Shown in pieces: positions 1 through 64,000 of a DNA stretch of 64,000 nucleotides. The stretch comes from Nitrospinaceae bacterium (GTDB lineage Bacteria > Nitrospinota > Nitrospinia > Nitrospinales > Nitrospinaceae), in the NCBI GenBank assembly GCA_024644405.1, contig JAHELC010000003.1, positions 124,001-188,000 on the forward strand, read 5' to 3'. The notes below the pieces were generated by a model, which saw nothing but the letters and a program-made list of their open reading frames with translations, was not told where the DNA came from and ran no database searches. Position 1 is the first letter of the stretch, and each line of letters begins with the position of its first letter. A program made the translations under genes and the position numbers.

Positions 1-1
1 A

Positions 2-124
2 GCTGGAAAAGCACTTCGGGAAATAGAGCAAACCTCTCAACCTATTGATACTTATACCCTTTTTATCCGCCTAACGGTTGGATTTTATAAACGAGCGCAT
101 CTCCATCCGTCGCGAGGACGTTAA
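2..124 (+). CDS. possible C-terminal tail of a truncated upstream gene
   Basis: An open frame runs from the window edge for 40 codons and ends in TAA at 122-124. The peptide (AGKALREIEQ... ending HPSRGR) is mixed hydrophobic and basic and looks protein-like, but it is too short to assign. The next gene has its own promoter-like sequence and SD, so this could be the end of a separate upstream gene. It may also be a chance open frame. No function is proposed. Confidence 0.3.
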   Translation, partial: AGKALREIEQTSQPIDTYTLFIRLTVGFYKRAHLHPSRGR

Positions 125-128
125 AATT

Positions 129-156
129 TTGTTTCGATCTTGAAACAGGGTACAAT
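129..156 (+). promoter_or_regulatory. candidate sigma70 promoter for the PpiC-type isomerase
   Basis: TTGTTT (129-134) and TACAAT (151-156) are separated by 16 bp, about 30 bp before the ATG at 189. An AAGGA Shine-Dalgarno word lies at 177-181. The match is by eye only. Confidence 0.45.
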
Positions 157-188
157 TTCTTCCATCAATTGATATAAGGAATTGTTTT

Positions 189-542
189 ATGACCATGCGA
201 TCCATCCGCGTCAGCCATATACTTTTGACCACCGAAGATTTGGCCCTGACGATCCATGACATGTTGAAAGAAATCGACGACCAGGAGTTGCTGTTCAAAA
301 CGTTCGGGCGTCTGGCGAAAAAATACAGCGCCTGCGGCACCCGTGACAAGGGCGGCGATCTCGGATTTCTCGAGTTCAACACCAACGCCAAGGAACTGGA
401 AGACGCCGCCATGGAAGCCGCTCAGGGCGAGGTCGGCGGACCGGTGAAAAGCAAATTCGGTTTTCACGTGTTCATCATCACCGAGGAAGAACAGATGGGG
501 GATACGGGGATCGACGGCATTCACCAGGTCACACTCCGCTAA
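189..542 (+). CDS. PpiC/parvulin-type peptidyl-prolyl cis-trans isomerase
   Basis: A 117-residue single-domain protein that fits the parvulin (rotamase) fold. It opens with the strand motif VSHILL typical of the family. The segment KKYSACGTRDKGGDLGFLE matches the family pattern (K-S-C/S-...-GGDLG-F). The segment GPVKSKFGFHVFII matches the closing G-P-V-x-S-x-x-G-x-H motif. Parvulins isomerise X-Pro bonds during folding. With no signal peptide it is probably cytoplasmic, like the small parvulins PpiC/Par10. The start ATG has an AAGGA SD eight bases upstream; a second in-frame ATG lies two codons later. A dispersed repeat begins right behind the stop codon and mqnC follows on the same strand. 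Confidence 0.88.
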   Translation: MTMRSIRVSHILLTTEDLALTIHDMLKEIDDQELLFKTFGRLAKKYSACGTRDKGGDLGFLEFNTNAKELEDAAMEAAQGEVGGPVKSKFGFHVFIITEEEQMGDTGIDGIHQVTLR

Positions 543-616
543 CCGCCCTTTACAGGGCAGGATACTTGCTGACCGTTGACAACAAGCGATAGTCGTTGAG
601 CGCTTAAAAAACTGGA
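543..616 (+). repeat. dispersed intergenic repeat, copy A
   Basis: The stretch starts directly behind the ppiC stop codon. It opens with a small hairpin (GCCCT-TTAC-AGGGC, 545-558) and continues with a conserved tail containing GCTGACCGTTGAC, AACAAGCGAT and GTCGTTGAGCGC. The same words recur at about 38.57-38.64 kb and 48.96-49.03 kb, each time between two plus-strand genes. The function is unknown. Confidence 0.6.
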
Positions 617-639
617 CCCCCTGCATACCACATTTTCCC

Positions 640-1710
640 ATGATTGAATCCATATTGAAGAAGGCACTCGAAGGCCAGCGTATTGACGGCGCCGAAGCGT
701 TGCAGTTGTTTGCGTGCACGGACATGAACCTGCTCGGCAACGTGGCAACGCGTCTTGCCCGCAAGCGACGGGAAACCGACGACAACGTGGTGACTTACAT
801 TATCGACCGCAACATCAATTACACCAATGTCTGCATCACCGACTGTTCGTTCTGTGCCTTTTACCGTCACGAAGGCCATGACGAAGCCTATGTTCTGCCG
901 TTCGAAACCATTGCAAAAAAAATTGAAGAGATGATCGCTATCGGCGGCCGACAGATTTTAATGCAGGGCGGGCACCACAAGGATTTGCGCATTGATTATT
1001 TCGAGGATCTGTTCAGGCGCATCAAGGAACGGTTCGATGTTCACCTGCACGCGCTGTCTCCGCCGGAGATCGTGCACACCAGTAAAATTTCCAAAATCCC
1101 GCTGAAGGAAACGCTGGAGCGTTTGATCGCAGCGGGGTTGGATTCCATTCCCGGAGGCGGCGGGGAAATCCTGGTCGACCGCGTGCGCAAGATCATCAGT
1201 CCCAAAAAATGTTCCGCCGACCAATGGCTGGAGGTGATGGACCAGGCGCACCAGCTGGGTCTCGCGACCACTGCCACCATGATGTACGGCCATGTCGAAA
1301 CGCTGGAGGAACGCGTCGAACACCTTCTGCGTATCCGCGATCAACAGGACAAGACCGACGGATTCACCGCTTTTATTCCGTGGCCGTTTCAACCCGGACA
1401 CACGGAACTGGCGGTTCAGATCAATCCGCAACCCAACACAGGGCTGGACTATCTGCGTACCCTCGCCATCTCCCGCATCGTGCTGGACAACATCGACAAC
1501 ATCCAGTCCTCGTGGGTCACGCAGGGACCGAAGATCGGCCAGATGGCTTTGTATTACGGCGCGAACGATATGGGAAGCGTGATGATGGAGGAAAACGTGG
1601 TGTCCGCCGCTGGCACGACGTATGATCTCGACGAAAAGGAAATCTGCAGGTTGATCATCGACAGCGGACACACGCCCCAGAAAAGGAATATGCGCTACGA
1701 ATTTGTCTGA
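640..1710 (+). CDS. mqnC: cyclic dehypoxanthine futalosine synthase (radical SAM), MqnC
   Basis: At 356 residues it has the usual MqnC length. The radical-SAM cluster motif is C-x3-C-x2-C in CITDCSFC, followed by the aromatic-rich AFYRHEG typical of the MqnC/MqnE/CofH group. MLMQGG-like (ILMQGGHHKDL), SIPGGGGEILVDRVR and the closing YDLDEKEICRLI segments are characteristic of MqnC. The enzyme cyclises dehypoxanthine futalosine to its cyclic form in the futalosine route to menaquinone, in the cytoplasm. No other mqn gene is in the window. The ATG at 640 has no obvious SD, but the protein aligns with the family from its first residues. It follows ppiC with a repeat between them. Confidence 0.92.
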   Translation: MIESILKKALEGQRIDGAEALQLFACTDMNLLGNVATRLARKRRETDDNVVTYIIDRNINYTNVCITDCSFCAFYRHEGHDEAYVLPFETIAKKIEEMIAIGGRQILMQGGHHKDLRIDYFEDLFRRIKERFDVHLHALSPPEIVHTSKISKIPLKETLERLIAAGLDSIPGGGGEILVDRVRKIISPKKCSADQWLEVMDQAHQLGLATTATMMYGHVETLEERVEHLLRIRDQQDKTDGFTAFIPWPFQPGHTELAVQINPQPNTGLDYLRTLAISRIVLDNIDNIQSSWVTQGPKIGQMALYYGANDMGSVMMEENVVSAAGTTYDLDEKEICRLIIDSGHTPQKRNMRYEFV

Positions 1711-1711
1711 T

Positions 1712-2776
1712 TCAAGTGTAGGCGGGAGATTTTTTGTACCAGCCAATACCCCGGCGCATGAGGACGTTGATTACCGCCGCCGCCGGCACCGCCAGAAAGA
1801 CGCCGAGCAAACCGAACAGCTCCGCACCCACCAGTACCGCCAGCATGATCGCTACCGGATGCAGTCCGACTTGATTCCCCACCACGCGGGGAGTGATGAC
1901 CATGCCTTCCAGCATCTGCACCACACCGAAAACTGCGACCACTCCCAGTACCGGGCCCCATTCCTGATACTGCAGAAAGGTCAACAGCACCGCCGGCACC
2001 AGCCCGAACACCAGGCCGAGGTAAGGCACGAGATTGGCGTAACCTGCCAGGATACCGATGAACAGACTCATCGGCGTTCCGCAGGCGAACAGACCGGCGC
2101 TGTACAGACCGGCCATCAGAGTAGCGACCATTAACTGGCCCCGCACGAAACGCGACAGGACGCGGTCAATTTCCTTGAAGATATCGACGAACTGTTCGCG
2201 AATACGCGGTGGAACCATTTTCGCCACTTTGGCGTTGATGAGGTCAAAATCGCGCAGTAGATAAAACATGGCAACGGGAATAATGAATATATTGACGGCC
2301 ACCAGGATCGCGTTGAACAAACTGGAAAGAGAAGACCATAGAAATTCCGTCACATTCCCGAGAATTTTCATCGGCAGCTCGCCCATCTTTTTCAATTCTT
2401 CCTGGGCGACGGACTGGATCTTACCCGGCTCCAGCCAGGCAATATTCTCAATCAAGGGGCGCCACCAGTCCTGGAGCGTTTGCAGATAATTCGGAATGTT
2501 TTCCGCGAGATGTTCTATCTGCACACGAAACAGCGGGACCAGCACAGCGGTTCCCGCCAACGTGACCAGGAAAAACAAGGTCAACAGAAGAATCACTGCC
2601 AACGTGCGGGACAGTTTCCACTGTTCCATCCTGTCCACCAGGGGGTCCAGCAGATAGGCCAGAGCAAAAGCGATGAAAAAAGGCGTCACCACCCGCCGCG
2701 CCAGATACAGAAACACCAGCGCCACTCCCAGGGAAACCAGGATAGCGATGAGCAGTTTTTTGTTTTTGGGGTCCAT
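1712..2776 (-). CDS. AI-2E family (PerM-like) membrane transporter
   Basis: A 354-residue integral membrane protein. Two N-terminal hydrophobic segments (about residues 8-45) flank the conserved RVVTPFFIAFALAYLLDPLVD region. A hydrophilic middle part (about 85-145) is followed by a cluster of membrane segments with the family signature GSFQ-like/AGYANLVPYLG and PRVVGNQVGLHP. The family covers the autoinducer-2 exporter TqsA, PerM and Na+(Li+)/H+ antiporters, so the substrate cannot be told. The gene starts two bases after the stop of the FlgT-like gene upstream, suggesting co-transcription with rluB-scpB. It converges on mqnC with one base between the stops. Confidence 0.87.
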   Translation of the reverse strand: MDPKNKKLLIAILVSLGVALVFLYLARRVVTPFFIAFALAYLLDPLVDRMEQWKLSRTLAVILLLTLFFLVTLAGTAVLVPLFRVQIEHLAENIPNYLQTLQDWWRPLIENIAWLEPGKIQSVAQEELKKMGELPMKILGNVTEFLWSSLSSLFNAILVAVNIFIIPVAMFYLLRDFDLINAKVAKMVPPRIREQFVDIFKEIDRVLSRFVRGQLMVATLMAGLYSAGLFACGTPMSLFIGILAGYANLVPYLGLVFGLVPAVLLTFLQYQEWGPVLGVVAVFGVVQMLEGMVITPRVVGNQVGLHPVAIMLAVLVGAELFGLLGVFLAVPAAAVINVLMRRGIGWYKKSPAYT

Positions 2777-2778
2777 AG

Positions 2779-3828
2779 TCAGAGGTCTTCCATGATGGAA
2801 GGGGTTGAGCCCGAATATGGGGAAGAGGAATCCGGATCCAATAGATCGGGATTTTCGGGAACAGGCTTGTCAATGCCCACAGCGACATCGGGTTTGGGTT
2901 CCCAATAACGCTTCATCGCGTCCAGAAAAAAAACCGCCATTTTTTTCCCGACCACTTCAAATGCCTGCAGTTCTCCCTTGAATTCTTCCTCGGCGACGAC
3001 GGATGCAAAATCGCTTCTGGCGGCAATCACGGTGGACTGGGTGGTGGAGATAGCCCGTAATGTAAGATTGGCTTGCACGGTGGTCAGCCCTTCAGCATTT
3101 TTATCTCCCCGCCGCGTGGTGACCGCCGTACCTACAATAACAATATCGACTTTCGCTTTCAAGCCGATGTCCACTGCGGCGTCGAGGTCGCCCTGCATGG
3201 CTTCAAACACCACACTCTCGTCAACCATCTCGCTGATCTTTTCGCGTGTGGTGACCTTCACTCCCGCTGCCAGAAATTTTTGCAGCATGGCCACCTCGGC
3301 AATGGGAACATATTCCCAGAAATCCGGCGGATCTTCCGCAGACAGGCTTCTCTCACTGACCAGGACCACAGCGGTATTGGGTTTGACCAGGGAGGCGAGG
3401 ATGCCAAGCTTGCTGAGCGTCCGGTTGATGGCTTCGGGAAAAAAAACGACCTCCAGCTTCACCCGGCTGAATTGCTCCACATCACTGTCATAAAATTCCA
3501 GGAACCGGTACTGCTTGACATATTTTTTGGGGCGCTTCAACATTTTTGCCAGCGATTTGCGGTTTCGGCGATAGGCGGAGCCGCCCAGGAGATCCTGCAA
3601 CGCCACGGTCAGCGCATTTTTAAACGCATAATCCATCGCCAGGGCGCGTCCCCGGGAGTAATTGTTATTTTTAACGGAGGCCTTGCCTTCGGCTTCATAG
3701 ATCAATTGAGGCTCGCCTCTGGCCCAGACAGGGCCTGCAAGACACCCAAAAAGAAACAGCACGGATACCGCCACCAGGAGCCCCGGCGCAATTTTTGCGT
3801 AAGTATTTTGATTCAATATCCGGATCAT
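2779..3828 (-). CDS. exported FlgT-like protein of unknown function
   Basis: A 349-residue protein with an N-terminal hydrophobic signal (about residues 13-36, cleavage likely near VWARG). Residues about 40-75 (IYEAEGKASVKNNNYSRGRA, then A-x2-YAFKNAL) resemble the N-terminal domain of FlgT/LPP20-type proteins, in which a duplicated gene family starts with EAxGxA and a helix of the A-x2-A-x2-A type. The middle contains AVVLVSERSL and a repeated alpha/beta pattern that could be a TolB-N or FlgT-middle-like fold. It is probably periplasmic or an outer-membrane-associated lipid-free protein. Its ATG overlaps the rluB stop (ATGA), so translation is probably coupled. No flagellar gene is near, so the name FlgT is not transferred. 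Confidence 0.65.
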   Translation of the reverse strand: MIRILNQNTYAKIAPGLLVAVSVLFLFGCLAGPVWARGEPQLIYEAEGKASVKNNNYSRGRALAMDYAFKNALTVALQDLLGGSAYRRNRKSLAKMLKRPKKYVKQYRFLEFYDSDVEQFSRVKLEVVFFPEAINRTLSKLGILASLVKPNTAVVLVSERSLSAEDPPDFWEYVPIAEVAMLQKFLAAGVKVTTREKISEMVDESVVFEAMQGDLDAAVDIGLKAKVDIVIVGTAVTTRRGDKNAEGLTTVQANLTLRAISTTQSTVIAARSDFASVVAEEEFKGELQAFEVVGKKMAVFFLDAMKRYWEPKPDVAVGIDKPVPENPDLLDPDSSSPYSGSTPSIMEDL

Positions 3829-4592
3829 TTTTTATCGGTCTCGCGGACCAGAGTGTTCAACGAACGAACTTCCTTGGGCGTTAAAAAACGGTAGGCGCCC
3901 AACGGGAGTCCCGTCAAGTTGAGCTTGCCGAATTCAGTGCGGTTGATCTTGACGACCGGATGTCCCACCTTTTCACAAACCCGTTTGAGGTGTCGGTATT
4001 TGCCCTCGGTCAGCTTTATGGAGAGCACGCTATTCTTACCGGTCGTCCTTTTGATATGAACTTTCATGGGGCCGGTGGGACGATTATCCAACCGCACCCC
4101 CTTGCGCAGCCGGTTCAATGCTTTTTCTTCAGGCACGCCGCGAACCTTGACCAGATAAGTGCGCGGCACTTTCGATTGGGGGGCCAGCAGTTTTTTGGAC
4201 AAGTCGCCGTCGTTCGTAAACAACAACAGGCCCTCGGTATTGAAATCGAGTCGGCCTACCGGATAAACGCGTGCCGGCAAATCCCTGAAAAAATCCATCA
4301 CCGTCGGCCGGGCCTTGTCGTCTTTCACCGTAGTCAAACATCCCCGGGGCTTGTTGAACACAATGAATACTTTCTTTTCCGGAGCGGGAATCAGCCGGCC
4401 ATTCACTTTGATCCGGTCCGTACCCGGGTCCGCCTGCACGCCCTGTTGACGCACGACGGTGCCATTGACCGTCACCCGGCCTTCGTCAATCAAGCGTTCG
4501 GCCTCCCGCCGGGATGCGATACCGGCGTTGGCGATGATTTTCTGTAATCGCAGGGTCATAGAATCGAGCGCGGAGGTCTGTAAATCAAGCAT
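3825..4592 (-). CDS. rluB: RluB/RsuA-family rRNA pseudouridine synthase
   Basis: The protein has an S4 RNA-binding domain (LQKIIANAGIASRREAERLI, then GRVTVNG) followed by the pseudouridine-synthase domain. The catalytic Asp lies in YPVGRLDFNTEGLL, and NKPRGCLTT is the typical strand before it. The family isomerises a uridine of 23S or 16S rRNA; RluB acts on 23S helix 89 in E. coli. I chose the ATG at 4592, which overlaps the scpB stop by eight bases. An ATG at 4559, beginning just before the S4 domain, is equally possible. The frame extends further up inside scpB but that part is not conserved-looking. The pairing scpB-rluB is common in bacteria. Confidence 0.88.
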   Translation of the reverse strand: MLDLQTSALDSMTLRLQKIIANAGIASRREAERLIDEGRVTVNGTVVRQQGVQADPGTDRIKVNGRLIPAPEKKVFIVFNKPRGCLTTVKDDKARPTVMDFFRDLPARVYPVGRLDFNTEGLLLFTNDGDLSKKLLAPQSKVPRTYLVKVRGVPEEKALNRLRKGVRLDNRPTGPMKVHIKRTTGKNSVLSIKLTEGKYRHLKRVCEKVGHPVVKINRTEFGKLNLTGLPLGAYRFLTPKEVRSLNTLVRETDKK

Positions 4593-5253
4593 TGCCCGTT
4601 TCCGGGTCGTGGGCTCCGGTGGACGCTTGTTCGCCGACGGACTCCTCGGCGAGATCGGTATCGGCAGAAGGCAAATCGTCCTTGACATTATTGAATGTCA
4701 GCTCACCCTGTTCGGGTTCGACTTCGCCTTCAAGCTCTTCGTTGAAGTCTTCCAAAGTCGGCATCTCACTCAGATCGCGCAGACCGAAGTATTCGAGAAA
4801 CTTCTGGGTGGTGCGAAACATCATGGGTTTGCCGGGAACGTTCTTGCGGCCTGCGGGGCAAATAATTTTCTTCTCCAGAAGCGTCCGCACCACGCCACTC
4901 GAATCCACCCCGCGAATTTCATCGACTTCCGCCCGTGTCAGCGGTTGCTTGTAGGCGATGATCGCCAGCGTGTCCAATGCCGCCCGCGACAGCTTGAAAC
5001 TTTTATCGAGCTTCAAAAGCTTGCGAATCCAATCCGAATATTCCGACCGCGTGCACAATTGAAACCCGTCGGCCACTTCAACGATTTGCAGGTTTTTGGA
5101 TTGATATTCCTCCTGCAGTTCCTTCAGCAACTCTTGCAGGCTTTCTTTGCTGGACCGGCCCAGAAACGTCTGGTACAGCAAATCCGCGCTGACCGGTTGG
5201 TCGGAAGCCAGCAGGAGATTTTCGATGATGGGTTTTAACTCGTCACTATCCAC
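4585..5253 (-). CDS. scpB: segregation and condensation protein B
   Basis: A 222-residue protein matching ScpB. It has two winged-helix domains: an N-terminal one (residues about 1-80, IIENLLLASDQPVSADLL) and a second with the signature LDTLAIIAYKQPLTRAEVDEIRG followed by VVRTLLEKKII. ScpB binds ScpA and SMC to form the chromosome condensin. scpA is not in the window. The C-terminal 45 residues are acidic and low in complexity. The start is GTG with GAGGA six bases upstream. The gene overlaps rluB at its 3' end, indicating an operon scpB-rluB-FlgT-like-AI-2E. Confidence 0.9.
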   Translation of the reverse strand: MDSDELKPIIENLLLASDQPVSADLLYQTFLGRSSKESLQELLKELQEEYQSKNLQIVEVADGFQLCTRSEYSDWIRKLLKLDKSFKLSRAALDTLAIIAYKQPLTRAEVDEIRGVDSSGVVRTLLEKKIICPAGRKNVPGKPMMFRTTQKFLEYFGLRDLSEMPTLEDFNEELEGEVEPEQGELTFNNVKDDLPSADTDLAEESVGEQASTGAHDPETGNA

Positions 5254-5323
5254 GGCAAATCCTCGTTGTTTCGGGTCATTCTATCCTGTCTGGAAAGCCA
5301 CCGCAAAATTTAAATTGGAACCC

Positions 5324-6499
5324 TCAGTTTTTGAAATATTTACTGAGGGTGAGGCCCTGGGAGTGGTAATGAGAATCGATTTTCTTCCCGTAGACCCGTG
5401 TGGGTTTGTCGATGATGCGCTCAAACTTCAGGCGGCAGAACGTTTGCCCGTCTTCAATCATGAACGGCACGTCGTGGGGGCGGACTTCCATGACCGCTCG
5501 GGTACCCTGCCCTTTGACCGCAGCCGTGCCCTGCCAGCCGAATCCGGGATCAAAAAATCCGGCGTAATGGGTCCGCAACTCACCGCTGTTCGGTTCGTAA
5601 GCGATCATTTCACCCACCAAATCCGGCCAAATACAAATCTTTTCCTTCGACATCATAATGTAAAAACTTTCCGGCTCCAATATCAGCCGGTTTTTCCTGC
5701 CGGTCAGGTGCACCGGCTCCCAGAAATCCTCCGGCTGGTAATAATTTTTTTTCGAGAGATCGATCACACTGCTGTTGGTTTTGGCCTTGTACGCGACAAT
5801 GGGATTTTTACCCTGCCCGGCCAGATCCACGCTGATGAACAGTCCGCCGTCGATCTTCACCTGCTCCGTCTTGATGGGAGGCCCCTTGATATCGTAGAGG
5901 ATCGGTTTCTTCCGGATCAGGCTTTTCAGCTTGGGGTCGGGAATTCCCGGATCGCCTTGAAACAGGCGCAGTTGGTTGAGGGTGATGCCCTCCTTCACCC
6001 GCACCGGGAAAGACCGGGAAATGACTTCCAGATAAAGTTTTCCCTTATAGCCGGGGGTGATTTCATCGAACCGGTGGCCGTGATCGATGATCACCCGCGT
6101 GAACATGTCCAGCCGCCCGGTGGAGCTTTTCGGGTTGGTGACGCCGTACACGGTGGACGGCAGATCCAACTCCTCCAGCAGGGGAATCAGGTAAATGGCC
6201 CCTTTCTCGAGAATACCGCCGTCCCGGAGGTCCACCTCGTACAGCTGGATGTCCTTGAGCTTGGCCGCTACCGTTTCGTTCTCCGGAAGAAAACTGCTCT
6301 GGACCCGGTAGGCCTTCGCCCCCAGCCGCAGATCCAGGCTGACCGGCTGAATCTGGGAATCCCACAACGTGCTGGCAGTTTGGATAATGCCCTGGTGGCA
6401 ACCCAGCTCGATCCAATGATCCGACAGGTATCCGGATTTTCCCTTGAGGTGGCTCTGCAACGATTTTTTGACGAGCGATTTGGCGGTTAATTTTTTCAT
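5324..6499 (-). CDS. dcd: 2'-deoxycytidine 5'-triphosphate deaminase, tandem-domain type
   Basis: At 391 residues it is about twice the length of E. coli Dcd and fits the long DCD family described from alpha-proteobacteria. The first half carries the trimeric dUTPase/dCTP-deaminase motif PKSSTGRLDMFTR and then GYKGKLYLEVI. The second half repeats the architecture with HYAGFFDPGFGW and RPHDVPFMIEDGQTFCRLKFE. The enzyme makes dUTP from dCTP for thymidylate synthesis. The ATG start is followed by a Lys-rich stretch. It stands alone, with about 70 bp to scpB and a divergent FmdB gene upstream. Confidence 0.85.
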   Translation of the reverse strand: MKKLTAKSLVKKSLQSHLKGKSGYLSDHWIELGCHQGIIQTASTLWDSQIQPVSLDLRLGAKAYRVQSSFLPENETVAAKLKDIQLYEVDLRDGGILEKGAIYLIPLLEELDLPSTVYGVTNPKSSTGRLDMFTRVIIDHGHRFDEITPGYKGKLYLEVISRSFPVRVKEGITLNQLRLFQGDPGIPDPKLKSLIRKKPILYDIKGPPIKTEQVKIDGGLFISVDLAGQGKNPIVAYKAKTNSSVIDLSKKNYYQPEDFWEPVHLTGRKNRLILEPESFYIMMSKEKICIWPDLVGEMIAYEPNSGELRTHYAGFFDPGFGWQGTAAVKGQGTRAVMEVRPHDVPFMIEDGQTFCRLKFERIIDKPTRVYGKKIDSHYHSQGLTLSKYFKN

Positions 6500-6592
6500 G
6501 AAATGTTCGAAGGTTTCATCCGGTATTCACTCTTTGGGAACCGAGGGTGCTCCGGAGCGGGGCCAAACATCAGGAAGGGCTTAAAATCCAAT

Positions 6593-6622
6593 TGACAGGC
6601 CATTTAGAGGTATGATTAAATC
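6593..6622 (+). promoter_or_regulatory. candidate promoter for the FmdB gene
   Basis: A consensus TTGACA at 6593-6598 is followed after 18 bp by TTAAAT (6617-6622), about 50 bp before the fmdB ATG. A TATGAT at 6612-6617 is too close to pair with it. Confidence 0.45.
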
Positions 6623-6674
6623 CTAATACTCTTAACTTTGCAAGCCTAGATTTAGGGATTTTTCGGGTATTCAG

Positions 6675-6938
6675 ATGCCTTTATACGAATATTATTGTGA
6701 AGATTGCCGGAAGGATTTCACGCTTCTGCAATCGGCCTCGGTTAATAAAGAAGAAACCGTCTGTTCCGAATGCGGTTCTTCCCAGGTGCGTCCGCAGATG
6801 TCCTCCTTTTCTTCCAAAATACCACCGAGGACAACCTCCAGCACCGTAAAGGCGGGACCGGTGACGGCCGATGAATTGCCCGATAAACGGGTTTTGAATC
6901 TTCCGATACCGAAACACGTTTCTGAATATCACGATTAA
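6675..6938 (+). CDS. FmdB-family zinc-ribbon protein
   Basis: An 87-residue protein that starts with the FmdB/CxxC-CxxC signature MPLYEYYCEDCRKDF and continues with CSECGSS, so four cysteines (two CxxC knuckles) can bind one zinc. The C-terminal half is Ser/Thr/Pro-rich and shows no fold. FmdB proteins were named as putative regulators next to formamidase/amidase genes; their general role is unknown. The gene has its own promoter-like sequence and precedes the TPR-cupredoxin gene by 71 bp. Confidence 0.88.
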   Translation: MPLYEYYCEDCRKDFTLLQSASVNKEETVCSECGSSQVRPQMSSFSSKIPPRTTSSTVKAGPVTADELPDKRVLNLPIPKHVSEYHD

Positions 6939-7009
6939 AAACCCAAACCCACTTGACGGGTTCTGAGCCAAATTATTGTTTTATAAGGCTCTGTTTTTAT
7001 AAGGCTTCC

Positions 7010-8995
7010 ATGAGCAAGAACAAAATCCGCCACACCGAGCATGTATCCAAATCTTTCCCGGTCCTGAAATCCCTGGTCGGCGTCCTCCTGACTGGAGGGT
7101 TGGTCTGGGGTCTGGTATCGCTGTTCCAGCCCCCGAGTGGCCTGGTGCCCTATAACAAATTCAAGAAGACGGAAGTCAGCGTCGACGCGCCGGAAGAGTC
7201 CGCTCCGGCAAACCCACCCAAACCGGCTTCGCCAGCCCAGGAACCGGAATCCTTCGAACAGCTGGCCCAGAATGATCCCGATAAAAATGCACTGGACATG
7301 ACGAAAGCGGTTTCCGACCCGACGGTTCCGCAGCCCAAACCTCCGATCGATCTTCCCCGGGAAACGCTGGAGCATATTTCCAAGGGCATGGACCTGGCGG
7401 AACAAGGCAAATACGAGCTGGCCGAACTTGAATTTGAAAAAGCTGCCGACCTGAGCCCGAATTCCCCGGAGGTATTTTCCATCTGGGGCGCAGCTTTGCG
7501 CATGCAGAAAAAATTCAAGGGCGCCAACCGACGTTTTGCCCGGGCTTACGAACTGGCACCGGAAGATGAAGAAATCGTGTTCAACTGGGGCATGTCCCGC
7601 TTGTTCGAAAAGGACGCCGATGGAGCCATCGACCTGTTTCAAAAAACGCTCAAGCTCAATCCAAAAAATCACCTGGCCTACAACTACCTGGGCAAAAGTT
7701 ACGGCCTGATAAAAGATTATCCCAATGAAGAGGCCAACTACGCGAAAGCGCTGGAGATCAAGGAGGATTTCGCGCAGGGGCATTTCAACCTGGGGATCGT
7801 GCGCAGCCTGCAAAAGAATTTTGAGGGGGCCGCGCCGCATTTCACGCGTGCCATCGAGCTCGACAAACAATACGAAAAACCGTTCGTGGTGCAGTTTCTC
7901 ACCGCGATGGGCCTGAAGAAAAAAGGCATTGGCCCGCAGGAAGCCAACCTCAAACCCTCTCCAAAAAAAGGCGATGCAACAGAACCCTCAAAGGTACCGA
8001 CTGACGAGACTGCCAAGAAGGCCGAGGGCTCCGACCATAAGATGGAAGGATCGGATTCCAAAGTCGTCAAACCCGTCACCAACCTGAAAGGCAAGATCAC
8101 CATCAACAGCCTGCCGGCAGACGGCCGCGGGGTGGTGATTCTCGAAACCAAAAGCAAGCTCAAGGTTCCCAAACAATCCGAACAGTCCCTCAAGGTTTAC
8201 CAAAGGGAACTGCAGTTCGAGCCGTCCCATTCGGTGGTGATGATCGGGTCCAGGGTTACTTTCATCAATGACGACCGGGAAGTGCACAACATATATTCCA
8301 AGTCGTCGGGCAACCAGTTTAACCTGGGCGCGATGGCCGCCGGCGCCTCCCGGGAGATCAGATTGGAAACGCCGGGACCGGTCATTCTGCGGTGCAACCT
8401 GCACAAGGACATGATGGGAACAGTGTTTGTGGTGCCCAACGGATATTACGCGCAGACCAACGCCAACGGGGAATATCAATTCGACAACGTGAAAAGCCAG
8501 GAATACATTCTCGAGTTCTGGCATCCCCAGCTGTACCCGGAAGACGTAGGCAATAACGTCAAAAGCATCAAGCTGACCGGCAAGGACGAGAACATCGATT
8601 TTAAAATCGCTTCCGCTTCCAAGCCGGGGGAAATACACGACCTGGTCGACGCCACCGACTACAACGTGGTGGTCGATAATATCGAGAAGGAAATGTTGCA
8701 GGCCATCCAGGATTGGGACAAGGGCAAGAAATTCATGCCGCGCAAACGCATGCTCAAGGCCATCACCCAGTACTACGACGGCGAAGGCCTGAAAGGGGCC
8801 ATTGCCAAAAGTTTCAGCGAACAACGCAGTCTGAAACTGGAACAGGCCATGGATGAAATCCGCAAACAGGTCTCCGGCATTGGGGTCACGGAAAAAATTA
8901 CGACCGCTTCCCTGAATTTCAAGGCCGAGCGCGTCCTGGTCCAGTTGCGGAGCAACGTCAAGGAACTGGAACAACGGCTGAATCCCAAGCCCTGA
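7010..8995 (+). CDS. membrane-anchored TPR protein with a type-1 copper (cupredoxin-like) domain
   Basis: A 662-residue protein. A single membrane anchor lies at about residues 18-40, followed by a Pro/Glu-rich linker. About five TPR units follow (about 122-285), with canonical patterns such as GKYELAELEFEKAADLSP. After a Lys/Glu-rich linker (290-360) comes a cupredoxin-like beta domain. Its four likely copper ligands are visible: His426 (VHNIYS), Cys462, His465 and Met468 (C-x2-H-x2-M in CNLHKDMMG). This arrangement is known from plastocyanin-like and methylamine-utilisation-type proteins. A carboxypeptidase-regulatory-like strand region (about 478-535) and a helical C-terminus complete it. 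It should face the periplasm. The start chosen is the ATG before SKNKIRH; upstream in-frame codons look non-coding. Function is unknown; electron transfer or copper binding on a protein scaffold is inferred. Confidence 0.85.
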   Translation: MSKNKIRHTEHVSKSFPVLKSLVGVLLTGGLVWGLVSLFQPPSGLVPYNKFKKTEVSVDAPEESAPANPPKPASPAQEPESFEQLAQNDPDKNALDMTKAVSDPTVPQPKPPIDLPRETLEHISKGMDLAEQGKYELAELEFEKAADLSPNSPEVFSIWGAALRMQKKFKGANRRFARAYELAPEDEEIVFNWGMSRLFEKDADGAIDLFQKTLKLNPKNHLAYNYLGKSYGLIKDYPNEEANYAKALEIKEDFAQGHFNLGIVRSLQKNFEGAAPHFTRAIELDKQYEKPFVVQFLTAMGLKKKGIGPQEANLKPSPKKGDATEPSKVPTDETAKKAEGSDHKMEGSDSKVVKPVTNLKGKITINSLPADGRGVVILETKSKLKVPKQSEQSLKVYQRELQFEPSHSVVMIGSRVTFINDDREVHNIYSKSSGNQFNLGAMAAGASREIRLETPGPVILRCNLHKDMMGTVFVVPNGYYAQTNANGEYQFDNVKSQEYILEFWHPQLYPEDVGNNVKSIKLTGKDENIDFKIASASKPGEIHDLVDATDYNVVVDNIEKEMLQAIQDWDKGKKFMPRKRMLKAITQYYDGEGLKGAIAKSFSEQRSLKLEQAMDEIRKQVSGIGVTEKITTASLNFKAERVLVQLRSNVKELEQRLNPKP

Positions 8996-9175
8996 CCGTC
9001 CTTCCGGCAGAGACATATTTCCTCTGAAAACGAAAACCCTTTATATATTTCCACTCTTTAAGGAGAGTTTTACATATGTCGCTCCCCTCCTTTAATGGAG
9101 GGAGTAAAAAAATGGGTCCAGCGTCACGCTGGCCGGCGGTTTGATTTTACCCTATTGTAGTGATATTTTGTGCCT
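8996..9175 (+). other. leader region before cysS with a mini-ORF and two hairpins
   Basis: This 180-bp spacer holds an ATG mini-ORF (9076-9144, 22 codons, starting MSLPSFNGG) behind an AAGGAG at 9060-9065. It also has two inverted repeats: CCCTCC/GGAGGG around 9085-9102 and CCAGCG-TCA-CGCTGG at 9118-9132. The mini-ORF contains no Cys codon, so a classical cysteine attenuator is not supported, and the T-box core word is absent. A TATATATT stretch near 9042-9050 could be a -10 region. Confidence 0.3.
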
Positions 9176-10623
<1,448 letters not shown>

Positions 10624-10627
<4 letters not shown>

Positions 10628-12174
10628 GAACCGAGGAACACACTTTCAGCGATTTCTATTTGAAGTTCACCCAACTCTACACCCGCACCCAGGTGGAAGA
10701 GCAGGAGGAAGAACGCATTCCCGAAAAAGTCATTCGTTGCGTGTGGAACGACCAGTTGATCAAATCCGAAGAACTGAAAACCACCGACGGCCGACCGCTG
10801 GAAGTCATCTTTCCCGGCTACTGGAATTTCGGGAGCGGACCGGATTTCAAAAGCGCCGCCATCCGCGTCGATGGCACACTTCTCGAAGGCGATGTCGAGC
10901 TCCACGTCTACGGCTGCGACTGGAAAGCACACGGTCATTCGAACAACAACGAGTACGACAACGTCATCCTGCACGTGTTCATGTGGAAAAGCCGGGGTCT
11001 CAAACCGGTAGCTGAAACCCCGGCGGATTCCACCAAAAATCTGTCGCGCCCCCACATTCATGAGTTGGAACTCAAGCAATATCTGAAGCAGGGCATTCTG
11101 CAGTTGAACGAGCAATTAGATTTCGACAGCTATCCCCTGCTCAACCAGTTCAACACCGGCCTGTGCCACCGCCCGCTGGCTCACCTGACGCAGGAAAAAT
11201 TCGCCGCACTTTTAAAGAGCGCCGGCGACGCGCGTATCCAGACCAAGATGGACCGGTTCCACGACCGCATCATCACCGGGGGCTACGAACAGACGTTCTA
11301 CGAAGGCGTGGCGGAAGCCATGGGCTATCCCAGCAACAAGCAACCTTTCCGCACTCTGGCGGAAACGGTAACGCTGGAGGGCATCAAACAACTCGTCCCG
11401 GCAAAAGCGTCCTGCGAGACTAAAACGCGCCTCATCCAGGCCGTACTGTTCGGCGTCTCCGGCCTCATCGATTTTACCGATTTGCCGAAAGGTACATCCG
11501 CCAAGGATCGAACTTATTTTTCGGATCTGCAGAGAAACTGGAACCGGCACCGGAAAAAATTTAATGATCGGCTGATGGACCGGAAAGAATGGAAATTCGG
11601 CAAAATGCGGCCTGCCAATTTCCCCTATCGCCGGGTCGCCGCCCTCAGCCACCTGGTCGTCCGGCATTGGGAATCCGGCTTGTTCGCTGATACCCTCGAA
11701 TGCCTGAAATCGACCCTTCCCACCGCCCTGGAGAAAGGATATAATGCAGTCACCCGGAACAAAGTTTTGCATTTTTTCTGCCTGGAAGCGGACGACTACT
11801 GGGCCTGGCACTACACCCCGGATGGCAAAAAACTTGCTAAAAAACAACAACTTGTAGGGCCGGACCGGTCACGGGAGATCACCATCAACATCGTTCTCCC
11901 GATCGGATTGATTTATGCCCGGGCCAGCAAATCCGCTCCCCTTGAAAAGGCGCTGGGTCTGCTGTTCCAGACCAAAACCCGGACCACGGACAACCAGTGG
12001 ATCCGGTTTATGAGCCATTACATACTGGGCGACAAGGAGCGGTTATTGAAGGAATTGGACAGCGATCGGAAAACGCAGGGTTTGATGCAGGTGTACCAGG
12101 ATTACTGCACCCGCAACCAAAACAACTGCCTGCAGTGCCAGTTTCCGGGCGTGGTCGAGCGATATTTTAAATAA
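10624..12174 (+). CDS. DUF2851 family protein
   Basis: A 516-residue cytoplasmic protein recognised as DUF2851. It has the conserved N-terminal block VIFPGYWNFGSGPDFKSAAI, then GDVELHVYGCDWKAHGHSNN and VILHVFMW, which read like a PD-(D/E)XK-type or hydrolase-like core, though no catalytic assignment is possible. A Cys-rich C-terminal end (YCTRNQNNCLQCQFPG) could bind metal. The gene overlaps cysS by four bases and precedes cysD by 116 bp. The family is mostly known from Bacteroidetes and related genomes; its function is unknown to me. Confidence 0.75.
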
Positions 12175-12220
12175 TCCGGGGAATTCTCCCCGATATTCCT
12201 CATCGAAGCTGTCAAAACCC

Positions 12221-12258
12221 TTGATTCTATTGTACTGAAACGATAGAGTGTCAGTACA
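12221..12258 (+). promoter_or_regulatory. cysDN promoter overlapped by an inverted-repeat operator
   Basis: TTGATT (12221-12226) and TAGAGT (12244-12249) are spaced by 17 bp, a good sigma70 pair. The dyad TGTACTGA (12231-12238) and TCAGTACA (12251-12258) places one half-site in the spacer and the other just past the -10, which is a typical repressor geometry. A second small dyad (TTCCCA/TGGGAA, 12265-12277) follows. The regulator is unknown. Confidence 0.6.
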
Positions 12259-12290
12259 CAAACCTTCCCATTGGGAAAAATTCAAGCGAT

Positions 12291-13094
12291 ATGGACCATT
12301 TAACTGAACTGGAAAACCAAAGCGTTTACATTCTGCGCGAAGCTTACAAGAACTTCAAAAATCTGGCCATGTTGTGGTCGATTGGCAAGGATTCTACCGT
12401 ACTCCTGTGGCTGGCGCGCAAGGCGTTTTTCGGCCATTGCCCGATCCCGCTGGTGCATATCGACACCAGTTATAAAATTCCCAGCATGATTGAATACCGC
12501 GACAAGTACGCCCAGGAATGGGGATTGAACCTGGTCGTCGGACAAAATAAAAAAGCGCTGGCGGAAGGCATGAATCACGAAAAAGGCCGCATCGTCTGTT
12601 GCGAAGCCTTGAAGACCCAGGGACTCTCCCAGGTCATGGAACAGGAAGGATACACCGGCCTCATTCTGGGCATTCGCCGCGACGAAGAAGGCACACGCGC
12701 CAAGGAGCGCTATTTCTCGCCGCGCGATAAAAATTTCGAATGGAATTTCAAGGACCAGCCGCCGGAGTTGTGGGACCAGTTCAAAACCACGTTCGCCGAC
12801 GGCACGCATATTCGTATTCACCCGTTACTGCACTGGACCGAACTCAACGTGTGGGAATATATCGAAAAGGAAAAGATTCCCATCATCGACCTGTACTTCG
12901 CCAATGAAGAAGGCCGCCGTTACCGGTCACTGGGTTGCGCACCCTGCACGGGATCGATCGAGTCCAACGCCAAAAACGTCCGCGAAATCATCGAAGAGTT
13001 GAAAGATACCAGTTCCTCCGAACGGTCCGGCCGCGCGCAGGATCAGGAAGACACCTACGCCATGCAGAAACTCCGGGCACGGGGGTACATGTAA
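12291..13094 (+). CDS. cysD: sulfate adenylyltransferase subunit 2
   Basis: A 267-residue PP-loop ATPase of the PAPS-reductase-like superfamily. The motif [17 protein letters not shown] is the CysD PP-loop. It also has [13 protein letters not shown], the block [19 protein letters not shown], and the C-terminal [13 protein letters not shown]. With CysN it makes adenosine 5'-phosphosulfate from ATP and sulfate. It is somewhat shorter than E. coli CysD (302). It ends two bases before the cysN ATG and is preceded by a promoter with an inverted repeat. Confidence 0.95.
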
Positions 13095-13096
13095 TA

Positions 13097-14926
13097 ATGG
13101 GAAGCAACGGTCACAAAGATCCCCAGTCCGGCAGACAAATGAAGCTGGTCATCGTCGGCCATGTCGATCATGGGAAGTCCACCCTGGTGGGCCGCCTGAT
13201 GGCCGATACCGACAGCCTGCCCACCGGCAAACTCGATTTCATCAAGGATATCTGCGACCAGCAGGGCAAGACGTTCGAGTTCGCCTTTCTCCTCGATGCA
13301 CTCGAAGAAGAGCAGAAACAGGGCATCACCATCGACACCTCGCAGATCTTTTTCAAGACGAAGAAACGGCCGTACGTGATCATCGACGCGCCCGGCCACA
13401 AGGAATTCCTCAAGAACATGGTCACCGGCGCGGCCAACGCCGAAGCGGCCCTGCTGCTGATCGACGCCTACGAAGGCGTGCAGGAACAGTCGCGACGCCA
13501 CGGATACCTGCTGCGCCTGCTGGGCATGAAACAGGTGGCGGTGGTGGTCAACAAAATGGATCTGGTCAAACACGATCCCGAGGTGTTCTACAAAATCAAA
13601 TCCGAGTACACGGATTTCCTCCAATCCCTGGGAGTGGAAGCGCGGGAATACATCCCTGTCTCAGCAAAACTGGGGGAAAACATCGCCCACCGTTCCGAAA
13701 ACATGACCTGGTACCAGGGTCCGACCGTACTCGAAATGCTGGACCAGTTCGAGGACAAACTCCCGGAAGTCAACCAACCGTTCCGCCTGCCCCTGCAGGA
13801 TGTGTACAAGTTCGACGAACGGCGCATACTCGCAGGACGCGTCGAATCCGGCACGGCCAAGATCGGCGACGAAGTGATCTTCTCTCCCTCCAATAAAAAG
13901 GGCGTGATCAAATCCATCGAAGGCTGGAGTGTGGACAAGAAACCGAAAACCGTCGAAGCGTCACAATCGGTCGGCATCACTTTAACCGAACAGATTTTTG
14001 TGGAACGCGGGGACGTGGCCACGCTGGTCAGTGATCCGCCGATCGTCACCACCACGTTCGATGCCAACGTGTTCTGGATGGGGAAAAAACATCTGCAAAA
14101 AGGCGAGTCCTATCTCATCAAACTGACCACGCAAAACGTGGAATGCGAAGTGGCCCGGTTCAACAAAGCGATCGACGCATCGACGCTGGAACCTCTGCCC
14201 GATCAGGATTTCATCGCCAAAAACGACGTTGCGGAATTGACCCTGCGCACCCGGCAACCCATCGCTTTCGATTTGTTCACTTCCATCGCCGAAACCGGCC
14301 GGTTTGTGCTGGTGGACGAATATGACGTCTGCGGCGGCGGGATCATCACCGGTTTCACACCCCTGTCGGAAATCGACCGGTACCGGGACGAAGCTCAGTA
14401 CCGCGATTCTCATTGGATCAAGGGCGCCGTCACCCCGGACATGCGAGCCTACCGCAACGGTCACCAGGCCGCCATGATTCTCATCACTGGTAAAGCGGGC
14501 GTCGGCAAAGCAGACCTCGCCGGTCACCTGGAAGAAAAACTGTTTCACCAGAATTTCCAAAGCTACCTGCTCGATGGACGCAACATCCAGGTGGGCCTCG
14601 GTGCCGACATGGATCAGGACAAGTACTTCTCCGATGGGGAAGCGGTACGGCGCTTCGGCGAAGTCGCCAAACTGTTTGTCGATGCCGGCCACGTCGTCAT
14701 CTCCACCTCCAACGTGTTCAACCAGGAAGATCATTCCAATATCAGCCTGCTGGTGGAACCGACTCCGATTGTGGAAATCCAGGTCACCAATGACAAATTT
14801 CCGAAGGGCAAACCGGAAATCGTTATGACGACGGAGGAAGCGGCAAATCATGAATCCGCGGTTCAGAAAGTCCTCGATTATCTCAAGGATCAGAAAATCC
14901 TGACTGGTCATAACTACTCAATTTAA
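13097..14926 (+). CDS. cysN: sulfate adenylyltransferase subunit 1 fused to a degenerate APS-kinase domain
   Basis: A 609-residue protein. The N-terminal EF-Tu-like GTPase is intact: GHVDHGKST (residues 21-29), DAPGH, NKMD and the following beta-barrel domains, as in CysN, which drives APS formation by CysD. From about residue 458 a CysC-like domain follows. Its P-loop reads GKAGVGKA (465-472), with Ala in place of the Mg-binding Ser/Thr. DGDN is changed to DGRN, the FISP(H/Y)R block is missing, and the segment that binds APS in active kinases (K-x-R-x-G...FTGID...) is largely absent. So sulfate activation is expected but kinase activity is not. The ATG two bases after cysD is used; the frame open upstream lies inside cysD. 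Confidence 0.9.
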   Translation: MGSNGHKDPQSGRQMKLVIVGHVDHGKSTLVGRLMADTDSLPTGKLDFIKDICDQQGKTFEFAFLLDALEEEQKQGITIDTSQIFFKTKKRPYVIIDAPGHKEFLKNMVTGAANAEAALLLIDAYEGVQEQSRRHGYLLRLLGMKQVAVVVNKMDLVKHDPEVFYKIKSEYTDFLQSLGVEAREYIPVSAKLGENIAHRSENMTWYQGPTVLEMLDQFEDKLPEVNQPFRLPLQDVYKFDERRILAGRVESGTAKIGDEVIFSPSNKKGVIKSIEGWSVDKKPKTVEASQSVGITLTEQIFVERGDVATLVSDPPIVTTTFDANVFWMGKKHLQKGESYLIKLTTQNVECEVARFNKAIDASTLEPLPDQDFIAKNDVAELTLRTRQPIAFDLFTSIAETGRFVLVDEYDVCGGGIITGFTPLSEIDRYRDEAQYRDSHWIKGAVTPDMRAYRNGHQAAMILITGKAGVGKADLAGHLEEKLFHQNFQSYLLDGRNIQVGLGADMDQDKYFSDGEAVRRFGEVAKLFVDAGHVVISTSNVFNQEDHSNISLLVEPTPIVEIQVTNDKFPKGKPEIVMTTEEAANHESAVQKVLDYLKDQKILTGHNYSI

Positions 14927-15036
14927 AAGGATTTTTAACCCAGTGGAAAAGGGAATTGACTTTTTTTCTCTGCCGTGACACAGTGCCCCTTCGTTTCGGC
15001 CCACGGGTCGGTTTCAGGGAATTTTCGAAAGTTTTT

Positions 15037-15345
15037 ATGCCAAAAATCACCGTTCACAATTCAGATACCGGCGAAGTGAAGAGCTTCAACGTCGGCTACG
15101 GCGCCAACCTCCGCAAGGGTGCGGTGTTCAACGATGTCACGCTGTATAAAGGCATGGCCGCCCAGTTGAACTGTCGCGGTATGGGCATGTGCGGCACCTG
15201 CCTGATTGAAGTTGAACCGCTTGAAAACGTGAACGGTCACTCCCTGATCGAAAAACTCCACCGCATCGGACCCAACCAGAAACTCGGTTGCCGCGCCAAA
15301 GTGTACGGCGACATCACCATCAAAGTCGCCCTCAAGGATCTTTAG
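15037..15345 (+). CDS. 2Fe-2S ferredoxin-like protein
   Basis: A 102-residue protein with the plant-type ferredoxin cluster motif C-x5-C-x2-C in NCRGMGMCGTCLIEV and the fourth cysteine in KLGCRAKV. It should carry one [2Fe-2S] cluster and transfer electrons in the cytoplasm. The start at 15037 (MPKITVHNS) places the ubiquitin-like beta-grasp strand at the N-terminus; the in-frame upstream region is not protein-like. It sits 110 bp behind cysN, with a TTGACT word at 14956, so it may have its own promoter. A partner enzyme cannot be named. Confidence 0.87.
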   Translation: MPKITVHNSDTGEVKSFNVGYGANLRKGAVFNDVTLYKGMAAQLNCRGMGMCGTCLIEVEPLENVNGHSLIEKLHRIGPNQKLGCRAKVYGDITIKVALKDL

Positions 15346-15380
15346 ATTCTCGATTTTTTCACCATTCTTTTATTCCCATT

Positions 15381-15470
15381 AAACATAGATCCTTCGCTGA
15401 TGCTCAGGATGACAATTGGGATTGAGTCTGTCCTTATGAGAAGGCAAGGCCGACGAAGAATCTGTGTTTT
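15381..15470. repeat. 90-bp imperfect palindromic repeat, copy 1
   Basis: The left arm is AGATCCTTCGCTGATGCTCA with GGATGACA, and the right arm contains CGACGAAGAATCTGTGTTT. The arms are approximately complementary, so the unit can fold into a long hairpin. A second copy lies at 16761-16850, and the pair flanks the small membrane-protein gene and the SDR gene. This looks like the widespread REP/MITE-like intergenic palindromes of environmental bacteria. Confidence 0.7.
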
Positions 15471-15514
15471 ATATTGCCAGCGGAGGCACTCCGCCCTGTT
15501 ATCCTGTCTGCCAT

Positions 15515-15871
15515 TTAAAACATCTGCAGAAGAATCAACAGCGGCAGGAGGATCAGCCCGACGATAGAGATGAGAGCATGGATCAGCACATCCCATTTGC
15601 GGCTCATGGGAACGAGTGTGATAAAGTAGAGGACGATCAGGTATTCCCAGATCGTGTTTTCGGAATGGACGCCGTTCATGACCAGGAATAAAACCAGGCA
15701 GGTCACGATCGTTATATAAAGATACAAATGGGTCCGGATCAGGCGGGGTTCTTTTTTGAAGAACGCCATGTACAATCCCATAAAAACGTTGACGATGTTG
15801 AAGATAATCGCCGCTACCACCCAGATTAGAGAGGGCGATTCGCTGACCTGGGGAAATACATCGGCAAACAT
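15515..15871 (-). CDS. small integral membrane protein of unknown function
   Basis: A 118-residue protein with about four hydrophobic segments: WVVAAIIFNIVNVFMGLYMAF, LYLYITIVTCLVLFLVM, IWEYLIVLYFITLV and ALISIVGLILLPLLILLQ. Charged residues (KKEPR, SRKWD) lie between them. No family is recognised. The ATG at 15871 is preferred to the upstream TTG at 15904. It is divergent from the SDR gene, with about 53 bp between starts, and downstream lies the palindromic repeat copy 1. Confidence 0.6.
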   Translation of the reverse strand: MFADVFPQVSESPSLIWVVAAIIFNIVNVFMGLYMAFFKKEPRLIRTHLYLYITIVTCLVLFLVMNGVHSENTIWEYLIVLYFITLVPMSRKWDVLIHALISIVGLILLPLLILLQMF

Positions 15872-15880
15872 AGAATGTGA

Positions 15881-15910
15881 TTGGAATTTTAAGGTGAAAG
15901 TCAATATAAG
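15881..15910 (+). promoter_or_regulatory. candidate promoter of the SDR gene
   Basis: TTGGAA (15881-15886) and TATAAG (15905-15910) are 18 bp apart, directly before a GGGGAGGA SD and the ATG at 15925. Such a short distance would leave a near-leaderless transcript, so the call is tentative. Confidence 0.35.
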
Positions 15911-15924
15911 GGGAGGATTCTAAC

Positions 15925-16722
15925 ATGGATTTCGATTTAAAAGACCGCAAAGTCCTGATCACCGGTGCCGCCGACGGTATCGGCCGGGCGCTGGCGCTGG
16001 CCTTCGGCAAGGCCGGAGCGCGGGTTGCCGGATGCGCCCGCACCCAATCCCGCCTGCACGCCCTGGAGGAGGAAATAGAGGGTCGGGGTCACATCTTTCA
16101 ATCGGTAGACGTCACAAAAGAAGATCAACTGCAGGAGTTTCACGACCACGTTCTGGAACAACTGGGCGGACTGGATATACTGGTCAACAACGTTGGCGCT
16201 GTCGGAAAACTGGCCACCTTTCACGAACTGACCGATCAGGATTGGCGGGAGTCGTTCGAGATCAATCTGCTCCCCGCGGTACGCTTGTCCCGGATGTTTA
16301 TCCCCACGCTGAAACACTCGGGTGCACCCCGTATCATCAACATCTCCTCCATTGCCGGTTCACGTCCGGGAGACATCTTTCCCCATTACAGCGCCATGAA
16401 AGCGGGATTGTCCAACCTCACCGTATCGCTCGCGCAAACCCTGGCGGATGAGCATATTCTGGTCAACTCGGTATCCCCCGGCCCGGTATGGTCCCGGTCG
16501 TGGGAAAACGAGGCGCATGAAATTGCGAACCGAACCGGCAAACCGCCGCACGAGGTGGAAGAGGAATGCAAAAGCGGGACGGCACAATCCGTTCCCTTGA
16601 AACGCATCGGCGTGCCGGAAGACGTGACAGGACTGGTGCTGTTCCTGGCGTCCGATCACGCGTCATGGATCACCGCCACCAACTTCACGGTGGACGGCGG
16701 TATTACGCAGGATCCGTATTAA
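15925..16722 (+). CDS. short-chain dehydrogenase/reductase (FabG-like)
   Basis: A 265-residue classical SDR. The cofactor loop is TGAADGIGRALA, NNVGA is the central strand, and the catalytic residues are Ser in INISSIAGS and Tyr/Lys in HYSAMKAG. The C-terminus, TNFTVDGGITQDPY, is typical of the family. It should use NAD(P)H and act on a ketone or alcohol. The substrate is not visible, and homologues include 3-oxoacyl-ACP reductases and sugar/polyol dehydrogenases. A GGGGAGGA SD precedes the ATG. It is a single gene flanked by palindromic repeats on both sides. Confidence 0.87.
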   Translation: MDFDLKDRKVLITGAADGIGRALALAFGKAGARVAGCARTQSRLHALEEEIEGRGHIFQSVDVTKEDQLQEFHDHVLEQLGGLDILVNNVGAVGKLATFHELTDQDWRESFEINLLPAVRLSRMFIPTLKHSGAPRIINISSIAGSRPGDIFPHYSAMKAGLSNLTVSLAQTLADEHILVNSVSPGPVWSRSWENEAHEIANRTGKPPHEVEEECKSGTAQSVPLKRIGVPEDVTGLVLFLASDHASWITATNFTVDGGITQDPY

Positions 16723-16730
16723 ACAATATT

Positions 16731-16760
16731 AACCACAGATGAACACAGATAAACACCGAT
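16731..16760. repeat. short tandem repeat, three 10-bp units
   Basis: AACCACAGAT, GAACACAGAT and AAACACCGAT stand head to tail behind the SDR stop codon and lead into the palindromic repeat copy 2. Similar ACACAGAT arrays accompany such palindromes in other environmental genomes, as far as I recall. Confidence 0.6.
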
Positions 16761-16850
16761 AAAACCCAGATCCTTCGCTAGCGCTCAGGATGACAAATAG
16801 GCGTTACTCTGTCATTCTGAGGAGTGATAGCAACGAAGAATCTGGGTTTT
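16761..16850. repeat. 90-bp imperfect palindromic repeat, copy 2
   Basis: The left arm, CCCAGATCCTTCGCTAGCGC with TCAGGATGACA, pairs with the right arm TGTCATTCTGAGG...CGAAGAATCTGGG. The arms complement each other over most of about 28 positions. The unit has the same length and outer words as the copy at 15381-15470. Confidence 0.75.
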
Positions 16851-16945
16851 TATCCTGTCATTCGTTCCTCCAGGAGGTTGATGGTTAACACCTGTTTGGG
16901 AGGACCTGTCAAAATTTTTTGGGGTTGGTTTTCGGACGGGTTCTA

Positions 16946-18007
16946 TTAAATACGTTGAGTGAGACCGTCGTGGATTTCTTCGAACAGTTTTCTTAAATCG
17001 TATGTGTATTCCCAGGCAGGATAATCTTTTTTGAATTTACTGACGTCGCTGATCCACCAGATGTGATCGCCGATGCGGTTCTGCTCCTCATATTTCCAAT
17101 CCAACTTGTTTCCCGTAATCTCTTCGCACAGTTGAATCGCCTCCAGCATCGAACAGTTGCTGTGCCGGCTGCCGCCCATATTGTAGACTTTGGCGACACC
17201 GGGGTTCTGGTAAAAATGATAGAGCGCGTTCACCAGGTCGTAGCTGTGAATGTTGTCACGCACCTGCTTGCCCTTGTAGCCGAAAACGGTGTACGGTTTT
17301 TTCTGCAGGGTACAGATCATGACGTAGGACAAAAACCCGTGCAGTTCGGTGCCGGAGTGCCCCGATCCGGTCAAACACCCGCCGCGAAAGCAGGCGGTTT
17401 TCATGTCGAAATAGCGTCCGTATTCCTGCACCAGCAGGTCACCCGCCGCCTTGGACACGCCGAACAGGCTGTGGGTGGTGTCGTCAATACTCATAGACTC
17501 GTCGATTCCGTGCTTATAATACGGATGTCCTTCGTCGATTTCCCAGCGCGTTTCCAGTTCCACCAGAGGCAGTGCGTTCGGAGTATCGCCGTACACCTTA
17601 TTGGTTGAAATGTTGATGAACACCGACTGCGGACAATGGCGGCGCGTCATTTCCAATAGCACCAGCGTGCCGTTCGCGTTGACGGTAAAATCAGTGAGAG
17701 GATCGCGCGCGGCCCAGTCGTGCGACGGTTGCGCGGCACAATGGACGATCAGCTTGATGTCCTTGCCGTATTCCTTGAAGAGGCGCTCCATGTCTTTTTC
17801 AGAACGGATGTCGCAATCGTAGTGTTTGTATTCGGGAAAGTCTTTCTCCAGCCGTTCACGGTTCCAGCGCGTGGACGCTTCCTCACCGAAAAACCGGCTT
17901 CGCATATCGTTGTCTATACCGCAAACCGTAAGTCCCTTGTCCATCAGAAAACGTACAGCCTCCGAACCGATCAATCCTCCCGAACCTGTCACCAGCGCAA
18001 TATCCAA
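16946..18007 (-). CDS. NAD-dependent epimerase/dehydratase, CDP-tyvelose/paratose 2-epimerase-like
   Basis: A 353-residue extended SDR. The dinucleotide loop is [10 protein letters not shown], then [10 protein letters not shown]. The catalytic block reads [12 protein letters not shown], with Lys186 in place but Phe182 where the usual Tyr of Y-x3-K stands. [18 protein letters not shown] is typical of the sugar-epimerase group. It probably acts on a nucleotide-activated sugar for surface polysaccharide. The start is a TTG at 18007 behind an AAAGGAA SD; no ATG fits in frame. wecB lies 24 bp upstream on the same strand, so the two form an operon. Confidence 0.83.
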
Positions 18008-18031
18008 TTTAGCTTTCCTTTCTCATACCCG

Positions 18032-19123
18032 TCACCGGGGTTGCCATTGTTCCAGAAAACGGACGATACGCTCGGCGGCGCGGCCATCCCACAGTTCCGG
18101 ACAGCGTCCCTGTTTGCCTCCTGTTTTGATGATATGCTCCGCCTCCCGGAGAATCGCTTCCGGAGAAGTCCCAACCAATGTATTGGTGCCCTCGTCCAGC
18201 GTCACGGGCCGCTCGGTATTTTCTCTCAGGGTCAGGCAGGGCACTCCCAATACTGTGGTCTCCTCCTGAATACCACCCGAATCCGTCAGCACCAGCTGGG
18301 CCTGGCTCATCAGTTGAACCATATCGAGATACGGTTGCGGCTCCAGCAGGATCAGCGATTTCACTGATTCCTCCAGGCCGAATTCGTCGATGCGGCCGCG
18401 GGTTCGCGGGTGCACGGTGAATACGATTTTCAGCTGCTTCGAAAGTTGATGCACCGCTTTCAGGATACCTGCAAACACCTTTTTCTGATCCACGTTGGTA
18501 GGCCGGTGCAGGGTCATCACCGCATACCCTCCCGGCTGCAACTGCAATTGATCCAGTATGCGGCTGGTATGAGCGGCGTTCTCCCGGTGCTTCAGAAGCG
18601 TATCCACCATGACGTTACCCGCAAACTGGATTTTTTCGGGAGAGGTTCCCTCCTTCAAAAGGTTTTCCCGGCCGCTCGGTTCAGTAACAAACAACAGATC
18701 GGAAAGACGGTCGGTCACCACGCGGTTGATTTCCTCCGGCATGGACCAGTCGAATGACCGCAGTCCCGCTTCCACATGAATCACCGGAATCTTTCGGTAG
18801 GAGGCGGCCAGTGCGCAGGCCACAGTGGCATTCACGTCGCCCACCACCAGAATTGCGTCGGGCGATTCTGTTTCCAACACCGGATCGAATTTCCGGATAG
18901 TTTCCGCGACCTGCCAGGCCTGCCCTCCCGAACCCACACCCAGTTCGATATCGGGACGCGGGATTCCCAGCTGATCGAAAAACACGTCATTCATGTTTTG
19001 ATCGTAATGCTGTCCGGTATGAAGCAGAACCGGAGTCAGGTGAGCGGACGTCTTCATGTGCTCCATAATCGGGGCAATTTTCATAAAATTCGGCCGGGCG
19101 CCGACAACATTCAGTATTTTCAT
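18032..19123 (-). CDS. wecB: UDP-N-acetylglucosamine 2-epimerase (non-hydrolysing)
   Basis: A 363-residue GT-B-fold enzyme. It begins with MKILNVVGARPNFMKIAP and has VVGDVNATVACALAA, VIHVEAGLRSFD, VTDRLSDLLFVTEPS, MTLHRPTNVD and the C-terminal TDSGGIQEETTVLGVPCLTLRENTERP, split here into its usual blocks. The enzyme interconverts UDP-GlcNAc and UDP-ManNAc for cell-surface polysaccharide. It is followed by the epimerase gene; a phosphohexomutase lies divergently, so a small sugar-nucleotide locus is likely. Confidence 0.93.
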   Translation of the reverse strand: MKILNVVGARPNFMKIAPIMEHMKTSAHLTPVLLHTGQHYDQNMNDVFFDQLGIPRPDIELGVGSGGQAWQVAETIRKFDPVLETESPDAILVVGDVNATVACALAASYRKIPVIHVEAGLRSFDWSMPEEINRVVTDRLSDLLFVTEPSGRENLLKEGTSPEKIQFAGNVMVDTLLKHRENAAHTSRILDQLQLQPGGYAVMTLHRPTNVDQKKVFAGILKAVHQLSKQLKIVFTVHPRTRGRIDEFGLEESVKSLILLEPQPYLDMVQLMSQAQLVLTDSGGIQEETTVLGVPCLTLRENTERPVTLDEGTNTLVGTSPEAILREAEHIIKTGGKQGRCPELWDGRAAERIVRFLEQWQPR

Positions 19124-19275
19124 AGAGGTAACTTTGCCGGGATTGGACTTCAGTTTTTCGACCCGGCAATAAAATCGCAGATTGCCAGATAAAGAGAATT
19201 GCCGTATCCTTAGGTCATCAATTTCCAGAGTTTTCCTATCTTTTTAATATAACAGACTACCGATTCCTTAAAAAC

Positions 19276-20637
19276 ATGAATCCTCAAATCTTTCGAGAGT
19301 ACGACATCCGTGGCATTGTCGGGCAGGATTTGACCCCCGAACACGTGGAGCGGATCGGCAAAGCCATCGGCACCTACATCCGTCGCGATGGCGGAAAAAC
19401 CCTGACGCTGGGCTGGGACGTGCGCGCCAGTTCCATAGAATTCCGTGAAATCATGACACGGGCGCTCAACTCCACCGGATGCGACGTGATCGACATCGGC
19501 CGTGTGCCGACTCCGGTTTCCTATTTTTCACTGCATCACCTGAAACCCGACGGCGGGGTGATGATCACCGGCAGTCACAATCCTCCGGAATTCAACGGAT
19601 TCAAAATCAGCCACGGACTGCACAGTCTGTATGGCGAGAAAATCCAGGTCCTGAAAGGGTTGATCGACAAAAACGATTTCGAGACCGGCAACGGCACCTC
19701 CAGTGCAACCGAAATTCTGGAAGCGTATATGGACAAGGTCAGAGACGTCATCCACATCCAGCGGCCCCTTAAGGTGGTCGTCGACGGGGGCAACGGATGT
19801 TTCGGTATTACCGGCCCCCAACTGTTGCGCAAACTCGGACTGGACCCCATCGAGCAATTTTGCGAGCCGGACGGCAGTTTCCCGAACCATCACCCGGACC
19901 CGACCGTTCCCGAATACATGCAGGACCTGATAACACGGGTACAATCCGAAAATGCCGATCTGGGAATCGGATTCGACGGCGACGCCGACCGGCTGGGTGT
20001 GGTCGATGATAAGGGCAACCTGTTATGGGGCGATCAACTGCTGATCCTGTTTGCGCGTGACATATTGAAGAAGCATCCCGGCACCGCCGTGGTGGGCGAG
20101 GTGAAGTGTTCGCAAAATCTGTATGATGACATCAAAAAACAGGGAGGCGTGCCGGTGATGTCCGCCGCAGGGCATTCGCTGATCAAAAAGAAAATGCGGG
20201 AAACCGGCGCGCTGCTGGCCGGGGAGATGAGCGGGCACATGTGCTTCAAGGACAACTATTACGGATTCGATGACGCCATTTTCGCGGCGTGCCGGGTGTT
20301 GGAAATCGTCGCTTCCTCTTCGCACAAGCTTTCCGAAATGCTTTCGGATGTACCCAGGACTTTCAGCACCCCTGAAATCCGCATCGAATGTCCCGACACC
20401 CTTAAGTTCAAAATCGTGGGAGAGCTGACCGAATATTTCCGGTCCCACTACGAGGTGGTGGACATCGACGGCGTGCGTATCCAGTTTGAAAACGGTTGGG
20501 GCCTGGTCCGCGCTTCCAACACGCAGCCGGTACTCGTGTTACGATTCGAGGCGAAAACCGAGGATCAATTGAAAGAATACCAGCATATCGTCAACCAGCA
20601 ACTTGAGAAATATCAACCGGACGTGAAGGTGGGCTAA
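19276..20637 (+). CDS. phosphomannomutase/phosphoglucomutase (AlgC-like)
   Basis: A 453-residue alpha-D-phosphohexomutase. It starts with the family signature IFREYDIRGIVG. The phosphorylated serine lies in TGSHNPPEFNGFK and the metal-binding loop is GFDGDADRLGVVD. The sugar-binding loop is GEMSGHMCF, and the phosphate-contact region near the C-terminus is VRASNTQPVLVLRFEA. It converts hexose-6-phosphate to hexose-1-phosphate (mannose and/or glucose) for nucleotide sugars. It is divergent from wecB and ends four bases into the convergent MEMO-like gene. Confidence 0.93.
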   Translation: MNPQIFREYDIRGIVGQDLTPEHVERIGKAIGTYIRRDGGKTLTLGWDVRASSIEFREIMTRALNSTGCDVIDIGRVPTPVSYFSLHHLKPDGGVMITGSHNPPEFNGFKISHGLHSLYGEKIQVLKGLIDKNDFETGNGTSSATEILEAYMDKVRDVIHIQRPLKVVVDGGNGCFGITGPQLLRKLGLDPIEQFCEPDGSFPNHHPDPTVPEYMQDLITRVQSENADLGIGFDGDADRLGVVDDKGNLLWGDQLLILFARDILKKHPGTAVVGEVKCSQNLYDDIKKQGGVPVMSAAGHSLIKKKMRETGALLAGEMSGHMCFKDNYYGFDDAIFAACRVLEIVASSSHKLSEMLSDVPRTFSTPEIRIECPDTLKFKIVGELTEYFRSHYEVVDIDGVRIQFENGWGLVRASNTQPVLVLRFEAKTEDQLKEYQHIVNQQLEKYQPDVKVG

Positions 20638-21437
20638 CGCACCACTACACCGGCGTACCCCACTACCTGTCCCATATCCCCGCTGACTTCACCCGAAGTC
20701 ATGTACCGGGCCAACTCGGCTTGCGTTGCCCCCAATTCCTTGCATGCGGCCAGCATCACCGTGGCCGGGTTGACTCCGCACATGGTAATACCCTCCGTTT
20801 CCACCGTGCGAAACAATCCTTCCGGGTCCATCTTTAAAATCTGATCGATCGCCCTATGATCTTTTTCAGAGGCGCAGGAATGACTTTCATAATGGGTCAT
20901 ATCGGAACTGGCAACAATCAGCACGGGACGATCATAGGATTGGACCGCCTGTACAATTGCCTTGGCCAGCATCTGGCATTCGACGAAACTCAAACGCATG
21001 AGACAGATGGGAACAAACTTGAACTGTTTGCGGAAATACTGAAGGAAAGGCAACTGAGTTTCCAGCGAATGCTCCAAGCGGTGCGCTTCCTCGCTGTCAC
21101 GTGCAATCGGCAGGTTTTTGAGGATGGCTTTCGCGATGCTGGCATCAATTTCCAAATCGCCAAAAGGCATGATCCATGACCCATGGGTGGAGATGGCGAT
21201 GCGTTCTCCCATCCCGGTATGATTGGGTCCGAGGAGAATGACCGTCTCTGGGATTTCAATCCGTGAGTACACCGTCCCGGCAACGTCTCCGGAATACATG
21301 AACCCCGCGTGCGGGGCAATCACCCCTTTGGCGCTGACTTTCGGTGTCTCTTGATTCAAATGGCGTTGCACTTCTTCGAGCAAAGCCACCGGATCATCGG
21401 GATAGAATCTTCCGGCCACTGCCGGTGGACGTGCCAT
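20634..21437 (-). CDS. amrB: MEMO1-like protein (AmmeMemoRadiSam system protein B)
   Basis: A 267-residue protein with the MEMO fold signatures AVAGRFYPDDP, GVIAPHAGFMYSGDVAGTVYS, VILLGPNHTGMG, EHSLETQLPFLQY and VASSDMTHYE. The conserved His/Cys residues are visible (APHAGF, GPNHTG, HSLETQ, TMCGVNPA). In many genomes the protein is fused to, or adjacent to, an AMMECR1 domain and a radical-SAM enzyme; neither is seen here. The exact chemistry is unknown. An AGGAGG SD precedes the ATG. The pcm gene lies 12 bp upstream, so they are likely co-transcribed. Confidence 0.87.
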   Translation of the reverse strand: MARPPAVAGRFYPDDPVALLEEVQRHLNQETPKVSAKGVIAPHAGFMYSGDVAGTVYSRIEIPETVILLGPNHTGMGERIAISTHGSWIMPFGDLEIDASIAKAILKNLPIARDSEEAHRLEHSLETQLPFLQYFRKQFKFVPICLMRLSFVECQMLAKAIVQAVQSYDRPVLIVASSDMTHYESHSCASEKDHRAIDQILKMDPEGLFRTVETEGITMCGVNPATVMLAACKELGATQAELARYMTSGEVSGDMGQVVGYAGVVVR

Positions 21438-21449
21438 GTCAACCTCCTG

Positions 21450-22253
21450 TTACTGGCGCACCTCACCGGTCATGGGCACAAAGCGCACGCCGGTGATTTC
21501 TTCACGCTTCAATTCATCTTTTTCTTTGGTGATCCGGATCAGATCCTGGAACAGCATTCCCTCCAAAGGCACGACCATGCGTCCGCCCTCTTTAAGCTGA
21601 TCGATCAACGGTTGCGGAATTTCCGGTGTGGCGGCGGTCAACAGGATGGCATCAAAGGGTGCAAACGCTTCCCACCCCTGGTAGCCGTCCCCATGTTTGA
21701 CTTTGACATTCTCATAACCCAACCGTTTGAGATCAGACCGGGCATCGTTCGCGAGAACTTCGATAATTTCGATGGTGTACACCTCCTTCACTATTTCCGC
21801 CAGCACCGCCGCCTGGTAACCCGATCCGGTACCGATCTCCAGCACGCGGTCATTCGGTTGCAACTGGGCGCTCTGCGTCATGAGTGCCACAATGTAAGGC
21901 TGTGAGATGGTTTGGCCTTTGCCAATGGGAAGCGGGAAGTCAGCGTACGCCAGATTCTTATTGTCCCCTGCAACAAACTCATGGCGCGGCACCTTGAGCA
22001 TGGCCGACAGGACATGGGGATCCTCAATATCGCGACCACGCAGGTCAACATCCACCATGCGTTTGCGTTCTGCTTCAAAGTCTATGGGAAGTGCGGGTTT
22101 CGGGTATAGAAAAGCCGGGAAGAGGAAGGCGAGGAAGGAAAAAAACAGGACCCTAAAGGATGAGACCGTTTTTCTTAAGCCATTCTTCCGTGTCGAAGTG
22201 TTCACTGATGAACTCTTCAAACTCGATTTCTTTCTTTGAAAGTCTTGCGCCAT
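21450..22253 (-). CDS. pcm: protein-L-isoaspartate O-methyltransferase with an N-terminal hydrophobic segment
   Basis: The core from about residue 66 ([27 protein letters not shown]) is a classic PCMT. It shows [19 protein letters not shown] and the SAM-binding loop [17 protein letters not shown]. The enzyme repairs isoaspartyl residues. In frame before the core lies a hydrophobic stretch ([21 protein letters not shown]) that looks like a signal or anchor, so the protein may be exported. From the ATG at 22253 the gene overlaps the upstream hypothetical gene by 101 bases. An ATG at 22058 would give a soluble core-only protein. No clear SD favours either start. Confidence 0.82.
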
Positions 22254-22521
22254 CAATGTACTGCGCCTCTTCCGCCGCTTTCTTTTTGGACCGGCGGGAT
22301 TTCTTTTTGGGTTTTTCCGTAGCCTCTTCCACTTCCACCTCGAACCCTTCAGTCAGGGATTGCAGTTTCAACACGAGAACCATGAAACTTTGCGGGCAGA
22401 TATCGTCGCGTTTCTGGATTTCAGAGACGATTTTCTTGACCTTTGGAGAATTCAATACCGCTTCAGTAATTGCCTTCGACAATTTTTCGTAATCCCCGTC
22501 CTGGCCACTGGAATGACTCAC
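22153..22521 (-). CDS. small hypothetical protein with a Lys-rich central segment
   Basis: A 122-residue protein without a recognised domain. The N-terminal half is helical-looking ([20 protein letters not shown]), then [23 protein letters not shown] forms a strongly basic stretch, and a short acidic C-terminal part ([19 protein letters not shown]) follows. The start is GTG behind an AAAGGGG SD. The gene overlaps the 5' end of pcm in another frame, so one of the two starts may be shorter than shown. Confidence 0.55.
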
Positions 22522-22664
22522 GACATACCCCTTTCAAGAAAAAACTCATTAACCTTCTAAATCTATTGTGACAGAAATCACCGAACATTTCACCTTAACT
22601 TTGCCACCAACATAAACCTGTCCGCTGGCAATGTCAAGGCCATGGGACTCTAACCGGGGCAAAA

Positions 22665-23819
22665 TCAATAACGCGGCATGGAAGGGTCTATGGTTTCGGC
22701 CCACTCCTCGATGCCGCCGCGCATGCTTTTCACATTCTCAAAACCGATATCTATCAGGGCTTTCGCGGCTTTAAGGCTTCTCACCCCGGCTTTGCAGTGA
22801 AGCACGATTTCATCACCCTGCTTCAATCCGTTGAGTTTCTCTATTTTTCGTTCTTCGATGACATCCAGCGGAATCAGGGTGGACCCGTCGATGCGGCAGA
22901 TTTCGTATTCACCCTGGCCGCGCACATCCACCAGCGTGAATTTTTTCCCGTTGTCCATCATCTGCTTGACAGCGACCGGTTCGATTTCCAGATCGCGGTC
23001 GGCGGCATTTTCCTGCGGGGGCAGGATGCCACAGAACTGCTCGTAGTCGATCAGCTCCTTGATCGTCGGGTTGTCGCCGCAGATCGGACAGTTCTTGTCC
23101 TTGCGCAGTTTCATTTCGCGGAACTTCAACCCCAGCGCGTCAAAGATAACCAGACGCCCATTCAAAGTGTCTCCCTTTTCGAGGATCAGCTTGAGGGTTT
23201 CGTTGGTCTGCAGGCCGCCGATAATGCCGCACAACACACCCAACACCCCGCCCTCGGCGCAACTGGGCACCAGGCCCGGAGGCGGCGGTTCGGGATACAG
23301 ACACCGGTAACAGGGACCCGTGCGCGAATCGAATACGGAAACCTGGCCTTCGAAGCGCAGGATACAGCCGTAAATATAAGGTTTCTTCAACAACACGCAG
23401 GCGTCGTTGGCCAAATAGCGCGTCGGAAAATTATCGGTGCCGTCGACGATGATGTCCCAGTCCGCAAAAATGCGCATTGCGTTTTCGGACGTGAGGCGTT
23501 CGTTGTAAGTGATCACTTCTACATCCGAATTGAGGTCGGCGATGCGGTTTTTGGCCGAGTCGACCTTGAGTGTGCCAACGGTGGATTCACCGTGGGCAAT
23601 CTGCCGTTGCAGGTTGCTTTTATCGACGACGTCGAAATCGATCAGCCCCAATTTGCCGACGCCGGCGGCGGCCAGATACAAAGACACCGGAGACCCCAAC
23701 CCGCCGGTTCCGATACACAGAACCTTGGAGTTGCAGATTTTCTCCTGGCCTTCCATGCCCACTTCCGGCAAAAGCAAATGGCGGCTGTAACGATTGATTT
23801 GATCCGGGTTCAAACTCAT
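22665..23819 (-). CDS. moeZ: MoeB/ThiF-type sulfur-carrier adenylyltransferase with rhodanese domain (MoeZ-like)
   Basis: A 384-residue two-domain protein. The adenylating E1-like domain shows RYSRHLLLPEVG, GTGGLGSPVSLYLAAAGVG, the catalytic Asp region VDGTDNFPTRYLAND, and zinc cysteines in CYRCLYPEPPPPG and CPICGDNPT. The C-terminal rhodanese domain (from about residue 275) ends with the active-site Cys in VLHCKAGVRS. Such proteins activate the C-terminal Gly-Gly of MoaD/ThiS-like carriers and deliver sulfur for molybdopterin, thiamin or thiolated tRNA. No carrier gene is in the window. The ATG at 23819 is preferred over a TTG four codons upstream. Confidence 0.9.
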   Translation of the reverse strand: MSLNPDQINRYSRHLLLPEVGMEGQEKICNSKVLCIGTGGLGSPVSLYLAAAGVGKLGLIDFDVVDKSNLQRQIAHGESTVGTLKVDSAKNRIADLNSDVEVITYNERLTSENAMRIFADWDIIVDGTDNFPTRYLANDACVLLKKPYIYGCILRFEGQVSVFDSRTGPCYRCLYPEPPPPGLVPSCAEGGVLGVLCGIIGGLQTNETLKLILEKGDTLNGRLVIFDALGLKFREMKLRKDKNCPICGDNPTIKELIDYEQFCGILPPQENAADRDLEIEPVAVKQMMDNGKKFTLVDVRGQGEYEICRIDGSTLIPLDVIEERKIEKLNGLKQGDEIVLHCKAGVRSLKAAKALIDIGFENVKSMRGGIEEWAETIDPSMPRY

Positions 23820-23925
23820 GATAAATTCCAATCCTTAAAATTTTCTGGTTTTCCTGACGCTGATTATCCCTATTCTATCAAAATCCCACGATTCCAAAAC
23901 AAAATTTAAAAACTCCGGGAACGCC

Positions 23926-25113
23926 TTATTTTCTCGTAGCTTCCCGGTAAGCCGCCGCCATCCCCGGCAGGGCTCCTTTGATCACCTGGTCGGGAAAGCA
24001 GGTGGATATCCGGAAATAACCCGGCGTTCCAAACCCGCGCCCGGGCACCACCAGCACTTTTTTATCGGCCAGCAGTTGGGCAAATTTAACTTCATCGGCA
24101 ATCGGCGCCTTGGGGAAAAAATAAAACGCGCCTTGCGGTTTCACCACCTCGTAACCGATACCGGTGAGTTCCTTATATAAAAAATCCCGTCGCTTCCGGT
24201 ATTGTTCGACATCCACCGTGACGTGCTGAACCTTCTGTACCACCCGTTGAAACAGGGCCGGTGCGTTCACAAATCCCAGTACCCGGTTGCAGAAGATGAG
24301 TCCGGCCATCACCGCCGCCGCGTCTTCCGCCTGCGGATGGACGGCGACATATCCGATGCGTTCGCCCGGCACCGCCAGGTCCTTGGAGTGCGAGGTGATG
24401 TAAATACTGTTCTCATACAAATCGAGAATGTTCGGTGTCTCCACACCATCGAACACGATTTTTTTGTACGGGTCGTCGGAGATCAGGTAAATGGCCCGCC
24501 CGATTTCCCGCGACTTTTCCCGCAACGCATCGGCCAACTCCTCGAGGGCCTGCCGGGAATACACGACCCCGGTCGGATTGTTGGGCGAGTTGATGATCAC
24601 CGCTTTCGTTTTAGATGTCACCGCCTCCCGAAACGATTCCAAATCGACCGAGAAATCATCCCGCGTGTTCACCGCCACCGCCTTGCCGCCGTGGTTGTCC
24701 GCATAAAACAAATACTCTACGAAATAAGGCGCGAACACGATCACCTCGTCGCCGGGATCGAGCAGGGTTTTGAGAGTGATATTCAATCCGCCGGCCGCTC
24801 CGCAGACCATAACAATGTCGCCAGCGGATACCGAAACCTTACATTCTTCGGAGAGGGACCCGGCAACCGCCTGGCGGGTGGCTTCGTATCCGGCGTTGGG
24901 CATGTAACGGTGCTGACCGGTGGATTGATCCCGGGCGACGGCGATCATGGCTTTCACCAGCTCCTGAGGTGGTTCGGCCACCGGATTGCCGAGGGACAGG
25001 TCGAAAACGTTTTCGGCACCGAACTCCTGCTTCAGCCGGATACCCTCTTCAAACATCCTGCGGATCCACGAGGCCTGTTCCATGAAATCATGAACTTTTT
25101 GAGAAATTGCCAT
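23926..25113 (-). CDS. pyridoxal-phosphate aminotransferase, class I/II
   Basis: A 395-residue fold-type I aminotransferase of the aspartate-aminotransferase group. FDLSLGNPVAEPP opens the domain, INSPNNPTGVVYS is the cofactor-contact loop, and the PLP lysine lies in ITSHSKDLAVPGERIGY. The C-terminal part has VVPGRGFGTPGYFRIS with the substrate-carboxylate Arg. The amino acid substrate cannot be told from this. The ATG at 25113 has an AGGT SD upstream. It faces the ABC-transporter genes across a 204-bp intergenic region. Confidence 0.9.
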   Translation of the reverse strand: MAISQKVHDFMEQASWIRRMFEEGIRLKQEFGAENVFDLSLGNPVAEPPQELVKAMIAVARDQSTGQHRYMPNAGYEATRQAVAGSLSEECKVSVSAGDIVMVCGAAGGLNITLKTLLDPGDEVIVFAPYFVEYLFYADNHGGKAVAVNTRDDFSVDLESFREAVTSKTKAVIINSPNNPTGVVYSRQALEELADALREKSREIGRAIYLISDDPYKKIVFDGVETPNILDLYENSIYITSHSKDLAVPGERIGYVAVHPQAEDAAAVMAGLIFCNRVLGFVNAPALFQRVVQKVQHVTVDVEQYRKRRDFLYKELTGIGYEVVKPQGAFYFFPKAPIADEVKFAQLLADKKVLVVPGRGFGTPGYFRISTCFPDQVIKGALPGMAAAYREATRK

Positions 25114-25317
25114 AAGGTTACCTGTCAACCAAAATGATTAATTTGGAGTTTAATTTCAGGCAATCATACATGGAAATGGCGGACCGCACCACTGTCTCGA
25201 TAAGGAGGAAATGGGTTACAGGGTAATGTGCGTCTGGGAGAAACCCCCACTTCATGCCTATTTTTTGATAATATTGACCGCTCATTCCACAATTCTGGAG
25301 CATTCTTCCACTCAATT

Positions 25318-25989
25318 ATGATTGTTCGATTCGACAGGGTTTCCAAATACTTTCAGGCCGGCGGGACGCGTATTGCCGCGCTGGCGGACGTCAGTCTGAG
25401 CCTGGAGAAAAAGGACTTTGTCACGGTGATGGGTCCCAGCGGCGGCGGCAAAACCACTCTGCTCAACTGCATGGGCGGCCTCGACACGCCGGATGCCGGA
25501 GAAATTTATCTTAACGGCCATGCGCTTTCCGGAATGAACGACCGCGAACTGACCCAACTGCGCCGCCGGGAAATAGGTTTTGTTTTCCAGTTTTTCAATC
25601 TCATGCCCACCCTGTCGGTCCTCGAAAATATCGAACTGCCACTGTTGCTCAGCCACGCCTCGCGCGAAGGCAAGGACAGGATCGACTCACTGCTGGATTA
25701 CGTCGGCTTGAAACAACGCGCCCGTTCCTTTCCCGCCGAATTGTCCGGAGGAGAAATGCAGCGGGTGGCGATCGCCCGCGCACTGGTGCATCAACCGGCT
25801 TTACTGCTGGCGGACGAACCTACCGGCAACCTCGATTCTGAAAACGGCATAAAAATCCTGAATCTTCTCAAACAGGCCAGCGAAGATTTCGAAACCACCG
25901 TGGTGGTCGTCACGCACAATCCCCAGGCGGCTCAATACGGCAACCGTCATTTCGAGATCCGCGACGGCACACTCTCAAACTTGAAATGA
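25318..25989 (+). CDS. ABC transporter ATP-binding protein (LolD/MacB-like)
   Basis: A 223-residue ATPase of the LolD/MacB/FtsE type. Walker A is GPSGGGKTTLLN, the Q-loop follows in VFQFFNLMPTLSVLENIELP, the signature is LSGGEMQRVAIARAL, and Walker B is ALLLADEPTGNLD, with the switch His in VVTHN. It pairs with the FtsX-like permease 25 bp downstream. The start used is the ATG right after the T-rich stretch; a longer open frame upstream is not protein-like. Expected location: inner-membrane-associated, cytoplasmic face. Confidence 0.93.
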   Translation: MIVRFDRVSKYFQAGGTRIAALADVSLSLEKKDFVTVMGPSGGGKTTLLNCMGGLDTPDAGEIYLNGHALSGMNDRELTQLRRREIGFVFQFFNLMPTLSVLENIELPLLLSHASREGKDRIDSLLDYVGLKQRARSFPAELSGGEMQRVAIARALVHQPALLLADEPTGNLDSENGIKILNLLKQASEDFETTVVVVTHNPQAAQYGNRHFEIRDGTLSNLK

Positions 25990-26014
25990 ATCTGAATAGG
26001 ACCGCCTGCCCATC

Positions 26015-28594
26015 ATGAGCTTTCTGATTTATTTTAAAGATCTGTTTACCGCGCTTATCCTGCGCCCCCTGGTACGCGATCCCTTCCGGTTTGCCATCAC
26101 CGTGCTCGGAGTGGCCATCGGCGTATCGGTTTTTCTGAGTATCCAGTTGGCCAACCGCCAAACATTGCTGTCTTTCAGTGAAAGCATCGACCTGGTGTTG
26201 GGACGGGCGGATGCGGTGATCGAAGCGGAGGGCATGCCGTTTGACGAACAACATTTTAAAAGCCTGCTCCCTCTCAGGGAATGGATCAAGGTCTATCCCG
26301 TCATCCGGGGCTACGGTGTGGAGGTGAACAGCAACGAAGTGGTCGAAATAATGGGCACCGACCTGCTGCAAGACAGCGGCGTGCGGGATTTTTCCCTCAA
26401 AACCGCCAGCCAGGATTTAAAGGGACTGCTGTCGATCATTCTGGATCCCGCCAGCGTTGTCCTGCCAGAAAAGTTCATCCCCGAAACCGACTATCAACCC
26501 GGCGATTCACTTCGCCTGCTCATCAACGACCGGGAACAGACCCTGAACGTCAACGCCATTCTGGAATACAAGGGCATTGCCAAGGCGCTGAATGGCAATT
26601 TCGTAATCATGGATATCGCCGCCGCACAGCAGGTGCTTGGCAAAATCGGCAAGCTCGACCGCATCGAAGTGGAGTTTTTGAAGAGCAAGGATTTTCCCCG
26701 CATGCAGAAGATGATTTCCGAAGTCCTGCCCGATTATCTGCGGGTGGACCGGCCCGAGCGCAGGAACCGGCAAGTCGAAAAAATGTTGCGCGCGTTTCAA
26801 TACAACCTGTCGGCGCTCAGCTTCGTCGCTTTGCTGGTCGGCCTGTACCTCATTTACAACATGATTTCCCTTTCGGTGGTGCGCCGCCGGACAGAAATCG
26901 GGACCCTGCGTGCGATGGGCGCTACGCCGGGACTGATCGCCGCCATCTTCCTGCTGGAAGCAGGAGTGATCGGGGCCATCGGTTCCCTGATCGGTATCGG
27001 ATTCGGATATTACATGGCGCAGTTTTCGCTCGAGGCGGTCGCGGTCACCGTCAACAATTTGTATGCCCCGACGCAGGTAACCGAGGTCGCTTTCGATTGG
27101 GACCAGGTGAGCCTCTATTTCCTGATCGGAGTCGGGTTGTCGTTCGCATCGGCGATCATTCCCGCTTACGACGCCGCCACCACCTCGCCGACGCAGGTGA
27201 TGCGGCGCGGCAGTTACGATCTTAAAATTTTTCGCGGCAACCGGAAACTCACCTTCACTGCTATGGGCATTTTCATACTGGCAGGCCTCTGCTCGCAACT
27301 CCCCGCCATCGGTCAGTTTCCCTATTTTGGTTTCTTGTCCGTGTTCTTCATTATATTGGGGCTCTCCTTCATCGCGCCTTCAGGATTACTGGTCCTGCGT
27401 GATCTGTCCCACGGCCTGTGCAAACGATGGTTCCGGGGCGAAGGCCTGTTGGCCAGCATGAATCTGTCGCAGAACGTGGGACGCAACTCCATCGCTGTGG
27501 CGTCCCTGGCGATCGCGTTCATGATGGTGATCAGTATGTCGATCATGGTGCACAGTTTCCGGCAGACGGTGGTGGTGTGGATCGACCAGACCCTGAGGGC
27601 CGACCTGTTCGTGCGCGCCGCCGCCGGGAAAAACATCGATTACCAGTACACGCTCCCTATCAACCAGGTAACTGCGCTCCGGAATATTGAAGGAGTGCAG
27701 GCGGTGGACCTGTTCCGCGCCATCAACATTTCCTACGATGACGAACCCGCCATCCTCGCCTCCGGTGATTTTGAGGCCCTGTCGCATTACGGCAACCTGG
27801 TCATCAAAGACGGGCCCCCCGCGGCTGAACTGGCGGCGTTGCTGGTGGGACAAAACCGAGCCATTGTGTCAGAGGCCTTTTCATTGAAGCACGCGGTAGC
27901 GCGGGGCGACCGCTTGACCCTGAACACCCCGACCGGCCCTTTTAATTTAGAGATCGCGGCCATCTATTACGATTATTCGCAGGAACGCGGTTACATTGTC
28001 ATCGACCGCGGGATGTATCTGAAACATTACAACGATCCCAACGTCAACAGTTTTGTCGTGTACCTGAAAGACCCACAACAGCTGCCGGCGGTGCGCAAGG
28101 AAATCATTCGTACTGTCGGGAATTCCAGGCGTATCCTCGTGCGTTCCAACCAGGAACTGAAAACCGAAGTGCTGCGGATTTTTGACCGGACCTTCGCCAT
28201 CACCTATTCGCTGGAGATCATCGGCATCGGCGTGGCGGTGCTGGGATTGTTCAATACGCTGATCTCACTGATCATCGAGCGGCGGCGGGAAATCGGGATC
28301 CTGCGTTTTATCGGGGCGTTTCAGGAGCAGGTCAAGAAAATGATCCTGATCGAGGCGGGATTGCTGGGCGTGATCGGTTCCGTGCTGGGGCTGGCGGCGG
28401 GGATTGTGGTTTCTTATCTGCTGATTTTTGTGATCAACAAGCAATCGTTCGGCTGGACCATCCAGGTGTTCTTCCCCTATGGATTTATCCTGATCGCCGT
28501 CATACTGTTCTGGGTCGTCGCCTGCATGGCCGGACTCTATCCGGCGCGTCTCGCTACCCGCCTCAATCCCAAAGAATCGGTAAGAGCGGAATAA
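26015..28594 (+). CDS. ABC transporter permease with two FtsX domains
   Basis: An 859-residue membrane protein. It has an N-terminal membrane segment (about residues 22-45), a large periplasmic loop and then a FtsX module near residues 270-400. A second set of two membrane segments (about 410-460), another periplasmic part and a C-terminal FtsX module (about 735-855) follow. Both modules carry the RRR(T/R)EIG(T/I)LR motif: VVRRRTEIGTLRAMGA and IERRREIGILRFIGA. The layout matches the YbbP/DevC-like exporters and lipoprotein-release permeases. With the LolD-like ATPase upstream it forms a two-gene exporter. The substrate is not visible; lipoprotein or small lipid export is a guess. Confidence 0.88.
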   Translation: MSFLIYFKDLFTALILRPLVRDPFRFAITVLGVAIGVSVFLSIQLANRQTLLSFSESIDLVLGRADAVIEAEGMPFDEQHFKSLLPLREWIKVYPVIRGYGVEVNSNEVVEIMGTDLLQDSGVRDFSLKTASQDLKGLLSIILDPASVVLPEKFIPETDYQPGDSLRLLINDREQTLNVNAILEYKGIAKALNGNFVIMDIAAAQQVLGKIGKLDRIEVEFLKSKDFPRMQKMISEVLPDYLRVDRPERRNRQVEKMLRAFQYNLSALSFVALLVGLYLIYNMISLSVVRRRTEIGTLRAMGATPGLIAAIFLLEAGVIGAIGSLIGIGFGYYMAQFSLEAVAVTVNNLYAPTQVTEVAFDWDQVSLYFLIGVGLSFASAIIPAYDAATTSPTQVMRRGSYDLKIFRGNRKLTFTAMGIFILAGLCSQLPAIGQFPYFGFLSVFFIILGLSFIAPSGLLVLRDLSHGLCKRWFRGEGLLASMNLSQNVGRNSIAVASLAIAFMMVISMSIMVHSFRQTVVVWIDQTLRADLFVRAAAGKNIDYQYTLPINQVTALRNIEGVQAVDLFRAINISYDDEPAILASGDFEALSHYGNLVIKDGPPAAELAALLVGQNRAIVSEAFSLKHAVARGDRLTLNTPTGPFNLEIAAIYYDYSQERGYIVIDRGMYLKHYNDPNVNSFVVYLKDPQQLPAVRKEIIRTVGNSRRILVRSNQELKTEVLRIFDRTFAITYSLEIIGIGVAVLGLFNTLISLIIERRREIGILRFIGAFQEQVKKMILIEAGLLGVIGSVLGLAAGIVVSYLLIFVINKQSFGWTIQVFFPYGFILIAVILFWVVACMAGLYPARLATRLNPKESVRAE

Positions 28595-28605
28595 ATAAAT
28601 TTAAG

Positions 28606-30348
28606 TTATTCTTCCAACTGGCTGGATCTGAGGTCGAGGAGTTTCATTTCGATGGAGTTCCGGCCGCCCCAGGTGTTGCGGCGCAGTTCGTACACGATGT
28701 CGACCGGTTCGCTGGCGTCGATGGATTGAAAGGCGTGGGCCAGGTTGAAACCGATGACGTTCCGGTACTGGTTACCCTGAAACGCGCGAAAGCGCACGTG
28801 ATTGTCCTTGCGGCCGACGAATTTGACATCGCGCGCCCGGACGTCGCGCGAGATAAAAATAGGAACCTTGTTCATCTGCCCGAACGGTTCCAGGCTTTCA
28901 ATGTCTCCATAAAGCTCCTGGGTGATGTCCTGCATGGTCAGGGTGGCGTCCACCTTCAATTCCGCTACCAGACAGTCTTCGGTGAGAAATTCGTTGCCCA
29001 CGCGGTTGATGGCTTTCCGGAAGTCGTCCACGCGGCCCTGCTCGATATTCAATCCCGCGGCATAAGCATGCCCGCCGTACTGGATGAGATATTCCGAACA
29101 TTGCGTCATCGCCTTGACCAGGTTAAACGAGGGGATGCTTCGCGCCGAGCCCTTACCCTTCCCCTCTTCGAGCGCAATAAGAATTGCCGGACGATAAAAC
29201 TTTTCCGCCAGTTTGGCTGCGACGATGCCAATCACCCCCTGGTGAAAATTTTCTGATGCCAGGACAATGACGTTTTCATTGTCGAGGTCCACCTGCCGCT
29301 CCAGCAGATACTCGGCTTCTTCAAAACACCATTTCTGCGTTTCTTTGCGCTCTTCGTTGAGCGCGTCCAGGGACTTCGCCATTTCCATCGCTTCATTGAG
29401 GTCGGACGAGACCAGCAGATGCAGGCCGCGGTCCGGTTGACCCAGCCTGCCGGCGGCGTTCAGGCGGGGTCCCATGCCGAACCCCACGGACGAGGAATCG
29501 ACCTTGCCTTCGATCCCGACGACGGATTTCAGGGCGATCACTCCCGGCTTGACGCTGTTGCGCAGGGCCTCCAGCCCATGCGACGTGAGCACATGGTTTT
29601 CGTCGATCAAGGGCGCCATATCGGCAATCGTGCCCAGCGTAAACAGGTCAAGATGTTTTTTGAGATTGGGAAGCCGCTCCGCGTCCCAGCCCGCATCCAA
29701 CAACCCCCGGCGAATACCCGCCGCCAGTTTGAACACGATGCCGACACCACTCAAAAACTTGAATGGATATTGGCAGTCGGGCTGATGGGGATTCAACACC
29801 GCCAGCGCTTCGGGCAATCCTTCCACCGCAATCTGATGATGGTCCGTTACGATGACTTCCACACCGATCTTGTTGGCGTGCGCCACCTGTGACAACGCGG
29901 TGATTCCAGTATCCGCCGTGATCACCAGTGTACTGCCGCGCGCTTTAATCGTTTCCAGCGCCTTATCGTTGAGGCCGTAGCCTTCCTCCATCCGGTTGGG
30001 CAGATAATAATCAAACGGCGCGTCCAATTCGCGGAAGAAATGCACCATCAACGCGGCGGAGGTCACCCCATCCACATCATAATCGCCGTAGACCGTGACG
30101 GTTTCCCGGTTCTGGATGGCCTGAACGATGCGCCGGACCGCCACATCCATGCCCCGCATCAAAAAAGGGTCATGAGCGGTATCCAACCGCGCGTCCAGAA
30201 AAAAACGGGCCGCATCGGGGTCACCGAGGTCGCGGTTGACCATCAGTTGGGCAAGCAAAGGCGAAAGACCCCGGTCCTCCTTCAATTGGGCGACAGTTTC
30301 ACTCTCCGCGTTGGCGAACACCCACTTTTTATTCAACGCTGATAACAT
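28606..30348 (-). CDS. recJ: single-stranded-DNA-specific exonuclease RecJ
   Basis: A 580-residue DHH-family nuclease. The active-site motifs are VYGDYDVDGVTSAAL and VIVTDHHQIAVEGLPEALAVLNP, and GFGMGPRLNAAGRLG precedes the DHHA1 part. Near residue 450, GKGKGSARSIPSFNLVKAM and YGGHAYAAGLNIE are typical of RecJ. It degrades single strands 5'-3' in recombination and mismatch repair. I start at the ATG before LSALNKKWVFANAE; the longer frame upstream runs into the rnhB end and is unlike the family. It stands 19 bp behind rnhB. Confidence 0.92.
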   Translation of the reverse strand: MLSALNKKWVFANAESETVAQLKEDRGLSPLLAQLMVNRDLGDPDAARFFLDARLDTAHDPFLMRGMDVAVRRIVQAIQNRETVTVYGDYDVDGVTSAALMVHFFRELDAPFDYYLPNRMEEGYGLNDKALETIKARGSTLVITADTGITALSQVAHANKIGVEVIVTDHHQIAVEGLPEALAVLNPHQPDCQYPFKFLSGVGIVFKLAAGIRRGLLDAGWDAERLPNLKKHLDLFTLGTIADMAPLIDENHVLTSHGLEALRNSVKPGVIALKSVVGIEGKVDSSSVGFGMGPRLNAAGRLGQPDRGLHLLVSSDLNEAMEMAKSLDALNEERKETQKWCFEEAEYLLERQVDLDNENVIVLASENFHQGVIGIVAAKLAEKFYRPAILIALEEGKGKGSARSIPSFNLVKAMTQCSEYLIQYGGHAYAAGLNIEQGRVDDFRKAINRVGNEFLTEDCLVAELKVDATLTMQDITQELYGDIESLEPFGQMNKVPIFISRDVRARDVKFVGRKDNHVRFRAFQGNQYRNVIGFNLAHAFQSIDASEPVDIVYELRRNTWGGRNSIEMKLLDLRSSQLEE

Positions 30349-30367
30349 AAATGACCCAAAAAGTTTC

Positions 30368-30976
30368 TTACGGGCGACAGTCCAGATATTCTGAAACGCC
30401 CTTAAACGTTTTCCGGTGAATTGGACACGGACCGTATTGTTGTATCCGTTCACGGTGCAACCGGGTGCCGTATCCTTTGTGCCGGGAAAATTCATACTGA
30501 GGGTACTGCTCGTGGTACCGGTTCATCAACCGATCCCGCGTCACCTTGGCCAATACCGATGCGGCGGCAATAGACAGACTGGTATCGTCGCCGCCGATGA
30601 TGGTTTTCTGTTGCGTGTCGCTTTCGATACCGCGGTTGCCATCGATCAAAAGGATATCTGCCGGTACGGAAAGTTGTTCCACCGCCTGTTTCATGGCCAG
30701 CAATGCGGCCTGCAGGATATTGATTTCGTCGATCGTTTTTTCATCGACCAAGCCGATTCCGAAACCCGTACACTGTTCAATGATTTGATCGTACAGTATT
30801 TCGCGCAGTGAAGGGGACATTTTTTTGGAATCCCGCAGACCGGGCAGGGAAAGTTCCGGAGGCAACACCACCGCGGCGGCCACCACGGGCCCGGCAAGAG
30901 GTCCACGTCCCGCTTCGTCGACCCCGGCCACTGAACGGTATCCGGAATGTTCCGCTTCCCTTTCGTGGTCCCTCAT
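30368..30976 (-). CDS. rnhB: ribonuclease HII
   Basis: A 202-residue RNase HII. The catalytic DEDD residues sit in VAGVDEAGRGPLAGPVV, LLIDGNRGIES and SVLAKVTRDRLM, with GYGTRLHRERIQQYGP near the C-terminus. It cleaves the RNA of RNA-DNA hybrids and removes misincorporated ribonucleotides. The ATG has a GGAGG SD. It lies upstream of recJ on the minus strand and is divergent from the M48 protease gene, which separates it from rplS, its usual neighbour in many genomes. Confidence 0.95.
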   Translation of the reverse strand: MRDHEREAEHSGYRSVAGVDEAGRGPLAGPVVAAAVVLPPELSLPGLRDSKKMSPSLREILYDQIIEQCTGFGIGLVDEKTIDEINILQAALLAMKQAVEQLSVPADILLIDGNRGIESDTQQKTIIGGDDTSLSIAAASVLAKVTRDRLMNRYHEQYPQYEFSRHKGYGTRLHRERIQQYGPCPIHRKTFKGVSEYLDCRP

Positions 30977-31073
30977 CGGTTGCTCCTCCGTGGCGATAAT
31001 AGGTTATTCCCCGTGAGCCCGCAACAGTAAAGTGCCCGTTGAAATGAGGCGCGTCAAATTCTATAATCAGTGC

Positions 31074-31961
31074 ATGTCACCAAAGCGTTTCATCCCGATT
31101 CTTCTGGTTTTTTCCCTCTTTTTGGGTTGCGTCACCACCCCGATCAGCGAACGCAGTTCGATGGTTTTGATTCCTTTTGAGAAAGAGGTGGCTCTAGGCG
31201 AAGAGGCCTACCGCGAACTCCTCAAAAAAGAACAATTGTCGTTGGATGGACAATTGATCGAAATCGTGGAACGGGTGGGGAGGCAATTGGCGGCTGTGTC
31301 TCCCATGCCCAACCTGAATTGGGAATTCAAGCTGATCGAATCTGAAAAGAAAAACGCGTTTGCCCTTCCCGGAGGCAAAGTCGCGATCTATACCGGTATT
31401 CTTCCCGTCTGCGCCAACGAAGCGGGACTGGCGGCGGTCATGGGCCATGAAATTGCACATGCCATTGCGCGGCACGGAGCGCAACGTATGTCGCATTCAT
31501 TACTCCTCACAGGTCTCCTCGCGGGAGCTTCGATCAGTCTTTCCGATGGCGGAAACAAGGACAGCATCATGGGGGCCTTGGGTGTGGGCACCGCCGTGGG
31601 AGTCACCCTCCCCTTCAGCCGGAGCAACGAGTCGGAGGCCGATGAAATCGGCCTGGCACTGATGGCGAAGGCGGGCTACGACCCGAGCGAAGCCGAGCGG
31701 TTCTGGGGCCGGTTCAATAAAATGCAGCAGGGATCGCGTCCGCCGGAAATATTGTCCACCCATCCCACCGACACCACGCGAATCGAGGACATTCGCCGGC
31801 TTTTGCCCAAAGCGAACCAAGCTTACAAAGCCAACCCGTTAAAACACGGATTGGGTCAATCCTTCCTCTATATATTAAGCCGCAGAAAAATGCATGAGAT
31901 GAACAATTCTTCGCAGCCTCCCACACAATATCCGGGAGAACCCGCGCCCGCCCTCGAGTAA
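31074..31961 (+). CDS. M48-family metalloprotease, predicted lipoprotein
   Basis: A 295-residue protein. A signal segment ends in the lipobox LFLGC, so the protein should be lipidated and face the periplasm. The zinc motif is MGHEIAHAIARHGAQRMSH (HExxH near residue 126), with the downstream Glu in NESEADEIGLALMAKAGYDP. This fits the M48B (YcaL/LoiP/BepA-like) group, which takes part in outer-membrane protein quality control. A C-terminal Pro-rich tail of about 35 residues follows. It is inserted divergently in an otherwise minus-strand operon region and ends at the terminator of rplS. Confidence 0.88.
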   Translation: MSPKRFIPILLVFSLFLGCVTTPISERSSMVLIPFEKEVALGEEAYRELLKKEQLSLDGQLIEIVERVGRQLAAVSPMPNLNWEFKLIESEKKNAFALPGGKVAIYTGILPVCANEAGLAAVMGHEIAHAIARHGAQRMSHSLLLTGLLAGASISLSDGGNKDSIMGALGVGTAVGVTLPFSRSNESEADEIGLALMAKAGYDPSEAERFWGRFNKMQQGSRPPEILSTHPTDTTRIEDIRRLLPKANQAYKANPLKHGLGQSFLYILSRRKMHEMNNSSQPPTQYPGEPAPALE

Positions 31962-31968
31962 AACCCAC

Positions 31969-31999
31969 AAAAAAACCGGTCTCGAAATCGAGACCGGTT
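31969..31999 (-). terminator. rho-independent terminator of the rplS operon
   Basis: AACCGGTCTCG and CGAGACCGGTT form an 11-bp stem with a four-base loop (31974-31999). On the minus strand it is followed by a run of seven T's, directly behind rplS. Confidence 0.9.
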
Positions 32000-32027
32000 C
32001 AGGAAACAGGTATACGCGAAACAGAAT

Positions 32028-32471
<444 letters not shown>

Positions 32472-32539
32472 GAAACCTGTCTCCTTCGACTCAAAAGCGC
32501 GGATCATATCAATATCCGCCCAAACTCACAATAAAATTA

Positions 32540-33124
32540 TTATTCGGCCCGCGTTTCCCGACCCAACAGCCGGTCGAGAATGATTGCAATGGCCGCCCGG
32601 ACCGGCAGGTGATTGTACCCGCTCAGCCCATCAATCGGGGCCAGTATGATGTCGGCCCGCTCTACAATTCCTGTCTCCAAACCCCATCCCGTGCCAAACA
32701 CCAGCAAATGGGGATGATCTTCCTTCAACGCCGCACGCACCTCCGGGTACGACCGGCTTTGCGGAAACCGCTTGGCGTCCGGGATCACCGTTTTTGGCTT
32801 CTTTCCCCGGCGTTGAGCGATATCCGCCACCGCCTCGTCCAGCACGTTCACCACGCGGGTGCCATACAGGGCTTCCTTGCGGGTCGGGTTGTATTCCGAT
32901 CCGTAACCCTCCAGCCAATGCTCCATCATACGGCTCACCAGCTTCTGCTGGGTCTCCAACGGAGTCACCACATAAAAGGTTCCCACGGCATAAGTGCGGC
33001 AGATCCGTGAGATGTCATGCACGTCCAGGGTCGTCACGGACGAAGTGACAATGTCTCCCGATTTGTTATAGACCGGGAAATGGACCAGCGCGATGTCGAT
33101 ATTCGTATGAACCGATTCGGTCAA
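32540..33124 (-). CDS. SAM-dependent RNA methyltransferase (SPOUT-like, PF09936-type)
   Basis: A 194-residue protein that fits the small family of RNA methyltransferases encoded beside trmD. It starts IDIALVHFPVYNKSGDIV, and the probable knot/SAM-binding region is HLLVFGTGWGLETGIVERAD, then LAPIDGLSGYNHLPVRAAIAII. The C-terminal HLPVRAA motif is characteristic of trefoil-knot methyltransferases. Its RNA target is unknown. The first start codon in frame is TTG at 33124, with no clear SD, 21 bp behind trmD. Confidence 0.82.
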   Translation of the reverse strand: MTESVHTNIDIALVHFPVYNKSGDIVTSSVTTLDVHDISRICRTYAVGTFYVVTPLETQQKLVSRMMEHWLEGYGSEYNPTRKEALYGTRVVNVLDEAVADIAQRRGKKPKTVIPDAKRFPQSRSYPEVRAALKEDHPHLLVFGTGWGLETGIVERADIILAPIDGLSGYNHLPVRAAIAIILDRLLGRETRAE

Positions 33125-33145
33125 TCTGTGCCGTGTGCCACAAGT

Positions 33146-33850
33146 TTATTCGGAACCGTCCGTTTTCGACTTGCGGTGCAAATCAGGACGGTGTTTTGCC
33201 GTTTTCTTAAGCGCTGCCTGCCGCTTCCATTGCTCGATTTTCTTGTGGTCGCCGGACACCAGAACTTCCGGCACCACATGCCCCTTGTACTCCCGCGGGC
33301 GCGTGTACTGCGGATACTCCAACAGCTCACCGGAGAACGATTCCTCGGCCAGCGACTGTTCGTCGCCGACCACGCCGGGCACCAGCCGGGCCACCGTTTC
33401 CACCACGACCATGGCGGGCACCTCGCCGCCGTTCAACACATAGTCGCCGATCGACAACTCTTCGTCGACCAGTTCGGAAACCCGTTCGTCGACTCCTTCG
33501 TAGCGTCCGCACACCAGGATGATTTCTTCCTTGCGGGAAAGCTCCCAGGCTTTTTTCTGATCGAAACGATAGCCGCCAGGCGACAACAAAATACTGTGCG
33601 CTTTGGGACGATCCTTCTTCACCGCTTCCAGGGCGCGGTCGATGGGCTCGATGTTCATCACCATTCCCACCCCGCCGCCGAAAGGCGTATCATCCACTCG
33701 GTTATGCTTGTCCAGGGTGTACTCGCGAAGATCGTGCGTTCTGATCTCGACGATGCCGTTGTCCTGCGCCTTGCTCAACAGGCTTTCACGAAACGGGGAG
33801 TCAAACATCCCGGGAAAAATTGAAATTATGTCAAACCGGATGGTCTTCAA
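33146..33850 (-). CDS. trmD: tRNA (guanine-N1-)-methyltransferase
   Basis: A 234-residue TrmD. The N-terminal FDIISIFPGMFDSPFRESLL, the conserved GGGVGMVMNIEPIDRA and the SAM-knot block LVCGRYEGVDERV followed by SIGDYVLNGGE and AMVVVETVARLVPGV are all present. The C-terminal DHKKIEQWKRQAALKKT is also typical. It methylates G37 next to the anticodon, which prevents frameshifting. The start is TTG at 33850, so the gene overlaps rimM by 20 bases; no in-frame ATG fits. Confidence 0.95.
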   Translation of the reverse strand: MKTIRFDIISIFPGMFDSPFRESLLSKAQDNGIVEIRTHDLREYTLDKHNRVDDTPFGGGVGMVMNIEPIDRALEAVKKDRPKAHSILLSPGGYRFDQKKAWELSRKEEIILVCGRYEGVDERVSELVDEELSIGDYVLNGGEVPAMVVVETVARLVPGVVGDEQSLAEESFSGELLEYPQYTRPREYKGHVVPEVLVSGDHKKIEQWKRQAALKKTAKHRPDLHRKSKTDGSE

Positions 33851-34349
33851 GCAATCCCTCGATGATATGAAAAATCAATTTATTCTCCTTGAGGTCAATG
33901 GACTTGACCACGGAGTCAATCATCGGAAGCAGGAGTTCTTTGTCGCCATCCTGAACCACATATACATCATTACTGCCGGTGACAATGATTTCGTTCACCG
34001 TTCCGTAATACCGGTCTTCCTCATCGAAAACCCGAATGCCTTCAATCTGAAACCAGTAATACTCGCCTTCCGGAAGGGGTTGAAAGTCCTCACAGTATAT
34101 TTCGAGAGTCCGTCCCACCAGGGCTTGTGCCTGCTCAATGGTCTTACTATCCTTGAATTTGACGATCCAACGTCCGCCCTGACCGCGGATTTTTTCCAGT
34201 TCCGCCTCAACGGACTCCCCGTCATCACCCACAATACGGGCGCGACGGACCCCTTGAACCAAATTCGGGTCGATAATCACCGGTCGAAGCTTGACCTCTC
34301 CCTTCAACCCATGGGTTTTCGTAATGTCGCCAACCGGAACCCAATCCAT
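33831..34349 (-). CDS. rimM: ribosome maturation factor RimM
   Basis: A 172-residue protein with the RimM N-terminal domain (VPVGDITKTHGLKGEVKLRP) and the C-terminal PRC-barrel (YYWFQIEGIRVFDEEDRYYG, then LLLPMIDSVVKSID). It binds 30S/S19 and assists maturation of the 16S 3' domain. The ATG start lies four bases downstream of the khpA stop (34353), so translation is tightly coupled. It overlaps trmD at its 3' end. Confidence 0.94.
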   Translation of the reverse strand: MDWVPVGDITKTHGLKGEVKLRPVIIDPNLVQGVRRARIVGDDGESVEAELEKIRGQGGRWIVKFKDSKTIEQAQALVGRTLEIYCEDFQPLPEGEYYWFQIEGIRVFDEEDRYYGTVNEIIVTGSNDVYVVQDGDKELLLPMIDSVVKSIDLKENKLIFHIIEGLLEDHPV

Positions 34350-34352
34350 GAA

Positions 34353-34583
34353 TTATTCAATAATTTCCAAGACCGCTCTTTTTTTCAACTTGGTCGCGTT
34401 GGCATTCAAAATGGTGCGCATGGCGCGGGCCGTTTTCCCCTGCTTGCCGATCACCTTTCCCAAATCTTCCTTCGCCACTCTCAGTTCCAGGACCGTGGTT
34501 TTTTCCCCTTCCACTTCCTTGATCTCCACCTGATCCGGAAAATCAACCAATGCTTTCGCGATGACACTGATCAGATCTTTCAT
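34353..34583 (-). CDS. khpA: KH-domain RNA-binding protein
   Basis: A 76-residue protein carrying one KH domain with the G-x-x-G loop in [17 protein letters not shown]. It matches KhpA (YlqC), a small RNA chaperone-like protein that often lies between rpsP and rimM. The ATG before [11 protein letters not shown] has a GGGAGG SD; the further upstream start is less supported. Confidence 0.92.
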
Positions 34584-34690
34584 GCCCGATACCTCCCAGG
34601 TCCGCTGCAAATTCGATCTTACAGGTCATTGTGATCAATCGTTTTCACAGCATTCAGTGCGAGACACGAAGATCAAAAGGATGCCGACCT

Positions 34691-34936
34691 CTATACGGTA
34701 ACTCCGGCTTTTTTCAAAAGCGATGTCACGGTTCGGGAGGGCAAAGCTCCTTTTTTAATCCAACTCTGCGCTTTTTCCGCGTCAATTTTAAATTGATCGT
34801 CAGCTTTCAACGGGTCGTAAGTGCCCAGAATTTCAAGAAACTTGCCGTCTCTCGGAGAACGTGAATCAGTTGCAACCACCCTATAGAAGGGCTTCTTTTT
34901 TGCTCCTCGTCTACTCAATCGTATTACTACTGCCAA
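34691..34936 (-). CDS. rpsP: 30S ribosomal protein S16
   Basis: An 81-residue S16. [20 protein letters not shown] followed by [19 protein letters not shown] is canonical. The start codon is TTG with a strong AGGAGG SD five bases upstream. Homologous S16 proteins begin at the same place, so the TTG is real. It lies between ffh and khpA, with 107 bp to the latter. Confidence 0.96.
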
Positions 34937-34999
34937 TGCTTCCTCCTGCGTTAAATGGATTAAAAAACCTCACCTGAACAAAAATAAATCTGCCTGTAC

Positions 35000-36349
35000 T
35001 TAAAAAGGGCTCATGCCCCCGCGGCCCCCCATCAAGCTCCCGAGATTAAAACCCCGGGAATTTCCGGAAGACATCTTCTTCATCATTTTTTTCATCTGCG
35101 AGAACTGCTTCATCAGCTTGTTGATTTCGCTGACCGTGGTGCCGCTCCCATTGGCAATGCGCTTTTTGCGGCTGCCGTTGATAACGTTGTGGTGCGTCCG
35201 CTCGTGCGGCGTCATCGAATTGATGATGGCCTCGATACGGACGAATGCCCCGTCGTCCACCTTGATGCCCTTCATCATCTTGCCTGCGCCGGGCACCATG
35301 CTCAGCAGATCCTGAATATTTCCCATCTTGCGAATCTGCTGCAGCTGATCGCGAAAATCTTCCAGGTCAAAGGCGTTCTTTTTTAATTTCTTTTCGAGCT
35401 CTTCCTGTTGTTCCAGCTCGTAAGTGTCCTGGGCCTTGTCGACCAGGGTCATCACGTCGCCCATGCCGAGAATCCGCGACACGATGCGGTCGGGATGAAA
35501 CGGTTCCAACGCATCCAGCTTCTCTCCGGTCCCGATGTACTTGATGGGCTGGCCGGTCACGGATTTGATCGACAAGGCCGCACCCCCGCGCGCGTCGCCG
35601 TCCATCTTCGTCAACACCACGCCGTCGATGCCCACTGCGTCGTGAAACGCCTTCGACACGTTGACCGCTTCCTGACCCATCATGGAATCGGCGACGAACA
35701 GCACCTCGTGCGGCTCGATCTTTTTCTTGATGGCCTTGATCTCGTCCATCAGCGCATCGTCGATGTGCTGACGGCCGGCGGTATCGAGAATCACCGCCGT
35801 GCGCATTTCATCGCGGGCCTGCTTCACCGCCTTGGCGCAAATGCTGACCGGGTCTTTATTGTCCCCGGCCTGGTAGACGTCGATCTCCAGATCGCGCCCC
35901 AATACGTTCAACTGCTCGATCGCCGCTGGACGGTACACGTCGGCCGGGACCAACAGGCAGTTCTTGCCTTCCTTCTTGAATTTCCTGGCCAGCTTGCCGA
36001 CCGTCGTGGTTTTACCGGACCCCTGCAGACCGACCATCAAGATAATGGTGGGCGGCTGGTCGGAAAACTTAATGTCGCTGACTTCACCGCCGAGCAATTG
36101 CTCCAGCTCGTCGTTGACGATCTTGACCATCTGGTGGCCGGGCGTCAGGCTCTTCAGCACCTCCTGGCCAATGGACTTCTCCCGCACTCCGGCGAGAAAA
36201 TCCTTGATGACGGGCAAACTGACGTCCGCCTCGATCAAAGCAACGCGAATCTCGCGCAGGGCTTCATCGACGTCCGCTTCCTTGAGCTTGCCGCGACCCT
36301 TTAATTTTTTGTAGATCGCCTCAAGGCGATTGGACAAATTGTCGAACAT
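35000..36349 (-). CDS. ffh: signal recognition particle protein Ffh (SRP54)
   Basis: A 449-residue Ffh. The N domain begins MFDNLSNRLEAIYKKLKGRG. The G domain has GLQGSGKTTTVGKLARKFK, VILDTAGRQHIDDALM and TKMDGDARGGAALS, and a Met-rich M domain (MKKMMKKMSS and GMSPF end) follows. It binds 4.5S RNA and N-terminal signal sequences to target membrane proteins. The start is the ATG before FDNLSN; the open frame upstream is not conserved. It heads the ffh-rpsP-khpA-rimM-trmD-RNA methyltransferase-rplS operon. Confidence 0.96.
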   Translation of the reverse strand: MFDNLSNRLEAIYKKLKGRGKLKEADVDEALREIRVALIEADVSLPVIKDFLAGVREKSIGQEVLKSLTPGHQMVKIVNDELEQLLGGEVSDIKFSDQPPTIILMVGLQGSGKTTTVGKLARKFKKEGKNCLLVPADVYRPAAIEQLNVLGRDLEIDVYQAGDNKDPVSICAKAVKQARDEMRTAVILDTAGRQHIDDALMDEIKAIKKKIEPHEVLFVADSMMGQEAVNVSKAFHDAVGIDGVVLTKMDGDARGGAALSIKSVTGQPIKYIGTGEKLDALEPFHPDRIVSRILGMGDVMTLVDKAQDTYELEQQEELEKKLKKNAFDLEDFRDQLQQIRKMGNIQDLLSMVPGAGKMMKGIKVDDGAFVRIEAIINSMTPHERTHHNVINGSRKKRIANGSGTTVSEINKLMKQFSQMKKMMKKMSSGNSRGFNLGSLMGGRGGMSPF

Positions 36350-36403
36350 ATGTCGGGAAAACCCTGATTTTACAAATTTTAGGCTATTGTAAGCAGGGTA
36401 GTA

Positions 36404-36409
36404 TATAAT
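36404..36409 (+). promoter_or_regulatory. candidate -10 element of queC
   Basis: TATAAT at 36404-36409, 34 bp before the queC ATG. No good -35 stands at 16-18 bp, so the element may be activator-dependent or fortuitous. Confidence 0.35.
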
Positions 36410-36442
36410 AGCAATCGCTAACTTCCAAGGGATAATAACTGT

Positions 36443-37123
36443 ATGAAAAAAAAGGCTGTCGTGCTCCTGAGCGGGGGGCTGGACTCGGCCACCGTGCTGG
36501 CGATCGCCCTTAAAGCGGGGTATGAGCCGATAACCCTCTGTTTTGACTACGGCCAGAGGCACCGGGTGGAGCTGGAGAAGGCCCGTGCCCTCTCCCGGAA
36601 AATGGGGGCTCTGGAGCATAAAGAGGTCGAAATCGACCTGCGGCAGTTCGGCGGCTCGGCCCTGACGGCTGATATTGATGTGCCCAAAGGCCGTTCGGAA
36701 GGGGAAATGACCGCCGAAATCCCCATCACCTACGTTCCTGCGCGGAACACCATTTTCCTGTCATTCTGCCTGGCGGCGGCGGAAGTGGCCGGAGCGGAGG
36801 ATATTTTCATCGGCGTCAACGCCATTGACTACTCCGGCTATCCCGACTGCCGCCCGGAATATATAAAGGCCTTCGAGCAGATGGCGAACCTGGCCACCAA
36901 AGCCGGGGTGGAGGGAAAATCGAAATTTAAAATCCACACACCCCTGATCGAAATGACCAAAGCCGAGATCATCAAAAAAGGACTGGAACTGGGAGTCGAC
37001 TACTCCCTCACTCATTCCTGCTACCATCCGGATACCAATGGCCACCCCTGCGGCCAATGCGACAGTTGTCTGTTAAGAAAAAAAGGTTTTGCTGAGGCGG
37101 GTGTGGATGATCCTATTGTGTAG
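36443..37123 (+). CDS. queC: 7-cyano-7-deazaguanine synthase
   Basis: A 226-residue QueC. The PP-loop is [17 protein letters not shown], and [18 protein letters not shown] follows. The zinc site is C-x8-C-x2-C-x2-C in [21 protein letters not shown]. It converts 7-carboxy-7-deazaguanine (the QueE product) to preQ0 for queuosine. queE is also in the window, at 48.3 kb, not adjacent. A TATAAT lies just before the start. Confidence 0.96.
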
Positions 37124-37171
37124 TTGTTCGATTTATCGAACGATTAAGATATCCCAAAAAATTGGATACGG

Positions 37172-37891
37172 TTACTGCTGGCTGGTTCGGCTCTGACTGG
37201 AACCGCCGTCGACGAACAGGATCTCGCCGTTGACGAAGGGACTGGCGATCAGATAATCGAGGGCGCGGGTGAGGTCGGACACATCGCCGTGGGTTTTCAT
37301 GGGCACGTTCTTCTTGTTGCGGTCGAGGTAATCCTGTCCTTTACCCGCGGGCGGAAGGATGAGTCCCGGTGCGATGGCGTTGACGCGCACGGTCTCGCCC
37401 CATTCCACCGCCGCCAGTTTGGTGACGTGTTCCAGCGCCACCTTGCTGACCGAGTACGCGGCGAAGGTCGGGATGTTCTTGGTGATGCGTTCGTCGAGGA
37501 GGTTGACGATCAACCCCTGCCCCACCTGTTTTTTGTATTCGCGCATGAGCAGATAGGGCGATATGAGATTCAGCGCCATCGTATCGACCAGCGTTTTTGT
37601 GGACGTGTGCTCGACGTTCTCCTGGATGAAGTTGGCGGCGCAGTTGATGAGCAGTGCGACGTCGCTAAAATCCGCTGTCACCCGCTTAACCAATCCTTCG
37701 GCAAACGCGAGGTCGGTCAGACTGCCGGGATAGGTCTTGCACGTCACCCCCGCCTGTTTCGCATGGGCGAGCACTTCCGCGGGATCGGAGCTGTTATAGC
37801 TCAGCGCAAGATTCCATCCCTGATCCGCCAGATGGCAGGCCAGGGCCCTGCCGAGGCGCACCGCACCACCTGTGATGATCGCTGTGGACAT
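37172..37891 (-). CDS. SDR-family reductase, FolM/pteridine-reductase-like
   Basis: A 239-residue SDR. The cofactor loop is TGGAVRLGRALACHL, whose Arg (GAVRLG) is the usual pointer to NADPH-using pteridine or dihydromonapterin reductases such as FolM and PTR1. The catalytic motif is AYSVSKVALEH (Y-x3-K), and NAIAPGLILPP precedes the substrate loop. It may reduce a pterin. The ATG chosen has a GGAG SD; a start four codons upstream exists. It is divergent from mogA, which would fit a shared link to pterin/molybdopterin chemistry, but this is inference. Confidence 0.8.
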   Translation of the reverse strand: MSTAIITGGAVRLGRALACHLADQGWNLALSYNSSDPAEVLAHAKQAGVTCKTYPGSLTDLAFAEGLVKRVTADFSDVALLINCAANFIQENVEHTSTKTLVDTMALNLISPYLLMREYKKQVGQGLIVNLLDERITKNIPTFAAYSVSKVALEHVTKLAAVEWGETVRVNAIAPGLILPPAGKGQDYLDRNKKNVPMKTHGDVSDLTRALDYLIASPFVNGEILFVDGGSSQSRTSQQ

Positions 37892-37971
37892 GGGTTTCTC
37901 CATCCTCGTGAGCCTTCGGTTATATCATAATTGCCCCTGTTAAAAACAGGGCAGGCGACCGTGAGTCCTGC

Positions 37972-38000
37972 TTTACACGGAGCAACGGGATTGATACTAT
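37972..38000 (+). promoter_or_regulatory. candidate sigma70 promoter of mogA
   Basis: TTTACA (37972-37977) and TACTAT (37995-38000) are spaced exactly 17 bp, 30 bp before the mogA ATG with its AGGAG SD. Confidence 0.6.
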
Positions 38001-38030
38001 GCGGGCGAACCCTCTTTAGGAGTGAACGGA

Positions 38031-38549
38031 ATGGACGCAAAGGCAGGCAAAAGCGTGAATATCGCCATCATGACGGTATCGGACACGCGCACGGAAGCAG
38101 ACGACAAATCGGGAAATACGCTGGTGGACCGCGCCAAGGCCGCGGGGCACAATGTGGTCGATAAACAGATCGTGAAAGATGAGATCCCTATCATTCAGGC
38201 GACCCTCAAAAAATGGATCGCCGACTCCAACATCGACGTCGTTATCGCCACCGGCGGGACCGGCGTCACCGGACGGGACGTCACGCCGGAGGCATTCGAA
38301 GGGTTGTATGACAAATCAATTCCCGGTTTCGGCGAACTGTTCCGCATGTTGAGTTATCAGAACATCAAGACCTCGACGATGCAGTCGCGCGCCACCGGCG
38401 GCGTAGCCAACGGTACCTTTCTGTTCGCCCTGCCCGGCTCCACCGGCGCGTGCAAGGACGCGTGGGACGGGATTCTCGTGCACCAGCTCAACAGCAACAA
38501 CCCGCCGTGCAACCTGGTGGAGCTGATGCCGCGCCTGCTGGAAAAATAA
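38031..38549 (+). CDS. mogA: molybdopterin adenylyltransferase (MogA/MoaB family)
   Basis: A 172-residue MogA/MoaB-type protein. It starts with [19 protein letters not shown], holds [17 protein letters not shown] and ends [16 protein letters not shown], all typical. It adenylates molybdopterin before molybdate insertion by MoeA, forming the cofactor of nitrate reductases and related enzymes. The ATG with an AGGAG SD is chosen over a GTG nine bases earlier. The next stretch is repeat copy B. Confidence 0.92.
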
Positions 38550-38568
38550 CCTGCCGCTCCGCGCGGGG

Positions 38569-38638
38569 CGACTCCTACCAAAGAGGGAAATTACTGACGG
38601 TAACCAACAAGCGATGGTCACTGGGCGCAACTCCAAGT
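38569..38638 (+). repeat. dispersed intergenic repeat, copy B
   Basis: It lies between mogA and rluD. It shares CGACTCCTACC and AAG with copy C, and ACTGACGGT, AACAAGCGAT, GGTCACTGGGCGC and CTCCAAG with copies A and C. The order of the blocks differs slightly from copy C, so this is a mosaic or degenerate copy. Confidence 0.6.
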
Positions 38639-38699
38639 CTCCCCCCTTATATCAATGAGAACTTTACATAACTCAATCCGGCCCGCGGGCTCTTAAACC

Positions 38700-39629
38700 A
38701 TGCAACAATTTGAATACGACATCGATCCCGCCTGCGGCAAGAAACGCCTGGACATTTTCCTGACCGAGGTCCAAGCCGATATCACGCGATCTTACATCAA
38801 GAAACTGATCGAGACCGAGCGCGTCACCGTCAACGGCGTTCCCGCGAAAGCCCAATACAAGTTGAAAGAGGGCGACCACGTGGAAGTCGAGGTGCCCGAC
38901 CCGGAACCGCTGGAGGTCAAGGCGGAGCCGATTCCCTTGAATATTGTTTACGAGGACGAGTGCCTGATCGTCATCGACAAACCTCCCGGCATGGTGGTGC
39001 ACCCGGCCCCCGGCCATTCCGGCGGCACCCTGGTCAATGCGCTTTTGCATCACTGTCATGACCTGGCCGGCATCGGCGGGGTGGAGCGGCCGGGAATTGT
39101 GCACCGGCTCGACAAGGACACTTCCGGCCTGATCGTCGCCGCCAAAACCGAGGCCTGCATGCAATCGTTGACCCGCCAGTTCAAAGAGCGGGATATCCAC
39201 AAAGTGTACCTGGCTCTAGCCAAGGGAACCCTCGAATCAAAAACCGGGGAGATCGACGTGCCTATCGGCCGGCACAAAACACAGCGGAAAAAAATGTCGA
39301 CCCGCGCCCCGGCCGGCAGGGACGCGCAAACCCGGTATGAAGTGATCCGGCAATTGGACGGCTACGCCTATCTCCGGTTGTTCCCGAAAACAGGTCGAAC
39401 CCATCAGCTCCGGGTGCATTTGGCGTCCATCGGCCATCCTGTTCTGGGCGACCGGTTGTATGGCGGAACGCTGGGACCGGGGCTTCCTCAAATTGCGAGA
39501 CAAGCCCTGCACGCCCATCGGCTGGAGTTGACACACCCGGTCACCGGGAATCTTTTACAACTGGAAAGCCCAATACCTTCTGATATAGAGGCCCTGCTCC
39601 CGGCCTCACCTGATCCAAAGGTCCATTGA
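38700..39629 (+). CDS. rluD: RluD-family 23S rRNA pseudouridine synthase
   Basis: A 309-residue RluA-family enzyme. An N-terminal S4 domain (KKRLDIFLTEV to KAQYKLKEGDHVEVEV) is followed by the synthase core with IDKPPGMVVHPAPGH and the catalytic Asp in GIVHRLDKDTSGLIVAAKT. GRTHQLRVHLASIGHPVLGD closes the domain, split here into its blocks. RluD modifies U1911, U1915 and U1917 in 23S helix 69. It ends at the long gene-free stretch. It follows repeat copy B; the ATG is at 38700. Confidence 0.93.
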   Translation: MQQFEYDIDPACGKKRLDIFLTEVQADITRSYIKKLIETERVTVNGVPAKAQYKLKEGDHVEVEVPDPEPLEVKAEPIPLNIVYEDECLIVIDKPPGMVVHPAPGHSGGTLVNALLHHCHDLAGIGGVERPGIVHRLDKDTSGLIVAAKTEACMQSLTRQFKERDIHKVYLALAKGTLESKTGEIDVPIGRHKTQRKKMSTRAPAGRDAQTRYEVIRQLDGYAYLRLFPKTGRTHQLRVHLASIGHPVLGDRLYGGTLGPGLPQIARQALHAHRLELTHPVTGNLLQLESPIPSDIEALLPASPDPKVH

Positions 39630-39708
39630 AAATCGTCAAATTAAATCAGGTGGGGCATGAAGAGCGTGGACTTGGAGTGAGAAAAATACCCCATATTCAC
39701 CCAGCTCC

Positions 39709-39717
39709 TGTGGAAAA
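39709..39717 (-). promoter_or_regulatory. DnaA-box-like word, one mismatch
   Basis: TGTGGAAAA on the plus strand, i.e. TTTTCCACA on the minus strand, compared with TTATCCACA. Confidence 0.35.
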
Positions 39718-39880
39718 GATGTGAGAAAAATCATACCGGAGAGATCCCGGAGATATACTCTTTTTGGACTGAATTAGAGGCGCAACCGGGAATACTTAAT
39801 TAAATATAATAAAAACAATAATTTATAGATGCCTCCCTTTTCATAAAATAAAATATCCAAAACTCACCGAGTTTTCAAAG

Positions 39881-39889
39881 TTATCCACA
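39881..39889 (+). promoter_or_regulatory. perfect DnaA-box word TTATCCACA
   Basis: TTATCCACA followed by GTTACA, inside the longest gene-free region. The surrounding 80 bp are AT-rich. Confidence 0.5.
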
Positions 39890-40445
39890 GTTACACGGGT
39901 ATTTTTTTGGATCGCAATATCTTTGCAGGAAAAAAGGATGAGATCGGTAACAAAAAATTGGCGGTTATTTTTTCAAAGCAGACCACTGGTTTTTTTAAAT
40001 CCTGGGTAACCCTAAAATTGTAACCTTCGCTTGCTGAGTGTTTAAAGGCTCAACCATGGATCAAAATTTTGACACCTGGAAATCCCTCACTGGGCAAAGG
40101 TATGCGGTGCAAGCAAAAATTACCATGCGTGTACCGTTCTAAAACAGGGAAGGTTTGGGACTTAGCAATGGTTTCGCACATTGATTTAAGCCACTCGGAC
40201 AGTGAGCCACGCGGCAAGGCCTGATGCGTGGTGATCTTAAGAAGCCCTTGTAAATTAATCCATTACTTTTCACAAAAATTGTGCAAAAACTGTGGGAAAC
40301 TTCGAAACAAGCTCTTCAAATGCCTAAAAAACAAAGTCGCCGCGTCCAACGATTAGATTTTATGCAAGCCCATAAAACCCCGTTAGAATTGATCTAACCG
40401 TTTGGAAGAGTTCATCCAACACCTGTGGTAATATAACTGGTTGAT

Positions 40446-41546
40446 ATGTTGGATAGAAGACTGTTTACCCATTTCAATTGGTGGTATTTCCTGTTGATCC
40501 TGTCTCTGGCAGTGATTGGCGTTGTCACCATTTACAGCGCCAACCACGCCCGGCCGGAGGAATTTTACCGGAACCTCTACGTCAAACAGATCTATTGGAT
40601 CCTGGGAGGTTTGGGGGCAATGCTCTTCGCCCTTTTTATTGATTACCGGGTTCTCAGCCGTTATGCCTATCCCATTTTTCTGCTCACCGTCCTATCCCTG
40701 ATTTACGTCCTGATTTTCGGAACCGTCAGTTCCGGTGCCCGGCGGTGGATTCATCTCGGTCCCTGGTCCCTGCAGGTTTCCGAGTTTGCCAAGTTCGCCC
40801 TCATCCTGGTTTTGGCCAAGTATTTTGAAACCGGCAAGGCAGGCGGGCAGTACGACCTGAGAGACCTCATTATACCCGCCCTGTTGACCTGTATGCTCGT
40901 CGGGTTGATTTACCTGCAACCGGACCTGGGTACCGCGTTGATCGTTATATTCATTTTTTTTGTATTTGTGATGGCCATCGAACTGAATCCAAAAACCCTT
41001 TGGAGGTTGATCGGGACCGGAGTAATTCTCGCCCCCTTCGGTTGGTTTCTGCTCAAGGGGTATCAGAAAACCCGGATACTGACCCTGTTCAATCCCGAGC
41101 TGGATCCCCTGAAAACCGGGTACCACACCATACAATCCAAAATTGCCGTGGGTTCCGGCGGGTTCTGGGGAAAAGGCCTGATGGCGGGAACCCAAAGCCG
41201 GCTTAATTTTCTGCCCGAAAAACATACTGATTTTATTTTTTCGGTGTTTGCCGAGGAGCTGGGGTTTATCGGCGTATTCGTTCTATTTGCCCTGTATCTG
41301 GTTCTGATTTTAAAAGGGTTGAATATCGCGTTCCGGGCGGCGGACCGGTTCGGCCTTTTGGTTTCTTTGGGCATCGTGGCTTCCATGAGCTTTTACATTA
41401 TTTTCAACATTGGCATGACCATTGGAATTTTCCCCGTCACCGGGCTGCCCCTGCCCCTCCTCAGTTATGGCGGATCCTCTCTGATCACCAACTTCTTCGC
41501 ACTGGGATTGCTCATGAACATCGAGATGCGTCGCGCCATTCACTAA
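40446..41546 (+). CDS. rodA: rod shape-determining protein RodA
   Basis: A 366-residue SEDS-family glycosyltransferase with about ten membrane segments. It starts NWWYFLLILSLAVIGVVTIYSA and carries LQPDLGTALIVIFIFFVFV, GTQSRLNFLPEKHTDFIFSVFAEELG and GIFPVTGLPLPLLSYGGSSL, typical of RodA. It polymerises lipid II in lateral wall growth with the class B penicillin-binding protein PBP2. No PBP2 gene (mrdA) precedes it; an 816-bp gene-free region does. No convincing promoter pair was found. Confidence 0.95.
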   Translation: MLDRRLFTHFNWWYFLLILSLAVIGVVTIYSANHARPEEFYRNLYVKQIYWILGGLGAMLFALFIDYRVLSRYAYPIFLLTVLSLIYVLIFGTVSSGARRWIHLGPWSLQVSEFAKFALILVLAKYFETGKAGGQYDLRDLIIPALLTCMLVGLIYLQPDLGTALIVIFIFFVFVMAIELNPKTLWRLIGTGVILAPFGWFLLKGYQKTRILTLFNPELDPLKTGYHTIQSKIAVGSGGFWGKGLMAGTQSRLNFLPEKHTDFIFSVFAEELGFIGVFVLFALYLVLILKGLNIAFRAADRFGLLVSLGIVASMSFYIIFNIGMTIGIFPVTGLPLPLLSYGGSSLITNFFALGLLMNIEMRRAIH

Positions 41547-41609
41547 CCCATAAAAGGTAGCCCCATTTACCGGCTTGTATTCCATTTTTGACCCAGAAAT
41601 TTTCCAGCC

Positions 41610-41618
41610 GTGCTATAA
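41610..41618 (+). promoter_or_regulatory. candidate extended -10 promoter of rng
   Basis: TGCTATAAT at 41610-41618 gives a perfect TATAAT with the TGn extension, 53 bp before the rng ATG. A TTGACC at 41587-41592 is 20 bp upstream, a longer spacer than usual. Confidence 0.65.
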
Positions 41619-41670
41619 TCGGCCCATCCGTATGAGCTAAACATTTTAATTTTCAGCACCTTAAGAACCT

Positions 41671-43212
41671 ATGGCTTCCGAAATCATAATCAATTCCAAC
41701 CCCCGCGAGATCCGAGTCGCTCTGGTTGAAAATAATCAGCTGGCCGAAATTTTTATTGAGCACAAGGCCAAGAAAGGGATTGTCGGGAATATTTACAAGG
41801 GCCTCGTGACCAAAGTCCTGCCGGGAATGCAGGTCGCGTTTGTCGATATCGGCCTTGAGAAAGCCGGGTTCCTGTATGTGGGCGATATCGATGTCATCGA
41901 CCTCATGGAATATGAAAACGATGAAGAGGATTCGGAAGAAATGGAGCTGGAGAAGGAGAAGGACGAAGCTTCACAGGAAGAGAGCAAAACTTCCCGCATG
42001 GCGGGCCGGGGCATCCCCATCCAGGATTTGCTCAAAGAAGGCCAGGAAATCGTCGTGCAGATCGCCAAAAATCCACTGGGGACGAAGGGGGCCCGTATTA
42101 CCTCCTTTATCACCCTGGCGGGCCGCCATATTGTTTATATGCCGACCGTCAACCAGGTCAGCGTTTCACGCCGAATCGAGGACGAAGATGAGAAAGACCG
42201 CCTGAAGAGTCTGGTCGCCGAAATCGGGCGGCCCGATGAAGGTTATATTATCCGCACCGCGGGCCTGGGCCGCAATAAAGACGATTTTCTACCCGACGTC
42301 AATTTCCTGCATAAATTATGGGACAACCTGCAGGGACGGTCCGACAACCAGCCGGCGCCCTGCCTGCTGTATGAAGACCTGAACCTGATATTCCGGTCGA
42401 TCCGCGATCTGTTCAACGAAGACGTCGAACGGCTGGTGATCGACTCCAAGGTGGATTACGAAAAATGCATCGAATTCTGTTCCAGCTATCTCCCCCACCT
42501 GGTGGACAAAATCGAACTCTATAAAGAGCCCGTACCCATTTACGATTACTACGGCATCGAGATAGAAATCAACCGGGCGCTGGGCCGGAAAATCTGGCTC
42601 AAATCCGGAGGCTTCATCACCATCGACCAGACCGAGGCACTGGTCGCCATCGACGTCAATACTGGAAAATTCGTCGGGCATACCGATCCCGAAGAAACCA
42701 TCCTTAAAACGAACCTTGAAGCGGTCAAGGAAATCGTTTACCAGTTACGCCTGAGAAACATCGGAGGCATCATCATTGTCGATTTTATCGACATGGCCAA
42801 GGAAGAGAGCAAGGAGATTGTCTGGAACTCCCTGACCCAGGAGCTGAAATTCGACCGTTCGCGAACCAATATCCTGAAGATTTCGGAACTGGGTCTGGTC
42901 GAAATGACCCGCAAGCGGGTGCGAGGCAGCCTGAGCCAGATCCTGTGCGACCCCTGTCCGTACTGTGATGGCAAAGGCCATATCAAATCACCCACCACGG
43001 TGTGTTACGAAATTATCCGGGCTCTGCAAAGGCTGGTCACCAACAACCTGTCCCATAAAAACATCACCATCGAGGTGCCGCCGCCGGTGTATGACCTTCT
43101 ATTTGAAGAAGAAACCTCTTATCTGGACGATATCGAAAAATCCTACAATATCGAGGTCAACGTCAAGGTCAACCCCAAACTGCACCAGGAAAAGTACACG
43201 ATCATCACCTGA
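41671..43212 (+). CDS. rng: ribonuclease G/E family endoribonuclease
   Basis: A 513-residue protein. It starts MASEIIINSNPREIRVALVEN, and the S1 domain (GNIYKGLVTKVLPGMQVAFVDIGLEKAGFLYV) carries a charged, mostly acidic insertion of about 45 residues (roughly 85-130). The catalytic DNase-I-like part has IDQTEALVAIDVNTGKFVG and IIIVDFIDMAKEE, with the metal-binding Asp residues. The zinc-link motif is CDPCPYCDGKGH. It processes rRNA and mRNA. It lacks the long C-terminal scaffold of RNase E, so RNase G is preferred. Confidence 0.93.
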   Translation: MASEIIINSNPREIRVALVENNQLAEIFIEHKAKKGIVGNIYKGLVTKVLPGMQVAFVDIGLEKAGFLYVGDIDVIDLMEYENDEEDSEEMELEKEKDEASQEESKTSRMAGRGIPIQDLLKEGQEIVVQIAKNPLGTKGARITSFITLAGRHIVYMPTVNQVSVSRRIEDEDEKDRLKSLVAEIGRPDEGYIIRTAGLGRNKDDFLPDVNFLHKLWDNLQGRSDNQPAPCLLYEDLNLIFRSIRDLFNEDVERLVIDSKVDYEKCIEFCSSYLPHLVDKIELYKEPVPIYDYYGIEIEINRALGRKIWLKSGGFITIDQTEALVAIDVNTGKFVGHTDPEETILKTNLEAVKEIVYQLRLRNIGGIIIVDFIDMAKEESKEIVWNSLTQELKFDRSRTNILKISELGLVEMTRKRVRGSLSQILCDPCPYCDGKGHIKSPTTVCYEIIRALQRLVTNNLSHKNITIEVPPPVYDLLFEEETSYLDDIEKSYNIEVNVKVNPKLHQEKYTIIT

Positions 43213-43251
43213 TCCCCGCCGAAAAATCATTCCCATCGGACAACTTGAGGT

Positions 43252-43279
43252 TTGGAGTTGGACCCTCCCGTGATAGAAT
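43252..43279 (+). promoter_or_regulatory. candidate promoter of the BamE-like lipoprotein gene
   Basis: TTGGAG (43252-43257) and TAGAAT (43274-43279) are separated by 16 bp, 100 bp upstream of the ATG with its AAGGAG SD. Confidence 0.4.
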
Positions 43280-43378
43280 CCGATCATTCAACAGTTCGCA
43301 TTTTTACGTTGCTGCTCAATACCATTGTCCGTCCCCTGTAGGACGTGGCAGCTGGTCAATCACAAGGAGATCACAACC

Positions 43379-43693
43379 ATGAGACCATTACTGATCCTCG
43401 GAGCATTGCTTCTTTGTTTTTCTTTGACCCTTGGGTGTGGAACCGTCGGTAAGGATTTTAATATCGATCAGGCCCAGTCCATTCAAAACGGCAAAACCAC
43501 CCGGGAAGATATTGCCCTTATGTTTGGGGAACCGTTCAAGGTCGGCGTCCAGAACAGCCATCCCATCTGGGTGTATGAACAAAACAAATACCGGGCCATC
43601 GGAGAGGATACCTCCAAGAGCCTGATCGTGGAGTTCGACGACAATGGTGTGGTGCGCAATCACTCCATCATGTCGAATGAACCCAGTCTCTAA
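43379..43693 (+). CDS. small lipoprotein, SmpA/BamE-like
   Basis: A 104-residue protein with a signal segment (LLILGALLLCFSLTLGC) ending in a lipobox, so it should be lipid-anchored. The mature part, with ISIRP-like SIQNGKTTREDIALMFGEPFKVG and VWVYEQ-like IWVYEQNKY, matches the SmpA/OmlA (BamE) fold, whose N-terminal G-x-T-T-x-x-D-V-x-x-x-L/F-G-x-P pattern is recognisable. BamE stabilises the outer-membrane beta-barrel assembly complex, but such domains also occur in other lipoproteins. The narK gene follows by 22 bp. Confidence 0.75.
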   Translation: MRPLLILGALLLCFSLTLGCGTVGKDFNIDQAQSIQNGKTTREDIALMFGEPFKVGVQNSHPIWVYEQNKYRAIGEDTSKSLIVEFDDNGVVRNHSIMSNEPSL

Positions 43694-43715
43694 GCACCTC
43701 GAAATTATTTTATAG

Positions 43716-45131
43716 ATGTTTGAATTCAACCGGGACCAAAAGGCGATCCTGCATTTGACATGGATCGCCTTTTTCCTGACCTTTGTGTCCTGGTTCAACC
43801 TGGCCCCGTTCAACACCACCCTGCAGGCCGTGGCAGGGCTGACCCCCGACCAGATTAAACTTTTGATGATCTGTAACGTGGCGCTGACCATCCCGGCGCG
43901 TATCGTGATCGGCTCCCTGGTCGACCGTTCCGGTCCCAAACGGGTCTTTACCGGCCTTCTGGTGTTTACGGGCGCCGTCTCCCTCTATTTTTCACTCGCC
44001 ACCAGCTTCGGGGAATTTCTGGTCTCCCGCCTGCTCATGGGATGCGCCGGGGCCGGGTTCGTCGTCGGCATCAAAATGATCGCCGAATGGTTTCCCCCGG
44101 ACCGCATGGGCACCGCCCAGGGCATCTATGCCGGCTGGGGGAATTTTGGAGCTGCCGCGGCGTTGTTTGCCCTGCCGCCGATCGCCGCCCTGTTTTCGCA
44201 GGAGCTGGGATGGCGGGTGGCCACGGCCTTCTCCGGCCTGCTGTGCCTGGTGTGGGCGGGCGTGTACCACCGCTGGGCGCGCGAGGTGCCGGGACGCGCC
44301 AAGGACTTTCCGGTCGGCCTCGAAAACACCATCGAAGTCACTTCCAAAAAAGATCTGGTCCTGCAAATCCTCTTATTGTTTCCCCTGTACACCGCCATCG
44401 GTTTACTGATCTGGAAGCTGGCATCTTCTCCCGCTTTCCCGGGAGGTGCAGGAATGGGTTTAATATTACTGGCCGGGGTTCTGGGAGTTTTCATTTTAAA
44501 TGCCCTCCGCTGTGTCAAGGTCAACCTGCCCCGCATCACCAACGGTATTTCCGAAGATAAAAAATATGCGTTCAGCCAGATCGTCATCCTCAGTCTTGTG
44601 TATGCTCTCACCTTCGGTTCGGAGCTGGCGGTGGTCTCCATGTTCCCGGAGTTTCTCGAAAATACATTTCAACTGACGGTCACCACGGCGGGTATTCTGG
44701 GATCGAGTTTCGCCATCTTCAATCTGGTGACACGTCCCGGCGGCGGGTGGTTGTCCGATAAGCTGGGGAGGCGCCGGGTCCTGTTCGCGCTGGTGCTTGG
44801 CTCCGCCGTCTGCTATGGCTTCATGGGAGAAATCGATTCACAATGGCCGTTGTGGCTGGCGATCGGGTTGGCCGTACTCTGTTCGGTGTTGATCCAGGCC
44901 GGCAACGGCGCCTGCTTTGCCCTGGTGCCGCTGATCCGCAAAGACCTTACCGGCAAGCTGGCCGGGGTGACCGGGGCCTATGGCAACGTCGGCGCGGTGT
45001 TTTTCCTGACCCTGCTCAGCATGGTGGAACCCACCACTTTTTTTCAATTGATCGGTGCTTACGCCTTTCTGGTATTATTGTCCCTGCTGTTTCTGCAATC
45101 CTTTAAAAATCTGCACAACTCCTATCATTGA
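43716..45131 (+). CDS. narK: nitrate/nitrite transporter, NarK (NNP) family MFS protein
   Basis: A 471-residue MFS protein with about twelve membrane segments. It has SWFNLAPFNTTL at the start and both nitrate-signature motifs of the NNP family: AGWGNFGAAAALFA near residue 145 and GAYGNVGAVFFL in the second half. The MFS loop LVDRSGPKR and the Arg of IPARIVIG are present. It should carry nitrate or nitrite across the inner membrane. If the organism oxidises nitrite, uptake or exchange of nitrite is plausible, but the direction cannot be told. It lies 22 bp behind the lipoprotein gene and 21 bp before ychF. Confidence 0.9.
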   Translation: MFEFNRDQKAILHLTWIAFFLTFVSWFNLAPFNTTLQAVAGLTPDQIKLLMICNVALTIPARIVIGSLVDRSGPKRVFTGLLVFTGAVSLYFSLATSFGEFLVSRLLMGCAGAGFVVGIKMIAEWFPPDRMGTAQGIYAGWGNFGAAAALFALPPIAALFSQELGWRVATAFSGLLCLVWAGVYHRWAREVPGRAKDFPVGLENTIEVTSKKDLVLQILLLFPLYTAIGLLIWKLASSPAFPGGAGMGLILLAGVLGVFILNALRCVKVNLPRITNGISEDKKYAFSQIVILSLVYALTFGSELAVVSMFPEFLENTFQLTVTTAGILGSSFAIFNLVTRPGGGWLSDKLGRRRVLFALVLGSAVCYGFMGEIDSQWPLWLAIGLAVLCSVLIQAGNGACFALVPLIRKDLTGKLAGVTGAYGNVGAVFFLTLLSMVEPTTFFQLIGAYAFLVLLSLLFLQSFKNLHNSYH

Positions 45132-45152
45132 TTCACTAGAGAAAGGAAATTC

Positions 45153-46250
45153 ATGGGTTTCAACTGCGGCCTCGTCGGCCTGCCCAACGTCGGCAAGTCT
45201 ACCATCTTCAACGCACTCACCTCCGCCGGGGCGGAATCGAGCAATTACGCCTTCACCACCATCGATCCCAACATCGGCGTGGTGGACGTGCCGGACCCGC
45301 GACTCGACGTGATCGACCAACTGGTTGTGGCGAAGAAAACCGTACACACCACCATGCACTTCGTGGATATCGCGGGCCTCGTGAAAGGCGCCTCCAAGGG
45401 CGAGGGCCTCGGCAACCAGTTCCTTGGCAACATCCGCGAGGTCGACGCCATCGCCCATGTGGTGCGCTGTTTCGACGACGACAACATCCCGCACGTGCAA
45501 AACCGCGTGGACGCGCATGAGGATATCGAAATCATCAACACCGAGTTGATGATCGCGGACCTGGAATCCCTGGAAAAACGCAAACTGAAACTCGACAAGC
45601 TGGCGAAAAGCGGCGACAAGGACGCCCGCATGCAGGTGGGCGTCCTCACTCTCCTGCTGGAAGCACTGAATCAAGGGCGACCGGCACGCACCGTCTCATT
45701 CGAAACGCCCGGCGAACAGAAGTTCCTGAGCTCTTTGAACCTGTTGACCGCGAAACCGGTGCTCTACGTCTGCAACATCGCCGATCCCGAACAGGGAGAC
45801 AACAACCATGTGCAGGCGGTCCGCCGGCACGCCGAGGAAGAAGGCGCGGGAGTGGTGGTACTGGTCGGCAAAATTGAGCAGGAAATCATGGAAATCGATG
45901 ACCCGGAAGAAAGGCAGGCGTTTCTGGAGGAGCTGGGATTGAAGGAAACCGGACTGGACCGCATGATCCACGAAGGCTACCGCCTGCTCGATTTATGCAC
46001 CTTCTTCACGGTGGGCGAAAAAGAAAACCGCGCGTGGACCATCCGCAAACATTCCAAGGCGCCGCAGGCTGCCGGGAAAATTCATACCGATTTCGAAAAA
46101 GGGTTCATCCGCGCCGAGGTGTATCACTACGACGATCTGGTGCAATACAAATCCGAACACGCCGTAAAAGAGGCGGGCAAACTGCGTCTGGAGGGCAAGG
46201 ATTACGTGGTGAAAGACGGCGACATCATGCACTTCCGTTTCAACGTGTGA
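45153..46250 (+). CDS. ychF: redox-regulated ATPase YchF (Obg-family)
   Basis: A 365-residue YchF. The P-loop is GLVGLPNVGKSTIFNAL and the switch region DIAGLVKGASKGEGLGNQFL. The NxxE-type nucleotide-specificity motif, CNIADPEQ, replaces NKxD, as expected for an ATP-using Obg protein. The C-terminal TGS-like domain ends DYVVKDGDIMHFRFNV. YchF binds ribosomes and has a role in stress responses. An ATG with a GGAAA SD is used. It ends 11 bases inside the convergent hypothetical gene. Confidence 0.95.
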   Translation: MGFNCGLVGLPNVGKSTIFNALTSAGAESSNYAFTTIDPNIGVVDVPDPRLDVIDQLVVAKKTVHTTMHFVDIAGLVKGASKGEGLGNQFLGNIREVDAIAHVVRCFDDDNIPHVQNRVDAHEDIEIINTELMIADLESLEKRKLKLDKLAKSGDKDARMQVGVLTLLLEALNQGRPARTVSFETPGEQKFLSSLNLLTAKPVLYVCNIADPEQGDNNHVQAVRRHAEEEGAGVVVLVGKIEQEIMEIDDPEERQAFLEELGLKETGLDRMIHEGYRLLDLCTFFTVGEKENRAWTIRKHSKAPQAAGKIHTDFEKGFIRAEVYHYDDLVQYKSEHAVKEAGKLRLEGKDYVVKDGDIMHFRFNV

Positions 46251-47118
46251 CCGGCTTACCGTAGATGCGGCGTTCGTAGATTTTCCAGATGCGGACGGCT
46301 TCGGCACGTTCCAGCTCGGTGCCGCCGTTGTATATGGCGGTCAGGTCCTCGTTGGTCAGAGCCATCAGTACAACGGATAGCACATCGGTCACCGTTTCGG
46401 GGCCGTAATGCACATAACCTTCATCCGCGTCCGGCCACCAGGGGATCAGCGAGATCTTGGGGATGGTGAGTTTGCGCCGGTCGTCCATATACTTGATGAT
46501 CGCAGGCACCGCTTTTTTTCCCAGGGCGATCATCGCTTCGTACACCGCCTGCGCTGTAGCGGGATCGGTCCGCTTGTCCACCATAAGTTCGACCAGGCTT
46601 TGCACTTCCGACTCCTTCGGCAAAACGCGCCCGGCGGCATAGCTGTCGCTTTCCTGAATCAACTTTTCCTGAGCCGAGACTTCTTTGCGAACGTTGTCGG
46701 CCTGTGTTGCACTGTTGGACTGCAAAGTCTCCGGCGTATACGCCGCCAGGTAATATTTTTCTTTCACGTTTTGGAGAAACACGATGACCGGTTTCCCGTT
46801 CAGCGAAATAATTTTTTGACGGGAAACTCCGCCGTATTGCTCGGTATCCGTGTAATAACGGAAATTGAGTTTTCGAGAGTTCACCTCTCCCTTGAGAATT
46901 TTGTTCACGGCAACCTGTATTTTCACAAAGTCATGATCGCTGTTCTGTTCCGCTTTTTGGATATCCGCCACCGGCACTTCCAGTGTCCCTTCTACAATCA
47001 GATAGCTTTTGGCCACCAGCTGCCAGAACGGATATTCCTTTTCCACTTCCGCTGGCGCCACGCCCGGCCAGAGAAGAGTGAGCGCCAAAAGGACAATAAT
47101 ATTTGAAGTTCTTTTCAT
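46240..47118 (-). CDS. exported protein of unknown function with a HEAT-like segment
   Basis: A 292-residue protein with a signal peptide (MKRTSNIIVLLALTLLWPG, cleavage near APAEV). The first half contains a beta-rich part (VEGTLEVPVADIQKAEQNSD, then VNKILKGEVNSRKLNFRYYT). The second half, TAQAVYEAMIALGKKAVPAIIKYMDDRRK, is a two-helix HEAT-like unit. No family is recognised. It should be periplasmic. It is convergent with ychF and lies 25 bp downstream of the dehydrogenase gene on the same strand. Confidence 0.6.
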   Translation of the reverse strand: MKRTSNIIVLLALTLLWPGVAPAEVEKEYPFWQLVAKSYLIVEGTLEVPVADIQKAEQNSDHDFVKIQVAVNKILKGEVNSRKLNFRYYTDTEQYGGVSRQKIISLNGKPVIVFLQNVKEKYYLAAYTPETLQSNSATQADNVRKEVSAQEKLIQESDSYAAGRVLPKESEVQSLVELMVDKRTDPATAQAVYEAMIALGKKAVPAIIKYMDDRRKLTIPKISLIPWWPDADEGYVHYGPETVTDVLSVVLMALTNEDLTAIYNGGTELERAEAVRIWKIYERRIYGKPVTR

Positions 47119-47143
47119 CCGGTTATCCTGTCAGGTGTTCGGG

Positions 47144-48130
47144 TCAAGTGTTACGCTTGCCCGGCCAATTGGGGATCAGCGTCCGGGGGGTTTTGCCGCC
47201 CATTGCATCGAACACGTTGTCGACCGCCAACAGAGCCATAGTATCGCGGGTGGCCACGGAAGCGCTACCAATATGTGGGAGCAGGATGAGGTTGTCGAGA
47301 TCGGTCATGCCCCCGGTCAAGTCCGGCTCGTTTTCGTACACGTCAAGCGCCGCCCCGGCAATTTTTTTCTTTTTAAGCGCTTCCACCAGTGCCCGGTCGT
47401 CGACCACCTTGCCGCGCGCGGCGTGAATGAGATAAGCCGTCGGCTTCATGATTGCCAGCTGATCCTCCCCAATCAGGTACTTCGTTTCATAGGTCAACGG
47501 TATATGCAGGGTGACAAAATCGGATTCCTTCAACAACGTGTCAAGCGGAACAAAGCGGGCGTTGAGCTTTTTTTCTTCCGTCCCCGGGAGGCGCTTTCTT
47601 TGATGATACAACACGCGCATATTGAACCCCAGCGCACGACGCGCCACGGCTTTGCCAATCTCCCCGCATCCGATGATACCCAGGGTTTTGCCGTGCACGT
47701 CTCCGCCCAGAAACATATCGGCCTGCCAGCCGTGAAATTTTCCATCACGGGTGAAGCGATCCGACTCGACTATGCGCCGCGCGATGGCGAGCATCATCGC
47801 CCAGGTGAGGTCGGCGGTGGTTTCATGCAAAACGCCGGGGGTATTGCTCACCCAGATATTTTTCTTGTGAGCATGGGCAACATCGATGTTGTTGAAACCC
47901 GCTCCGTAATTGGCGACGATCTTCAGGTGCCCGGCGCCTGCGTCGAGAACGGCGCCATCGATCTTATCGGTCAGATAGCTGATCATCGCCTGGCTTTGCC
48001 CGGCACGGTCGATCAGATCAACGGCACTCAGGGAGTTACCGGAATCGTTGTACAGCACCTCAGCGCGACTCCTCAACTTTTCGAGGGCGACTTCCGGAAA
48101 ATTATGGGTCACGGTCACGGTCGGTTTCAT
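47144..48130 (-). CDS. 2-hydroxyacid dehydrogenase (glyoxylate/hydroxypyruvate reductase-like)
   Basis: A 328-residue D-isomer-specific 2-hydroxyacid dehydrogenase. The NAD-binding loop is GIIGCGEIGKAVARRALG and the catalytic Arg lies in HAARGKVVDDRALVEAL. The Glu lies in DVYENEPDLTGG and the His in ILLPHIGSAS. The sequence is nearest the glyoxylate reductase/glycerate dehydrogenase group, though other D-2-hydroxyacid substrates cannot be excluded. It stands on the minus strand upstream of the exported protein gene. Confidence 0.9.
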   Translation of the reverse strand: MKPTVTVTHNFPEVALEKLRSRAEVLYNDSGNSLSAVDLIDRAGQSQAMISYLTDKIDGAVLDAGAGHLKIVANYGAGFNNIDVAHAHKKNIWVSNTPGVLHETTADLTWAMMLAIARRIVESDRFTRDGKFHGWQADMFLGGDVHGKTLGIIGCGEIGKAVARRALGFNMRVLYHQRKRLPGTEEKKLNARFVPLDTLLKESDFVTLHIPLTYETKYLIGEDQLAIMKPTAYLIHAARGKVVDDRALVEALKKKKIAGAALDVYENEPDLTGGMTDLDNLILLPHIGSASVATRDTMALLAVDNVFDAMGGKTPRTLIPNWPGKRNT

Positions 48131-48246
48131 TTCAGCTCACTTTCCAGCATCAGGGTCAGTTTCTGGACATTATCGCAACAAAAGGCCACACATGATAAAT
48201 AAATTCCCCTGCCAGTTCCACCTGAATTGCCTCGAAATGGCTTATG

Positions 48247-48325
48247 TAGCTGAAATTAAGCCAACAGCGATTGGGCCACCCATTTGAGGGTGACCCCCCG
48301 GCGCTGTTGGTGTAAAATTCAGCTA
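48247..48325. repeat. long nested inverted repeat ending at the queE start
   Basis: The left arm TAGCTGAA...CCAACAGCG (48247-48269) is complemented by CGCTGTTGG (48302-48310) and AATTCAGCTA (48316-48325). A second small hairpin (GGGCCACCC/GGGTGACCC region) lies within the loop. The right arm ends at the A of the queE ATG. No preQ1-I aptamer consensus is visible. It may act as a translation-control hairpin, an operator or a MITE relic. Confidence 0.55.
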
Positions 48326-48963
48326 TGTTGACCGTCAACGAAATTTTCAAGAGTATCCAGGGCGAATCCTCCCATTCAGGCAGGCCCTGTATTTTCATCC
48401 GGCTGACCGGGTGCAATCTCCGCTGTACCTGGTGCGATACGGAATACGCGTTTTACGAGGGCAAACCGAAATCCGTGCAGGACATCCTGGACGCCATCGA
48501 ACCGCTGGGAATTCCGCTGGTGGAGATCACCGGCGGCGAACCGCTCCTGCAGGAGGAGGTGTACGAACTCATGAACGCCCTGCTTGCAAAAGATTACCAG
48601 GTTCTGGTGGAAACCGGCGGCGGGGTTTCGGTCGCCAAGGTTCCGGAGCGGGTGATCAAAATTCTGGACGTCAAGTGCCCCGGCAGTGGCGAAGCCGAAA
48701 AGAATCTATGGGAGAACCTGGATCACCTCAACCTGCACGACGAGGTGAAGTTTGTCCTGGCGGATCGGGCCGATTACGAGTGGACTAAGGAAATTCTGGA
48801 ACGGCACAACATTCTCCGAAAAGTCCAGGTGCTTTTTTCACCGGTTTATGACAGACTCGACCTCAAGGAGCTGGCAGCGTGGGTGCTGGAAGACAACCTG
48901 CCGGTCCGGGTGCAAACCCAGCTCCACAAAGTCATCTGGGGAAAAGACGCCATCGGCGTGTGA
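48325..48963 (+). CDS. queE: 7-carboxy-7-deazaguanine synthase
   Basis: A 212-residue radical-SAM protein of the small QueE type. The cluster motif is C-x3-C-x2-C in GCNLRCTWCDTEYAFYEG, preceded by EIFKSIQGESSHSGRPCIFIRLTG. The block VEITGGEPLLQEEVYELM is the family signature. It makes CDG from CPH4 for queuosine. The ATG at 48325 lies at the end of a long inverted repeat and lacks a clear SD. Repeat copy C begins right at its stop codon. Confidence 0.93.
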   Translation: MLTVNEIFKSIQGESSHSGRPCIFIRLTGCNLRCTWCDTEYAFYEGKPKSVQDILDAIEPLGIPLVEITGGEPLLQEEVYELMNALLAKDYQVLVETGGGVSVAKVPERVIKILDVKCPGSGEAEKNLWENLDHLNLHDEVKFVLADRADYEWTKEILERHNILRKVQVLFSPVYDRLDLKELAAWVLEDNLPVRVQTQLHKVIWGKDAIGV

Positions 48964-49034
48964 CTCCCCTGACGGGGAGGGGAAACTGGCTAACGGTCGA
49001 CTCCTACCGAAGGTTGTTGAGCGCAGTTCAAGGT
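48964..49034 (+). repeat. dispersed intergenic repeat, copy C
   Basis: It starts at the base after the queE stop codon and lies before mutY. A hairpin (CCCCT-GAC-GGGG) is followed by GGAAACTGGCTAACGGTC, GACTCCTACCGAAG and TTGTTGAGCGCAGTTCAAGG. These match copies A (543-616) and B (38569-38638) in the tail words. Confidence 0.65.
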
Positions 49035-49070
49035 TTTAAAATTATCTGTGGCGATCCGCCGCTCCCAGTT

Positions 49071-50159
49071 ATGAAACCAGCCGCCGGAAAACGAAAAATC
49101 CAAAAAATATTGCTGGATTGGTTCGACCGCGATCAACGCGATATGCCCTGGCGGAATTCCCGCGATCCGTATCCCATCTGGGTATCCGAAATCATGCTCC
49201 AGCAGACGCAGGTGAAAACCGTGATTCCCTTTTTCGAACGCTGGATGAAAAGTTTTCCGACCCTGCAGAAACTGGCATGTTCTCGGGAGGAGACGGTTCT
49301 CAAGCATTGGGAGGGCCTCGGGTATTATTCCCGCGCCCGCAACCTGCACCGCGCCGCCAAAGTCGTCGTGAAAGAACACAAAGCCAAGGTGCCGGATTCC
49401 TACGACACCCTCATCAAACTTCCCGGGATCGGACGTTACACAGCAGGAGCGATTTTGAGCATCGCCTTCGATCAACCGGTACCGGTGCTGGACGGCAACG
49501 TCAAGCGGGTGCTGTCGCGCCTGTTCGTCATGCAGGGCAACGGCGTGCCTGCAGCCCACGAGAACCGTTTGTGGGAAGTTTCGGCGCAACTGGTACCTGG
49601 CAAACGGCCGGGCGATTTCAATCAGGCGATGATGGAACTGGGAGCCACGGTCTGCCTGCCCAAAAAACCACTCTGCTTGGTGTGCCCTTTACACAAACGA
49701 TGCGAAGCTCAACAACAGGGAGTGGTGGACCAATTTCCGGCGCCCCAGGCCCGTGCCCGAACCCAAAAAATTGAAGTGAGTGCGGCGGTCATCACACGCG
49801 GTGGAAAAGTCTATATTCAACAGCGTCTACACGGCGGTTTGATGGGTGGCCTCTGGGAGTTTCCCGGCGGCAAGCGCAAGCCGGATGAAACGGAAGAAGC
49901 GTGCCTCAAGCGTGAGATTAAAGAAGAACTGGGAGTCCCCATCACCATCTCGAAGAAACTGATGACCCTCAAACACAGCTACACGCAATTCCGGGTGACG
50001 TTGCACGTGTTCTGGTGCCCCTGGAAATCGGGACGCATCCGCGCCACCCAGTGCGAACAATGGAAATGGGTCAAATACGAGGATTTAAAACAATTCACCT
50101 TTCCAGCCGCCAATGCAAAGATCGTAAAAAGTCTGATGAGCAACGGTGGAAAATTCTAA
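49071..50159 (+). CDS. mutY: A/G-specific adenine glycosylase MutY
   Basis: A 362-residue MutY. The helix-hairpin-helix and catalytic core is EIMLQQTQVKTVIPFFERW, then KLPGIGRYTAGAILSIAF. The catalytic Asp lies in VLDGNVKRVLSRLF, and the iron-sulfur cluster is C-x6-C-x2-C-x5-C in CLPKKPLCLVCPLHKRC. The C-terminal MutT-like domain (GGLWEFPGGKRKPDETEEA) recognises 8-oxoG. It removes A mispaired with 8-oxoG. The start is the ATG before KPAAGKRKIQKIL; the longer frame upstream runs through queE and repeat C. Confidence 0.95.
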   Translation: MKPAAGKRKIQKILLDWFDRDQRDMPWRNSRDPYPIWVSEIMLQQTQVKTVIPFFERWMKSFPTLQKLACSREETVLKHWEGLGYYSRARNLHRAAKVVVKEHKAKVPDSYDTLIKLPGIGRYTAGAILSIAFDQPVPVLDGNVKRVLSRLFVMQGNGVPAAHENRLWEVSAQLVPGKRPGDFNQAMMELGATVCLPKKPLCLVCPLHKRCEAQQQGVVDQFPAPQARARTQKIEVSAAVITRGGKVYIQQRLHGGLMGGLWEFPGGKRKPDETEEACLKREIKEELGVPITISKKLMTLKHSYTQFRVTLHVFWCPWKSGRIRATQCEQWKWVKYEDLKQFTFPAANAKIVKSLMSNGGKF

Positions 50160-50180
50160 CGGAGACTGGTCAAACAACTG

Positions 50181-51323
50181 ATGCTGAAGGATCTAAAAAA
50201 CAACCCGGGGGTGCGAATTATCGCGATTGGCGCGCTGGCCAATCTTCTACTGGCTACACTGAAGATCGCGGGGGGAATCGTCGGGCGAAGCACCGCCATG
50301 CTCGCCGACGGCATTCATTCCCTGTCGGATTTGCTGACCGATGGGGTGGTCCTGTTCACGCACCAGATCGGCCAGCTTCCCGCGGACGATAACCATCCTT
50401 ATGGGCATGGACGGGCGGAGACCATCGGCGCCACCCTGGTGGGTGCCATTATTATTGTCGCGGGGTTCGGTCTGGCCTACGAATCCTGGAAAATAATTTC
50501 CACCGGAGTGTTCCGCACTCCTCTTATCCCGGCGGCGTTGGCGGCGGTGCTTTCGATCGTAATCAACGAAATCCTGTTTCGCTACACCCGCTCGGTGGGA
50601 GAATCCTCCCGCAGCCCGTCGCTGGTCGCGAATGCCTGGCACCACCGCTCGGACGCCATTTCCTCCGTTGCCGCACTGATTGGTATTGGCGGGGCGATGG
50701 CGGGGTATCCGATTATGGACCCGATCGCGGCGATTATCGTATCCGTGATGATTGTGAAAGTGGGCTATAACATCGCGTTCAGGGGGCTGAGCGATCTCAT
50801 GGACACAGCCTTGAGTGAAGATGAGACCCGGCGCATTGAAACCATGATCAATAATTTACCGGGAGTCATCGAAACCCATAATTTAAGAACACGGCGAATT
50901 GGCGGTGATGTGCTCATGGACGTTCATATTCTGGTCGACCACGAAGCATCGGTGACCGAGGGACATCATATCGCGGAGAATGTGCGGCGCGAATTGATCC
51001 GCGCAATGAATAATGTCCAGGATGTTCTGGTTCATGTCGATACCGAAAACGACGCCGCGTTTGAATCCATTTACTGGGCCAACCGGTACTATCTGGAGAA
51101 ACAGGTGGAGCCGAGGATTGCTTCGATGAAAGATATTGAAAAGCTCACGCATCTTCGGGCCCATCACCATGGCGGAAAAACCACGCTCGAAGTATTTATC
51201 AAAATGAAAGAAGGACTCGACCCCGCTGAAGCCTATTCCGTTATGCAGGAACTGAGGGAGCACCTTCAAACCATCGAACATGTGCACGAAGTCCGCGTAT
51301 TCATTGATACCAATACGAACTGA
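50181..51323 (+). CDS. cation diffusion facilitator (CDF) transporter
   Basis: A 380-residue CDF protein. Six membrane segments are predicted: LANLLLATLKIAGGIVG, GVVLFTHQIG and further segments up to IAAIIVSVMIVKVG. The metal-site motifs are DGIHSLSDLLTD (HxxxD) and HHRSDAISSVAALIG (HxxxD). A cytoplasmic C-terminal domain of about 160 residues follows. The family exports Zn2+, Fe2+, Co2+, Cd2+ or Mn2+; the metal is unknown. It is 22 bp behind mutY. Confidence 0.9.
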   Translation: MLKDLKNNPGVRIIAIGALANLLLATLKIAGGIVGRSTAMLADGIHSLSDLLTDGVVLFTHQIGQLPADDNHPYGHGRAETIGATLVGAIIIVAGFGLAYESWKIISTGVFRTPLIPAALAAVLSIVINEILFRYTRSVGESSRSPSLVANAWHHRSDAISSVAALIGIGGAMAGYPIMDPIAAIIVSVMIVKVGYNIAFRGLSDLMDTALSEDETRRIETMINNLPGVIETHNLRTRRIGGDVLMDVHILVDHEASVTEGHHIAENVRRELIRAMNNVQDVLVHVDTENDAAFESIYWANRYYLEKQVEPRIASMKDIEKLTHLRAHHHGGKTTLEVFIKMKEGLDPAEAYSVMQELREHLQTIEHVHEVRVFIDTNTN

Positions 51324-51349
51324 ACACACACAAAAAAGGAGTCGCATTC

Positions 51350-51664
51350 ATGTCGGTATGCATGACAGCGCGTTATCAGGTCCCACCGGAAATGGTGGAA
51401 GATTGCAAACGCACCGTGGAGGATTTTGTCAAATATATAAGGATCAACGAACCGACGACGTTGTTCTACATGGCAAATCAGGAGATGGGGCACCCCACTC
51501 AGTTTTTACACACGATGATCTTCGAAGACGAGGACGCCGTCGCAATCCATCAGAGATCCCCTGCCACCAAGCGGTTTGTGGACATGATTTATCCCGCCGC
51601 GATCGAGCCTTTAGAATTCAATCAGTACTATATTTTGGGATTTAAAAGCGAGTACAAGGAGTGA
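51350..51664 (+). CDS. antibiotic biosynthesis monooxygenase (ABM)-fold small protein
   Basis: A 104-residue protein that fits the dimeric alpha/beta ABM fold. It starts MTARYQVPPEMVEDCKRTVED, then LFYMANQEMGHPTQFLHTMIFEDEDAVAIHQRSPATKRFVDMIYP, split here into its parts. The pattern of beta-strand, helix, H-T/H-Q-R-S is typical. Members include quinone and heme oxygenases and uncharacterised proteins, so no function is given. A GGAG SD precedes the ATG. The CDF gene ends 26 bp upstream. Confidence 0.75.
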   Translation: MSVCMTARYQVPPEMVEDCKRTVEDFVKYIRINEPTTLFYMANQEMGHPTQFLHTMIFEDEDAVAIHQRSPATKRFVDMIYPAAIEPLEFNQYYILGFKSEYKE

Positions 51665-51691
51665 GATTTAGGGAGAACCGGGAGTGGAGGC

Positions 51692-52792
51692 TTACTTTTT
51701 GACTTTCAACTCTTTGAGCTCGTCCCCGGACCATTTGAGGGCAAGTCGCCTGCGGCCTTTATGCGCTTTTTTCTGAAAAGCGGACCCGAACACGAGCGGC
51801 AGTGAAACGCTGGGCTCAACAAAGGCCATGCTGAAGTTGGCTTCTTTGTTGACCTTGCCCCAGGACTGCGCCTCGGCCAGGGTACTGCCGCTGAGCCCTC
51901 CCCAATGCGGCGCATCGGTGGTCATCTGTATTGCATATTTGTGACCGCCGGTGTCCTTCCCGAAGATATAACTCATGACAATCGAATCGTTGATATAATT
52001 TTTGGGAACGCCTCCCGCCACGTAAAACGCCGCCGTTCTTTTGGATTTCACGACCAACTGGGTCAGCTCATAGTTGTCACGGATGGAGTCGATGGTGATC
52101 GGTTGCCGTCCTTCCCGCTTGGCGTCGACGTAATGCTCGGTCAGGCCGATGCCGATACTGGAATCGTTGAGCGCCGGACAAAAAATGGGTACGCCCTTTT
52201 TGCGGGCGGTAACGAGAATCGAATCCTTGTCATCGATTACTTTGGAGAGAAGCGATATAAATTCCCGGCTGGAATATCTGCGGGATGGCAGACTGTCGGC
52301 AAACGCGCCGATCAGGGAATCGAACTGGGCGAATTTCTCCTCATCGACGTAGGTGTCATAAATGCGGTTGATCAAGAGTTCCCGCAACCGGGTATCATCG
52401 GCCTGCGTGCTTCCGTAATAATGCCCTGCGCCCATGGCCGCATAAAAATCCTGATACAGGATCGCCCCGGTGGAAACCACGACATCCACCATGTTGTGGT
52501 GGATCATATCCCGAATGACTTTCCGCAGGCCGGCGGCGATCAGCGGTCCCGCCAAGCCCAGCATGATGGTCGGGCGTTCCTTGTCCTTGAGCATCTTTTG
52601 GAAAATGTTGGCGCACTGGCCCACATTACGCGCCTGGATCGAGGTATCCTGATAGGCCTCAACCAGATCGGCCACATTTTTAATTTTTTCGAAATCAATC
52701 GGTTTGATTCGGGTTTTCAGGAGTGATTTTTTCTTACTTCTATCTTGCGGGCTCAGGGGGTGCAGATTTTTTATGTAATCCTGGTAGGCCAT
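51692..52792 (-). CDS. deoxyhypusine synthase-like protein
   Basis: A 366-residue protein of the DHS family. Conserved blocks include FYVAGGVPKNYINDSIVMSY, then TDAPHWGGLSGSTLAEAQSW. The Lys that forms the imine intermediate in eukaryotic DHS (K329 in human DHS, SWGKI) is kept as K313 in SWGKVNKEAN, with VEPSVSLPLVF behind it. In bacteria such homologues are often assigned to homospermidine/aminopropyl transfer rather than to eIF5A modification. No eIF5A gene is present; a bacterial EF-P gene lies 8 kb downstream. The gene is divergent from the ABM gene. Confidence 0.85.
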   Translation of the reverse strand: MAYQDYIKNLHPLSPQDRSKKKSLLKTRIKPIDFEKIKNVADLVEAYQDTSIQARNVGQCANIFQKMLKDKERPTIMLGLAGPLIAAGLRKVIRDMIHHNMVDVVVSTGAILYQDFYAAMGAGHYYGSTQADDTRLRELLINRIYDTYVDEEKFAQFDSLIGAFADSLPSRRYSSREFISLLSKVIDDKDSILVTARKKGVPIFCPALNDSSIGIGLTEHYVDAKREGRQPITIDSIRDNYELTQLVVKSKRTAAFYVAGGVPKNYINDSIVMSYIFGKDTGGHKYAIQMTTDAPHWGGLSGSTLAEAQSWGKVNKEANFSMAFVEPSVSLPLVFGSAFQKKAHKGRRRLALKWSGDELKELKVKK

Positions 52793-52906
52793 CGTTTCTC
52801 TGGGCTTGGGAGAATAAAGCAGGAATAATAACGTGCCTCTCCCTTCAGGTCAAGCCCGCGAAACACAAGACTCCCGCTTAGAAACCGGGAATTCCGGAAA
52901 AGACCT

Positions 52907-53344
52907 CTAGAGCCGGGAACACAGGTCCTTGGAGTGCGCCGAGGTATCCACTTTATCGATGGCTTCCTGAATGATTCCCTGTTCGTCGATCACGTAACTG
53001 ATGCGGGAAGCGTAACCGTCATCCTTGCTCTGGATGGCGTGGTAGGCCATGGCGATTTCCCGCCCGATGTCGCACAACAGGGGATAGGGGAAATTGAACT
53101 TTTCCGCGAATGCCTTGTTTTCCGCCTCGCTGTCCAAGCTGACTCCCAAAACCACGGCACCCTTTTCCTGAAACTTTTCATAATCATCGCGAAAACCTTT
53201 GCCCTCCATGGTGCACCCCGGGGTATCGGCTTTCGGGTAAAACCAGAGGATCACTTTCTTTCCTCTAAATTCCTTCAACGTAACCCGGTTCCCATTGTGG
53301 TCGTTGACCAGAAAATCGGGCGCTTCGCTACCTACTTTCAGCAT
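52907..53344 (-). CDS. bcp: peroxiredoxin, BCP/PrxQ family
   Basis: A 145-residue thioredoxin-fold peroxidase. The peroxidatic Cys44 lies in TPGCTMEGKGFRD. The usual resolving Cys of BCP at +5 is absent, so it would be a 1-Cys type or use another partner. It contains VVLGVSLDS and VTLKEFRGKKVILWFYPKADTP, in separate blocks, typical of BCP. It reduces hydroperoxides. The ATG with an AAGGAG SD is chosen; the longer frame adds only a short basic leader. Confidence 0.9.
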   Translation of the reverse strand: MLKVGSEAPDFLVNDHNGNRVTLKEFRGKKVILWFYPKADTPGCTMEGKGFRDDYEKFQEKGAVVLGVSLDSEAENKAFAEKFNFPYPLLCDIGREIAMAYHAIQSKDDGYASRISYVIDEQGIIQEAIDKVDTSAHSKDLCSRL

Positions 53345-53458
53345 AGCTATTCTCCTTCCAAGTAATTGGCGAATCAGGGATTTAAAAACAAATTTTATGA
53401 GGGACCAGCGAATCACAATAGTTAGATGCGGAGAAAAGTGCGAGGGAGTAAAATTTTT

Positions 53459-53716
53459 TCAGGAAGATGGGGATTCCGGGCCATCTTTTTTGCCGGATGA
53501 TTGAGATCGGCCTCCAACTCCCCGGCCGAGGAACGACGTCAGGTCGATTCCATAATACCGGAACGCAGCCAGAATAATGGCGACGGCTGCGGCTTCGTCC
53601 AGATTGCCGACGATGGGAAAATTATCAGGAATGAGCTCAAAGACCCCCGCGCCAGGATTGAACAGATACACCAGGCTGAGCAACCCGGCCGCAGCGACCA
53701 GTATATTCTTGATCAA
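53459..53716 (-). CDS. DUF1232 (YkvA-like) small membrane protein
   Basis: An 85-residue protein. An N-terminal hydrophobic segment (NILVAAAGLLSLVYLFNP) and the DUF1232 signature ELIPDNFPIVGNLDEAAAVAII (in two blocks) are followed by a Ser/Gly-rich C-terminal tail. The DUF1232 core contains a P-D-x-x-P-(V/I)-(V/I)-G-x-(L)-D-(D/E) pattern. It has a TTG start that overlaps the ispD stop (TTGA). The function is unknown. Confidence 0.75.
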   Translation of the reverse strand: MIKNILVAAAGLLSLVYLFNPGAGVFELIPDNFPIVGNLDEAAAVAIILAAFRYYGIDLTSFLGRGVGGRSQSSGKKDGPESPSS

Positions 53717-54432
53717 GACAAGCTCCCTGCCTGCGTTCCGGGACCGTTGGCCTTCACCCGAGCGGCTATGGTTTCGCCCAATGCCAGATCTTCCGACCGG
53801 GTGATCTTGATATTGAATTCCGAACCGGGGATCACTTTCACTTCTCTGCCCAGGTATTCGACCAACGAACCTTCATCGGTTCCATAAAAATTATCCGCCC
53901 GGGCCTTTTCAAATGCCTCCTTCAGCAAGGTAACCTGGAACGTCTGCGGCGTTTGAACGCGCCACAACCCGCTACGGTCGACGGTACGCTCGACCAGACC
54001 TTCCGCATTCACTTTTTTGATCGTATCGCTTACGGGAATCGCGGTGATCGCCGCTCCAAAATCGCGGGCAGCCTCGACGGTTTCGCGGATGAGGTCCGGC
54101 GAAACGAACGGCCGGACGCCGTCGTGAATCACGACAATATCCGTCTCCGGGTCCAGGCCCTGCAAGCCGTTAAAAACCGAATCTTGCCGCTCTTTCCCTC
54201 CCAGGATGACCTGGGTGACTTTGGGGTGGAACTCCTGAATCTGTTGACTTGCTTTCTCGATTTCCTTTTCCGATACCACCAAAACAATTTCGTCTACGGT
54301 GGAACACTGATCCAGAACGGTCAGGGTGTGGTGAAGGATAGGCTTGCCGTCGAGCAATAAAAACTGCTTCGGAACGGTGGAGCCCATTCGGATTCCCAAT
54401 CCGGCGGCAGGTATAATAGCGGCGACTTTCAT
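53713..54432 (-). CDS. ispD: 2-C-methyl-D-erythritol 4-phosphate cytidylyltransferase
   Basis: A 239-residue IspD. The nucleotide-binding loop is IIPAAGLGIRMGSTVPKQFL. VVIHDGVRPFVSPDLI and the C-terminal FYGTDEGSLVEYLGREVKVIPGSEFNIKITRSEDLALGE are typical blocks. It forms CDP-methylerythritol in the non-mevalonate isoprenoid pathway. An ATG start is used. The coiled-coil gene upstream is separated by 30 bp, and the DUF1232 gene overlaps its end. Confidence 0.95.
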   Translation of the reverse strand: MKVAAIIPAAGLGIRMGSTVPKQFLLLDGKPILHHTLTVLDQCSTVDEIVLVVSEKEIEKASQQIQEFHPKVTQVILGGKERQDSVFNGLQGLDPETDIVVIHDGVRPFVSPDLIRETVEAARDFGAAITAIPVSDTIKKVNAEGLVERTVDRSGLWRVQTPQTFQVTLLKEAFEKARADNFYGTDEGSLVEYLGREVKVIPGSEFNIKITRSEDLALGETIAARVKANGPGTQAGSLS

Positions 54433-54462
54433 AAGTGCTTAACGCATAAGGTCAGACTTCAT

Positions 54463-55704
54463 CTATTTTTTTAACTTTTTCAAAATACTATCGCTTCGGG
54501 CTATGTTGACGTTGGCTTTGCGCCTCAAATCCGCCAGAGCATCCTTGAGTTCCTTATTGTTTCCTTTGCCTCCCTGGGAAGCAATGAGTTTCTCCATCTT
54601 TCCCTGCTCTGCAGCAATCGCTTTCAGGATTTCAATCAACCGAGTTATTTTTTCGTTGATCAAATCCGACTTGGCCCTTCCCACCTCACTGCCCTGAATT
54701 TGGAGGGTTTTCAGCACATCGGCCAGTTTGTTGATTTTCTGATCCGCCACCAAAAGATTCTGCTTGATCAAATCGACGTTCTGCAGGCTTTTATCGTTCT
54801 GCGCCTGAAGGACCTGTTGGGTTTTATCGATTTCCACCAGCCGTTTGTCCAGGATGTCCTTCAGGGCCACCATGGTTTCACGGGTAAATTTTACGTTTTC
54901 ATCCGACTTGGATTGATTGCCTCCAAGACTATCGATTTTGGTGGAGGCGGTTTCCTGTTCCTGCAGGGTTTTGGAAAGAATGTCGATAATCTTTTTGTTT
55001 TGTTCGCTTAGGACCTTACTGTTTTCCACCACACCGGCTTGAAGGGAAGCCAGCGTTTCGGTGGTCTGGGATCCTCCCTTCGCAATCTCCGTCATCACGG
55101 CAATCGACTTATCCACGCGGGCATTTTGATCGCTTAAGCGTTTCTCATTATTTTTTATTAATTCCTGAAAGGCCGCTTGGTTGATCTGAGCCATCCGCTC
55201 CATGTCCTTAGCCATGCCTTCCTTCATCCCCTGGAGATTGGCACTGATTTCTTGTTTGATTGCATCCAACTCGGCTTTCTGGTGTTGTGCCTTGTTTTCC
55301 TGCTCAGACTTGATTTGGGTTTCCAGTTGGATCAGGCGCTGATTCAACGCTTGGACTTCCTGAATGGTCTGTACCTGGCTTCGCTCCATAGATCCCTGCA
55401 TCGAAGGAATCATGTTTGATAAAACATCAATTTGCTGGTTAACGGTTTTATTCCCCGACTTGACTTGATTGACTTCGACTCTGACCTTGTTCATTTCAGC
55501 TTTAATTTTTTCAATTTCCAGGTTGGTATTCTGGATTTGGGGAATCACCTTTTCAACAATTCGAGTATTGAGTTTTTTAATCTCCAGCAAAATTCTTTCC
55601 GATTTTTTGTCATCACTCCCAAATAACTGAGCAGACGCAATCGATGCAAACAAACCCAGGCAAACCAATAAGGCGCAGGACACGCGAATGAATTGTCTTT
55701 TCAT
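54463..55704 (-). CDS. exported coiled-coil protein of unknown function
   Basis: A 413-residue protein. A signal peptide (about residues 7-25, cleavage near ASAQL) is followed by almost continuous coiled-coil helix with heptad patterns (ILLEIKKLNTRIVEKVIPQI; LDKRLVEIDKTQQVLQAQND). No catalytic domain is visible. The C-terminal end is LADLRRKANVNIARSDSILK. It lies directly behind the pal terminator, where many genomes carry cpoB (ybgF), but it has no TPR part. It is likely periplasmic, perhaps oligomeric. It precedes ispD on the same strand. Confidence 0.65.
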   Translation of the reverse strand: MKRQFIRVSCALLVCLGLFASIASAQLFGSDDKKSERILLEIKKLNTRIVEKVIPQIQNTNLEIEKIKAEMNKVRVEVNQVKSGNKTVNQQIDVLSNMIPSMQGSMERSQVQTIQEVQALNQRLIQLETQIKSEQENKAQHQKAELDAIKQEISANLQGMKEGMAKDMERMAQINQAAFQELIKNNEKRLSDQNARVDKSIAVMTEIAKGGSQTTETLASLQAGVVENSKVLSEQNKKIIDILSKTLQEQETASTKIDSLGGNQSKSDENVKFTRETMVALKDILDKRLVEIDKTQQVLQAQNDKSLQNVDLIKQNLLVADQKINKLADVLKTLQIQGSEVGRAKSDLINEKITRLIEILKAIAAEQGKMEKLIASQGGKGNNKELKDALADLRRKANVNIARSDSILKKLKK

Positions 55705-55781
55705 TGTATTTTCCCGATGATATTAAAGGGCATGTAATCAGACATTTTATTAGTATTTTACCGAAAGTCCCATACCAGAAT

Positions 55782-55818
55782 AAAAAAACAGCCGCAACAA
55801 GTATACCCCTGTTGCGGC
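55782..55818 (-). terminator. rho-independent terminator of the pal operon
   Basis: GCCGCAACA and TGTTGCGGC form a perfect 9-bp stem with a 10-base loop (55791-55818). On the minus strand it is followed by seven T's (55782-55788). It lies about 40 bp behind the pal stop. Confidence 0.88.
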
Positions 55819-55859
55819 CGCTCCGTTGAACTATTTTTTGGTGTTGCTATAACTGCCGA

Positions 55860-56642
55860 TCAATCAGCAACAGTGAAATGTGCCCGGCGGTTTTCCCACC
55901 AGCAGTTTTCATTGCTATCAAAACAGAAAGGTTTTTCTTCGCCGTAGCTGATGGTATACAACCGGCTTTCATCAACACCCAGGTTGACCAGGTATTTCTT
56001 TGTCTGTAAAGCGCGGCGTTCGCCGAGACCCAAGTTGTAATTGTTGGTTCCTCGCTCATCCGCATGCCCCTGGATTTCCACGCGGGCATTGGGGTTTTTC
56101 TTCAACCAGTCAGCGTTGGAGCGAAGAATGGTCTTGGTTTGACTATCCAGATTATCGCGATCATACTCAAAATGGATATCCTGCAACTGCTGTTCATCTT
56201 TAAAATCCTGAAGCACTCGCGCTTCCTGCAGCGGCTCGGCTTCGGGTGCCACAAAAACCTCGTCCTGCATATCCATCACCGGAGGCGCTTCAACCATTTC
56301 CTCAACTTCCGGCTCAGGGATAAACTCAGGAATCGGTGCGGGCGCCGGCTCCGGCACTACTTCTACAACGTCAATCTCCTCAATCGCTGCCGGCCCTTCA
56401 GTCTCGATTCCACTGTTTGTAAAATCAGCCCCGGACTCTTGGATGCCTTCAACAGCTTCCTGTGAAAAGTCTAACTCAGGCTGAGGATCAGGTTCGGGAA
56501 TTGCTTCAACCACCGGTGCCGGGGGTTCGTCAACTTCCGGAGGTGCAACATTCTTGGAACAACCCCAGACCAGGAGAAACCCCAGAAACATCGCTGCCCC
56601 AAAAAACAAATTGGAATGCTGTGCGTTCTTCATTTTAATCAT
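55860..56642 (-). CDS. pal: peptidoglycan-associated lipoprotein Pal
   Basis: A 260-residue OmpA-family lipoprotein. The signal ends LLVWGCSKN (lipobox). A long Pro/Glu/Ala-rich acidic stretch of about 110 residues follows. The C-terminal OmpA-like peptidoglycan-binding domain contains IHFEYDRDNLDSQTKTIL, VEIQGHADERGTNNYNLGLG and RALQTKKYLVNLGVDESRL. Pal ties the outer membrane to the wall and partners TolB. It is about 90 residues longer than E. coli Pal (173), all in the linker. The ATG at 56642 follows GAGGT; a second in-frame ATG three codons later is possible. Confidence 0.92.
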   Translation of the reverse strand: MIKMKNAQHSNLFFGAAMFLGFLLVWGCSKNVAPPEVDEPPAPVVEAIPEPDPQPELDFSQEAVEGIQESGADFTNSGIETEGPAAIEEIDVVEVVPEPAPAPIPEFIPEPEVEEMVEAPPVMDMQDEVFVAPEAEPLQEARVLQDFKDEQQLQDIHFEYDRDNLDSQTKTILRSNADWLKKNPNARVEIQGHADERGTNNYNLGLGERRALQTKKYLVNLGVDESRLYTISYGEEKPFCFDSNENCWWENRRAHFTVAD

Positions 56643-56968
56643 AAGTACCTCGTTTAAATTCAATGGCTTATTTAAATTAACATTTCTCAATCATGACTAT
56701 ATCTGATCCCATGGGCTCATCAATGAGCGCCCAATACTCATAAAAAAATAAATGGCCCGATTTTGCACTCTGTAAAATTTCTACCATATCTATTTGAATT
56801 TTCTTGGATTAAAAGATCAACTCCGAGAGCCGGGGAGGCCCTTAATGCGTCCTTTAAAATTATATGACTATAGATCCCTGTTTTTCAATCAATAAATTGA
56901 ATTTCCTTTATGTTACCAGTTACTGTAAAAAAAACAAGACGGGCCTAGCTAACTCATGAAAAATCAGA
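56643..56968. other. 326-bp gene-free spacer between pal and tolB
   Basis: AT-rich and without a supported gene. It should carry the pal promoter on the minus strand. A TTGATC/TCAAAT pair with 17-bp spacing near 56796-56824 on that strand is the best by-eye candidate, but it is weak. There is no clear terminator behind tolB, so read-through from tolB into pal is possible. Confidence 0.35.
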
Positions 56969-58318
56969 CTATCTTTTTGGGTAGGGAGACCACGTCGGGC
57001 TGACACCCCCTTTGGGAAGAAAGGTCAACTGCCGGCTTTTTTTACCTCCAATGCGCTTGATATGTATGGAGGATTGCCTTCCGCGCGTCAGCCGGAAAGC
57101 CAGAAATTGTCCATCCGGCGACCAGGTCGGTTCCTCCTTGCTGCCCGGGCCGGAGGTGATATTCACCGTTTTGCGGGTCTGAGTGTTGTAGAGCTTTATT
57201 TGAAAATTGCCTTTAACCATGGAGGTGAAGGCTATCTTATCCCCATCCGGTGACCAGGCGGGATTGTCGTTGTAGCGGGATTGGAAAGTGATGCGTGTTA
57301 CCCCGGCGCGGTCGCCACGATCCGCGTCCATGATATAAATTTGCGGACGCCCGGTGCCGGAACGATCCGAGGTGAAAGCAATCTTGTTCCCATCCGGCGA
57401 CCAGGTGGGTGAAGTGTCAATATTGAAGTGGCGCGTCAACCGGGTCAGTTTTCGCCAACGGTTTAGGATATAGATTTCGGAATTGCTGTCCTTGCTGAGA
57501 ACCAGGGATATCTTGCTGCCATCGGGCGACCAGGAAGGAGCTGAATTGATCCCCGGCAGTCTCAATAGCGGACGCCGGCGGCGGCGGCCATCGGGATCCA
57601 GAAGAACCAAATCCGGATTATGTTCTTTGTAGGAGGTGTAAACGATGAAACGGCCATCTGGCGACCAATCCGGAGATAAGATAACGGATTGTTCATTCGT
57701 CAACTTCTGCACGTTGGCGCCATCGAAATCCACGGCATACATCTCCTTGCCGAAAGAGGTGCTGGTAAGAAACGCCAGGCGGGTTTCGGCCACTCCCCGT
57801 TTGCCGGTCAATTGCTCCATCACTTCGTCGGCAAACCTGTGCATGATTTTTCTCATGAAACTTTTCTTGCCTTGATATCGCTTGCCGACCAAAAATTGTT
57901 CGTTCACCACGTCAAAGAGGCGGAACACAAACTTGTATTTGTCGCCGGACAGGCTTTTCTCATATTCTCCTTTGATCAACCATTGAGCTCCCAATTGACT
58001 CCAGGCCGCATAATTCATCTGTCCGGTCCGGGCTTCGTTCTGCTCCAGCACGGAATAGAGATTGGGAGCCACGGGGACAAACAATTCAAACAAGCTTAGA
58101 TCGTTTTGGAGAATCTTGCGGCTCTTTTCAGCAAAACCTTCATCCGCATCCCCTCCCGGAGAAACAAAATGGGGCACCGCAATATTAACCTTGTTCTGGG
58201 TTTCCTTGACGAAATCAAGGAAAATATTCTCCTCCGAGTACGCCGGATATGCCTGAAGCCACAGCATCAAACCCACTATAGTGGTAACGAATATGCAATT
58301 AATTTTTTTTGGGCACAT
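56969..58318 (-). CDS. tolB: Tol-Pal system protein TolB
   Basis: A 449-residue periplasmic protein with a signal segment near residues 8-30. The N-terminal TolB domain has VNIAVPHFVSPGGDADEGF. The WD-like beta-propeller follows with repeated S-P-x-W-S-P-D-G motifs (ILSPDWSPDGRFIVYTSYKE, SAPSWSPDGSKIS, SPTWSPDGNKIAFTSDRSG, NPAWSPDGDKIAFTS, EPTWSPDGQFLAFR). TolB links Pal and TolA. The start ATG lies within the 3' end of tolA, overlapping it by 20 bases; a TTG two codons earlier is possible. Confidence 0.95.
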   Translation of the reverse strand: MCPKKINCIFVTTIVGLMLWLQAYPAYSEENIFLDFVKETQNKVNIAVPHFVSPGGDADEGFAEKSRKILQNDLSLFELFVPVAPNLYSVLEQNEARTGQMNYAAWSQLGAQWLIKGEYEKSLSGDKYKFVFRLFDVVNEQFLVGKRYQGKKSFMRKIMHRFADEVMEQLTGKRGVAETRLAFLTSTSFGKEMYAVDFDGANVQKLTNEQSVILSPDWSPDGRFIVYTSYKEHNPDLVLLDPDGRRRRRPLLRLPGINSAPSWSPDGSKISLVLSKDSNSEIYILNRWRKLTRLTRHFNIDTSPTWSPDGNKIAFTSDRSGTGRPQIYIMDADRGDRAGVTRITFQSRYNDNPAWSPDGDKIAFTSMVKGNFQIKLYNTQTRKTVNITSGPGSKEEPTWSPDGQFLAFRLTRGRQSSIHIKRIGGKKSRQLTFLPKGGVSPTWSPYPKR

Positions 58319-59411
58319 AATCAAATTTTAGAGTTAGGGGTAAATTGGGTTCCTTGAACTCCTTGGGAAACGGAGGGAGCGGAACCGCGTTTTTAACAGC
58401 ACGGATCGCCAGGTTGTCCAGCTTGCTTTCACCTGAGCTTTTGACAATCTGCGGCATGGCAATATTGCCCTTGGGGAAAATAGTAAAAGAGACCTGGACC
58501 ATGCCGGTCCCGCCCCCCAGGGGATCTTTCCAATGTTGGTCAATTTTACTTTTCACCAGACCCAGATACAGCGAAAGCGCATCGGCACCCGGATCTCCCA
58601 ACACTCCGGAGGAAGCCGGTGCCGTCACTTTTCTTTGGGTGTCCGCCACCTTCAGATTGCGGATTTCCGACTTGAATTTCTGGGAATGCCGGGAAGACAA
58701 TTTGCTGGTGTCTATTTTAATTTGAACTTTTTCCTTTTTAATGGACTCCAACTGTTTCAGGAGCTCTGCGGCCCTGGGATTGGTTTGGTTTACTTTCGGC
58801 TTGTCCAAAGCCGCACGGGCCTGTTTGTTCATCCGGTCCAACTCATCCAGTTCTTCCAATAAACTGGACTTTTTCTTAGGCTTGTTCTTTGGCTGGTGGG
58901 TAGCAGATTTTTTCGACAGGTGATCAAACTCTATTTCTTTGAGCGTCAAGTCATCTTTCGCAATTTTTTTCCGGACCGGCTTCTTATTATGTTCCGCCGC
59001 CGTTTTCATCTTCATGCTCTTAAAATCCTCCAAGGCGCTTTCCTTGGTAATCGTTTTCTTCTTTTCCAATTGAGCCAGTTGATCCAATTTGGAAACCAGA
59101 GCCTTGGAAGCGGCTGGTTTTTCCGGAACCGGTTTCGGTGCGGGTACCGGTTCGGGTTTTGGGGGAGTCGGTTTTTCAACCACGGGAGTTTCTACCGGCA
59201 ACGGCGCAACAGGCGTCTCCTTCGCCGCCGGCTCGATATCCGGTCCCGTCGGAATGTCGACCAGACTCACCATAAACGCCGGTTTGATGTGCCTGACTGC
59301 TTCCTGGGTTTGGGGAAGAAACATGAATACCGTGAACAAAAAGAAGTGAAAAAAAACGGAAACCACCAGCATCTGGTTGAAATCGATGTATGGGGACTGC
59401 GCGGATCTCAT
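58299..59411 (-). CDS. tolA: TolA/TonB-type energy transducer
   Basis: A 370-residue protein. It has a single membrane anchor near residues 12-33 (MLVVSVFFHFFLFTVFMFL). A long Pro/Lys/Glu-rich region (about 50-150) and a charged helical stretch follow, and then a TonB-type C-terminal domain (about 280-370; SFTIFPKGNIAMPQIVKSSG, AVPLPPFPKEFKEPNLPL). By its place between tolR and tolB it is TolA, although the domain looks TonB-like. It transmits proton-motive force from TolQR to Pal. Its ATG overlaps the tolR stop (ATGA). Confidence 0.9.
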   Translation of the reverse strand: MRSAQSPYIDFNQMLVVSVFFHFFLFTVFMFLPQTQEAVRHIKPAFMVSLVDIPTGPDIEPAAKETPVAPLPVETPVVEKPTPPKPEPVPAPKPVPEKPAASKALVSKLDQLAQLEKKKTITKESALEDFKSMKMKTAAEHNKKPVRKKIAKDDLTLKEIEFDHLSKKSATHQPKNKPKKKSSLLEELDELDRMNKQARAALDKPKVNQTNPRAAELLKQLESIKKEKVQIKIDTSKLSSRHSQKFKSEIRNLKVADTQRKVTAPASSGVLGDPGADALSLYLGLVKSKIDQHWKDPLGGGTGMVQVSFTIFPKGNIAMPQIVKSSGESKLDNLAIRAVKNAVPLPPFPKEFKEPNLPLTLKFDYVPKKN

Positions 59412-59809
59412 TGGCTGGGTTCGGTCATCATCCCGATGTTCTGGACCCCGGCCCGTCGTATGGTGGCCATAACCTTAATGACAAAGCCATAATCCAAACT
59501 TCGATCAGCACGGAAATAAACAGCGCCATCTTTCTGCTTCTTCAAATACCCTGTCAGCCTTTCGGTAAGAGTCATCAGGGTCGCCATTTTTTCCTTGTTC
59601 CAGTAAATTGTTTTGTTGCTTCGTATCGACACCGTGGGAACATCTTTAACCTCCACGGTCTCTGTGCTTTCCTCTGGAAGCTCAAGGTCCATCCCATGCT
59701 GCATCAGCGGCGCGGTGATCATGAAAATCACCAGCAGGACCAGCATAACATCTACAAACGGAGTCACATTAATATCCGCCATCAATCGGGTCGACTTTCT
59801 GCGCTCCAC
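59408..59809 (-). CDS. tolR: ExbD/TolR family protein
   Basis: A 133-residue protein. It has a single N-terminal membrane segment with the proton-conducting Asp in DINVTPFVDVMLVLLVIFMI and a periplasmic domain (VEVKDVPTVSIRSNKTIYWN). It forms the TolQ-TolR motor. The start codon is GTG (MERRKST), placed immediately behind the tolQ TAA, with GAGGA 7 bases before it. Confidence 0.93.
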   Translation of the reverse strand: MERRKSTRLMADINVTPFVDVMLVLLVIFMITAPLMQHGMDLELPEESTETVEVKDVPTVSIRSNKTIYWNKEKMATLMTLTERLTGYLKKQKDGAVYFRADRSLDYGFVIKVMATIRRAGVQNIGMMTEPSQ

Positions 59810-60562
59810 TTACAGTTCCTCCATGCGCACCGGATCCGCCGACTGACTCATGAAATCCTTTTCAACCATGTAAATGAAATCCTGGCTGAAATCTTCCATC
59901 CGGTGGTTGAATCCATGTATCCGGCTGTTCAGGTAATTGAAAAACACAACGGCAGGAATCGCGGCGACCAGACCGGCGGCGGTGGCGATCAGCGCTTCGG
60001 CGATGCCGGGGGCCACTCCGCCGATGCTGGCGGAACCCTGGACGCCGATCACCCGGAACGAATGCATGATTCCCCACACGGTACCGAACAATCCGATAAA
60101 AGGAGTCGTGCTCCCCGTGGTCGCCAGAAAATCCAAGCGGTGTCCCAGTTTTTCAATTTCATGATTGGTGGCTTTGTTCAAAGCCAGGCTGATGCCCTTG
60201 AGGTCCTTCGGGGTCAAGTTCAACGGCCGTCCCTCTGAATTTTTTGAACGGGAGCCCGCCATTTCCTTGAACACATACAATTCGTGATAGCCCGCCAGAA
60301 AAACCCGGGCAATCGGGCTGAATTTCATTTCCTTGCAAAAGTTATAGATATTCGTGAGGCTGTCACTTTTGGAAAAAATTTTCAAAAACGTTTGATCTTC
60401 CTTGCGCGCCCGGCGGTATATAAAAAACTTGGTCAGAATAATGGACCAGGAAACGACGGAAAACACCAGGAGCAATAAAAGAACGCCTTTGGCCACGGGG
60501 GTGGATCGGGTAACCATTTCCAAAACGCTTAACGGATCGGCTGAGCTTGCAACATCCAACAT
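59810..60562 (-). CDS. tolQ: ExbB/TolQ family protein
   Basis: A 250-residue protein with three membrane segments: one at about residues 22-44 (GVLLLLLVFSVVSWSIILTKF) and two near the C-terminal half. The signature LATTGSTTPFIGLFGTVWGI and GVAPGIAEALIATAAGLVAAIPAVV is that of the MotA/TolQ/ExbB proton channel. It forms the motor with TolR. It heads the Tol-Pal operon. An AGGA SD stands before the ATG. Confidence 0.94.
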   Translation of the reverse strand: MLDVASSADPLSVLEMVTRSTPVAKGVLLLLLVFSVVSWSIILTKFFIYRRARKEDQTFLKIFSKSDSLTNIYNFCKEMKFSPIARVFLAGYHELYVFKEMAGSRSKNSEGRPLNLTPKDLKGISLALNKATNHEIEKLGHRLDFLATTGSTTPFIGLFGTVWGIMHSFRVIGVQGSASIGGVAPGIAEALIATAAGLVAAIPAVVFFNYLNSRIHGFNHRMEDFSQDFIYMVEKDFMSQSADPVRMEEL

Positions 60563-60790
60563 GGAAGATGTTCCTAAAGAAGATCGATGGCAGGAAAATT
60601 AACAGCAATAAGAGACTGTATTAAAAGGCTAACACACAATAATATATTTTAACTGTAAATTTCTGTCAATTCAATTAAAGGTAGGAATTAATTAGGGTTC
60701 GCTTTTTCAAACGATGAAAAAACAGGGAGAATTATGTTTCAAAAAGGGATCCCCAATGATCGCCAGGCCCCTTTAGGTGAGTGTATCGGG

Positions 60791-61363
60791 TTAATTTTTA
60801 ACCCGTTCAAGATATTGACCCGACGAGGTCGATACTCGAACCTTTTCCCCAACATCGACAAACTGAGGCACCGTGACCACCAGCCCGGTTTCCAGAGTAG
60901 CGGGCTTGCCGCTGCCAGAAGCGGTTGCTCCCTTCATTTGAGGTTCCGTATCCTCGACCGCCAAATCCACCGTTTCCGGAAGATCGAGGCCGATGGGCTT
61001 GCCTTCATGAAACTCCACTGTCACCTTGGTGTTGGGCAGGAGATATTGCTTGGCATCGGCGATGATTTCGTCGTCGATAAATATCTGGTCGTAAGTCCCG
61101 GTGTTCATGAAACAGTAACCGGAAGCGTCGGAATATAAATATTCCATCTCGGCCTGCTCGAGACTGGCCCGCTCGATTTGTTCATCCGCGCGGAATTTGA
61201 CTTCGGTCTGCGTGCCGTTTTTCAGGTTGCGCAGTTTGGCCTGGCAAAAGGCCCGCTTGTTACCGGGCGTGCGGTGCTCCGAGGACATCACCCGGTACAG
61301 ATCCTTATTATAAACAATGATATAACCCGGACGAATGCCATTCCCACTGATATATGCCGCCAT
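60791..61363 (-). CDS. efp: elongation factor P with an atypical loop tip
   Basis: A 190-residue EF-P with the usual three domains: SGNGIRPGYIIVYNKDLYRV (N-terminal KOW-like), NGTQTEVKFRADEQIERA and the C-terminal DTEPQMKGATASGSGKPATLETGLVVTVPQFVDVGEKVRVST in blocks. EF-P prevents ribosome stalling at poly-Pro. The loop reads HRTPGNKRAF: Asn35 occupies the place of the Lys/Arg that is modified in most species, and Lys36 follows. An AGG-type SD (GGAGG) stands seven bases before the ATG. The upstream methyltransferase gene is divergent. Confidence 0.95.
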   Translation of the reverse strand: MAAYISGNGIRPGYIIVYNKDLYRVMSSEHRTPGNKRAFCQAKLRNLKNGTQTEVKFRADEQIERASLEQAEMEYLYSDASGYCFMNTGTYDQIFIDDEIIADAKQYLLPNTKVTVEFHEGKPIGLDLPETVDLAVEDTEPQMKGATASGSGKPATLETGLVVTVPQFVDVGEKVRVSTSSGQYLERVKN

Positions 61364-61501
61364 TCAACTGCCTCCAGAATGAAAAAATTTGCGTTGGAGT
61401 CAAACCTAACATAAACCGCCCGGCAAGAAGAAGAAAAAATTCTTACAGGGTGATTTAAATCCTGTGGTCAACGAACCCGGGATTATGGCACAATTCAATC
61501 T

Positions 61502-62158
61502 ATGAGCTGCCCACTGTGCTATTCCCCTTCGGAGTTTTTAATCAAAGCGGACCGGCGCGAGTATCACCTCTGTGCTTCCTGCCAGCTCATCTTTGTCCCG
61601 TCCCGGTTTTTCATTACCTCGGAAAAAGAAATCGAACGCTACCTCGAGCATGAGAACAGCCTCGACAACGAAGGTTACGTTCACATGTTTCAGCAAAAAA
61701 TCGATCTCATAACGGACCATTGTCCGGACATCCGAACCGTTCTCGATTACGGCTGCGGATACGAACCCGTCCTGAAAGCCCTGCTGGAACGCCGGGGATA
61801 CCAGGCCGAGGGATATGATCCTTATTTTTACCCGGAACTCAAAGAAGGATCAGTTTATGATTTGATCGTCTCCACGGAAACTTTCGAGCACCTCAAGCTA
61901 CCAGGGGAAGAATTGAAAAAAATCATTCCACTGCTGTCGCCCCACGGCTACTGTGCCGTGATGACCCAGTTCTATCCGACGCAAAACGGACAACTCGACA
62001 AACTCGGTTTTCTCAACTGGTATTACAAGCGTGATCCCACTCATATCTGCTTTTACGGTCCAAAAACGTTTGAATGGATTGCACACCACCATAATTTTGA
62101 TATGATCCTGAACAATGAAAAGGATTTCGTCATCCTGCAAAGAAACTCATCATCATAA
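61502..62158 (+). CDS. class I SAM-dependent methyltransferase with an N-terminal zinc ribbon
   Basis: A 218-residue protein. Four cysteines near the N-terminus (CPLCYSPSEF and CASCQLIF) form a zinc-knuckle pattern. A class I methyltransferase core with motif I VLDYGCGYEPVLKALLERRG and VSTETFEHL follows. The family includes C-methyltransferase-like and unassigned small-molecule enzymes. The substrate is not visible. The start ATG has no clear SD. ettA follows by 26 bp. Confidence 0.8.
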   Translation: MSCPLCYSPSEFLIKADRREYHLCASCQLIFVPSRFFITSEKEIERYLEHENSLDNEGYVHMFQQKIDLITDHCPDIRTVLDYGCGYEPVLKALLERRGYQAEGYDPYFYPELKEGSVYDLIVSTETFEHLKLPGEELKKIIPLLSPHGYCAVMTQFYPTQNGQLDKLGFLNWYYKRDPTHICFYGPKTFEWIAHHHNFDMILNNEKDFVILQRNSSS

Positions 62159-62183
62159 CCCCTAAAGGAAAACCCATCACACC

Positions 62184-63857
62184 ATGGCCGGAGAATATAT
62201 TTTTTCAATCAGCGGGCTCAGCAAAACCTACGGGTCCAAAAAAGTTTTTGAAGGGATCAACCTGTTCTTCTATCACGGCGCCAAAATCGGCTTCGTCGGC
62301 GAAAACGGCACCGGCAAATCCACCCTGCTCAAAATCATGGCGGGAGAAGACAAGGAACACGACGGCCGCGCCGAACCGCTGCCCGGCACCAAAATCGGAT
62401 TCATGCCGCAGGAGCCGCAACTCGATGCCAACAAAACGGTACGGGAATCTGTTGAGGAAGCTTTCACTGAAATCAAGGGGATGATCGACGAGTTCAACGA
62501 GGTCTCCGCCAGCATGGCCAACCCCATGTCCGACGACGAAATGGAAAAGGCCATGGAAAAAATGGGACGCCTGCAGGACGCCATCGATGCCGCCGACGGC
62601 TGGGAGCTGGACCGGCAGATCGACGTGGCGATGGATGCGCTGGTCCTGCCGCCCGACGATCAAGATACCAGCACGCTGTCCGGCGGCGAGGCCCGGCGTG
62701 TCGCCCTATGCCGCCTCCTGCTCCAGAAACCGGACATCCTCCTGCTCGACGAGCCGACCAACCACCTCGATGCCGAAACGGTGCAATGGCTGGAGGAAGC
62801 TCTGCGCGACTATGCCGGCAATGTCATCGTCTCCACCCATGACCGGTACTTTCTCGACAATATCACGAAGTGGATCTTGGAACTCACCGGCGGCAAGGGG
62901 ATTCCTTTTGAAGGCAATTACTCCTCCTGGCTGGAACAAAAATCCGCGCAACTGGCGCAACGCGAGAAATCCGAATCGAGTCTGCAGAAACGACTGGCAA
63001 AAGAATTGGAATGGTTGAAGTCGACCCCCAGCGCGCGCCGGTCCAAAAACAAGGCGCGCATCAGCGATTACGAAAAACTCGCCGCGCAGAATATCAAGGT
63101 GGATGAAAACTCACTGGACATCCAGATCCAGCCCGGCCCGGCGCTCGGCGAGAAAGTCATCGTCGCGGAAGATCTGAAAAAAGGATACGGCGACAACCTG
63201 CTGATCGACGGTCTCAGCTTTGCGGTGCCGCGCGGTGCCGTGGTCGGGCTGATCGGTCCCAACGGCACCGGCAAAACCACCTTGTTCCGCATGATTGTCG
63301 GCGAAGAGCAACCGGACGGCGGATCACTGGAACTGGGCTCCAGCGTGGCGCTCTCCTACGTCGACCAGCACCGGCACGATCTGGACGGCAACAAAACCGT
63401 GTACGAGGAAATTTCCGGCGGCGACGACCGCATCGAAATAGCCGGCAGTAATCTGAACGCGCGCTCGTACGTCGGGCGCTTCAACTTCAAGGGCTCGGAC
63501 CAGCAGAAGAAAGTCGGCGACCTCTCCGGCGGCGAGCGCAATAAAGTACACCTGGCGAAGTTACTGCGGCGCGGCGGCAACGTGCTCCTGCTCGACGAAC
63601 CGTCGAACGATCTCGACGTCACCACACTCAGCAATCTCGAGAACGCCATCCTCAACTTCAACGGATGCGTGATGGTGATCTCGCATGACCGGTTCTTCCT
63701 CGACCGCATCTGCACGCACCTTTTGGTGTTCGAAGGCGACAGCAAGGTAAGATGGTTCGAGGGCAACTTCGAGGCCTATCAGGAAACACGCAAGAAGGAA
63801 CTCGGCGGCAAGGAGGAAAACCGCCGCTCCAAATACAAAAAACTCACGATTCGATAA
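62184..63857 (+). CDS. ettA: energy-dependent translational throttle protein EttA (ABC-F)
   Basis: A 557-residue ABC-F ATPase with two nucleotide-binding domains and no membrane part. NBD1 has GENGTGKSTLLKIMAGE, LSGGEARRVALCRLLL and LLLDEPTNHLD. NBD2 has GPNGTGKTTLFRMI, LSGGERNKVHLAKLLRRGG and LLLDEPSNDLDVTTL. The linker carries EWLKSTPSARRSKNKARIS, characteristic of EttA, which gates the ribosome E site in response to the ATP/ADP ratio. Its stop codon overlaps the ATG of the following gene (TAATG). Confidence 0.95.
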   Translation: MAGEYIFSISGLSKTYGSKKVFEGINLFFYHGAKIGFVGENGTGKSTLLKIMAGEDKEHDGRAEPLPGTKIGFMPQEPQLDANKTVRESVEEAFTEIKGMIDEFNEVSASMANPMSDDEMEKAMEKMGRLQDAIDAADGWELDRQIDVAMDALVLPPDDQDTSTLSGGEARRVALCRLLLQKPDILLLDEPTNHLDAETVQWLEEALRDYAGNVIVSTHDRYFLDNITKWILELTGGKGIPFEGNYSSWLEQKSAQLAQREKSESSLQKRLAKELEWLKSTPSARRSKNKARISDYEKLAAQNIKVDENSLDIQIQPGPALGEKVIVAEDLKKGYGDNLLIDGLSFAVPRGAVVGLIGPNGTGKTTLFRMIVGEEQPDGGSLELGSSVALSYVDQHRHDLDGNKTVYEEISGGDDRIEIAGSNLNARSYVGRFNFKGSDQQKKVGDLSGGERNKVHLAKLLRRGGNVLLLDEPSNDLDVTTLSNLENAILNFNGCVMVISHDRFFLDRICTHLLVFEGDSKVRWFEGNFEAYQETRKKELGGKEENRRSKYKKLTIR

Positions 63858-64000
63858 TGAAAACAACGAAACGATATTTGTTTTTCTTTTTTGGGATTGT
63901 CCTGTGGTCGATGGGGCACCCCCTGGCAGGTTACGGCGCTGAAAACCTTTTTAAAACAGGTAACACCGACAGCGCCATCAAGCCGTTGGTATTTCCAAAA
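63857..64000 (+). CDS. N-terminal part of an exported protein (truncated by the window)
   Basis: A 48-codon open frame starts at the ATG overlapping the ettA stop and runs off the window end. The N-terminus (MKTTKRYLFFFFGIVLWSMG) is a typical signal peptide with likely cleavage after GYGA. The rest (ENLFKTGNTDSAIKP) gives no family. The overlap suggests translational coupling with ettA. Confidence 0.6.
   Translation, partial: MKTTKRYLFFFFGIVLWSMGHPLAGYGAENLFKTGNTDSAIKPLVFPK

Follow-up and report, generated by a model that had tools for sequence, protein, structure and literature searches.

The window, by which we mean the whole 64,000-nt stretch of DNA analyzed, comes from contig JAHELC010000003.1 of the Nitrospinaceae bacterium assembly GCA_024644405.1. 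On its plus strand, positions 12291–13094 hold cysD, encoding the 267-residue catalytic subunit of ATP sulfurylase, with an intact SxGKDS PP-loop and a score of 372 bits against NCBIfam PRK05253 (cut-off 195). After only two bases follows the ATG (13097) of a gene for a 609-residue CysN fusion on the same strand, ending with a stop codon at 14924–14926. The GTPase part of this protein (13097–14431), directly downstream of cysD, retains the GHVDHGKST, DAPGH and NKMD motifs and scores 345 bits against TIGR02034 (CysN; cut-off 336). The remaining 164 residues (14432–14923, plus strand) form an APS-kinase-like domain that lacks the lid and is apparently kinase-dead. A DUF2851 protein (10624–12174, plus strand) is encoded between cysS and cysD. 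CysD also contains a GCAPCT motif, as does CysH, and a CysH query matches CysD through it. Directly after the CysN fusion is a gene for a small 2Fe–2S ferredoxin (14956–15345, plus strand; Pfam Fer2, just above cut-off). We considered this ferredoxin as a conserved part of the module, but rejected the idea, as its motif follows the fusion in only 14 of the 46 loci.

Homology to APS kinases starts near 14432–14450, slightly upstream of the boundary at 14474 given in a preliminary description of this DNA, and the domain spans about 160 residues. It scored 53.3 bits against Pfam APS_kinase (PF01583; cut-off 21.1), yet the match covered only positions 2–82 of the 152 in the profile; against NCBIfam apsK the score was 60, with a cut-off of 139. 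APS-kinase matches in the sequence searches were likewise confined to the first part of the domain. An AlphaFold2 model of the domain, made with a 48-sequence alignment, had a mean pLDDT of 82, and a Foldseek search of the PDB with this model returned APS kinases as the best matches (1d6j, TM 0.82, E 1e-10). The full-length fusion was modeled with a mean pLDDT of 81, the last five residues being disordered. By profile match and model alike, the C-terminal domain has the P-loop nucleoside-triphosphate fold of APS kinases.

In the M. tuberculosis CysC domain, Lys456 serves the phosphates, Ser457 the Mg, and Asp480 acts as the base; APS is bound by Arg483, Phe492 and Arg497, while Ile523 and Ser524 of the FISP block contact the APS phosphosulfate, and residues 552–581, including Lys562 and Phe576, form the lid (PMC4373884). 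Alignment with CysC showed that little of this catalytic equipment is left in the window. The P-loop persists in the degenerate form GKAGVGKA (14489–14512), in which an Ala codon (14510–14512) occupies the position of the Mg-binding Ser/Thr; across 45 Nitrospinales, the Ser457 position is Ala in 24, Gly in 19 and Ser in 2. DGDN has become DGRN (14573–14584), with an Arg codon (14579–14581) at the position of the catalytic Asp480, which is Arg in 42 of the 45, His in 2 and Lys in 1; the catalytic Asp was never present in the dead-domain clade. The FISP block is replaced by STSN (14702–14713), which is near-invariant in the 45 Nitrospinales, and the positions of Arg483, Phe492, Arg497 and Asn500 vary freely. 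The lid is absent, leaving a gap of 30 alignment columns in all 18 dead domains compared. None of these 18 retains Asp480, the Ser or Pro of FISP, or the lid, while Lys456 and the first Asp are retained in Nitrospinales. The preliminary description had called the domain an apparently dead APS kinase, pointing to the Ala in the P-loop, the change to DGRN and the missing FISP block and lid, and all of these particulars held in the alignments. Judged by sequence, there is strong support for the conclusion that the domain cannot be a normal APS kinase, with the Mg ligand, the catalytic base, the APS contacts and the lid all lost.

The domain is not peculiar to the window. We surveyed 77 genomes from the phylum, and almost every one that has cysDN also has the same low-scoring fused domain. 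Each of the approximately 50 Nitrospinota examples of the fusion that we could read showed both the deletion of the lid and the loss of the catalytic Asp. A second collection contributed 14 loci with the same features, which also recurred phylum-wide, single-contig genomes included. Sequencing errors, which had been named as one way in which the description might fail, are therefore ruled out, because the changes are shared by about 50 genomes.

A tblastn search of plasmids yielded two further fusions without a lid, from Ilyobacter polytropus (Fusobacteriota; WP_013389252.1, annotated as 'GTP-binding protein', on pILYOP02) and Gemmatirosa kalamazoonensis (Gemmatimonadota; plasmid 2), while a search of viral contigs gave no relative. 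The CysN parts of both fall in the same clade as that of the window (ultrafast bootstrap 93–96%), and both fusions have likewise lost the lid and the catalytic Asp. They differ in having lost the P-loop Lys, in having LGxxN in place of LDGDN and in lacking the C-terminal GHNYSI tail. Ilyobacter has Arg in place of the P-loop Lys, and Gemmatirosa and one class-level relative (L101) have lost the GK entirely, but the fold and the dimer helix remain in all three. In a tree of the CysN parts, all dead-domain proteins formed one group with support of 96/97, or 95/95 without the longest branches and 93/92 when Gemmatirosa was also left out. This group stands beside Skermanella, where the kinase domain is intact. 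A tree of the kinase domains separated dead from intact forms completely, a separation driven in part by the active-site changes themselves. On pILYOP02, which is conjugative, the Ilyobacter fusion lies in an operon (32425–39194; L158/L163) that also encodes a sodium–anion symporter, an intact CysC, an AprA-like APS reductase alpha subunit, a ferredoxin and CysD, and that has the appearance of a mobile island for sulfate assimilation by way of AprA. We also noted three fusions of family f9 (L103, L106 and L107) that keep the lid and the P-loop but have DGAD or DGSD, with Ala or Ser for Asp480. These were rejected as ancestors of the domain, as their CysN falls elsewhere in the tree; they possibly represent a second, independent kinase-dead form of CysNC, with a pattern closer to that of the fungal PAPS sensor.

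A former CysNC fusion that has lost catalysis could be a functionless relic in decay, and the P-loop is indeed eroding in some lineages. We compared substitution rates by the pairwise Nei–Gojobori method in 19 pairs. The dN/dS ratio was mostly 0.035–0.13 for the domain and 0.027–0.13 for the GTPase part, although the ratios are rough, several dS values being >1; one higher value for the domain, 0.24, came from a pair with a dS of 0.08. Ratios this close to the low values of the GTPase part mean that the domain is not junk, and these codon comparisons show that purifying selection acts on it. No stop codons occurred inside the domain in the full-length copies fetched, and it has been kept in one clade across three phyla. 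With most of the ratios at 0.04–0.13, we rejected a relic and regard it as very unlikely. The long conservation of the dead domain, also in other phyla, suggests that its present role lies in holding the complex together or in regulation and not in PAPS synthesis.

To see what is conserved, we mapped the eight dimer-interface positions of the Entamoeba APS kinase (PMC13213808) onto the domain through the P-loop and DGD motifs, the equivalences being made here; they correspond to domain residues 44, 45, 55, 59, 74, 77, 81 and 84. The mean entropy at these positions was 0.12 bits, compared to 0.93 for residues 14–119 (permutation P 0.001). Four of the eight lie in a single conserved helix, EAVRRFGEVAKLFVDAG (14639–14689, plus strand), where E81, R84, R85 and E88 (in the numbering of Ilyobacter CysC) are present in 100% of the 18 dead domains. 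The four positions that make side-chain contacts to APS were among the most variable, with an entropy of 2.32 (P 0.002). APS kinases dimerize through this region (PMC4373884, PMC13213808), and M. tuberculosis CysNC has a kinase domain that is dimeric both in the crystal and in solution (PMC4373884). With the APS half of the site erased and the dimer interface frozen, the simplest reading is that the domain is a dimerization or assembly module. On balance, we think it probable that the kinase-dead domain is a permanent, non-catalytic part of CysDN, most likely serving in this way. The domain itself would dimerize, and dimerization would in turn support the assembly or activity of CysDN.

Some observations fit this reading less well. 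First, in Nitrospinales the P-loop/DxxN cradle has an entropy of 0.07 (P 0.002), and the conservation of the P-loop G/GK, Asp48, Asn51 and STSN equals that of the dimer interface, which counts against a pure scaffold, since a scaffold needs no cradle. The phosphate cradle (GK-Ala/Gly, Asp48, Arg50, Asn51 and STSN) might instead be a remodeled, Mg-free allosteric site through which a new ligand, an anion or a nucleotide such as ADP, ATP, GDP, sulfate or phosphate, tunes the sulfurylase. Its positions are near-invariant in the 45 Nitrospinales, the exchange of Asp for Arg, His or Lys reverses the charge in every case, which would favor an anion, and a related kinase has sulfate bound at its P-loop (PMC13213808). 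However, P-loop conservation can be structural, and the cradle is lost in the wider clade, in Ilyobacter through the Arg at the P-loop Lys and in Gemmatirosa and L101 with the GK. We consider an allosteric cradle possible but unlikely.

Second, dimerization does not explain the C-terminal tail, GHNYSI (14906–14923, plus strand), which is near-invariant in the 45 Nitrospinales and absent from canonical CysC. In the monomer model the tail is of low confidence or disordered and has no stable place, as expected for a short binding motif, and the domain and tail together could form a docking platform for a partner (CysD, APS reductase or some other protein), for instance to pass on APS. No partner was identified, the Ilyobacter and Gemmatirosa proteins do without the tail, and in the genome of the window cysH lies away from the cysDN operon (C30 versus C21); the probability of a docking role is accordingly rather low. 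Dimerization or assembly thus remains the reading that we prefer for the domain.

We then asked whether the organism depends on PAPS at all. The CysN-fused domain gave the sole PF01583 match in the genome of the window, which is 95.8% complete, and the separate cysC for which the preliminary description had suggested a search was not found: a profile search of the genome gave no APS kinase besides the fused domain. A single-contig relative (G010) likewise had one APS-kinase match. The second suggestion was to establish whether the reductase is of the APS or the PAPS type. The single CysH of the genome has the [4Fe–4S] motifs CCxxRKxxPL and GCxPC; it passes the TIGR02055 APS_reductase model with 262.8 (cut-off 235.3) and fails the TIGR02057 PAPS_reductase model with 162 (cut-off 254.2). 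Across the phylum, both motifs were present in 47 of the 47 CysH loci that were readable, out of 51 that include the locus of the window's own genome, fetched twice. The case that CysH is a putative APS-type reductase is thus strong but not absolute; some [4Fe–4S] CysH enzymes elsewhere also accept PAPS. Sulfotransferases of families PF13469 and PF00685 gave no match in a profile search of the window's genome. CysQ did not serve as a marker of PAPS use in either direction, because its model picks up generic inositol-phosphatase relatives with scores below cut-off. With a dead domain as the only APS-kinase match, an APS-type CysH and neither sulfotransferase family, the earlier suggestion that APS may be reduced directly and PAPS not needed is supported.

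Elsewhere in the phylum, a separate intact APS kinase was found in 16 genomes. Sulfotransferases occurred in 9 of these 16 and in 9 of the 61 genomes without a separate CysC (Fisher P 0.0014, which is optimistic because the genomes are related). In five genomes (G012, G017, G036, G038 and G047) CysC and a sulfotransferase lie on the same contig, about 1–12 kb apart. This co-occurrence indicates that PAPS, where it is wanted, apparently comes from another gene than the fusion; for sulfation it seems to be made by the separate, intact CysC. In nine genomes that match sulfotransferase families, no intact CysC was found; some need for PAPS may exist in these, which would count against our reading, or their assemblies may be incomplete. 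Two of the genomes have a Sat-type ATP sulfurylase, an intact CysC and a sulfotransferase within about 4 kb (G036:C59; G038:C45 and C47), a separate PAPS/sulfation module alongside the dead fusion that the same genomes also carry.

These results bear on the other proposal of the preliminary description, that the domain might be an allosteric sensor comparable to the PAPS-sensing domain of fungal ATP sulfurylase. The general idea is the same for the regulatory domain of the Penicillium enzyme, where an ATP sulfurylase carries an APS-kinase-like domain that lacks the kinase motifs (PMC3734648, PMC13213808). Yet the fungal domain keeps the APS/PAPS site and the lid, and the Nitrospinota domain is the opposite, having lost the contacts and the lid; moreover, no PAPS-making enzyme was found in the genome of the window. 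The proposal is for this reason not supported, and we regard a PAPS sensor as highly improbable.

In the model that we favor, the dimer interface inherited from APS kinase would pair two CysDN units, and the APS that they supply would be used directly by the [4Fe–4S] APS reductase, with any PAPS needed for sulfation provided by a separate, intact CysC. A broader version is more doubtful: that there is an ancient CysN family spanning several phyla in which the dead, lid-less domain is an obligate part for both assembly and regulation, and that in Nitrospinales its emptied P-loop pocket may sense a ligand other than PAPS.

The genome paper on Nitrospina gracilis annotated CysDNC and described sulfate assimilation via PAPS (PMC3578206). 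By contrast, all Nitrospinales fusions that we read appear kinase-dead and all readable CysH are of the APS type; the published route in Nitrospina should be re-examined. This would alter the pathway of sulfur metabolism attributed to the main marine nitrite oxidizers, and the automatic annotation 'bifunctional CysNC' would be wrong for the dead-domain clade. The clade can also be read as a natural experiment in the persistence of an APS-kinase domain beyond the loss of its catalysis.

Among known systems, M. tuberculosis CysNC and rhizobial NodQ have the same order as the protein described here, a CysN GTPase followed by an APS-kinase fold, beside cysD. In yeast, the APS-kinase-like domain of ATP sulfurylase has a role in oligomerization. 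This yeast domain is non-catalytic and has been listed without a defined function (PMC3779200); it differs in being carried by a Sat-type sulfurylase. The active CysNC domain has GK[ST], DGDN, FISP and a lid (PMC4373884), all four of which are lost in the Nitrospinota domain. Sat-type ATP sulfurylases with a dead APS-kinase domain were already known (PMC3734648, PMC3779200), and we found no description in the open-access literature of such a domain on CysN. The C-terminal regulatory domain of Penicillium chrysogenum ATP sulfurylase (1i2d/1m8p) is also kinase-dead and has also lost the Walker Ser/Thr (GYMNSGKD), but it sits on the unrelated Sat-type sulfurylase, whereas the Nitrospinota domain sits on CysN. 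When aligned here, the Penicillium domain (1i2d) was seen to keep VR, LGF, EDR, TN and the lid, and to have lost the Walker Ser and the first Asp. The Nitrospinota domain is the reverse: its ATP-side cradle persists, and its APS side and lid are missing. Fungi have thus kept the PAPS site and these bacteria the dimer interface and cradle, so that experiments could separate the structural and regulatory roles of such domains.
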